A stretch of DNA of 35,616 bases. It comes from Metallosphaera yellowstonensis MK1 (lineage in GTDB: Archaea; Thermoproteota; Thermoprotei_A; Sulfolobales; Sulfolobaceae). Shown here piece after piece: positions 1 to 35,616 of the stretch. Every line of letters starts with the position of its first letter. The stretch's first letter is position 1. Below the pieces are notes generated by a model. The model ran no database searches, was not told the DNA's origin, and saw only the letters and a program-made list of their open reading frames with translations. Where the stretch lies: the NCBI RefSeq assembly GCF_000243315.1, contig NZ_JH597761.1, positions 651,207 through 686,822 of the forward strand, given 5' to 3'. The position numbers and the translations under genes are program-made.

Positions 1-245
1 GGCCGCGTTCCTCACGCTGGCCCTCCCACCTACCAGGACCATGAGGACTAGCGCTAATTAACCTTCCTGCTCCTCCCGTTCCTCCTGACCACGCCCAGCC
101 TGTTGATCTCCCTGACCAGCCTCTCCCTAGCCAACTCGATCTGTCCCTTTCCGCACCTTTTCAGCAGGAAGACGTCGAAAAATAAAAACTTCTCGCTAAT
201 ACCGAGTTCTTGGTATTACCTCCCTAAGATTCCCATAACTGTTGT
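1..245 (-). mobile_element. 5' part of an IS copy, cut by the window edge
   Basis: This is the reverse complement of the first ~245 bp of the IS seen at 1786-2943 and 35324-35616. The terminal inverted repeat lies at 231-245 and reads ACAACAGTTATGGGA outward, one base from the ACAGCAG consensus. The transposase frame is broken: after the RRNGRRSRK stretch the reading frame meets stops, at the same place as in the copy at 1786, so this is a dead copy. The rest lies beyond the left edge. The IS end stops about 43 nt before the start codon of the next gene. Confidence 0.85.
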
Positions 246-287
246 TATAAGAAAGCAACTAGAAATATACGAAAAGGTTAGTAGTAA

Positions 288-1371
288 ATGGATTCCCATA
301 AAAACTTCTTCAGATTCATAGCCTCTACTTTAGTAATTAAGGACTTTCTTTTAGGATTTCAGTTCTTAGGCTATCCCTTGTACATGTACTTATTTGGTAT
401 AAGTCCTTATGAGATTGGTATAATATATTCGCTTGAGTTTTTATCTAAAATTACATTTATTCCAATTCTTCATTATTTTAAGGGCAAAGAGAGGCTAAGC
501 TATACTTTGTCTTTTTTTATTTTCATCCATAGTGTTCCTTAATTTGGCTTTATATCCCTCTCTGTTTACTTTCCTGGCAAATGCTCTACTGATAGGTCTT
601 TCAAGTTCTCTAGGTTCTTCGGTTACTGTATTCATGGGAGATTTAGATAGATCTAAATTTTCCGCACTAGGTTTTTTGAGGAGAGTATTCGCAGCCCTTG
701 GTTTCCTTGCCTTTTACCTTACTAAGTACATTCCATTCTCTACTTTTTACCTTTCTTTCTTTCTCGTTGCGATCGTTCCTATAGTTCTGTCACAGTTTAT
801 TGAAATGAAGCCGGTCGCTGTAAAATACACCTTATCAATTGAATTTGTTAGGAGAAATTTGAGGGAGTTTTCTTGGTACTTAACCTATGTTGTAGGCGTT
901 TCACTCTTTACCAATATGATACCGATAGTAATTCACTACTACACCGATTTATCAGTATATGACGAGGTGTTTTATTTCGTCATTGTATTTGTTATCTCTT
1001 CGATAGGTGCTTATTTTTCCAAGTTTATCAAAGGCAGATTACTTATCATGAGCTTTATGCTTTCATTGCTGATTTTGGCTCTCATGGGAATTGGATATTA
1101 CGGCGGTGTCATGTACATCTCTTATTCTTTTCTCTACGCGGTCGTGTCCCCTAACGTGTCATACCTTTACGCCAGGACTGTAAACAAGGACATTGATAAA
1201 GTGGCTGTAATATCATTAGTCAGCACAATAATTACCGCTCTGGACAACTTTATGGAAGGACTAATTATAAACCTTGGCTTAACGTCTTTAATCTTTCCCT
1301 TAGCATCACTTTTCATGTTCCTCGGAGTGTTCAGCAAAGTTAAGGGATTAAGCTCAGAAAATAAACCATAA
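288..1371 (+). pseudogene. Frameshifted MFS-like membrane transporter
   Basis: Two overlapping frames together encode one hydrophobic protein of about 360 residues. The first (288-542) begins MDSHKNFFRF and has the GISPYEIG loop common after helix 1 of major facilitator proteins. The second, continuing to 1371, adds about nine more membrane segments. The frames join at a run of seven T (512-518); removing one T would fuse ...YTLSFFIF to ...SIVFLNLALYP. A TATA-like stretch (about 260-268) lies about 25 nt before the ATG. The gene is much more AT-rich than the metabolic genes further right, suggesting acquisition from elsewhere. The substrate is unknown. The frameshift may be real, a sequencing error in the homopolymer, or slippage. 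Confidence 0.65.
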
Positions 1372-1575
1372 CTTTAGAATTCTGTGTATCTTTTTCCCAA
1401 TTTAACATTGCAAATTACATTTGGGAGATTCAGGGATCCTTTGCGAATTGTAATATCTCAGTTGATTTAGCTTATTCAATGAAGAAATTATTGAATATAT
1501 TCGATCATTTGATGAAGAAATAAGAATATATGTAATATTATTACAGGAATAAGATAACAGATCGAGAGGTTGTAG
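1372..1575. other. AT-rich spacer
   Basis: This AT-rich non-coding stretch lies between the broken transporter and the transposase-like fragment. I see no RNA gene or convincing promoter in it. Confidence 0.5.
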
Positions 1576-1785
1576 TTAATAGCTATGGCACGGACGATCT
1601 AGTCCTCCACGCGTGGTGGCGATTGCTAAACCTACCTCCAGGAATGAGTTGAAGGACTCGGCCAGGGAGAGGAGGAGGTTCAGCATGCCCCTCACTCTAC
1701 CCTCTATGAGTCCGAGAACGATCATAATCACAGCCTTCCTGCCTCCCCTCATCTTTACGTAATTCCCGTCCGCAATCAAATACTT
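1576..1785 (-). pseudogene. Possible mutator-type transposase fragment
   Basis: The reverse strand reads LIADGNYVKMRGGRKAVIMI, then a stretch containing LNLLLSLAESFNSFLEVGL. The IADGNYVK...KAV pattern resembles the region around the first catalytic Asp of IS256/mutator-type transposases (D-G/A-x-Y-x-K-V), a family present in Sulfolobales. The open frame has no natural start: upstream it runs straight into the IS end at 1786, so that insertion or a later deletion removed the N-terminal part. Downstream it stops early. The family assignment rests on a short motif and is weak. Confidence 0.35.
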
Positions 1786-2943
1786 GCAGCAGTTATGGGA
1801 ATCTTAGGGAGGTAATACAGGAAAGTCGGTATTGTGAGAAGTTTTTATTTTTCGACGTCTTCCTGCTGAAAAGGTGCTGAACGGAAAGGGACAAATCGAG
1901 TTCGCTAGGGAGAGGCTGGTCAAGGCGGTCAACAGGCTGGGAGTGGTCAGGAGGAACGGGAGGAGCAGGAAGGTTAATTAGCGCTAGTCCTCATGGTCCT
2001 GGTAGGTGGGAGGGCCAGCGTGAGGAACGCGGCCGAGACGTTCGGGTTGGACTACGCAAACCTGCTGGAGGCGTTGGGAGAACTCGACGACGCGTGGAGG
2101 GAGTACCTGGAGGTCCTGTCAGACTGGTGAAGGGTCAGGTGGCCGTCATCGTGGACGACACCGTGGACCACAATACTCCGGGAGGACGTGAGCCCCTGAG
2201 AACCACTGGACCTACTGCCACACCCACGGGAGGTTCGAGAGGGCCAAGCTCCTCACGGTCGCCATAGTGGACCTCTCCACGGGCAGGACGTTCATGGTGG
2301 TTTTCCCCTACGCCGTGAGGAAGATGTCGATTTAGGATGGTCACCGAGTTCAAGACCGAGATCGAGGTGGCGAGATGTTGGACGTGCTCAAGGAGCGCTT
2401 CCGGTAGCCAGGGTCGTCTTCGACCCCAGTACTGTCCGAGAAGCTCGTGAGGGACAACGTAGTGTCTGAGCTCAAGTCCAACCGAGCTCAGGGTCGAGTC
2501 GGTCCAGGGGACCCTCGAGGAGGGACACCTCCCAGTGGGATACCCCCCGGAGTCTACTACGCCGACCTGACCCTGGGAGGCCGAGTGATTATGGTGAAGT
2601 TGCTAGTCCGGGAACATAAACGTGACTCTGGGACACACGCCAGGTGCCTCTACACGACCGACCTCTCGCTCAGCGAGGAAGTCGAGGAGGCCTGTCGGGT
2701 GGGAGATCGAGGAACTCCAAGGGACGTCAAGGCCCTGGAACTGGAGGACTCCTCGTTCTGGAAGAGGGAGAGGCTCCAGGGCTACCTCACGATCTTCACC
2801 ATCAACAACGTCCTCAGGGAGCTGGTGGGGGAGCTGAACCTGAGGAGCGTGGAGGCGTTCCTCAGGTTCGTTGAACGTCATTTAGGTGGACCGCCGGGGC
2901 TGATGAAAATCTTTAAGTTACGTTAAAGTCCCATGACTGCTGT
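1786..2943 (+). mobile_element. Decayed full-length IS with DDE transposase
   Basis: The element is about 1158 bp, bounded by inverted ends (CAGCAGTTATGGGA at the left, TCCCATGACTGCTG at the right). The transposase between them is broken by several frameshifts and stops. Pieces in order are: GKGQIEFARERLVKAVN (about 1890); SVRNAAETFGLDYANLLEAL; VAVIVDDTVDHN, with a likely first catalytic Asp; TYCHTHGRFERAKLLTVA; VVFDP; then an RWEIEEL/RDVKALELEDSSFW region reminiscent of the C-terminal Y-R-E-K signature of IS4-like DDE transposases; and YLTIFTINNVLRELVGEL near the end. It is probably of the Sulfolobales ISC1217-like type, but I cannot confirm the family. It sits in the probable integrase start beside the left att site and no target duplication is visible, so flanking DNA has probably been deleted. 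Confidence 0.8.
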
Positions 2944-2998
2944 TCTTAATAATTCTCTTCCTTTGTTGCTCGTCCAGTTTAGAAACACCAATTAGCAT
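2944..2998 (-). pseudogene. Integrase-like N-terminal fragment, cut by IS
   Basis: This is the same start as the frame at 8525. It encodes MLIGVSKLDEQQRKRIIKN and then runs into the IS end. It is a second copy of the first ~18 codons of the probable integrase gene, left at the far side of the integrated element. It could come from an earlier related element in the same tRNA gene, or from the chromosomal flank. Confidence 0.45.
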
Positions 2999-3111
2999 AT
3001 ATTTCTACCCTATTTATAAGAAAGTGACGCTGTTCCAAAAATAAGGCTTAATGTTCCATTTACGTCTTTATAAAGAGAACGTAGCTCTCTTTCAATTTAA
3101 GGGAAAATTAG

Positions 3112-3154
<43 letters not shown>

Positions 3155-3159
3155 TAGAT

Positions 3160-3192
3160 AACGTTTCAGTAAAACGTTGAAAAGAAACGTTT
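3160..3192. repeat. AAACGTT repeats next to left att
   Basis: AACGTTT (3160-3166) and AAACGTT (3172-3178) form an inverted repeat with a 5-nt spacer, and a third AAACGTTT follows at 3185-3192. The position immediately inside the element boundary suggests accessory integrase-binding or origin sites, but nothing else in the sequence supports a role. Confidence 0.35.
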
Positions 3193-3282
3193 TCTGTTGC
3201 ATGTTGAAGTAGAAGTAGAATTATGTTATGAAAGAAAAGTACAATAAAATGATAGCAGAAATCGGTCAGCGTTTCAAACCGT

Positions 3283-3298
3283 TAAACTCCCCAGTTTA
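3283..3298 (-). repeat. TAAACTGGGGAGTTTA motif, copy 1
   Basis: This 16-nt motif has inverted arms TAAACT/AGTTTA around four G. It lies 18 nt past the stop codon of the reverse-strand membrane protein gene. Three more copies occur in this element (4448, 5166, 6149) and I see none elsewhere in the window. I recall this motif as a proposed recombination site in Sulfolobales conjugative plasmids. A terminator or operator role is also possible. Confidence 0.75.
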
Positions 3299-3316
3299 CC
3301 ATAACTGCCAATCAAG

Positions 3317-3763
3317 CTATTCTTTTATTTTTGTACCTATAATGTAACCAAGTACACCAGAGGGTATATATAGAATTAGGGACACGATCGCTATAATTGG
3401 GTTTAAGATAAAAAGGGGGACGCAAACTATTAGGAGGCCCATAAGGAAAAGCCCTGAAATAATTGAGATTATATCCGTTCTATCTTCTAAAGGTTGTAAA
3501 TATCCTAAGCCCACCATAGATATCATAAGGATTGAAATCCACAAAATTATAAACTGGATTAAATCAGGTGGAGAAAATACTAGAATTGTGTTGTTTTGGG
3601 ACAGGCTATTTACAAAGTGGTTACTAATGTAGTAAAGATAATAGTGGACGAATATATAAGCAGTTACAAGAAAAGATATAAATTGAAATAAAATACTAAG
3701 GAGGAATTTGGGGAGGAATTTGAGGAAAAATTCAGGTAACGATTCTAGTAGGTCTTCCATCAT
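3317..3763 (-). CDS. Small four-helix membrane protein
   Basis: This 148-residue protein has four hydrophobic segments at about residues 18-46, 66-88, 96-118 and 120-142, short charged loops and a basic end (GTKIKE). No family is recognised. Its ATG overlaps the stop of the upstream winged-helix gene (ATGA type), so the two form an operon: regulator first, membrane protein second. Small integral membrane proteins of unknown role are common in Sulfolobales plasmids and sometimes act in conjugation or exclusion, but nothing here shows that. Confidence 0.7.
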   Translation of the reverse strand: MMEDLLESLPEFFLKFLPKFLLSILFQFISFLVTAYIFVHYYLYYISNHFVNSLSQNNTILVFSPPDLIQFIILWISILMISMVGLGYLQPLEDRTDIISIISGLFLMGLLIVCVPLFILNPIIAIVSLILYIPSGVLGYIIGTKIKE

Positions 3764-4011
3764 ACTATCTCCTCCTTATACTTAAGACAGTACATCCTCT
3801 CCTTTCCGGCCCTACTTTTATGCCATTTCCTTTCTATTATCCCCTTCTTAGCTAACCTCGTCAGATAAACTAACAGTTCCTTTTTGTCTACTCCAGTCTT
3901 CTCATGTAGGTATTCCAAACTGCAGCAGCTCCCTGGGGCCTTAGCCATTACCATAAGTATGAGCTGTGTAATGGTAAACCTTGACTTATGTTTCTCTATC
4001 TTAACTTCCAT
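3760..4011 (-). CDS. Winged-helix DNA-binding protein
   Basis: This 83-residue protein has helices followed by YLHEKTGVDKKELLVYLTRL as the recognition segment, then GIIERKWHKSRAGKERMYCL as the wing. It is probably a small transcriptional regulator of the plasmid. A paired CC (SCCSLE) precedes the second helix. A TATA-like run (about 4033-4043) lies about 26 nt before the ATG, and two near-identical 17-nt repeats (4050 and 4114) lie just upstream of it, so autoregulation is plausible. It overlaps the start of the membrane protein gene by 4 nt. Confidence 0.75.
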   Translation of the reverse strand: MEVKIEKHKSRFTITQLILMVMAKAPGSCCSLEYLHEKTGVDKKELLVYLTRLAKKGIIERKWHKSRAGKERMYCLKYKEEIV

Positions 4012-4049
4012 AAAATTGTATTGAGAAATTTCCCTTAATAAACCTTAAC

Positions 4050-4130
4050 TAGGGTTAATAAAGTGTTACCTCCTTAGAAGAGGACTGAAAATGAGTTCCC
4101 TAACTGGAAATAGTAGGGTTAACAAAGTGT
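4050..4130. promoter_or_regulatory. Paired TAGGGTTAA(T/C)AAAGTGT sites
   Basis: TAGGGTTAATAAAGTGT (4050-4066) and TAGGGTTAACAAAGTGT (4114-4130) differ by one base and lie 64 bp apart, about six turns of B-DNA. They sit directly upstream of the TATA region of the winged-helix gene (start 4011). They are probable operators for its own product, or alternatively iteron-like sites. Confidence 0.5.
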
Positions 4131-4248
4131 AGCATTTAGGGCCATTAATGTAAGAGCTGGCTCTTGTAAGCAAAAAATCGCGGATCCAGGCAGGATTAAT
4201 GGTAGAATAATAGTATATAGTATATAGTTGTTATAACTTATATTCATT

Positions 4249-4563
4249 ATGGATATTGAGAATTTTTATACTACTTTATCTATACCATATAATGAAATAA
4301 AATGGCAAGAGGTCATACACCAAAAAATGCTCATCAAAGAATGGAAAGACAAAAGATTGCTTGGATTAAACAATCAATTTACAAACGATATTTCAGGGAT
4401 AAGAATAAGAAGTAATAATGACATTGTAGTTCACGATTTTCCTTCAGTAAACTGGGGAGTTTTTACAATTTTTCTAACAAGAATAGAAAGCCGAGATCCC
4501 AGTATAAGTGCTTATACTGCTTACTTAACAATTTTTCAAAATTCAATAAGAGAATTCGATTAG
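4249..4563 (+). CDS. Hypothetical plasmid protein, possibly chimeric
   Basis: This is a 104-residue ORF with a TATA-like repeat (about 4214-4230) at the usual distance before the ATG. It has no recognised domain. The recombination-like motif TAAACTGGGGAGTTT lies inside it at 4448-4463 and encodes VNWGVF. The part before the motif (residues 1-66) is charged, and the part after it is a short, differently composed tail ending NSIREFD. The ORF may therefore be a fusion made by recombination at the motif. Confidence 0.5.
   Translation: MDIENFYTTLSIPYNEIKWQEVIHQKMLIKEWKDKRLLGLNNQFTNDISGIRIRSNNDIVVHDFPSVNWGVFTIFLTRIESRDPSISAYTAYLTIFQNSIREFD
4448..4463 (+). repeat. TAAACTGGGGAGTTTA motif, copy 2
   Basis: This copy matches at 15 of 16 positions (the last base is T) and lies inside the hypothetical ORF 4249-4563. 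The preceding CTTCAG is shared with copy 4 at 6149, giving a longer common block and supporting past recombination between the two. Confidence 0.7.
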
Positions 4564-4601
4564 CATATCGTTTTAATAACCTCTGTGAGAAGTTTATACA
4601 T

Positions 4602-4742
4602 ATGAGGAGCGGAAAAGACGGAGAATATTACTTCGTAACAATTGAAAGTGATGAAGAATTAGAGAAGTTAAAGGAATTAACGCTTAAGAAAGTTAGGGCT
4701 AGAAACGGTAAGCTTTCTTATGCTTCCCAATCCTCCAAATGA
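4602..4742 (+). CDS. 46-codon ORF facing toxin gene
   Basis: This small ORF begins MRSGKDGEYYFVTIES and is followed by a Glu/Lys-rich helix (DEELEKLKELTLKKV). A good TATA (about 4569-4580, TTTTAATAA) precedes the ATG by about 28 nt. Its last ~44 nt overlap, tail to tail, the 3' end of the RelE/ParE-like gene on the other strand. A second ORF of exactly the same length stands in the same arrangement at 6971-7111. It could be an antitoxin-like partner or a carrier of an antisense transcript. It has no homology that I recognise. Confidence 0.5.
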   Translation: MRSGKDGEYYFVTIESDEELEKLKELTLKKVRARNGKLSYASQSSK

Positions 4743-5016
4743 ATACAGTACAATTTTTTGGCTCAAAACTATAGACTATCCTTATATCTCCAGTAACTTC
4801 TATAGAGAATAAAGGCCTTCCGTCCTTATCAGTCTGGTTCTTTAATTTCTCCCTGGCATACTTTTTGGGGTCTTCTCCGAGCAAATACAATTTATCAAAA
4901 ATTAACATTACAACTTCCTCATGAGGAAATTCCTTAGCTAAAAATTCCGATAATTCTTCAAGATTAGTTATCCTCTTCCTAAACAAGAATTTCAATTCCC
5001 ACTTCTCACAAACCAC
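4699..5016 (-). CDS. RelE/ParE-family toxin-like protein
   Basis: This 105-residue protein has N-terminal helices and then a C-terminal sheet with GDIRIVYSF, TVFIWRIG and HKKAYRF. That is the usual order in the RelE/ParE fold: a strand with Arg, then a final strand with Ile/Trp-Arg, then His and Tyr. Family members are mRNA interferases or gyrase poisons encoded with an antitoxin. No antitoxin gene sits directly upstream in the same direction. A TATA-like stretch (about 5039-5048) precedes the ATG by about 26 nt, so the gene looks independently transcribed. The 3' end overlaps the convergent 46-codon ORF. Confidence 0.7.
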   Translation of the reverse strand: MVCEKWELKFLFRKRITNLEELSEFLAKEFPHEEVVMLIFDKLYLLGEDPKKYAREKLKNQTDKDGRPLFSIEVTGDIRIVYSFEPKNCTVFIWRIGKHKKAYRF

Positions 5017-5165
5017 ATTAAAAGATATAGGAACCGCGTTTAAAAATCTTTCTCTTTTTGTCTATTATCTTAAATATAAGCTAAATACTAAGCTAATATA
5101 TAAGCAAAAATATTAAGCAACCCTAGACCGGAGAGCGTAGAGCTTGGGGTTGAATTTTTACTAGG

Positions 5166-5181
5166 TAAACTGGGGAGTTTA
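5166..5181 (+). repeat. TAAACTGGGGAGTTTA motif, copy 3
   Basis: This is a perfect copy of the 16-nt motif, 10 nt past the stop of the reverse-strand gene 5192-5635. The intergenic stretch before it (5017-5165) is AT-rich and otherwise featureless. Confidence 0.75.
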
Positions 5182-5191
5182 TACAAAAAAT

Positions 5192-5635
5192 CTAATCTTT
5201 TACGAGAATTAGAACACCGTAATGTATGAGATATGCCAACATAAGATATAATGTAAGAGCATAAGCACCGAATTCGTCGTCGTCTTTAAACTCTCCGGTC
5301 TGTTCTACTGTGCTTTCAAGAGCAAATGATATTACTTCCTCAACAGTTGCACCTGGGTGCTCTTTTCGTACATATCCCATCATTTCGTCTATGTCTGGAT
5401 CCTCCTTTATTCTAATCAGTTGTCCAGTAGTGTTTATCTGAACTACTTCGTAATCATTTGTTAAGCTATAGTTAGCGAATAGCTTCCACTTCTTCCTATT
5501 TGCTATTAGAGGGCTCTTAATAGTCGGTTCATACGGCAAAAAGAGCAGAGTCCTATCTGGAGCGTAGATTTCTTTTGGTAGTTTATGCTGTTCCACTAAC
5601 TCTAATACGTCTGGGAACTCAATTATTTGTTCCAT
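5192..5635 (-). CDS. Hypothetical plasmid protein
   Basis: This 147-residue protein has no recognised family. The N-terminal half is mixed alpha/beta with an aromatic/proline-rich patch (LLFLPYEP, residues 30-37), the middle is acidic (KEDPDIDEMM), and the C-terminus (about 123-145) is one hydrophobic segment that could be a membrane helix or buried core. An AT-rich TATA (about 5654-5664) lies about 25 nt before the ATG. The recombination-like motif lies just past its stop. Confidence 0.6.
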   Translation of the reverse strand: MEQIIEFPDVLELVEQHKLPKEIYAPDRTLLFLPYEPTIKSPLIANRKKWKLFANYSLTNDYEVVQINTTGQLIRIKEDPDIDEMMGYVRKEHPGATVEEVISFALESTVEQTGEFKDDDEFGAYALTLYLMLAYLIHYGVLILVKD

Positions 5636-5712
5636 AATTTAATCTAACCTAGAATAATATATAAGGATTAAGAAGAGGGAAAAAGATTTATCTTGTTTGT
5701 TTATGTGTCTTA

Positions 5713-6057
5713 TTAGCTCCTTCTTAGCTTCACGTCTCCTACTTCTCTCCTTATTGCCTCTATAGGCTTAACCCCAGTGTACTTCTCCATTAACGCGTCG
5801 AACCTTACTGACAGCGATTTACCTAGCTCTTTTGCTGCAGCTTTATAGTTCTCCTTTAGCCCCGAACCGAGGGCGTGCAGTCTGGTCTCCTTGATCTGCC
5901 ACTCCCTCCTATGCACAAGACCCGCTACTTCGTCCTTCTCTCCCGTTATCTTATAGCCGCTGGGTACGTAGGGCTTTCTCTCTAAGTCGTCTCCAGCTAT
6001 ATCTTCCCTTGTTACAGTACCTGTGCCTCTATTCCTTACCCTCCTTATTATACCCAT
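5713..6057 (-). CDS. Basic hypothetical plasmid protein
   Basis: This 114-residue protein is rich in Arg and Lys (MGIIRRVRNRGTGTV at the start, KLRRS at the end) and has a helical C-terminal half (ENYKAAAKELGKSLSVRFDAL). The charge suggests nucleic-acid binding, but no domain is recognised. It lies downstream of the small-protein operon 6178-6798, separated by ~120 nt that include one recombination-like motif. Confidence 0.55.
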   Translation of the reverse strand: MGIIRRVRNRGTGTVTREDIAGDDLERKPYVPSGYKITGEKDEVAGLVHRREWQIKETRLHALGSGLKENYKAAAKELGKSLSVRFDALMEKYTGVKPIEAIRREVGDVKLRRS

Positions 6058-6148
6058 CTCTAACTTCTACTGACTTAACTCTGAGGTTAGTAGCAGTCTC
6101 TGGGAACACTAACGCTCCTTGCTTATTCCTCTCTGTAGAGAATTAGAA

Positions 6149-6164
6149 TAAACTCCCCAGTTTA
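6149..6164 (-). repeat. TAAACTGGGGAGTTTA motif, copy 4
   Basis: This is a perfect copy on the reverse strand, 13 nt past the stop of the last gene of the SWIM operon (6178). With copies 1 and 3 it is the third to lie 10-20 nt after a stop codon. Confidence 0.75.
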
Positions 6165-6177
6165 CTGAAGAAAAATT

Positions 6178-6360
6178 CTAACTTATCATTCTCTCAATCA
6201 CTTTCCTTACCCTGTCCTTAACTGCTGATATTTCAACTACTATTTCATCGCCTCCTAACTCTTCCATTGCGAAACTTAATATTTCGTCTAATTGAAAGTA
6301 AACCCTCAACAACTTAACTAAGTATTCTAAATTCTTTTGAGTCTGCAGTACTTCACTCAT
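6178..6360 (-). CDS. Small helical protein, operon gene 3
   Basis: This 60-residue, almost wholly helical protein (NLEYLVKLLRVYFQLDEILS, then KDRVRKVIERMIS) is probably a short coiled coil or helical hairpin. Its start overlaps the end of the upstream gene by 8 nt, so it is translationally coupled in the SWIM-protein operon. The function is unknown. It resembles its 64-residue neighbour in size and helix content, and the two may form a complex. Confidence 0.6.
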   Translation of the reverse strand: MSEVLQTQKNLEYLVKLLRVYFQLDEILSFAMEELGGDEIVVEISAVKDRVRKVIERMIS

Positions 6361-6547
6361 AGTCCTTCACCTGAGATATTAAATAGTATATTAAGGATTC
6401 CCTAGCTTTTGTTAGGTATTCGTATGCCTCATCGTCATAGCTCATTACAACCTTCATAGCCTCATTAATGTGATAAATAGCGTTGATAACTTCTAACAGC
6501 TCTTCGCCTTTCACTTCTCTCTGACTCTGCATGGTTCTCAACCCCAT
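6353..6547 (-). CDS. Small helical protein, operon gene 2
   Basis: This is a 64-residue acidic helical protein (EELLEVINAIYHINEAMKVV, then a second helix YLTKARESLIYYLISQ). It has no recognised family. It overlaps the SWIM gene upstream by 10 nt and the next small gene by 8 nt, so three genes are packed in one transcript. An internal Met (MQSQREVKG) six codons in could be the true start, which would remove the overlap with the SWIM gene. Confidence 0.6.
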   Translation of the reverse strand: MGLRTMQSQREVKGEELLEVINAIYHINEAMKVVMSYDDEAYEYLTKARESLIYYLISQVKDYE

Positions 6548-6798
6548 GAGGCAATGTCTTCCTCTATTTGCATCATTTCCTGCCTTGCCTTCTCTATCCT
6601 TTCCCTTAGCTCCTCCTTAATCATCTGCTCTAAAGTCTTCAAATGCCAGCATTTCTTTCCGAAGCTCCCAGCTTCACAACTGCAAGTAGCTTTGACCACT
6701 TTCAGGCTTAACGGGTCTAAAACAATCCTGGTGTAGTGCAATAATCCCTTCCTACTCTTACTCTCTACGTCTCCAGCTACTACTACACCTTCTCCCAA
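6538..6798 (-). CDS. SWIM zinc-finger protein, operon gene 1
   Basis: This 86-residue protein contains CSCEAGSFGKKCWH (residues 39-52), a clear CxC...CxH SWIM zinc-binding motif, preceded by beta strands (GLLHYTRIVLD, LKVVKATCSC) and followed by a charged helix (EELRERIEKARQEMMQIEED). SWIM domains bind DNA or proteins, and small SWIM proteins occur in Sulfolobales plasmids and viruses. The start is TTG, with an A/T-rich box (about 6818-6828) about 24 nt upstream. The operator-like palindrome at 6867 lies behind that promoter. Confidence 0.75.
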   Translation of the reverse strand: MGEGVVVAGDVESKSRKGLLHYTRIVLDPLSLKVVKATCSCEAGSFGKKCWHLKTLEQMIKEELRERIEKARQEMMQIEEDIASWG

Positions 6799-6866
6799 GG
6801 TGTAAAAACATCTAACCTTTTAATCGGATTTTTGGGGATTTGGGTGGAAATCATGTTTGTTCTATG

Positions 6867-6881
6867 TAATGTTATACATTA
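6867..6881. promoter_or_regulatory. TAATGTTATACATTA palindrome, site 1
   Basis: This near-perfect inverted repeat lies in the divergent promoter region between the SWIM operon (start 6798) and the small ORF at 6971. Its exact reverse complement occurs at 7750-7764, and related half sites (TAATGTTATGTAATTTGTAATG) at 7695-7716. It is probably the operator of a plasmid regulator. Confidence 0.6.
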
Positions 6882-6970
6882 CGCAATATAAAAACTTTTC
6901 TGTGTAACGTTAAACGAAACATAGTATACATTTCTTGTATCTTTTTAACTCCCAGTGCTAATTATTACCT

Positions 6971-7111
6971 ATGGAAAAGAAGCAAATCAAAATAATAGAG
7001 CCAGAGACTGAGGAGGTTACTGTAATTAATAATAGTGAAGAATTGCATAACTTGTTTGAAGAGCTTAAGAAAGAGAGCGATATTATTCATCGTAAACGGA
7101 TTCCCTCCTAG
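6971..7111 (+). CDS. Second 46-codon ORF facing toxin gene
   Basis: The ORF begins MEKKQIKIIEPETEEVTV and continues with NSEELHNLFEELKKES. TTTTTAACT (about 6942-6950) lies about 25 nt before the ATG, as expected for a leaderless archaeal gene. Its 3' end overlaps, tail to tail, the 3' end of the RelE/ParE-like gene 7083-7370 by 29 nt. It has the same length, a beta-strand-then-EEL helix pattern and the same placement as the ORF at 4602-4742, which supports both being real. Their function is unknown. Confidence 0.55.
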   Translation: MEKKQIKIIEPETEEVTVINNSEELHNLFEELKKESDIIHRKRIPS

Positions 7112-7370
7112 CGATTCTCCATATGTGAATTTGTTTTTTATCGTCATCGAAAGAAACAAGTATTCGTATATCCCACCCAACTCTTATCCTATAAACGTCC
7201 CTATTTTCGTTGTCTTTCCATCCTTCTAATTTCTTCATATTAAGCTCATTTAGTTTCCTCTTACTAAGCTTATCCAGGGCTTCCTCTATTCTTTCCAATT
7301 CGTCACGCTGAAAGTCTCTTGCTAATTTCTTCATTTTAATATGGAATACTAATTTCCACTCTTCAGTCAT
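7083..7370 (-). CDS. RelE/ParE-family toxin-like protein
   Basis: This 95-residue protein has two N-terminal helices (KKLARDFQRDELERIEEALD) and then DVYRIRVGWDIRILVSFD and QIHIWRIARRESVYDE, the standard RelE/ParE sheet with Arg residues and a final Tyr. It is shorter than the paralogue at 4699-5016 but shares the C-terminal pattern (DIRI-V-SF, then HIWRI). The start overlaps the upstream winged-helix gene by 8 nt, so the HTH protein probably acts as its antitoxin or regulator. Confidence 0.75.
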   Translation of the reverse strand: MTEEWKLVFHIKMKKLARDFQRDELERIEEALDKLSKRKLNELNMKKLEGWKDNENRDVYRIRVGWDIRILVSFDDDKKQIHIWRIARRESVYDE

Positions 7371-7656
7371 TAGTCCGCACTTTCTTAATTAATTCTTCAA
7401 TTTCTATAACCCGTTTAGCTACCTCCTTTCCCAATTCCGTTAAACTGATCACTCTTCTGTAAGGGAAGACGTTTTCCCTTTCCTCTTTTATCAGCTTAAG
7501 TTCTGTTAATTCCTCCAACGCTCTCTTTATACTTCCGCTATTAGTATCGGTCTTCTCTACTAACTCCCTTACAGTTAAGCCGCGATTTTCCCTCCCTAAC
7601 ACTATTAAGACTCTCTGAGCGACTTCACTCAACGCAAACGGCTTTTCATTCGTCAT
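7363..7656 (-). CDS. Winged-helix regulator, probable antitoxin partner
   Basis: This protein of about 97 residues begins MTNEKPFALSEVAQRVL. The helix-turn-helix spans LTVRELVEKTDTNSGSIKRA (about residues 27-46), the wing is KEERENVFPYRRVISLT, and the C-terminal helix EVAKRVIEIEELIKKV probably dimerises. It resembles MarR/ArsR-type regulators. A GTG three codons upstream (7665) is an alternative start. Operator-like half sites lie in its promoter (about 7695-7716). It overlaps the downstream toxin gene by 8 nt, which fits an HTH-toxin module. Confidence 0.7.
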   Translation of the reverse strand: MTNEKPFALSEVAQRVLIVLGRENRGLTVRELVEKTDTNSGSIKRALEELTELKLIKEERENVFPYRRVISLTELGKEVAKRVIEIEELIKKVRTND

Positions 7657-7694
7657 GCTAAACACTACATGATACTATCAGTCTACTCTTCATA

Positions 7695-7764
7695 TAATGT
7701 TATGTAATTTGTAATGTGAAACGAGATACAGAAAGATTTAAATAATGTGTAATGTATAACATTA
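7695..7764. promoter_or_regulatory. Divergent promoter with operator site 2
   Basis: The region lies between the divergent winged-helix genes. TAATGTATAACATTA (7750-7764) is the exact reverse complement of site 1 at 6867. It sits between the TATA of the rightward gene (GATTTAAATAA, about 7735-7745) and its start at 7775, where bound protein would block initiation. Related half sites (7695-7716) overlap the leftward promoter, so one regulator could control both directions and the SWIM operon. Confidence 0.6.
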
Positions 7765-7774
7765 TACGATAAAT

Positions 7775-8041
7775 ATGGTCGGAGAAAGAGATCCAAAAGG
7801 AATCCCCATGTATAGAATCCTCGCTTTTCTAAAGAAAAAGAAAGAAGCAAAAACAATAACTGAAATTAGTGAAGAAGCTGATATACCATACAATACAGTA
7901 AGGGACAATATATACAAATTACTGGCACTAGGAGCGATAGAGACCAGAGATGGAAAATACATTATCACTGAGAAAGGCAAACAGATGCTAGACGAGTTCA
8001 TTGAAGAAATTGAAAGGTTAAAGGAGATGGTGAACGCGTAA
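7775..8041 (+). CDS. Winged-helix repressor, probable
   Basis: In this 88-residue protein the HTH spans AKTITEISEEADIPYNTVRD (about residues 25-44), followed by a short wing (AIETRDGKYIITEKG) and a C-terminal helix (MLDEFIEEIERLKEMV). The operator-like palindrome directly over its transcription start suggests that it represses itself. The stop overlaps the ATG of the ParB-like gene by one base (TAATG), so the pair is co-transcribed. This order resembles plasmid partition operons with a small DNA-binding partner. Confidence 0.75.
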   Translation: MVGERDPKGIPMYRILAFLKKKKEAKTITEISEEADIPYNTVRDNIYKLLALGAIETRDGKYIITEKGKQMLDEFIEEIERLKEMVNA

Positions 8042-8334
8042 TGGCTAGGTTCATTACAATAATCAAAGTCAGTATTGATAACATCAAAGAAGTACCAGAG
8101 TATAAGGAGTTAATACCAGAGAATAACAGTTATGAGGAGCTAAAGAAATCGATACAGCAGTTGGGCTTTCTGGATCCTATCACGGTCAATAAAAACTATG
8201 AGATTTTAGACGGCTACACTAGATATAGGATTGCAAAGGAGTTAGGAATTAAGGAAATATCAGTTGAAATTTATGAGACTTCTGGTAGGGAGGGCGATTC
8301 AGGGCTCCATTGCGATTTCTATTTGTTTCTATAG
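8041..8334 (+). CDS. ParB-like N-terminal domain protein, 3'-truncated
   Basis: The first ~80 residues form a ParB/sulfiredoxin-fold nuclease-type domain: YEELKKSIQQLGFLDPITVN, then ILDGYTRYRIAKELGIKEIS. ParB-like proteins act in plasmid partition or as regulators. After SGREG the sequence (DSGLHCDFYLFL) no longer looks like the family and ends at once, so the C-terminal DNA-binding part has been lost. The break, near 8283, probably marks a deletion between this gene and the integrase fragment. No ParA gene remains. Confidence 0.7.
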   Translation: MARFITIIKVSIDNIKEVPEYKELIPENNSYEELKKSIQQLGFLDPITVNKNYEILDGYTRYRIAKELGIKEISVEIYETSGREGDSGLHCDFYLFL

Positions 8335-8469
8335 AATGAAAGTGACTTAATTGATCCTACATCAGTACACGAAAAGGGGACGAGCGCTAGGTCATACCAT
8401 GAGACGCCTATTTTATCACGTGGTGACCACGCTCTTGCAGCTTGAGATAACCCCAACTTCTCTACTAAC

Positions 8470-8727
<258 letters not shown>

Positions 8728-8838
8728 AAAGAAAATAATACAGTTAATATTATAAAGTTTACTCACCTTCAGCCTCAGCTTAACTTTATCTTATCTTTCC
8801 TAGTCTTTCCTTTTATACCGGCGAGCTTACTTTTCCCC

Positions 8839-9180
8839 ATGGAGTGGAAGTTCAACACCTCTAAGGCTAAACCCAAGCCCGGGCCGGCCTGTCTTGTGGA
8901 CGAGATAGAGGAGACCCCCAAACTCAGGGAGCTCTTCTCCAGGGCTGGAATCAAGACCGGCCACGGCTCCCCGGCCCACAGGATCGTCTCTGAGGTAATA
9001 ATAAAGGTGTTCAAGGAGAGGAAGCTGACCCCCAGGGAGATCGCTGAGAAGTACTCTTCAGTCCCCAACTTCCAGGAGATACTCCTGGAGATAGTGAAGG
9101 AGGCCTCGAGGAAGGGAGAGTTATCTGAGGACTTGATCAATGTCAGCACCCTTGAGGAACTCGAGGAGAGGCTAGGGTAG
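8839..9180 (+). CDS. Conserved hypothetical protein
   Basis: This 113-residue, mainly helical acidic protein begins MEWKFNTSKAKPKPGPACLV. The segment RELFSRAGIKTGHGSPAHRI is followed by helices (IIKVFKERKLTPREIAEKYS, EILLEIVKEASRKGEL) and ends EELEERLG. LTPREIAEKYSSV looks like a possible helix-turn-helix. The start was chosen because a TATA box (TTTTATA, about 8811-8817) lies 24-26 nt before this ATG. The longer open frame upstream would overlap the tRNA promoter. No function is assigned. Confidence 0.65.
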   Translation: MEWKFNTSKAKPKPGPACLVDEIEETPKLRELFSRAGIKTGHGSPAHRIVSEVIIKVFKERKLTPREIAEKYSSVPNFQEILLEIVKEASRKGELSEDLINVSTLEELEERLG

Positions 9181-9189
9181 GGATCTTCG

Positions 9190-9594
9190 CTTCACGTTCT
9201 AAGATCACGGCTCAACCTCTCCTTTGCCGTCACAGACCGGACGGAGGTGAACGCCACTGCCCTATCACAGATGTACGGGGTCAAAATGGCCTACCTGGAC
9301 CTCGGGAAGTTCCCTAACATGTCCTTAGGTTCTTGTTCCCTTTCATCTAACGTTAGTACGGGCTACGACATACAGCGGAACCAGTCCATTCAACGTCTCG
9401 TCACCTGAGCTGGAGGACTACATGAAGTGCCAAGTTGAGTTACGTCATGTCTACGAAGTTTCAAGGAGTGATCTTCGATGGCGTGGATGTAGCTAAACAG
9501 AGTACTTAAACTGAAAGAGGTGTGGTCAGCTTGATAAGGCGGGTAAGAGAAGAGTGCCCTAATGCACTCATGGGGATAAACAGGGGGTTTTACG
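9190..9594 (+). pseudogene. Gene fragments interrupted by repeat A
   Basis: There are two short open pieces with protein-like composition but no intact gene. One (9190-9408) includes LNLSFAVTDRTEVNATALSQ and then MYGVKMAYLDLGKFPNM. The other (about 9520-9594, another frame) is VSLIRRVREECPNALMGINR followed by GFYVF, running directly into repeat A at 9595. Together they look like a decayed gene or genes. The family is not recognised. Confidence 0.35.
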
Positions 9595-9889
9595 TGTTTA
9601 CCCGTGGCGTAACTTACCTTCTTTAATTACTTCTAATTCCGCCACGGGCACCCCTCTTAAGGGATCATACAGGGTCACCCTTAAGTCCTTGGGGCTAGTC
9701 GAGGGAAACTTCAATACCCTCCCATCCACACTTTTATCACTCCCCAAACCTCGTGAGCAGTGCCCGTCATCAGTTAGGGGGATCATCAATAAAAACTACT
9801 TCGGTGATACTATATAAACACAACTTGTCAAGACGATATTTAGAAGTGATTAAAAATAACGAGTAGTTACGTAGAAGCGTTGCAGTCTT
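9595..9889. repeat. Repeat A, copy 1 (~295 bp)
   Basis: This is about 95% identical by eye to 21343-21640. It begins GTGTTTACCCGTGGCGTAAC and ends near GTAGAAGCGTTGCAGTCT. I see no terminal inverted repeats. The reverse strand carries a 63-codon ORF (9789-9598, beginning MMIPLTDDGHCSRGLGSDKS) with a TATATAG promoter-like box upstream, conserved with changed codons in the second copy. A decayed third copy is at 14218 and a lone end at 31974. The ORF has no recognised domain. Confidence 0.75.
9598..9789 (-). CDS. Small ORF of repeat A
   Basis: This 63-residue ORF starts MMIPLTDDGHCSRGL and continues KSVDGRVLKFPSTSPKDLRV and YDPLRGVPVAELEVI. The 64-residue version at 21347-21541 differs by a few residues, and the decayed copy near 14340-14440 still encodes a recognisable DSPDDLGVTTYEPLGG. 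It may be the N-terminal scrap of a transposase or a true short protein. It is unlike any family I recognise. Confidence 0.4.
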   Translation of the reverse strand: MMIPLTDDGHCSRGLGSDKSVDGRVLKFPSTSPKDLRVTLYDPLRGVPVAELEVIKEGKLRHG

Positions 9890-10310
9890 ACCTAACGTAT
9901 CTCACCTCATAAACTTCGTCCTGTTTGAGGACTACGGGACAGTGGTTCACCACATAAAGGTGTGACGAGGACTAACGTGAGTCAGATCGAGGCCCTCATC
10001 CCAGAGTCAGCAGTTATTAGATTTCGCCTTGACTCCAAGGCTACACCTAACGAGAAATCCCATATCTGCTGCAAGAGTGAAGAGTCTCAACGTCACCGTT
10101 CTGGCCCCCGGGTATGCGAGGCACCAGCACGACGCATTTTACGACAGAGCTAAGGCGTTAGCGGAGGAGGAGTCGGTGGCGAGCTCTGTCATCAACCGTA
10201 ACGTCACTGGGATGTGGGATCGGCTAGGAGTTCCTGGTCGTGAAAGGTTCTGGCATCTCACCGGGAGATCACTGATAACCGAGTGTAGCTCCATCCTGCT
10301 CTGAATTACC
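9890..10310 (+). pseudogene. Gene fragments around a MITE
   Basis: Before the MITE, the frame reads LINFVLFEDYGTVVHHIKV (about 9905-9961). After it (10072-10304) a frame reads VKSLNVTVLAPGYARHQHDA, then FYDRAKALAEEESV and NRNVTGMWDRLGV. These look like remains of a protein with Rossmann-like N-terminal motifs, but the family is not recognised and no intact start-to-stop gene can be built. The MITE at 10008-10071 interrupts the region. Confidence 0.35.
10008..10071 (+). mobile_element. MITE (~64 bp)
   Basis: This runs from CAGCAGTTATTAGATTTCGC to AAATCCCATATCTGCTG. The flanks CCAGAGT and CAAGAGT match at 6 of 7 positions, consistent with an old 7-bp target duplication. It belongs to the family also found at 10958, 14259, 14783, 16029, 23576 and 27365. 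Confidence 0.8.
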
Positions 10311-10397
10311 CTTAACTCCCAAGGTTCGAGGCCGTCTGCGGTCGGGATCAGGGACCCCAGAACATCCTTAGATAAGCTCTGATGTTATAATGAACTT

Positions 10398-10901
10398 TCA
10401 CAACCTGAACTTTATCCACTCCAGACCTCCCGTCTCGGTTCCAGGACTTACCGTGAGCTCCAAAACGTTATTGAACACCTTGACGTTCCCGGCGAGGCTG
10501 TGGGAGGTCACCTGACCTGGAAAGATCCACAGGGCCTCATAGGGATACTCCGCTACTTCCCTCTCATATTCGTTCTCATAGACGTTCTCTCCCCTCCTGG
10601 TTTCCCCCTTGAAGTCGATCACGTACTCCACGAAGGGATAGTTAGTGGAGATCAGCCCTATCCTGACTATTCTGACCCTGGCCTTTGTGACCTTACCATT
10701 GATCGCTATCCTCTCCTGGTCGAGGAAGTACTGCATGTTCTCCTTGAGAGTCTCGCGTTCCTTGGACAGCTCGTCCGGGGAGAGCCCCGCATAGTAGGAC
10801 TCTGGGTCGTAATAGTAGAAGACCACGAGCTGGTTGACCCATCCGTCAGAGGAGACCGAAAAGAAGCCCCTGGCGTACACTGGTTTTACCCGATCGCTCA
10901 A
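10398..10901 (-). CDS. Conserved hypothetical protein
   Basis: This 167-residue soluble protein is mostly beta with charged and aromatic residues (VNQLVVFYYYDPESYYAGLS, then FVEYVIDFKGETRRGENVYE) and ends GGLEWIKFRL. It has no signal peptide, membrane helix or recognised family. The start appears to be TTG; an A/T-rich box (about 10926-10938) lies about 30 nt upstream. A MITE sits 56 nt upstream of the start. The gene stands alone between two decayed stretches. Confidence 0.65.
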   Translation of the reverse strand: MSDRVKPVYARGFFSVSSDGWVNQLVVFYYYDPESYYAGLSPDELSKERETLKENMQYFLDQERIAINGKVTKARVRIVRIGLISTNYPFVEYVIDFKGETRRGENVYENEYEREVAEYPYEALWIFPGQVTSHSLAGNVKVFNNVLELTVSPGTETGGLEWIKFRL

Positions 10902-10957
10902 GTCATCTCGTGTAGGAAAGTGGGACTAATTACTTTAACTCTTAGGTTTTTGACTTA

Positions 10958-11021
10958 CAGCAGTTATTAGATTTTGACTTGATTACAGGGCGATATTCGA
11001 GGGAAAGTCCCATAACTGCTG
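10958..11021 (+). mobile_element. MITE (64 bp) with 7-bp target duplication
   Basis: This begins CAGCAGTTATTAGATTTTGA and ends GGAAAGTCCCATAACTGCTG. It is flanked by perfect 7-bp direct repeats TGACTTA (10951-10957 and 11022-11028). It is a well-preserved member of the family. Confidence 0.9.
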
Positions 11022-11028
11022 TGACTTA

Positions 11029-11638
11029 GGTTTTCGAATCCCACCAGTCTCAAGAGGTCTGAGATAGGCGGGGACCGGATCCTCAGACGGGAGATGTCTC
11101 ACGTGTCAGGGTCTTTGAGACTTAGTTTTAACGTTAACTTATTTAATACTAAGGGACTACAAATTCTGAGAAATCCGATGACTGATGAGAGAAAAAGGCC
11201 TCGATAGGGCTACCCACCTTTAGCGTACTTAATAGGAAGGTGTTCTCTTGTAGTCAGCTCATTCAACGATGCAATGAGCGACGAACCTGGCCCTCCTGGG
11301 ACATGGTAAAGGTCTTGACTCAGACGTACTCTTTCCCCTGAGATGCCTTCTGGTCAGCTTCCTGGGGCCATCGCGACTGTCGGAGAGGCATCTGGGAAGG
11401 AAAGCTCGAGCCGGACCCCAAGGACCCGACCTGGGAATCATTCCTACCAGGGAATGCCTAGCCCCCGTCTCGGATCGGGTTCAGACCGCAGACCTCGTCC
11501 CCGCAGATCTTAACACCTCCCTACAACTCTGATCTGACCCAGCCCTCTACCTTGTCATCCAAGGCCTAGCACCGTGACAACTTCCAGCTCAAGGTTTAAC
11601 TGCGTCACGGTTTTATTCCACCTCCTCACTATCACCTC
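11029..11638. other. Gene-free stretch
   Basis: I see no convincing coding region or RNA gene here. Composition is similar to the coding parts, suggesting decayed genes. The TATA of the following MBL gene (GGTTTTATT, about 11609-11617) lies at the right end. Confidence 0.5.
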
Positions 11639-12433
11639 ATGAGACTCGGCAAGGACGTGGAAGTCCTCCCTGGCTCTCCTAACACCCTGATCTATCAGGG
11701 GAGGGTGGTGATCGATCAGGGTGGAAGGAACTCGTCCGTCAAACTGAACGCTGAAGTACAGATGGCCACGCACGGACACATGGACCACATCTTCGGCCTC
11801 ACGACGGAGGCAAAAGTCAAGTACATCCCTCCCCAGGACATGTGGGCCCTCAACATGATAGGCAGGAGAGCGATGACCTACGGGTTCAGTTCTCCCCAGT
11901 CACCCCTGTTCACCTATGACTTGGTGATCGGGGAGATATCCCTTTCTGGGGACCCTGAGGTGGAGATTGTGCCACTCCCGGGCCACACTCCGGGTCACTC
12001 CGGTTACATACTGGGCTCAACCCTGTACGCCGGAGACTCCTTCTTCGGCCAGAAGGTGCTTGAGGGCTTCGTGTTCCCCTTCTTCGTTGACTTCTGGGCT
12101 GCACTGGAGAGCATGGAGAAGTTGAGGGAGTTATTTAAGGCGGTAGAGAACGTGGTCATCTCTCACGGCCCCGTGTACGAGAAGAGGAAGATGCAGGAAC
12201 TCCTGGACTTCAACGTTCAGTACGCGGGAAGGCTGTTAAAATGGATCGAGGACGAGATAAGGGGGAAGGAGGCGACGTCCCAGGAGGTGACCGTGAGAGT
12301 AATGATGCGGGCGGGGGCAAAGGAAGTGAAGCCTACCAATCTCCTGTTAAACGAGACAGTAGTGAAGTCGATCCTCTCGGTGAAGGCTAAGGAGTTCAGG
12401 GTCTCAGAGAAGGGGTTAGTGTACAGGGGCTGA
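11639..12433 (+). CDS. MBL-fold metallo-hydrolase
   Basis: This 264-residue protein has the metallo-beta-lactamase fold. THGHMDH (residues 44-50) is the HxHxDH dinuclear metal motif, HTPGH (about 116-120) the next metal ligand, GDSFF (about 132) the bridging Asp, and SHGP (about 174) the final His region. The C-terminal ~70 residues form helices (LKWIEDEIRGKEATSQEVTV) typical of the winged-helix-like tail of MBL/LACTB2-type enzymes. Likely substrates are thioesters, nucleotides or small esters; the exact one is not evident. A TATA about 26 nt upstream supports the ATG and a leaderless transcript. It is monocistronic. Confidence 0.88.
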   Translation: MRLGKDVEVLPGSPNTLIYQGRVVIDQGGRNSSVKLNAEVQMATHGHMDHIFGLTTEAKVKYIPPQDMWALNMIGRRAMTYGFSSPQSPLFTYDLVIGEISLSGDPEVEIVPLPGHTPGHSGYILGSTLYAGDSFFGQKVLEGFVFPFFVDFWAALESMEKLRELFKAVENVVISHGPVYEKRKMQELLDFNVQYAGRLLKWIEDEIRGKEATSQEVTVRVMMRAGAKEVKPTNLLLNETVVKSILSVKAKEFRVSEKGLVYRG

Positions 12434-12589
12434 GTCCCTCGCCGAAGAGGGCTAGCCTCCTTGAACTTCATTGACCGAGGACTGACCAGATCAGGAACTC
12501 ATAGGAGGGGCTACAATGGCGTGCCCTCGTCAACCCTCCTCAACCCAAGGGATTACCTTGAATCCCTGCAATCGTGGTTTGATCCTTTT
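12434..12589. other. Non-coding spacer
   Basis: No gene is visible between the MBL gene and repeat B copy 1. Confidence 0.4.
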
Positions 12590-12846
12590 GTCCCTACACT
12601 TTCATTTCACTCATCTTATGTTCAATCATGATGGAGTGCAGGGACTTAGCCATCAGCAACCTAACCGACTTCAAGGTAAGTGGGTCACGGGACTCCTTAG
12701 AGCCCAACGGCACGGGGCTCACATCTCTGCAATCCCTCCCACCCTTTTGGGCATAGCCCACATGGAGTGAGAGCTCATCTTTTATCAATAAAAACGTAAT
12801 AAATGGATATAAAAACATCTCTATTAACATGAAAAAGGATTCAGCC
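12590..12846 (+). repeat. Repeat B, copy 1 (~255 bp)
   Basis: This begins GTCCCTACACTTTCATTTCA and ends near GAAAAAGGATTCAGC. It is homologous along its length to 21011-21250 and, on the reverse strand, to 26951-27186. Divergence between copies is considerable, but both ends, a central CACGGG segment and a CTCAC...GTGAG-type hairpin region near the right third are shared. There is no conserved ORF, so it is a mobile or structured non-coding element. Confidence 0.65.
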
Positions 12847-12966
12847 CATACAGTTGCTGAGCTTAAACGGTCGGCAACCTGGATTACTGAGAGGCATCTA
12901 GGCCTGAACGCTCTCCGCGATCGTTAATAAGATAGTCATATTAACTTCCTCAACGTCTTTAGGAGG

Positions 12967-14001
12967 ATGAGATCGATTTCCCTAGTTTTAGCCTTATTCA
13001 TGACCCTTTCCCCTTTTTCTCTCATCTCCCTCTCTACCAATAATATTCCCGCGATGTTTCCACCTGTGCACGGGAAACATGTGGTGCCTGGGGAATATGT
13101 CAATCCTTACCTCTACTACTCCTCTCCACCGGCCCCTGGAGGTATAGCCTCCTTCGGGCTCTTCAATTACTCAGGGAAAGTTACGCCTTACATCATAACC
13201 ACCAATAAGGTTCTGGGTTACACCAACGTGTCGAACCTGTTAGCGTACTATAAGATGGCGAGGAAGTACGGAGTTAATCCGTACTCAGCCACGCTCCAGA
13301 TGAACGTGGTACTACAGGTCAACACAACACATGGGACTTTCGCCTACTGGCTCCAGGACGTGGGTAGCTTCCAAACCAACAACAACAAGGTCACCTTCAT
13401 AGACAACATATGGAACCTGACCGGTAATCCCTCGGTTCTGTCGTCCTCTGTGGTTTCAGGTAACGGAAAGGTCACCTCCGCGGGTGGAGGAAACACCTTC
13501 TATTACGACGTTGGACCGACTTACACCTACTACTACCCCTTCTCCTACGTTTACGTGGTGAACGTGTCCTACACCTCCAGTTCCTTGAGCATATGGTTCG
13601 GATACGAGATACTCCAGAACGGTAAGCCCGTTAGCTCTCCTCAAGTACAGTACTACGATGAGGTGACCATAAAGCAGTCCGGGATCGTTTCTGCCGCCAT
13701 AACCGTGAACGGGAACGTATACACCCCAGACGGACTGTACTACGACGCCGAACTGGTGTGGGGAGGCGGAGGTAATGGGGCTCCCACTCAGTTCGTGAAC
13801 CTCAACGACACCTTGGGATTGTACTACGTCAACTCCACGGGGAAGATAACTCCCTTCCCCTCCCTCTACACCTTTGGCTCCGACACTGGTGAGAGTGCCT
13901 ACAACGTCCACGATATGCTAGTGAATGGTGTCCCTGAGGCCTACGCTGGAACTGAAGTACTTACAGTTTTGACCAATCAGTTCACTGTGTTATTAATATA
14001 A
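12967..14001 (+). CDS. Thermopsin-family secreted protease
   Basis: This 344-residue protein starts with a signal peptide (MRSISLVLALFMTLSPFSLI). After it come PPAPGGIASFGLFNYSG, matching the PAPMGIADYGL-type motif of thermopsins (peptidase family A5), then LQMNVVLQVNT, YWLQDVGSF and VTFIDNIWNL, all family landmarks. A beta-rich domain follows with many Asn-x-Ser/Thr sites. Thermopsins are acid proteases acting outside the cell. The length fits the family's core without a C-terminal membrane anchor. TATA (about 12937-12945) is about 26 nt before the ATG, so the abutting AGGAGG is probably not used. T-rich runs follow the stop. Confidence 0.9.
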   Translation: MRSISLVLALFMTLSPFSLISLSTNNIPAMFPPVHGKHVVPGEYVNPYLYYSSPPAPGGIASFGLFNYSGKVTPYIITTNKVLGYTNVSNLLAYYKMARKYGVNPYSATLQMNVVLQVNTTHGTFAYWLQDVGSFQTNNNKVTFIDNIWNLTGNPSVLSSSVVSGNGKVTSAGGGNTFYYDVGPTYTYYYPFSYVYVVNVSYTSSSLSIWFGYEILQNGKPVSSPQVQYYDEVTIKQSGIVSAAITVNGNVYTPDGLYYDAELVWGGGGNGAPTQFVNLNDTLGLYYVNSTGKITPFPSLYTFGSDTGESAYNVHDMLVNGVPEAYAGTEVLTVLTNQFTVLLI

Positions 14002-14002
14002 C

Positions 14003-14020
14003 CTTTTTCTTTTTTTAAGT
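14003..14020 (+). terminator. T-rich terminator after thermopsin gene
   Basis: Two T-runs (CCTTTTTC and TTTTTTT) come immediately after the stop codon, typical of crenarchaeal transcription ends. Confidence 0.5.
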
Positions 14021-14108
14021 TAACCAAGACATCCTTCACGTTTTTGATGCTAGATCATGTCACTGGGCTCAACGTAACTTTAAGTTTTCATCGGGCGGCC
14101 CTACACGA

Positions 14109-14207
14109 ATGACGTTGAACGGAGTCGGGTACTCCTTCACGGTCTTCAGGTTCTGTTCCAACACCGACCCCCTGATGACGGTGACCACAGTGCAGATCTT
14201 GAGGTAA
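14109..14207 (+). pseudogene. Short ORF fragment
   Basis: A 32-residue open frame (MTLNGVGYSFTVFRFCSNTD, then PLMTVTTVQILR) lies just before repeat A copy 3. Composition is protein-like but it is too short to identify. It is probably a gene remnant. Confidence 0.25.
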
Positions 14208-14217
14208 CTCCCACAAC

Positions 14218-14570
14218 GTGTTTACCCGTGGCGTAACTTACCTTCTATAATGTCTCTACAGCAGCAATGGGATTTTCCCTTGAGTATCGCCCTGTAATCT
14301 AGGCGAATTCTAACAACTCTGATCTCTAAATATACCAGGCCATCCCTCCCAAGGGCTCGTAGGTGGTCACCCCCAGATCATCGGGGCTATCGAAGGGGAC
14401 TTCAACACCCTCCCATCCAACTTCTCCCATCCTCGTGAGCAGTGTCCGTCATCAGTTGGGAGATCATCAGAAGGAAATTCCTTGGTAACACCACATGAAA
14501 ATAACTCACGTCGTCTTGGATTTAAAAGTGTTTAAAAGTTACGCAGGGATACTATAGTACCCATCAATTC
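14218..14570. repeat. Repeat A, decayed copy, with nested MITE
   Basis: This begins with the same GTGTTTACCCGTGGCGTAAC and shares the CCTCCCATCC...CTCGTGAGCAGTG.CCGTCATCAGTT block with copies 1 and 2, but has drifted. A MITE (14259-14321) interrupts it, so this copy is older than that insertion. The reverse-strand ORF is broken. Confidence 0.65.
14259..14321 (-). mobile_element. MITE nested in repeat A
   Basis: This is in reverse orientation, from CAGCAGCAATGGGATTTTCC to AATTCTAACAACTCTG. The flanks GTCTCTA and ATCTCTA match at 6 of 7 positions, an old target duplication. It has drifted more than the copies at 10958 and 14783. Confidence 0.75.
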
Positions 14571-14590
14571 CCGTTTCAACAGGAACGTCT

Positions 14591-14680
14591 AGGCTGCGTT
14601 CCTCTAGCTAGCCCTCCCATTAGGAGTGTGGGGACTAATGCCGGTTAACCTTCCTACACCCCCCCCCATTCCTCCTGAAC
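14591..14680 (-). mobile_element. Highly decayed IS fragment
   Basis: The reverse strand aligns with the 5' part of the IS transposase region. AGGCTGCGTTCCTC...AGCCCTCCCA...GGGACTAATGCCGGTTAACCTTCC parallels 1-80 of the window, with many changes and a run of nine C. It is the remains of an older IS insertion. Confidence 0.6.
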
Positions 14681-14782
14681 GTTCCAGACGATTTATCCCA
14701 TTATCTCGAAATAACCGGAAGAGATAAGCTTGTCCTCGGTTTCCTCGGCATTCCTCTCACTACCTCACCTACAAATAACGTA

Positions 14783-14846
14783 CAGCAGTTATTAGACTTT
14801 GCCTTGATTACAGGACGATATTCAAGGGAAAGTCCCACAACCGCTG
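14783..14846 (+). mobile_element. MITE (64 bp) with 7-bp target duplication
   Basis: This begins CAGCAGTTATTAGACTTTGC and ends GAAAGTCCCACAACCGCTG, flanked by perfect 7-bp repeats TAACGTA (14776-14782 and 14847-14853). Confidence 0.9.
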
Positions 14847-15036
14847 TAACGTACTTAAACCTCTTCAACGTTTAACTCGTTTATCACCTCTTCATCGTCT
14901 ACCTACGTAACAGGTGACGAACCTCTCGTATCTCACCTGTGCGACTTCTCAACCTCCCTTAGACGTAGAACGAACCTGAGCGACAATTGAACTAGTTTGA
15001 GGAAACACTTATTTAGTAATTAGGAGTTGTGCACTT

Positions 15037-15849
15037 ATGACTGACTCGAACCTAAACAACAGCTTTACTATGCCCATAACCAGGAGGGGTAGGTCGCAGA
15101 TAGTCTTTCCGCCTCCTTGGTATTACGGCGTGACGTACATAGCCGCACACGTAAAGTTCACTGAGGAATCTGCGAACCAGGTACTACCAGAATTTCTCAC
15201 CACTGACGGGGAGGGCTGGGTATACATCGCTGAGTTCGTCTCGGCGTCGGAGAGCAACTGGGACTACATGTACCAGGACCCCGACTTGGTGCAGTACATG
15301 GAAGGTGCCATAGGGTTCAAGGTAAACTTCCAGGACAAGAACTACCTCTACTACCCGTTCATGTGGGTCGATAAAGACTGGGCCTTAGTGAGGGGATGGT
15401 TGGACGGCTACCCCAAGAAGATAGCCAAGATTGCCATGACGAGGTTACACCCGCTTCTTCCCAGATATAACAAGCCTGAAGTAGGGCTAAGGCTGGGAGG
15501 TTACGTAGTGAGGGGTGGAGCAAACCTGTTCAGACTTCAGGTAGAGCTGGAGGACAGGGCCGACTCGATCCCCACAAAGAACTTCGGACCGTTCATAAAC
15601 ATAAGGAGGTTCCCCAGCAGGGGAGACAACGAGGAGGATCTGTACGAGGTGGTCAGCAGGGTCAGGGACGAGAGCAAGTTCGGGGAAATATGGAAAGGGA
15701 AGGCTAACCTGGAGCTGGGAGGTTACGTGAACGATGAAGTGGATCTACTGAAAGTGGATAAAGTCCTGGGTGGATATCACTTCACCCTGTACTTCAGGGT
15801 CACCAAGACTCAATTGTTGAGCAGGATAGTACACAATGTGGCTAAATGA
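15037..15849 (+). CDS. Acetoacetate decarboxylase-like protein
   Basis: This 270-residue protein carries the acetoacetate decarboxylase fold. [17 protein letters not shown] (about residues 25-41) is the family's N-terminal strand, [17 protein letters not shown] leads to [11 protein letters not shown] (about 129-139), where the first or second Lys corresponds to the Schiff-base lysine of the family, and [11 protein letters not shown] follows. Classical members decarboxylate acetoacetate to acetone; the wider family includes aldolase-dehydratases acting on other beta-keto acids, so the reaction here is open. The TATA (CTTATTTAG, about 15008-15016) fits the ATG. It is monocistronic. Confidence 0.85.
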
Positions 15850-16028
15850 TATCTTGTAGCACTCTGTAAATTTCTCCCTCTCTTCCCCCAGGAGTTCAGG
15901 TGGGACCTCATTTTACGTGAGGTTAACTGAAGGTATTGTGAGGGTCGTCATACCACCTTCCCGATCATGCTCACGATTAATACGACGACTCCACTCAGAA
16001 TTAGGATCGAAGATCAAACATTTTAGAG
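15850..16028. other. Non-coding spacer
   Basis: No gene or RNA is recognised between the decarboxylase-like gene and the decayed MITE. Confidence 0.4.
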
Positions 16029-16093
16029 TAGCAATTGTGAGATCTTTTCCTTAGGCAGCACCCTGTAATCAAGGTAAAAACTGATAACTGCTG
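16029..16093 (-). mobile_element. Decayed MITE
   Basis: The reverse-oriented member keeps CACCCTGTAATCAAGG in the middle and GATAACTGCTG at the right end; the left end reads TAGCAATTGTGAGA. The flanks TTTAGAG and TTTAGAA match at 6 of 7 positions. Confidence 0.75.
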
Positions 16094-16334
16094 TTTAGAA
16101 GTTGATCTTACGCCTACCGCCTACGACGAGACGGAGGTTGGACTCTCCGTAAAAATTTAGTTCCTAAGCAGGTCAAACTCGTCCTACCTCTCTCACATGA
16201 AGCTCTCGTTATCCCTCAATGAGGATAAGACACGGGAGGAGTCTCCCAGACTTAGATCTCATCCCTAAAGAGAAGTTTAGGTCACGGGAAGAGGAGTCAA
16301 CATAAGTTTTTACCTTAGGCGAGTAAAGTCACTC

Positions 16335-17096
16335 ATGTCAGAGGAACCGGCTAGGAAGCTACTGGCCGACGAGGAGTTCATAGGGAAGATCGTGGAGAAG
16401 GTCTACGACAAGCTGAGGAACGACGAGCTATTGAGGAGGGCCGACGAGATCCTTAAGACGATCAGAGAGAGCGTGGGGAGGATAGAACGGATCGAGGAGG
16501 AGAACAAGAGGATCTGGCAGGAAATACAGAGCACCAAGGAGGAGATCAAGCGGATCAACGAACGGATAGAACGGATCGAGGAGGAGAACAAGAGGATCTG
16601 GCAGGAAATACAGAGCACCAAGGAGGAGATCAAGCGGATCAACGAACGGATAGAACGGATCGAGGAGGAGAACACCCGCATATGGAAGGAGATCCAGAGG
16701 ATGAACGTATCCTTCTCAAGCTTCACCTCCCGGGCCGGTCATTACATCGAGAGGACCATCATGGAGTTGTACAAGGAGGCGTTATCGTTACACGGAATCG
16801 ATCCGTCAGCAGTTAAACACGCCACCATAGTTGACGAGAAGGGAGTGGTCAGCAAGGGGCGAAAATACGAGGTGGACTTCTATGAGACCGACGACGCCAT
16901 ATACGTCTTTGAGGTGAAGAACTTCGCCGACGAGGGAGCAGTGGAGCAGTTGGAGATCAGGGAGAAGGTTTTCCGGTCGCTCTACCAGAAGCCCGTCAGG
17001 CTGTTCCTAATAGCCAACAGTATTGAGAGACAAGTCAAGGAGACGGCCGAGAGCGTGGGGATCACAGTTATAGCAGGCTTAGTAGTGGAGGACTGA
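16335..17096 (+). CDS. Coiled-coil PD-(D/E)XK nuclease-like protein
   Basis: This is a 253-residue protein. Residues about 40-130 are a long coiled coil built from two exact copies of a 28-residue unit (RIEEENKRIWQEIQSTKEEI with flanks) plus a partial third. The C-terminal domain has RKYEVDFYETDDAIYVFEVK (Asp in EVDF, then Glu-Val-Lys), the D...ExK core of PD-(D/E)XK nucleases, followed by FLIANSIERQVKETAE. It resembles the DUF3782-type proteins widespread in crenarchaea, whose function is unknown. The exact 84-nt DNA repeat behind the coiled coil suggests recent expansion. It converges with the ligase gene 93 nt away. Confidence 0.85.
   Translation: MSEEPARKLLADEEFIGKIVEKVYDKLRNDELLRRADEILKTIRESVGRIERIEEENKRIWQEIQSTKEEIKRINERIERIEEENKRIWQEIQSTKEEIKRINERIERIEEENTRIWKEIQRMNVSFSSFTSRAGHYIERTIMELYKEALSLHGIDPSAVKHATIVDEKGVVSKGRKYEVDFYETDDAIYVFEVKNFADEGAVEQLEIREKVFRSLYQKPVRLFLIANSIERQVKETAESVGITVIAGLVVED
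16481..16674 (+). repeat. 84-bp tandem repeat inside the coiled-coil gene
   Basis: Units 16481-16564 and 16565-16648 look identical base for base, and 16649-16674 begins a third that diverges after GGAGGAGAACA. The 84-bp unit equals 28 codons or four heptads, so the frame and coiled-coil phase are kept when units are gained or lost. Confidence 0.9.
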
Positions 17097-17189
17097 CGTT
17101 GTGAACTACCTGTCAGCTCAAGGCTGAATAGTCTGAGACGAGAGGAACCTCAAATTATCATAAAGATAAAATTAAATTGTCTGAAACTC

Positions 17190-18602
17190 TCACTTCTTCC
17201 TCTGGTCAACGAACACCTGCAGCTTGTAACCTGTCCACACAGTCTTCCCCGGTTCCACCCACTCTATCTCGACCTCGTCAGGGTTCAGTCCTATCCTCCC
17301 TGCCAAGATCTCCCTGGCCCTGGAATCGTACTCCCTGTCCACGCTCCTCCTGGTTTCAACCCTTATCTTCAGTTTGTCCATCTCGTTGGCGTAGACCATT
17401 ATGTTGAACATCCCGGTGGTGTCCGGGATCTCGTTTACGGCGTCCTCCACGTATATGGGCAGCAGCAGCTTACCCCTGACCTTAAACATCCACTCAACCC
17501 TTCCAGGGATTGGCTCTACGAACCTGGCGTGGGTTATGCCGTAGGTTGGGTCAGGGTCAGTCACGAACTCGTTCTTGACGTAATCTCCCAGGGAGTACCT
17601 TATGAGGGGCATTGTGAAGTGGTTCAGGAGGGTCGCCACTAGTTCTCCCCTCTCCCCCTCTGACGCAGGTTCGTCGGTCTTGGGGTCCACTATGTCGAAA
17701 ATCTCCATGTCTTCCCAGATCACCAGCTGTCCGTCCAAGTTGGGTACCTCTATCGCCATGTGACCGTCCGTCGTTCCCCACACACTTATGGCCAACCTGG
17801 CGTTGGGGTGTACCTGGAAGAGCTTCCTCTTGGTGTTCTCAGCTGCCGCTCCGCCGTGGAGGAGGAGTACCTTGAACGGGGACTCCCAGCCCTCCAGCCT
17901 CGCCTCCTCTCCCACCAGCCTGTGGAGCCAAGGCGTAGTAGCCAGCACGTCCACCTTCCATAGCCTGAAGATGAGGTTGTGTCTGTTCTTCCAGGAGAAG
18001 TAGGTCTCTCCTCCCCCCGCTATGGCTGTGGCCCCGCACCTCCACATGGCGGTCTCCACCAGGGGAGGTCCCCAGCTGTAGAACCCGCTCATATTTAGGT
18101 AATTGGCATAGACTACTGTGGGTTTAACTCCCGCGAAGGTCCAGAGGTATCTGGCCTGAGCCTCCTCGAAGTAGTCCAGCTCCAGTGCCCCCCAACCCTG
18201 AAACGTGGGGAGTCCCGTGGAGCCGGAGGTTGCCCCCACGAACCTTATCCTCCTGGCCAGATCTGGGACCATGATGGTCCCGAAGGGAGGGTTGGCCTGT
18301 AGGTCCTTCCTCAGCTCGTCCTTCCTGAGGATGGGTATCTTGACCACATCCCTCCAATCCCTCACAGAGCTTGGGTCAAATCCCTTGGACTTCCAGTAAT
18401 TTCTGTAGAAGGGCACGTTCTCCCAGGCCCACTTCACTATCCTCCTCAACCTGAAGGACTTAACCTGCTCCAGTTCCTCCCTCTTCATTGTCATGGCTTT
18501 CTTGTTCCAAAGGGTCTCCGAAGGGTCAGGAGGGTAGGACGACCTTATGAAACCGCTCTCCCTCAGCTCGGAGTGCATCGTGTTATAGTCCTGGAGTGTC
18601 AT
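17190..18602 (-). CDS. Phenylacetate-CoA ligase-like enzyme
   Basis: This 470-residue adenylate-forming enzyme activates a carboxylic acid with ATP and Co[19 protein letters not shown] is the Ser/Gly-rich nucleotide loop, [16 protein letters not shown] and [15 protein letters not shown] follow as in PaaK, then [11 protein letters not shown] and [12 protein letters not shown] (adenine/ribose binding), and the mobile C-terminal domain. The N-terminal [20 protein letters not shown] is a PaaK hallmark. The acid is not determined. The start is ATG at 18602 because a TATA (GTTTTTAAATT) lies ~25 nt upstream; the longer TTG-started frame would overlap that box. It follows the hydroxyacyl-CoA dehydrogenase gene by 31 nt. 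Confidence 0.88.
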
Positions 18603-18633
18603 GATTAGAGATTGCTTAAACAATTTAAAAACT

Positions 18634-19779
18634 TTAAGTCTTCGCGAAGGTACGACCCTCCCTCGCCATCTCCAGGAGTAGGGAATTCGGGGAGTAGGCC
18701 TTGAACCCCTTGGAGTTGATCTCCTTCAGGTGTTCGACCACCCTGTCGAGTCCAAGCTCATCGGCCATCTCCATGAGCCCCTTGGGGAAGTTGAAGCCCA
18801 GCTTCATGACCACGTCTATCTCCTGGGCGTTGACTATCCTGTTCTGTATCAACTGGGCTCCCTCGTTCACTGCAAGGGAGATGAGCCTGGCTGGATCCAC
18901 ACCCCTCTCCTCCCCGAGGCTAACCTTGACATACTTCCCAGGGGAAGGATAGGAGTAGAAGCCCTTGCCGCTCTTGACACCCAACTCCTTCCTCTCCACC
19001 CTCTCTCTGAACATTCTGCAGGGCACGTCCTCAGCTCCCCTCTCAGTTATCACCTTCCAGAGGTCGACTATCACGTCTAACCCCACGTAATCGGCCAACT
19101 CGAACATGCCCATTGGGAGCTTCATGACGTTCCTGGCGGTGTAGTCCACTCCCTGAATCGTGGCCTCCCCGCTCTCCACCTCCCTGCAGGACTCCTGCAG
19201 GAGCCTGAGGAAGATCCTGTTGCTCACGAACCCTGGAACCTCCACCCTCAACCTGACTGGAACCTTACCCATCCTCTTGGCTAAGTCCACCGTGAATTGG
19301 ACCACCCCCTCATCTGTGTACTTGCTGGGGATCACCTCCACGAGCTTCATGAGTGGAGGGGGGTTGAAGAAATGCATCCCTATGACCCTCTCCCTCCTCC
19401 CCGTGATCTCGGCTATGTCGCTTATGGGGATAGAGCTTGTGTTGGTCGCCAGTATAGTTCCCTTGGGAGTTACCCTGTCCAGTTCCTGGAAGACCTTCCT
19501 CTTCAGTTCCAGAACCTCAGGAACAGCCTCCACGGCGAAGTCCACGTCCTTGGCCACGTCGTAGGAGATGGACATTTCGACCCTTGCCATCACCTGCTCC
19601 GGGGACTCCCTGATGGCTCCCCTCTCGTGAAGTCTCCTCAGGGACTCGGTCATCCTCTCCCGGGCCCTACTGAGTATATCCCAGGAGACGTCTATTAGCT
19701 TGACCTCCATACCAGAGATAGCTGCCACCTCAGCTATCCCGTGTCCCATGGTTCCCGAACCGACTACGGCTATCCTCAT
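18634..19779 (-). CDS. 3-hydroxyacyl-CoA dehydrogenase
   Basis: This 381-residue NAD-dependent enzyme oxidises 3-hydroxyacyl-CoA. [20 protein letters not shown] is the N-terminal Rossmann loop, [20 protein letters not shown] and [15 protein letters not shown] carry the catalytic Ser/Asn region, [20 protein letters not shown] contains the catalytic His, and [15 protein letters not shown] starts the helical C-terminal domain, which is followed by a second, shorter copy of that domain. It has no enoyl-CoA hydratase part, unlike the larger bifunctional Sulfolobales enzyme. It is the first gene of a likely two-gene operon with the CoA ligase, suggesting breakdown of an activated acid. The promoter is shared head-to-head with the alcohol dehydrogenase. 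Confidence 0.92.
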
Positions 19780-19860
19780 ACGTTATTCGTACGGGAAGTA
19801 GGTAAAAAGAGTGACACTTTTACACTTTAAATATTTTAAACCCTCACGAGAGTAGATATT
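19780..19860. promoter_or_regulatory. Divergent promoter
   Basis: TTTAAATATTTTA (19827-19839) lies about 28 nt before the rightward ATG (19861). GGTAAAAAGA (19801-19810) lies about 26 nt before the leftward ATG (19779). Both fit archaeal TATA spacing for leaderless transcripts, so the two operons are probably co-regulated from this 81-bp gap. Confidence 0.6.
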
Positions 19861-20943
19861 ATGAAAGCTGCAGTCCTTCATGCGTACAAGGAACCTCTCA
19901 GGATTGAGGAGGTTGACATTTCTCCTCCCAGGAGGGGCGAGGTGCTCATCAGAGTAAAGGCCACTGGGCTCTGTCACTCCGACGTCAACGTCTTCGAGGG
20001 GAAGACCCCTGTGCCTCCTCCCGTGGTGGCAGGGCACGAGATCGCTGGCGTGGTGGAACAGGTGGGGGAGGGAGTTACTAGAGTTAGGCCTGGAGACAGG
20101 GTCATCTCTGCGTTCATACATCCCTGTGGAACTTGCAGGAACTGCGTATCAGGGCACGAGAACCTGTGTGAGACCTTCTCTTCCGTCCGGCTCAAGGGCA
20201 TCATGCCAGATGGGAGCAGTAGGCTGAGCATGGGAGGGAAGGAGATCAGGGCGTTCCTGGGTGGAGGGTTTGCAGAGGAGGCAGTTGTGGGAGAGAACGC
20301 ACTAACCAAGATACCTGAGGGGATGGAACTGGAGAGATTGGCAGTGTTGGGATGTGCAGGACTCACCGGTTACGGGGCAGTCCTGGCGGGTAAGGTAGAG
20401 CCCGGGGAGACTGTGGCGGTCATAGGAGTAGGCGGGGTGGGCCTTTCTACCATACAGGTCTTGAGGAGTGCCGGAGCCGGGAGGATAATAGCTGTGGGGA
20501 CAAAGAAATGGAAGCTGGAGAGGGCCATGGAACTTGGGGCCACTGACACTGTCAACAGCAAGGAGGAAGACCCGGTGAAGGCCCTGAAGGAGATGACAGG
20601 TGGAGGACCAGACGTGGTCGTGGAAGCTGGAGGCAATGAGGAGACTATTCGTATGGCCTTGGACGCGGTCAGGATAGGTGGGAGGGTCGTGCTCGTGGGT
20701 TTGCCTCCCTCCAGTGCCATGATACCCCTTAAGGTAGCGTCCATAGTCAGAGGTGGGATAACCGTGGTGGGAAATTACGGGGCCAGACCCAGGGTAGACA
20801 TGCCTAGACTAATGGAGTTGATCAAGCAGGGGAAATACGATCCATCAGCGTTAGTGACGGGCAGATTTAAGCTAGAAGAAATAAACGAGGCAGTTAAGTT
20901 ATTGGAAGAGGGAGAGGCCATAAGGAGTCTGATAGTTCCGTGA
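19861..20943 (+). CDS. Zinc-dependent alcohol dehydrogenase (MDR)
   Basis: This is a 360-residue medium-chain dehydrogenase. [12 protein letters not shown] and GHEIAG supply catalytic zinc ligands (Cys, His-Glu); [16 protein letters not shown] is the four-Cys structural zinc loop; [20 protein letters not shown] is the NAD(P) Rossmann loop; and [14 protein letters not shown] gives the second catalytic Cys. It probably oxidises an alcohol or hydroxyacyl compound or reduces an aldehyde; the substrate is unknown. It is transcribed away from the hydroxyacyl-CoA dehydrogenase and CoA ligase, suggesting a joint pathway. Sulfolobales carry many paralogues. Confidence 0.9.
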
Positions 20944-21010
20944 TCCATGGACTGATCAGACTCGGGAGGAGGGAGTGTTCAGCGTTTTTATGTGTACGAG
21001 GAAACAGTTC

Positions 21011-21250
21011 GTCCCTACACTTTCATTTCATCATTTTGCCTTCAATCGTGATCATGTGGGGACTTAACCCTCAACCACGCATTAATTCTAATTATGTGTA
21101 GCTCACGGGACTCGTTGAAGCTTGATGGCACGGGTTCACGTCCCAACCCTCACTCCCTTTCTGGCATGGCTCACATCGGCGTGAGAGGTCATCCTCTACC
21201 AATAAGAGGTTTACAAAAAGATCTCTATTAACACGGAAAAAGAATTCAGC
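21011..21250 (+). repeat. Repeat B, copy 2 (~240 bp)
   Basis: This begins GTCCCTACACTTTCATTTCA and ends CACGGAAAAAGAATTCAGC. It shares with copy 1 the two ends, GGGACTTA, TCACGGGACTC, GGCACGGG and the CTCAC(ATCGGC)GTGAG hairpin region. The middle has diverged. No ORF is conserved. Confidence 0.65.
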
Positions 21251-21342
21251 TAGTCCAAAACCCCGAACTCCCGGGGAGGAATGTTTGAAAATTCAGTCCC
21301 GACGAGACCTTACAAGGTTTACCTGAGGGCCAGAAAAGAGAA

Positions 21343-21640
21343 GTGTTTACCCGTGGCGTAACTTTTCCTTACTTTTAATTACTTCTAATTCCACCACGGG
21401 CACCCCTCTTAAGGGATCATACAGGGTCACCCTTAACTCATTGGGGCTAGTCGAGGGAAACTTCAATACCCTCCCATCCACACTTTTATCACTCCCCAAA
21501 CCTCGTGAGCAGTGCCCGTCATCAGTTAGGGGGATCATCAATAAAAACTACTTCGGTGATACTATATAAACACAACTTGTCAAAACGATATTTAGAAGTG
21601 ATTAAAAATAACCAGTAGTTACGTAGAAGCGTTACAGTCT
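21343..21640. repeat. Repeat A, copy 2 (~298 bp)
   Basis: This is nearly identical to copy 1 at 9595-9889, including the TATATA region and both ends. Flanks are unrelated outside GTGTTTACCC on the left and CAGTCT on the right, which defines the unit. No target duplication is obvious. Confidence 0.8.
21347..21541 (-). CDS. Small ORF of repeat A
   Basis: This is the 64-residue counterpart of the ORF at 9598-9789. It starts MMIPLTDDGHCSRGLGSDKS and ends VIKSKEKLRHG. A short insertion near the C-terminus (KSK) keeps the frame. It is not recognised as any known family. Confidence 0.4.
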   Translation of the reverse strand: MMIPLTDDGHCSRGLGSDKSVDGRVLKFPSTSPNELRVTLYDPLRGVPVVELEVIKSKEKLRHG

Positions 21641-21697
21641 CAGAGAGGTGCTACTTTATACCGTGACGGATCAATGGATTCCCCGTCGGAGTGACTA

Positions 21698-21748
21698 TCA
21701 GACTTAACCTATACTACGCGTTGATATTTGAGGGAAAGTCTCATGAAT
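21698..21748 (+). mobile_element. MITE relic
   Basis: GATATTTGAGGGAAAGTCTC matches the right half of the MITE consensus (GATATTCGAGGGAAAGTCCC), preceded by a drifted left half. No intact end or target duplication is visible. Confidence 0.45.
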
Positions 21749-21865
21749 ACCGCGTGAGGTAGACCAGTCCTGACATGGATTAACTCCCCGGTCAATCACT
21801 GAGTATTCCTGAGACTAGGGTTAAATAGAGAAAAAAGTTATTAATTCGTCCTCTTCCTTTACCTC

Positions 21866-22240
21866 GTGTTTAAGGCCCTCATATACGTCGAGACCAACAG
21901 TACTGTGTGTAGGGGACTCTCCGTCAAGGTCCCCATGATTCTCAAGTGCCCCATGGGGAGCAAGGAGAGGGCCATGAAGAAGTACGCTTTCCCTGACGAC
22001 GACTACGACTTCGCACACAGGTTCGTCTCGACCTGTAAGGCGTATAGGCCCTCCGATTGCGTGGCCGTAGTCAGGGATCCGAGGATAGTCCGATTCATCT
22101 GGCTCCTGAGGGACAGGATGGAGGTGTTCAACACACCTATCAGAGTAATAAGGACTGACAGGTTCTGTATGACCAACGACACCATGAAGTACTTCCTATT
22201 GAAGAACCTCAGTGAGTACCTGGAGGGAAAGGTTCCGTGA
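21866..22240 (+). CDS. Hypothetical protein, Cys-containing
   Basis: This 124-residue alpha/beta protein begins with GTG (MFKALIYVETNSTVC). A TATA (about 21835-21846) lies about 26 nt upstream and supports this start. It contains MILKCPMGSKERAMKKYAFP and a DPRIVRFIWLLRDRMEV strand-helix. Four Cys do not form a clear metal motif. The family is not recognised. It converges with trpB2, ending 14 nt before that gene's stop, and has the same higher-GC codon style as its neighbours. Confidence 0.6.
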   Translation: MFKALIYVETNSTVCRGLSVKVPMILKCPMGSKERAMKKYAFPDDDYDFAHRFVSTCKAYRPSDCVAVVRDPRIVRFIWLLRDRMEVFNTPIRVIRTDRFCMTNDTMKYFLLKNLSEYLEGKVP

Positions 22241-22254
22241 CCTTGAAAAGGTTT

Positions 22255-23646
<1,392 letters not shown>

Positions 23647-23773
23647 TTAAATTCGAGAGGCGAGTAGTTTAGAGTCAAAGGTTCCACTACCTGCGTTATA
23701 ACCAAAGGGGTCTTTTAGGGTACAGTTTCCGAGATTGGTAAAATTGAACTTGAGCGACTTGGGTAGGAAAAAC

Positions 23774-25111
23774 TCACACCCTTTGGGTCTCCTCCACCAA
23801 CCTGGTTCCAAGCGTCTCAGGACCTAGGTACTGTCCTATCCCCACCAGGATGGCCCCTATCATGAGCAACACAGCTGTGGAGAACCACACGTTGTTGGGA
23901 GTGTCCAACCCTTTGAAGAGATAGTTGTGCATCAGTGGAACGTATATGCTGAACCATCCACCCAGGAATATTCCCGAGGAGTAACCGAAACCTACACCGC
24001 TAGCCCTCATGGAAGCCTTAAACCTCTCGGAGAGGTATATGGGTATTATTCCCCAAGGTCCTTGGGTTATGACTCCTATCATCATGGACGCCAGGGACGC
24101 TAGGAGAACGTTCCCTTGAGACGCTGAGGTTATGAGGAGGTAATATACAGGTGCCGACAGCAACAAGGTCAGGACTGCCCAGATTAGGGTCAACCTCCTC
24201 CTCCCCACGTACTGGGAGAGGGCCCCGAAGAATAATGCCCCTGCGAACGCGGCGTAAGTGCCGTAGGAGTACACGGTCTCGGCGATGCCTAGGCTGAAAG
24301 TCGAGGGTTGGTGTTCCAATATCGCAGGAACGAAGGCGAAGAGAGAGTATGCAAAGAAGAACATGCCCGTCATGTACAACATGACCTGGAAGAAGTCCCT
24401 CCTGTAGGGCTTCCTGAAGAGGTCCACCAGTGGGGTTCTCCTCACTAGGTTCTTCTTCTTTACGTCCTCGAAGACTGGAGTCTCCTTCATGGCAAGCCTA
24501 ACTGCAAGGGCCACAACTGCCGGAGCTAGCGCTGTCAGGAAGATATACCTCCAGGCATAATCCTCCACTCCCTTAAGTCCATAAATCCCTATGAACGTGG
24601 CCTCCACCACTGCAGCCAAAGCTGCACCGAAGGAGAAACCTCCCTGCACTAGACCGCTTATTAAACCCCTCCACTTGTACGGAGTCCACTCCATGGCGAA
24701 GGGATGGCCTGCTGAGTACTCTCCTCCAGCGAACACTCCCACCAGGATCCTGACCAGCACAAACAGGATGAAGGCCAAGATGCCCACCTGAGTGTAAGTA
24801 GGGAGTGCTGAGGTTAGAGCACTGGCCAAGCCTAGACCTATGACAGTTATGATCAGGTCGGCCCTCCTTCCTATCTTATCTCCGAGGTTGCCAAAAATGG
24901 CTGAGCCCAGAGGCCTGAATATGATAGTTAAGGAGTAGGACAGTATTATGTTGAACGTAGAGAGGAGGGGAGATTCGGGAGGTAGTAGCACCTTAGCCAG
25001 CACTGGAGCTATACTCAATATCATGGTTAGGTCGTAGGAGTCCAGGAGGAACCCCACGAACTGTGACGTCACGGCCTTGGCCGTGTCGGAGCTGAAGGAT
25101 TGAGGCTCCAT
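23774..25111 (-). CDS. MFS transporter, metabolite:H+ symporter type
   Basis: This 445-residue protein has about 12 membrane segments. [20 protein letters not shown] is the MFS motif A loop between helices 2 and 3, [16 protein letters not shown] resembles the helix-1 region of metabolite:H+ symporters, and [20 protein letters not shown] the helix-4/5 loop. Likely cargo is a carboxylate, but it is not determined. It is transcribed away from a second MFS gene across a 317-bp gap, and both have TATCATGAT close before the start codon. A TATA (about 25129-25139) fits the ATG. Confidence 0.88.
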
Positions 25112-25428
25112 AGTCTATCATGATGAAAGAATTTTAAAAAGTTAGCTTAAGACGGTTAATAAATAATTTTTGAAACTGTCTTGAGAAAGTGTGAGAAGCG
25201 TTGTATTTATGGGGTCATGGGAGCACTCTCCGTGTCATCCCGTGGTGAGATGCAGGGGGTGGTAGTCTAGTTTAGCTCACTAGAGCCCCTTAACGTGTCC
25301 CTCTAGTGTCGAGCTTTGTGTAACACTAGATTTAATGTATTTGGATGTTCATAAGAAATAGTATACATTTATATTATCAATTTCTAGTAATGTTTATAGC
25401 TTTGTAACCGTATTTATCATGATAAATC
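25112..25428. promoter_or_regulatory. Divergent control region between two MFS genes
   Basis: The leftward TATA (ATTTTAAAAA, about 25131-25140) and TATCATGAT (25116-25124) precede the left gene. The perfect 16-bp palindrome ATTTATCATGATAAAT (25412-25427) ends one base before the right gene's ATG. In between, CACTAGAG (25278-25285) and CTCTAGTG (25301-25308) form a perfect 8-bp stem with a 15-nt loop. This is probably the binding region of a regulator controlling both carriers. Confidence 0.5.
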
Positions 25429-26826
25429 ATGGGAGAGAGTCTCAAGTCCAATCCCGATTGGTATCTAGCCAGAGTAGATAGACTACCCACCTGGGGTCTG
25501 TCCTACGCCATCATATGGGCCTTGGGCTTCAGTTTCTTCATAACACTCTATGACGTCATAAACGTCGGGTTCGCCCTTCCCTACATTCCCTTTGTCGTGT
25601 CTGCATCTCAGGCCTCACTGATAGCCTCGCTGGGGCTCTTCGGCTACGTCGTAGGAGCTCCCATATTCTCCTACATGGCTGACGTCATAGGAAGGAGACC
25701 TACCCTGGTGTTCACAGCTCTCCTCACTGCCATAGGAAGTTTCGGAGATGCCTTCTCCGTGAATTACCCCATGCTAGCCATCTTCAGGTTTTTGACAGGA
25801 ATGGCCATTGGGGCGGATCTCGTCCTGGTAATGACTTACATGGCGGAGACGGCCCCGGCCAGCAAGAGGGGGAGGTACACCAACTTAGCCTTCATTGGAG
25901 GATGGGCTGGAATAGGAATAGGCCCCTTCATTGCGGCTTTGATTGTGACCTCCAACACAGTGATTGGGTGGAGGATCGTGTTTGCAGTGGGTGGAATTTT
26001 AGCTGTACTCGCTCTTGCCATAAGGTACTACGCGCCAGAGACAGTGAGGTTCCTGGTCTCCAAGAGCAAGTTCGACGATGCCGAGAGACTGGTAGGGAGA
26101 ATGGAGGAGGTATCCCTGAGGAGGTCTGGACTGGCGAGCCTACCTGAGCCTGACATGAGGAGCTACAGGATACCAAAGCAGAATCCCTTCAAGATACTGG
26201 TTAAACCTAAATATCTAAAGAGGCTGTTGGCACTATTTTTTCTGCTCTTCTTCGTATACTTCATGGATTATCCGTTCCTCGTCATTCCAGAGACGTGGGC
26301 CAAGGACGTATTAGGTTACAGCGGTAGCATGCTATCGCAGGTGGTGTTCCTGTTCGGCGTGGCAGGGGTCGGTGCGTTTCTGGGATCCATTTTGCTGAGA
26401 CCCTTCATAGATAGATACGACAGGAGGAAGATGACGATCGTCTCAGTCGTGGTATACACCTTGGGGACGGGGATAATGGGATACGGAGGGGCCGTTAAGT
26501 CCCTGGCCCTGTTCTTCGTGGGGGCTTTCCTAGCCGAGCTCATAGGTGTGGGTTGGTATCAGTTGTACTACCAGATGTGTACGGACAACTTTCCCACCGC
26601 AGCTCGCGCCACAGGTTACGCCATTGCAGATGGAGTAGGGCATTTAGGTGGTGCAATAGGCCTCTTGGTAATATTTCCCATAATCTACGCCCTGGGAAAC
26701 GTGGGAGGATGGGTGATCCCGTGGATCCCTGCTATCGCCATGACGCTGGTTGTCCTGGCCCTGACTCCCAACACCGTTGGTAAGAGGCTAGAGGAGATAA
26801 ACGAGGCTACTGACGCAGTTCAATGA
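25429..26826 (+). CDS. MFS transporter
   Basis: This is a 465-residue, 12-helix carrier. SYMADVIGRRPTLVFTALLT is motif A, RFLTGMAIGADLVLVMTYMA the helix-4 signature, and RPFIDRYDRRKMTIVSVVVY the half-repeat of motif A in the second half. The Asp in FFITLYDVINVGFALPYIP (helix 1) is typical of organic-acid or sugar symporters of this group. The substrate is unknown. Its transcription start region is covered by a perfect palindrome, suggesting repressor control. It is divergent from the related carrier at 23774-25111. Confidence 0.88.
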   Translation: MGESLKSNPDWYLARVDRLPTWGLSYAIIWALGFSFFITLYDVINVGFALPYIPFVVSASQASLIASLGLFGYVVGAPIFSYMADVIGRRPTLVFTALLTAIGSFGDAFSVNYPMLAIFRFLTGMAIGADLVLVMTYMAETAPASKRGRYTNLAFIGGWAGIGIGPFIAALIVTSNTVIGWRIVFAVGGILAVLALAIRYYAPETVRFLVSKSKFDDAERLVGRMEEVSLRRSGLASLPEPDMRSYRIPKQNPFKILVKPKYLKRLLALFFLLFFVYFMDYPFLVIPETWAKDVLGYSGSMLSQVVFLFGVAGVGAFLGSILLRPFIDRYDRRKMTIVSVVVYTLGTGIMGYGGAVKSLALFFVGAFLAELIGVGWYQLYYQMCTDNFPTAARATGYAIADGVGHLGGAIGLLVIFPIIYALGNVGGWVIPWIPAIAMTLVVLALTPNTVGKRLEEINEATDAVQ

Positions 26827-26909
26827 GACGGACGCAAGTGGGGAATTTCCCTTCTTCTTTTCCTTATCCTAGCTATCTGGTCGATTTTTCTGCTAAGTTG
26901 TTTACTTTC
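26827..26909. other. Short non-coding spacer
   Basis: A pyrimidine-rich stretch (CCCTTCTTCTTTTCC) after the MFS stop may end its transcript. Nothing else is seen. Confidence 0.3.
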
Positions 26910-27211
26910 CAGCAGTTATTAGATTTCGCCCCGATTTTAGGGATCATTTGAGCCCAATCCTTTTTTATGTTAAAAATGTTTTATGTTAGATTATTACTTT
27001 TTTAAAAACACGAGCCCTCACACCATGTGAGCTCTACCCAGGAGGAAGTGACGACTGGGGAGCCCATGCCGTTAGGTTCTAGGAACCCGTGACCTGCTCA
27101 CCGTAAGTCTTGGTAGGTGATTGAGGGCTAAGTTCCCGCACTCGATCACGATTAAACGCAAAATGAGTGTAATCAACGTGTAGGGAAAACGGTAAAGTCT
27201 CATGACTGCTG
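26910..27211 (+). mobile_element. MITE split by repeat B
   Basis: The left end CAGCAGTTATTAGATTTCGC (26910) and right end AAAGTCTCATGACTGCTG (to 27211) are the two halves of the MITE consensus. Between them is a reverse-strand repeat B copy (26951-27186). Either repeat B inserted into a MITE or the two form one larger composite element. Outer flanks show no target duplication. Confidence 0.65.
26951..27186 (-). repeat. Repeat B, copy 3
   Basis: The reverse complement begins CCCTACACGTTGATTACACT and ends AAAAAAGGATTGGGCT, paralleling copies 1 and 2. It holds a perfect CTCACA-CCA-TGTGAG hairpin (about 27015-27029), at the place where copy 2 has CTCAC/GTGAG. Confidence 0.65.
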
Positions 27212-27212
27212 T

Positions 27213-27364
27213 TCCTGGGGCTGTCCACACTATGGACACTCACTCATACTGATGTCTCACTAGCGTAAACTGAGAGTAGTGACAGGGCCTGAGCCGACCT
27301 TAGGACCGGAGACTCATCTACGACATGCTCGATCCTTCGTTCAGGGTTGCCGCACCCTAAGTTA
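27213..27364. other. Non-coding spacer
   Basis: I see no feature between the split MITE and the MITE upstream of the CoA-transferase gene. Confidence 0.4.
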
Positions 27365-27428
27365 CAGCAGTTATTAGATTTTGCCTTGACTTCAAGGCGA
27401 CACCTAACGAGAAATCCCATAACTGCTG
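27365..27428 (+). mobile_element. MITE upstream of CoA-transferase gene
   Basis: This begins CAGCAGTTATTAGATTTTGC and ends GAAATCCCATAACTGCTG, flanked by perfect 7-bp repeats TAAGTTA (27358-27364 and 27429-27435). It lies 39 nt before the start codon, abutting the TATA box (TTTATTAAATT, about 27437-27447), in the same orientation relative to the gene as the trpB2 MITE. Confidence 0.92.
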
Positions 27429-27467
27429 TAAGTTAGTTTATTAAATTATCACGACAAATTCAATCCC

Positions 27468-28586
27468 ATGTTCAGGGTCTTGGAGTTGGGGAGCAACATA
27501 TCCGCTCCCCTGGCTGGTACCATACTGGGTGACCTGGGATACGACGTGATCAAGGTGGAACCCCCAAAGGGCGACGATCGAAGGGCGATCCCTCCATTCA
27601 AGGAGGGGGCCAGCGTCTATTTCTCCAGCGTCAACAGGAACAAGAGGAGCGTTGTCGTAGATCTAAGGAGAAGTGAGGGATTAGAGGTGTTTAGGAAAAT
27701 AGCGTCTACCTCCGACGTGGTCTTGACCAACTACAGGCCCAGGGCACTCAAGAAGTTGCACATCGATTACGACAGCGTGCTTGAGGTCAACCCTCGCATC
27801 GTGTACTGTTCCATAACGGGCTACGGGGGCACTGATGAGCCAGCCTACGACGCCACGATCCTGGCCGAGAGCGGGCTCATGGACTTAACTGGAGAGCCCG
27901 ACAGGCCTCCGGTCAAGTTCGCCACGTCCATCTCCGACGTGACCACAGCATTAACTGCCACAGTCCTCGTTCTCCACTCGCTACTGACCGGCAGGAGACC
28001 GGTCTTCCTCGACGTGTCCATGATCCACACCCAACTCTACTTGATCCTGGAGGACGCCTACGCCTTGCTCAACGTGGGCCTAGAGCCAAGGAGGACTGGG
28101 TCGTCGCACAGGTTCCTGGTACCTTACCAGGCCTTCCAGGCGGCTGATGGCTACGTTTACGTATCCGTGTTCAATGACGAACAGTACACCAGGCTTTGCG
28201 AAGCCCTGGGCAGGGAGGACTTGAAGGTCTACAAGACCCAGGAGGAGAGGCTGAGGAACAGGGACAAGATAGTGGGGGACCTCCAGGAAGTCTTCAGGAG
28301 GAACAACAGGGACTATTGGGTATCTCTGCTGAAGGCCTACGATGTCCCCTGTGCCCCCGTGAGGAAGTTGAGGGAGGCCCTCGAGATTTACGGGAAGAGT
28401 ATGGTGAGGGAAGTCAGGGGGATCAAGTACCTGTCGTTCCCCTCCAACGTGTCCAGGGGAGTCGAGTTACCCTCCCCCAGGTTAGGTGAACACACCGTGG
28501 ATGTACTCAAGGAGCTAGGCTACACACAGGAGGAGATAGGGACCCTGATTAAGGAAGGGGTGGTCATGGATGAGGGCCTTAAATAA
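27468..28586 (+). CDS. Class III CoA-transferase (CaiB/BaiF family)
   Basis: This 372-residue enzyme moves CoA between acyl-CoA and a free acid. MFRVLELGSNISAPLAGTIL and LGDLGYDVIKVEPPKGDD are the N-terminal family motifs, NRNKRSVVVDLRRSEG follows, and YDATILAESGLMDLTGEPDR corresponds to the active-site region with the catalytic Asp. The large lobe ends with ELPSPRLGEHTVDVLKELGY, the usual C-terminal signature. It overlaps the next gene, an acyl-CoA dehydrogenase, by 17 nt, so the two act together: acid activation by CoA transfer, then oxidation. The donor and acceptor acids are unknown. A TATA ~26 nt upstream fits a leaderless start. Confidence 0.92.
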   Translation: MFRVLELGSNISAPLAGTILGDLGYDVIKVEPPKGDDRRAIPPFKEGASVYFSSVNRNKRSVVVDLRRSEGLEVFRKIASTSDVVLTNYRPRALKKLHIDYDSVLEVNPRIVYCSITGYGGTDEPAYDATILAESGLMDLTGEPDRPPVKFATSISDVTTALTATVLVLHSLLTGRRPVFLDVSMIHTQLYLILEDAYALLNVGLEPRRTGSSHRFLVPYQAFQAADGYVYVSVFNDEQYTRLCEALGREDLKVYKTQEERLRNRDKIVGDLQEVFRRNNRDYWVSLLKAYDVPCAPVRKLREALEIYGKSMVREVRGIKYLSFPSNVSRGVELPSPRLGEHTVDVLKELGYTQEEIGTLIKEGVVMDEGLK

Positions 28587-29733
28587 GCTGGACGAGGAGG
28601 GTCAACTCCTCCTAGGGGTAGTCAGGGAACTCATGGGAAAATACGGTGAGAGCTACTGGAACAAGATGGATGAATCGCAGTCCTTTCCTGAGGACTTCGT
28701 GAAGGAATTTATGAAATTGGGGCTAGGGGCCATACTGATCCCCAAGGAGTGGGGAGGGGGAGGGAAGGGAGTCAGGGAGGCCTCCCTCATCCTAAGGGAG
28801 ATAAACCTGTTGGGAGGAAACTCCTACTTCGTGCACGGCCACTACTACCTTACCGCCATGCTCGTGAGATGCGCAGGGAAGGAGATGAGGGATTGGCTCT
28901 TCCCGGAAGTAGTGCAGGGAAAGAGGGTCATGACTCTGGCCCTTACGGAACCAGAGGCCGGATCAGACAGCACCAGGATAAGTACCTTAGCCGAGAGGCA
29001 GGGGGACAGGTTCGTAGTGTCTGGGAGGAAGGTCTTCATCTCGAGGATCAGCCATACCGACTACTTCGTGTTGGTGGCCAGGACCAAGAGGGTTGATGAG
29101 GTGAGAAAGAAGACCGAGGGAGTGACCCTGTTCCTCGTTGACGCCAACGTGAGGGGTTTACAGATGAGGAAGATAAGGACCATGTCCAACACCGACGCAT
29201 ACGAGCTCGCACTTGACAAGGTGGAGGTACCAGAGGACAGGGTGATAGGCGAGGTGGACAGGGGTTTCCCCTGTCTCCTCAAGACCTTAAACGCTGAGAG
29301 GGTGATGATAGCAGCGGAACTGTTAGGGAACGTGAGGTGGTTCCTGGAGAAGTCCGTTGATTACGCCAAGAGGAGAGTCGTCTTCGGCAGACCGATAGGA
29401 GCCAATCAAGGTGTGCAGTTCCCCCTGGCTGAGGTCTACGCCAGATTACTGGCACTGGAGGAGCTCCTGGACGCCTCCGTGGAGGCTGTGGAAGGAGAGG
29501 AGGAGAGGAGGGCCGGAGAGATGGCTAACGCTCTCAAGTACCTCTCAGCGGAACTGGCGTGGGACGCCGCCAACGTGGCCATGGACGTCCACGGGGGTTA
29601 CGGCTACGCTTCAGACTTAGGGATAGAGAGGAAACTCAGAGAGACCAGGCTCTACAAGGTCGCACCGGTCTCCCAGAACCTGGCCCTCTCTTACATCGCC
29701 ACGGCCGTGTTGGGATTGCCGAGATCCTACTAG
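28570..29733 (+). CDS. Acyl-CoA dehydrogenase
   Basis: This is a 387-residue flavoprotein oxidising acyl-CoA to enoyl-CoA. The N-terminal helical domain is followed by LALTEPEAGSDSTRISTLAE (FAD/substrate loop) and VSGRKVFISRISHTDYFVLV (beta domain), then the C-terminal helices with FGRPIGANQGVQFPLAEVYA and VHGGYGYASDLGIERKLRET. The usual catalytic YEGT position is replaced by YKVAPVSQN, as in the group whose proteins end LGLPRSY, so the base Glu is elsewhere or absent. It starts inside the end of the CoA-transferase gene (17-nt overlap), implying coupled translation. The electron acceptor is not encoded nearby. Confidence 0.9.
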   Translation: MRALNKLDEEGQLLLGVVRELMGKYGESYWNKMDESQSFPEDFVKEFMKLGLGAILIPKEWGGGGKGVREASLILREINLLGGNSYFVHGHYYLTAMLVRCAGKEMRDWLFPEVVQGKRVMTLALTEPEAGSDSTRISTLAERQGDRFVVSGRKVFISRISHTDYFVLVARTKRVDEVRKKTEGVTLFLVDANVRGLQMRKIRTMSNTDAYELALDKVEVPEDRVIGEVDRGFPCLLKTLNAERVMIAAELLGNVRWFLEKSVDYAKRRVVFGRPIGANQGVQFPLAEVYARLLALEELLDASVEAVEGEEERRAGEMANALKYLSAELAWDAANVAMDVHGGYGYASDLGIERKLRETRLYKVAPVSQNLALSYIATAVLGLPRSY

Positions 29734-29874
29734 TACTCTATGTCAATTACGGGCGAAGTGGCTGTAACTCGACTCCGCGGTCAACCGGTAACTGGTAAGT
29801 GAGTTTGAGTATAACTCTACTCAGATAGGATTTATTGGAAAATCCCTTGATGGGAGGTCATGAAAGCTTTTTAG

Positions 29875-30229
29875 ACAGCAATTATTGGAATCTTAGGGAG
29901 GTAATACGAAAAAGCCGGTATTAGCGAGAAGTTTTTCGACGTCGTCCCGCTGAAAAGGTGCGGAAAGGGACAGATCGAGTTGGCTAGGGAGAGGCAGTCA
30001 GGGAGATCAACAGGCTGGGCGTGGTCAGGGGGAAGGGGAGGAGCAGGAAGGTTAATTGGCCTGATCCTCATGGTCCTGATCAACGGGAGGGCCAGAGTCG
30101 TCAGGGAGCTGGTAGGGGAGCTTAACCTGGGGAGCGTGGAGGTGTTCCTCAGGCTCTCGGGCGCCGTTTAGGCTGACCACCTGGGCTGATGAAAATCTTT
30201 AAGTTACGTTAAAGTCCCATAACTGCTGG
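29875..30229 (+). mobile_element. Internally deleted IS derivative (355 bp)
   Basis: Both ends of the IS are present (ACAGCAATTATTGGAATCTT at the left, AAAGTCCCATAACTGCTG at the right), but ~800 bp of transposase have been lost. The 5' part (CGGKGQIELAR...GRSRKVN) is joined within INGRARVV directly to the C-terminal RELVGELNLGSVEVFLR. It cannot move by itself but keeps both termini, so it is a non-autonomous derivative. It lies between the acyl-CoA dehydrogenase gene and the acryloyl-CoA reductase gene. Confidence 0.85.
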
Positions 30230-30257
30230 TAGTAAGACTCTGGGAATTTCTCCAAGA

Positions 30258-31253
30258 TCAAGGCTTAACCAACACCTTTCCTATCTTCCTCTTGTCCTTA
30301 AGTAGTTCATATCCCCTCTCTATATCTTCGAGAGTGACAGTCCCCGCTACAACTGGAGTTATCTTACCTTCAGCGGTGAGCCTCAGGGCACCCTCTGCGT
30401 CCTTCTTGGTGGAGGAGGCGTGACCTATGAGCACTAAGTCCTTCAATATCATGTAACCTAACCTCAACTGGGTGAGCTGAGAGGGATCAACGTTTCCTAT
30501 CTGAACCACCCTACCCCCCAACCATAGGCTCCTCAGACTTTCCTCGAAGGTGGGAGTACCCACAGTGTCGACGACCACGTTTATCTCCTCCCTCTTGGCT
30601 TCCTCTGAGAACTTGGTACCCACTATGACCCTGTCGGCGTACCTCTTCACTGCCTCAGCCTTCTCTTCGGAACTCGTCACACCTATGACCCTCGCCCCCA
30701 TGGCCCTAGCGACCTGAAGGGCATGTATACCCACTCCCCCGCTGGCACCGGTGACCAGCACGGTCTCCCCCTCCCTGAGGTTGGCCCTCCTCAGGCCTCT
30801 GTACACCATTCCTGTGACGCAGGGAACCATGACTGCCCCTTCGTCACTGGCGCCCGAGGATACCTTGACTAGGCTCTGGGCCTTTACCACAGCATACTCG
30901 GCGAAGAATCCGTCCAGTTCTTCCGAGTAACCTTGTCTTGAGCGGCAGTATGCCTCCTCCCCCATCCTGCAATACTTACACGTGCCGTCCGGTGCGTAGA
31001 GGAGGGAGATGACCCTTTCCCCAGGAGAGAAGTTGACCCCCTCCCCCACCTCCTGTATGACCCCCACAACTTCATGTCCCAACACTACAGGGTACTTCAT
31101 CCTTGGGTAGTAACCCTGGAGCTGAAGTAAGTCCCTGTAGCACAGGGCCGCTCTGGTCACCTTAATCAATACCTCTCCCTTCCCAGGCTTTGGGTCAGGG
31201 ACCTCCTGTACCTTGAGCCCCTGACCTTTCCCCGGAACTACTGCAGCCTTCAT
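30258..31253 (-). CDS. Acryloyl-CoA reductase (NADPH)
   Basis: This 331-residue medium-chain reductase converts acryloyl-CoA to propionyl-CoA in the 3-hydroxypropionate/4-hydroxybutyrate carbon-fixation cycle. The sequence follows the characterised Sulfolobales enzyme closely as I remember it: RAALCYRDLLQLQGYYPRMK, YPVVLGHEVVG, SLLYAPDGTCKYCRMGEEAY, GYSEELDGFFAEYA, VLVTGASGGVGIHALQVARA, VDTVGTPTFEESLRSLWLGG and RLGYMILKDL are all present. The structural-zinc loop keeps three Cys. The start is ATG 31253 (MKAAVVPG), matching the known N-terminus and lying ~26-30 nt past a TATA (CTTTTAAGTAA); the frame opens six codons earlier. Confidence 0.93.
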   Translation of the reverse strand: MKAAVVPGKGQGLKVQEVPDPKPGKGEVLIKVTRAALCYRDLLQLQGYYPRMKYPVVLGHEVVGVIQEVGEGVNFSPGERVISLLYAPDGTCKYCRMGEEAYCRSRQGYSEELDGFFAEYAVVKAQSLVKVSSGASDEGAVMVPCVTGMVYRGLRRANLREGETVLVTGASGGVGIHALQVARAMGARVIGVTSSEEKAEAVKRYADRVIVGTKFSEEAKREEINVVVDTVGTPTFEESLRSLWLGGRVVQIGNVDPSQLTQLRLGYMILKDLVLIGHASSTKKDAEGALRLTAEGKITPVVAGTVTLEDIERGYELLKDKRKIGKVLVKP

Positions 31254-31457
31254 GTGTTCAAAATAGCTCAAATTACTTAAAAGTCAAGTAGTTCCAGAGC
31301 AGGTATGGAAGTGAAGACGAATGAGGGGATAGGTCTGGGGAGACCAGAGAGTTTACGTATTTCCCTAATATTACCTGACTTTAATAGCTCCCAAGGCCAC
31401 CTCTCTCAAGGGATACCGCGTGAGTTACAGTATTAAGCTAAAACTTAAGCGTGAGAG

Positions 31458-31847
31458 TCACCATATGCTCAAGTCTGAGGTTATTAACCCGAGTACCCTG
31501 GCCACGTCCCTCAGGGATATGACGCCGACCACCTTTCCCCCTTCGGTCACGACCAAGTGCCTTATCTTCCTCCCTGCCATGAGCATGGCCGCCTCGCTCA
31601 CCTCAGTAGTTGACTCGGCAGTCACCAGGTTGGTGCTCATTATGTTCTCAACTTCACTGTCGAGAGACACATCCGAGGCTATGGCGTAGACTATGTCCCT
31701 CTCCGTGACCAGCCCTTTAGGCTCTCCTCCCTCCACTACTAGGAGTGAACCCACTCCCTCCCTCTTCATTATCCTGGCTGCGTCCCTTATGGATATCTCA
31801 GGCTCGACGGTCACGGGATCCCTCATTATGAGCTCTTTTAGAATCAT
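31458..31847 (-). CDS. Two-CBS-domain protein
   Basis: This 129-residue protein is made of two CBS domains: residues 1-60 (IMRDPVTVEPEISIRDAARI ... GSLLVVEGGEPKGLVTERDI) and 65-125 (NIMSTNLVTAESTTEVSEAA ... RHLVVTEGGKVVGVISLRDV). The pair binds adenine nucleotides and usually senses energy state or regulates a partner. There is no fused catalytic domain. The TATA (GCTTTTATT) about 26 nt upstream fits the ATG. It is monocistronic, between acryloyl-CoA reductase and an MFS carrier; the partner is unknown. Confidence 0.92.
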   Translation of the reverse strand: MILKELIMRDPVTVEPEISIRDAARIMKREGVGSLLVVEGGEPKGLVTERDIVYAIASDVSLDSEVENIMSTNLVTAESTTEVSEAAMLMAGRKIRHLVVTEGGKVVGVISLRDVARVLGLITSDLSIW

Positions 31848-31973
31848 TGAATGATAATTGACATGGGGGAATAAAAGCGTGTGAGGTTGACCCAGGTGTT
31901 CAGAAGAAGGATTCTTAGTTCATATCGGTTTCAGTGTGATTTGATCCAGAGGTCAGGCCGGTCACTCGAGAGA

Positions 31974-31992
31974 GTTACGCCACGGGTAAACA
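31974..31992 (-). repeat. Solo end of repeat A
   Basis: The reverse complement reads GTTTACCCGTGGCGTAACT, an exact 19-nt match to the left end of repeat A (9597 and 21345). It lies 17 nt past the stop of the MFS gene 32009-33313 and nothing else of the repeat follows. Confidence 0.6.
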
Positions 31993-32008
31993 CTGAACCG
32001 GAGGGAAG

Positions 32009-33313
32009 TCATGTACTGACCTCCTTCACCATGTCCAAGTCCTTTGTCTCCTTCAGGGGTATCACAGATACCAGGGACAGAAGACCCCACATACTCAGAA
32101 ATGCTGCCACTAACCAAGACTCGCTCAGATAACGCGACGGGTTACCGAGTAGGGCAATGAGCAGGATGGGCATGAAACCTCCCTCTAAGGCAGCAGCTAA
32201 TTGTAGGCCGTAGCTGGCCCCAGAGTACCTGAACTTGACAGGAAACACCTCAGGATAGAAAGCTGCCATGGATGCATAGGGAGCGTAGGCTGCGAAACCT
32301 ATCAGGAACTGTGCCAACACCATCTCGCCCACAGCTCCTGAAACGAACATAAAGACGTAAGGTATGGAGAACGCCGCTATGAGTACGTTTCCCAACACTA
32401 TGGAAGTCCTCCTGCCTATCCTATCAGCCAGGATGGCGAAGAGGGGAATAGAGATTATGCCACCTAATGAGTAGATGTATATCAACAGAGACCTAAAGGG
32501 AATCTGGGCTCCCAGGACGTTGATGAAAGATGGTATATGAGAGGCTTTCTGGATCTGCGGAAGGAAGAGACTGGGCATCACGGTGGCGGGTATGTAGACC
32601 CCTATGAATACCCCTCCCACGGCCAACATGAGGAGCACTATCTCCCTCCACGAGTTGCGGAAGACCTCAAGGGAGGGCATTCTCGCCACTTCTCCCCTAC
32701 TCTTTATGACGTTGAACGGTATACTCTCCGTGGCTAGGTACCTCAGGAGAGCTCCCAACAACGCAGCAACCCCTCCCACTAGGAATCCCACCCTCCATCC
32801 CACAGTGGAGAAATCTGAGGAGAACGCCAGGAGCACTGTGGCTGCACCTATAAATCCCAAGGGTGAGGCTATCTGAATCACACTGGTCATGAGAGCCCTC
32901 CTCTTTCCTAGATGCTCGCTCACCCAAGTTGAGACCCCTCCCCACTCCCCTCCTACACCCAGACCCTGCACGAACCTAGAGGCGAATATCAGGATGGGTG
33001 CCAGTAAGCCCAACTGAGAGTAGCCTGGGAGTAAACCTACCACTATCATGGCTAACCCCACTATAATCAGGTCGAAGCTCAGGGCGTGCCTCCTGCCCAA
33101 CCTGTCTCCTAAGTGTCCGAACACCGTGGCACCCAGAGGCCTGGCGAAGAAGGCCACGGCATATGAAGACACTGAGGCTAGGAGAGACACGAGATATTCC
33201 TTGGACGGAAAGAAGATTGAGGGAAAGGCCAGAAGTGCGGCGTAAATAAAGAGGTAATAATCGTACCACTCTATGGCCGTTCCTATCAAACCTAGGGCGA
33301 TGACGCGTCTCAT
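32009..33313 (-). CDS. MFS transporter, metabolite:H+ symporter type
   Basis: This is a 434-residue, 12-helix carrier. GTAIEWYDYYLFIYAALLAF is the helix-1 motif of metabolite:H+ symporters, VFGHLGDRLGRRHALSFDLI motif A, RFVQGLGVGGEWGGVSTWVS the helix-4 signature, and LADRIGRRTSIVLGNVLIAA the second-half motif. The family imports citrate, ketoglutarate, proline/betaine or shikimate; the substrate here is unknown. A TATA (TTAAATATT, about 33336-33344) lies ~26 nt before the ATG at 33313. A second ATG five codons upstream (33328), preceded by GGAGG, is possible. Confidence 0.9.
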   Translation of the reverse strand: MRRVIALGLIGTAIEWYDYYLFIYAALLAFPSIFFPSKEYLVSLLASVSSYAVAFFARPLGATVFGHLGDRLGRRHALSFDLIIVGLAMIVVGLLPGYSQLGLLAPILIFASRFVQGLGVGGEWGGVSTWVSEHLGKRRALMTSVIQIASPLGFIGAATVLLAFSSDFSTVGWRVGFLVGGVAALLGALLRYLATESIPFNVIKSRGEVARMPSLEVFRNSWREIVLLMLAVGGVFIGVYIPATVMPSLFLPQIQKASHIPSFINVLGAQIPFRSLLIYIYSLGGIISIPLFAILADRIGRRTSIVLGNVLIAAFSIPYVFMFVSGAVGEMVLAQFLIGFAAYAPYASMAAFYPEVFPVKFRYSGASYGLQLAAALEGGFMPILLIALLGNPSRYLSESWLVAAFLSMWGLLSLVSVIPLKETKDLDMVKEVST

Positions 33314-33430
33314 TGAAAGAGATTGCATCCTCCAATATTTAAGCGGTGGTTATGATTCCGCGAACGTATAGCTTATATCCAGGAAAAAGGTTCTAAATAT
33401 TTCAATCAGTTACTTGACGACCTCAGTTCG

Positions 33431-35014
33431 TCAGTCGTACACGCCCCTCTTCCTCAGTAACGCTACTCCACTCTTGTAACCCCAGAAGTAGAACCCTAGG
33501 GTCACCAGGATGAACACCATGTTATCCAGCGGAAACGGCAGATATCCCTGTCCCCCGAAGTAAGAGCTGCTGCTGTAGGATATGGCCAGCACAGCTACCA
33601 TGTAGAGAGGTAACCAAATTCCGTACTTTATCTCATCCTTGCTGACTCCCTTGTATCTGTGGTAGAAGGCAAGGAAGACCATACCTATAAGGGCCGTGGT
33701 AACTAGGACAGAGGTTTCCTGCCAGCCTGACCAGAATATCATGAGTGCAGAGACCACAAAGGCCAGGGGAGCGGTGACTGTGAAGGCGGGTAGCTTATAG
33801 GGTCTCCTCACGTCAGGCGATATCTTCCTGAGCACAGCCAGGCTCACTGCCCCTGGAGCATAGGATAACAAGAGGCCGTCCACGACAAGGCTGAATATGG
33901 AGGAGAAGGATGGGAATAACGCCAGGAAAAGTAACGAGATAATCAGAGAGAGGGTAGTGGCAGCTATGGGTATGCCCTTGCTACTCATCCTGTTGAGGAA
34001 CCTCGGGAACGCGTAGTCGTAATTGGAGAGAGCGTAGGCTACCCTCGACGCCCCACCGAAGTAGATGACCCCATCCTTAAACGACGCTATTATGGCTAGG
34101 ATCATGGCCACTACCGCTATAAGTGTAAGGCCTAACGCCTCCGAGGCAGAGACGTAAGGATAGGCAAGATTACTCAACCCGGCCCAGTTCCCGGGGGTTA
34201 TCCCCAGATAGGACCAGTCCACAGTTCCCGCGAAAACTAAGCTCTCCAGGACGTAGACGACAAAGACGATGATCAGGGTCATTAATATGGCCCTGGGCAG
34301 GGACTTTCCAGGATCCTTGAGCTCCTCAGCGTAATCGACCGGTTGCCTGAACCCTCCGTAACCATATATGGTGGCGGAGGTCGCCAGGAAAACTCCCGTG
34401 ATACCCAACGGCATAAATCCTCCGAACTTAGGATCGTTCAGGTAAGAGGGGTTGAAGTGAAGTCCTAAGCCCACTATCATGATTGCCAATAGCAGGAGGG
34501 TCAACACGGTTAGGCCGTTGTTGATCTCTGCTAACCTTTTGATCCTCATGATATTTATAACGTAGATCAGAAGTATCCCCACCGCCGCAACCCCTATACC
34601 TAAGGGAGTGAGGTTTCCGTTAGAGTAGAGAGAAGGGAAGAAGTAACTCAGGTACTCCACCAGGGCTATGATTATGGACGCTGAGGCCAAGGTGTAACCT
34701 ATGTAGGCCCCCCACCCGTTCAATACCCCCACTAGGGGACCGTTCCCCTTATAGGCGTAGTACCCGACACCACCGGCCTTAGGCCACGTAGATCCCAACT
34801 CCGCATAAACGAAGGCCACTGGGAGGATCAGAAAGAACGCTATTAACCAGGATAATATTCCAGCCGGCCCTCCGTCAGCCAGAACTGAGACCGGCGTGAA
34901 GGCCACAGCCGGCCCCAATATGGCGCCTACCGCTAAAAAGACCACTGACCAGAATCCTATCTCCTTCCTGAAACCGCCCTTCCTCGCCTCGGCTGTTCCC
35001 TCTCCTTCTCTCAT
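33431..35014 (-). CDS. APC-family amino-acid permease
   Basis: This 527-residue membrane protein has 12-14 helices. GFWSVVFLAVGAILGPAVAF is helix 1 with the unwound G-A-I-L-G motif that binds the amino group, YAELGSTWPKAGGVGYYAYK the helix-2/3 region, and GGFRQPVDYAEELKDPGKSL the conserved helix 6-7 loop. Length and motifs fit amino acid/polyamine permeases of the APC superfamily common in Sulfolobales. Specificity cannot be read from the sequence. The TATA (GTTCTTAAAT) about 24 nt upstream fits the ATG. It lies after the MFS gene on the same strand, 117 nt apart, probably with its own promoter. Confidence 0.9.
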   Translation of the reverse strand: MREGEGTAEARKGGFRKEIGFWSVVFLAVGAILGPAVAFTPVSVLADGGPAGILSWLIAFFLILPVAFVYAELGSTWPKAGGVGYYAYKGNGPLVGVLNGWGAYIGYTLASASIIIALVEYLSYFFPSLYSNGNLTPLGIGVAAVGILLIYVINIMRIKRLAEINNGLTVLTLLLLAIMIVGLGLHFNPSYLNDPKFGGFMPLGITGVFLATSATIYGYGGFRQPVDYAEELKDPGKSLPRAILMTLIIVFVVYVLESLVFAGTVDWSYLGITPGNWAGLSNLAYPYVSASEALGLTLIAVVAMILAIIASFKDGVIYFGGASRVAYALSNYDYAFPRFLNRMSSKGIPIAATTLSLIISLLFLALFPSFSSIFSLVVDGLLLSYAPGAVSLAVLRKISPDVRRPYKLPAFTVTAPLAFVVSALMIFWSGWQETSVLVTTALIGMVFLAFYHRYKGVSKDEIKYGIWLPLYMVAVLAISYSSSSYFGGQGYLPFPLDNMVFILVTLGFYFWGYKSGVALLRKRGVYD

Positions 35015-35053
35015 AGCCTCCCACCCATTTCCTCATTTAAGAACTGATAGAAT

Positions 35054-35173
35054 ATGAACCTGGAAGGGGAGGTATATGTAATTCTTGGTTTACTTATATT
35101 CTTTACTATTATCATAATCTTCTCGTTATTTCCGTTAACATTTCCATTTATATTCTTATCTACCGTAAGGTGA
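35054..35173 (+). CDS. Possible 39-residue single-helix membrane protein
   Basis: This small ORF is divergent from the permease: MNLEGEVYVILGLLIFFTII, then a hydrophobic run to FPFIFLSTVR. It would be one membrane helix with a short acidic N-terminus. The TATA spacing is not ideal, so the call is tentative. The AT-rich composition alone could produce such a frame. Confidence 0.25.
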   Translation: MNLEGEVYVILGLLIFFTIIIIFSLFPLTFPFIFLSTVR

Positions 35174-35323
35174 TGTTATGATTAACCTCCCCCACGGAAC
35201 ACATCTAAACTGTTTTCACCTGGAAGGGATTCACCATCACCCCGTTTTCCTCAAATTTTCATCAGTATACATGAACGTGTGCGGTTCTTTGGGTGTAATC
35301 CCGAGGATAAACTACAGATCACT
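35174..35323. other. Non-coding spacer
   Basis: No feature is recognised between the small ORF and the IS. Confidence 0.4.
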
Positions 35324-35616
35324 ACAGCAGTTATGGGAATCTTAGGGAGGTAATACCAAGAACTCGGTATTAGCGAGAAGTTTTTAATTTTCGACGTCGT
35401 CCCGCTGAAAAGATGTAGATGACGAACAGAAAGGGACAGGTCGAACTGGCTAAGGAGGATCTGATCAAGGCGGTCAACCAGGTCCTGGGCATAGTGAGGA
35501 GGAACGGGAGGAGCAGGAAGGTCGGGTTGGCACTCGTCTTGATGGTCCTGCTAGGTGGGAGGTCCAGCGTGAGGAACGCGGCCGAGACGTTCGGGTTGGA
35601 CTACGCGAACCTGCTG
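35324..35616 (+). mobile_element. 5' part of an IS copy, cut by the window edge
   Basis: The terminal repeat ACAGCAGTTATGGGA is followed by a conserved leader with a TAATACC/GGTATTA hairpin (about 35351-35374). It is the same family as 1-245, 1786-2943 and 29875-30229. Unlike those copies, the transposase frame here is open to the window edge, so this may be a working copy. Confidence 0.85.
35419..35616 (+). CDS. IS transposase, N-terminal part (intact frame)
   Basis: The frame of 66 codons is open to the window edge: MTNRKGQVELAKEDLIKAVN, QVLGIVRRNGRRSRKVGLAL, VLMVLLGGRSSVRNAAETFG, LDYANLL. The NAAETFGLDYANLL helix pair probably belongs to the DNA-binding N-terminal domain. In the copies at 1 and 1786 the matching place (after RRSRKV) is broken by stops, so this is the least damaged copy in the window. 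The DDE core lies beyond the edge. The family call (ISC1217-like or other IS4-related) is uncertain. Confidence 0.7.
   Translation, partial: MTNRKGQVELAKEDLIKAVNQVLGIVRRNGRSRKVGLALVLMVLLGGRSSVRNAAETFGLDYANLL

Follow-up and report, generated by a model that had tools for sequence, protein, structure and literature searches.

Stalks in a multi-copy archaeal family of nuclease-like proteins gain and lose length seven residues at a time, whereas the N-terminal segment in front of them and the nuclease domain behind remain in place. An exact 84-bp tandem repeat in the window (the whole stretch of 35,616 nucleotides of Metallosphaera yellowstonensis MK1 DNA that was analysed) is one example of a family-wide archaeal habit of repetition within these stalks and not an isolated accident. 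We consider it probable that an elastic, register-bound and length-tolerant oligomerising stalk is being turned over in this DUF3782-type PD-(D/E)XK family, and that the repeat is the most recent step that can be seen.

The window gene and its exact array

The array lies in a 253-aa ORF on the forward strand (16335..17096), in which an N-terminal segment is followed by a coiled-coil stalk and a PD-(D/E)XK-like domain, as judged from the ORF listing, a DUF3782 match and a structural model of mean pLDDT 88.8. TRF reports an array with a period of 84 bp and 2.3 copies (16480..16674, same strand as all features below; 100% match, score 390). Comparison at a shift of 84 gives a single unbroken 111-bp identity run, which places the start at 16480, one base ahead of the 16481 given in the first-pass annotation; the two identical 28-codon units and partial third that it described were otherwise recovered. 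Unit 1 (16480..16563) and unit 2 (16564..16647) are the same at every base, and the third unit continues for its first 27 bp (16648..16674) before diverging. The array is in frame, with the 28-codon unit RIERIEEENKRIWQEIQSTKEEIKRINE occurring twice before the third begins. Read from the sequence, the unit consists of four heptads (I-E-R-I-E-E-E, N-K-R-I-W-Q-E, I-Q-S-T-K-E-E and I-K-R-I-N-E-R) with Ile in most of the a and d positions. The array scores 112, against a maximum of 102 in 200 synonymous-codon shuffles encoding the same protein, and a chance origin is therefore excluded. Across 435,616 bases of its own genome, made up of the window and 20 spread stretches of 20 kb, it is the top array among a total of 15 TRF rows, and just one further perfect array reaches 60 bp. 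The assembly is a draft in 21 contigs, in which the copy number could be a collapsed value.

Upstream of the ORF, the stretch 16302..16334 is common to the window and its nearest relative, L035 (289-bp alignment from 16302, 84% identity), and is likely to be the promoter. Residues 1-48 (16335..16478) are predicted by the model to be mostly helix. The model, an alignment-based monomer (41 sequences, A1; pTM 0.48), shows one helix over residues 13-152 and, after it, a beta-rich fold flanked by helices, with pLDDT of at least 90 from about residue 30 to 120. The PD-(D/E)XK-type fold (residues 136-249, 16740..17081) most closely matches EndoMS/NucS (5gke_A, Z 10.7, 103 residues aligned, rmsd 3.0), followed by AF1548, Can2 (Z 8.3), Cdn1 and Card1 (Z 7.9); Foldseek gave a match to 2vld_B (E 8.7e-4). 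The candidate catalytic residues D181, E193 and K195 (16875..16919) form a triad that is intact in 62 of 67 aligned members and broken only in L004, L043, L060, L073 and L075. The PD-(D/E)XK domain placed behind the repeat by the first-pass annotation is thus supported by both the predicted fold and the D...ExK active residues, and DNA cleavage by an oligomer would be the likeliest activity given the EndoMS-like fold. Both the oligomerisation of the stalk and the nuclease activity are putative, suggested by the sequence together with the monomer model.

DUF3782 (PF12644) matches residues 97-172 (E 1.5e-6), and the score of 28.7 bits passes the Pfam curated cut-off of 24.4 but is weak beside the 77-102 bits among the phylum-wide matches listed. 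The own-genome paralogue L002, at 24.3 bits, falls just under the cut-off. The ATK nonad/beta-layer motif, which defines the alpha/beta coil and not the Pfam entry, is absent from the four heptads of the window unit, whereas the canonical DUF3782 members L159-L166 do carry it. Matches of the coil in PADLOC, Pfam and NCBIfam were set aside as unspecific helix matches, and PDB sequence searches returned unrelated coils only. A weak and unusual PADLOC match of another member (L031, residues 1-151) to C3a181, labelled diadenylate cyclase (42.5 bits), is probably coil-driven.

Stalk repeats and stalk length across the family

Matches at E 0.001 or better were found in 29 of the 31 genomes of the window's family, Sulfolobaceae, with several paralogues per genome. 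From 74 sources, 68 ORFs with the nuclease domain were taken, excluding the duplicates L001 and L034; two were too short for the repeat test, leaving 66, some of which are fragments or contig-edge pieces (for example L036 and L061), and L026 and L048 were both counted though 99.96% identical over 2301 bp. The collections comprise one genome per species, and the variation seen is that between species and between paralogues. Among close relatives the N-terminal part aligns well and the stalk behind it varies. No viral, phage or plasmid relatives were found. A stalk-less homologue of the nuclease domain, of 137-140 aa, is present in 10 of the 31 genomes (L167-L176, in G022, G023, G017, G015, G011, G016, G012, G013, G014 and G005) and was not found in the window's genus. 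By eye, all ten sequences have the D and E of the triad replaced and the K kept; they resemble a conserved pseudo-nuclease that might serve as a regulator.

Tandem identity in frame was scored along every stalk and set against that in 200 within-gene synonymous-codon shuffles, which leave the protein unchanged. Repeats above all 200 shuffles were found in 47 of the 66 members (41 of these score at least 60) and no such repeat in the other 19. The recurring units, near-identical in DNA and 14 to 70 residues long, differ from member to member. Their periods are multiples of 7 aa in 44 of the 47: 28 aa (11 members), 35 (10), 21 (8), 70 (5), 63 (3), 42 (3) and 49 (2), with 14 and 56 seen once each. 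The three that break the rule, 25, 29 and 53 aa, also seen once each, are those that heptads plus hendecads would yield. The window array ranks 26th of 65 members by score, and the strongest, in L031, has an exact 21-residue unit in 8.6 copies. Among the relatives and paralogues compared, the unit varies and so does the copy number, which the first-pass annotation had said could vary; the fixed number with synonymous divergence in all relatives that would have spoken against its idea was not seen.

The repeats are far less marked in the coils of Rad50 from 30 of the 31 genomes, where 4 of 30 lie above all shuffles with a maximum score of 57, against a median of 88 in the nuclease family. Nonad-type DUF3782 stalks from the same family of genomes exceed all shuffles in 5 of 8 cases, with periods that are not heptads but 9, 9, 18, 22 and 31 aa (L166, L162, L165, L159 and L160), and the repeat step therefore appears to track the stalk's fold. 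Canonical DUF3782 loci were also sampled phylum-wide as the best-scoring loci, a choice that may have disfavoured long arrays. With a motif filter, 19 of 30 loci could be tested in a first pass, 5 of them above all shuffles; a second pass, with no filter and four contig-edge loci excluded, tested 26 of 30, with 1 above. The discrepancy reflects the edge loci L153 (the one strong case) and L154, which were excluded from the second pass, in which L138 and L139 were equalled or beaten by 2 and 1 of 200 shuffles. The broad DUF3782 family shows the habit rarely, yet not never. A literature search, mainly outside subscription journals, found no account of DNA-level heptad turnover in DUF3782-type nucleases.

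Stalk length was compared in pairs with at least 80% nuclease identity. Of 75 such pairs, 74 could be usably aligned at the N-terminus; stalk length is unequal in 66 of them, and in 65 of the 66 the difference is a multiple of 7 aa. Since these pairs share members, disjoint pairs were chosen best first. Of the 17 obtained, all but one are unequal in stalk length, and for 15 of those 16 the difference is an exact multiple of 7 aa (binomial P ~3e-12, given every remainder equally likely); the sixteenth differs by 46 aa. In L022 and L024 the nuclease proteins are identical, with 7 silent changes in 360 bases, and the stalks differ by 21 aa; L067 and L068 differ by 84 aa in the stalk and by two nuclease residues. 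Furthermore, L023 and L047, from the same genome, have no differences in 366 bases of nuclease DNA and stalks that differ by 14 aa and in unit order. The rule is not clean near the window, where the nearest relatives (52-67% identity) differ by +56 (L006), -2 (L005) and +40 aa (L007) and only L006 fits. Rad50 behaves differently, with equal length in 10 of 10 pairs at 60% identity or above; at 40% or above, length is equal in 12 of 61 and never differs by more than 20 aa.

In two comparisons, units of one gene resemble each other more closely than they resemble those of a relative, and the recent duplication or homogenisation proposed in the first-pass annotation from identity at synonymous sites agrees with this. 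The 35-residue units of L022 and L024 are 0-1 base apart within either gene and 3-4 per 105 between them. For the window and L035 the within-gene difference is 0-1 and the between-gene difference 3-5, the window units being identical to each other and 5 of 84 bases off those of L035. Independent re-duplication would look the same as gene conversion here, with few informative bases. The L035 contig stops at the base where the window's copies start to diverge, like a fork in a short-read assembly. A third copy in the window's genome, L003 (G000:C16:1-1897), has a nuclease domain 3 of 363 bases from that of L002; its contig starts at the stalk end, probably an assembly break at a repeat.

No neighbours are conserved: when the 1.5-kb flanks of L005-L008 and L033 were compared with the window, only the gene itself matched. 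Homology between paralogues also stays close to the gene, extending upstream by about 70 bp and downstream by about 40 bp for L023/L047, and by about 44 and 96 bp, respectively, for L009/L040. Because homology hugs the gene and the nearest relatives share no neighbours, the stalk-nuclease genes look, at the sequence level, like short dispersed cassettes. Elsewhere in the window, 1986-2869 and 29856-30008 match ORFs near the paralogue L002 (51-92% protein identity) and are likely remnants of a dispersed element.

Explanations for stalk turnover

In the mechanism that we favour, copies would arise and be homogenised when similar heptads slip or recombine unequally in frame, and selection would discard any that disturb the helical register. 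The stalk would bind subunits together and bear the nuclease, accepting almost any length. Slippage between existing heptads could account for the multiple-of-7 rule, as could selection on register, or the two together. The first-pass annotation had instead suggested that unit number could determine how far the nuclease domain lies from the dimer contacts. We give such a molecular ruler very little probability, although the array does lie within one predicted helix of 140 residues, behind a helical N-terminal segment and ahead of the nuclease, and whole-heptad steps would preserve the orientation of the head. Members that keep the active residues have stalks of anything from 100 aa (L019) to 391 aa (L072), and nucleases at least 93% identical carry stalks that differ by 7 to 98 aa. 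Such a range does not support a precise ruler, and an elastic, register-bound stalk accounts for the data better. Least probable of all is that the repeat is pure mutational noise or an assembly artefact at the window locus alone. The draft state of the genome and the halt of the L035 contig exactly at the repeat fork would be expected of an artefact; however, the own-genome paralogues L002 and L004 have exact repeats of other sequence (84 and 87 bp), and many of the arrays seen across the family lie in single-contig genomes (L031, L022 and L006), so draft assembly does not explain the arrays.

It is also conceivable, if rather unlikely in our judgement, that the number and order of heptad units act as a code for self-recognition, with each copy assembling only with itself or with a matched inhibitor, or being released or inhibited by a matched partner alone, and with variation favoured, as proposed for the helix repeats of Rpn. 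The available passages on Rpn offer a precedent, in which one added repeat breaks inhibition by an unmatched partner (PMC10327210). The presence of several paralogues per genome and the L023/L047 pair, with its identical nuclease DNA and reordered units, are in keeping with such a code. Paralogues with equal stalks are absent from 57 same-genome pairs, but only 0.44 would be expected by chance and the comparison has no power. A separate stalk-only partner was not found in a search that was not systematic, and no gene-within-gene start is evident, a Met lying near the domain start in only 29 of 63 members. If the code were real, copying, loss and reordering of units would keep near-identical nucleases of the same cell apart, and the Rpn helix code would have an archaeal counterpart with long repeats. 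Whole-heptad length change beside a near-constant enzyme provides a natural series for studying the effect of coil length, the protection of register and whether repeat number can serve as a recognition code in nucleases.

Comparison with known systems

The C-terminal domain of the window protein resembles EndoMS/NucS, its best fold match, but the match spans residues 136-249 only and leaves the stalk outside. Rpn nucleases are of the PD-(D/E)XK type. As far as the passages available from the two sources go, the window family is like DUF3782 endonucleases in carrying its nuclease domain behind a long N-terminal coiled coil, and like Rpn in that a nuclease has a putatively oligomerising helix that varies by whole in-frame repeats. 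The crenarchaeal DUF3782 PD-(D/E)XK endonucleases are described with an alpha/beta coiled-coil stalk, and their nuclease-less relative Tcar0761 with 14 nonads in near-perfect repeats; the solved Tcar0761 stalk construct, fused to GCN4 adaptors, is a trimer (PMC4786415). In contrast, the window stalk is built of heptads, without the MATKDD-type beta-layer motif, and its DUF3782 score is low. Neither turnover at the DNA level nor a change in stalk length is taken up in the passages of that paper. In Rpn, the corresponding passages describe four-residue helix repeats whose number varies among strains (PMC10327210); these repeats are C-terminal and lie in a separately translated antitoxin, whereas here the units are of 14-70 aa and N-terminal, with no evident inner gene. 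Rad50 and the synaptonemal complex proteins share with the window family a long coiled coil in a DNA-related protein. Length is conserved in the synaptonemal complex coiled-coil proteins, according to the part of the source available (PMC8598163), and, as measured here, in Rad50, unlike in the window family; the long coils of DNA-handling machines can thus keep a strictly constant length.
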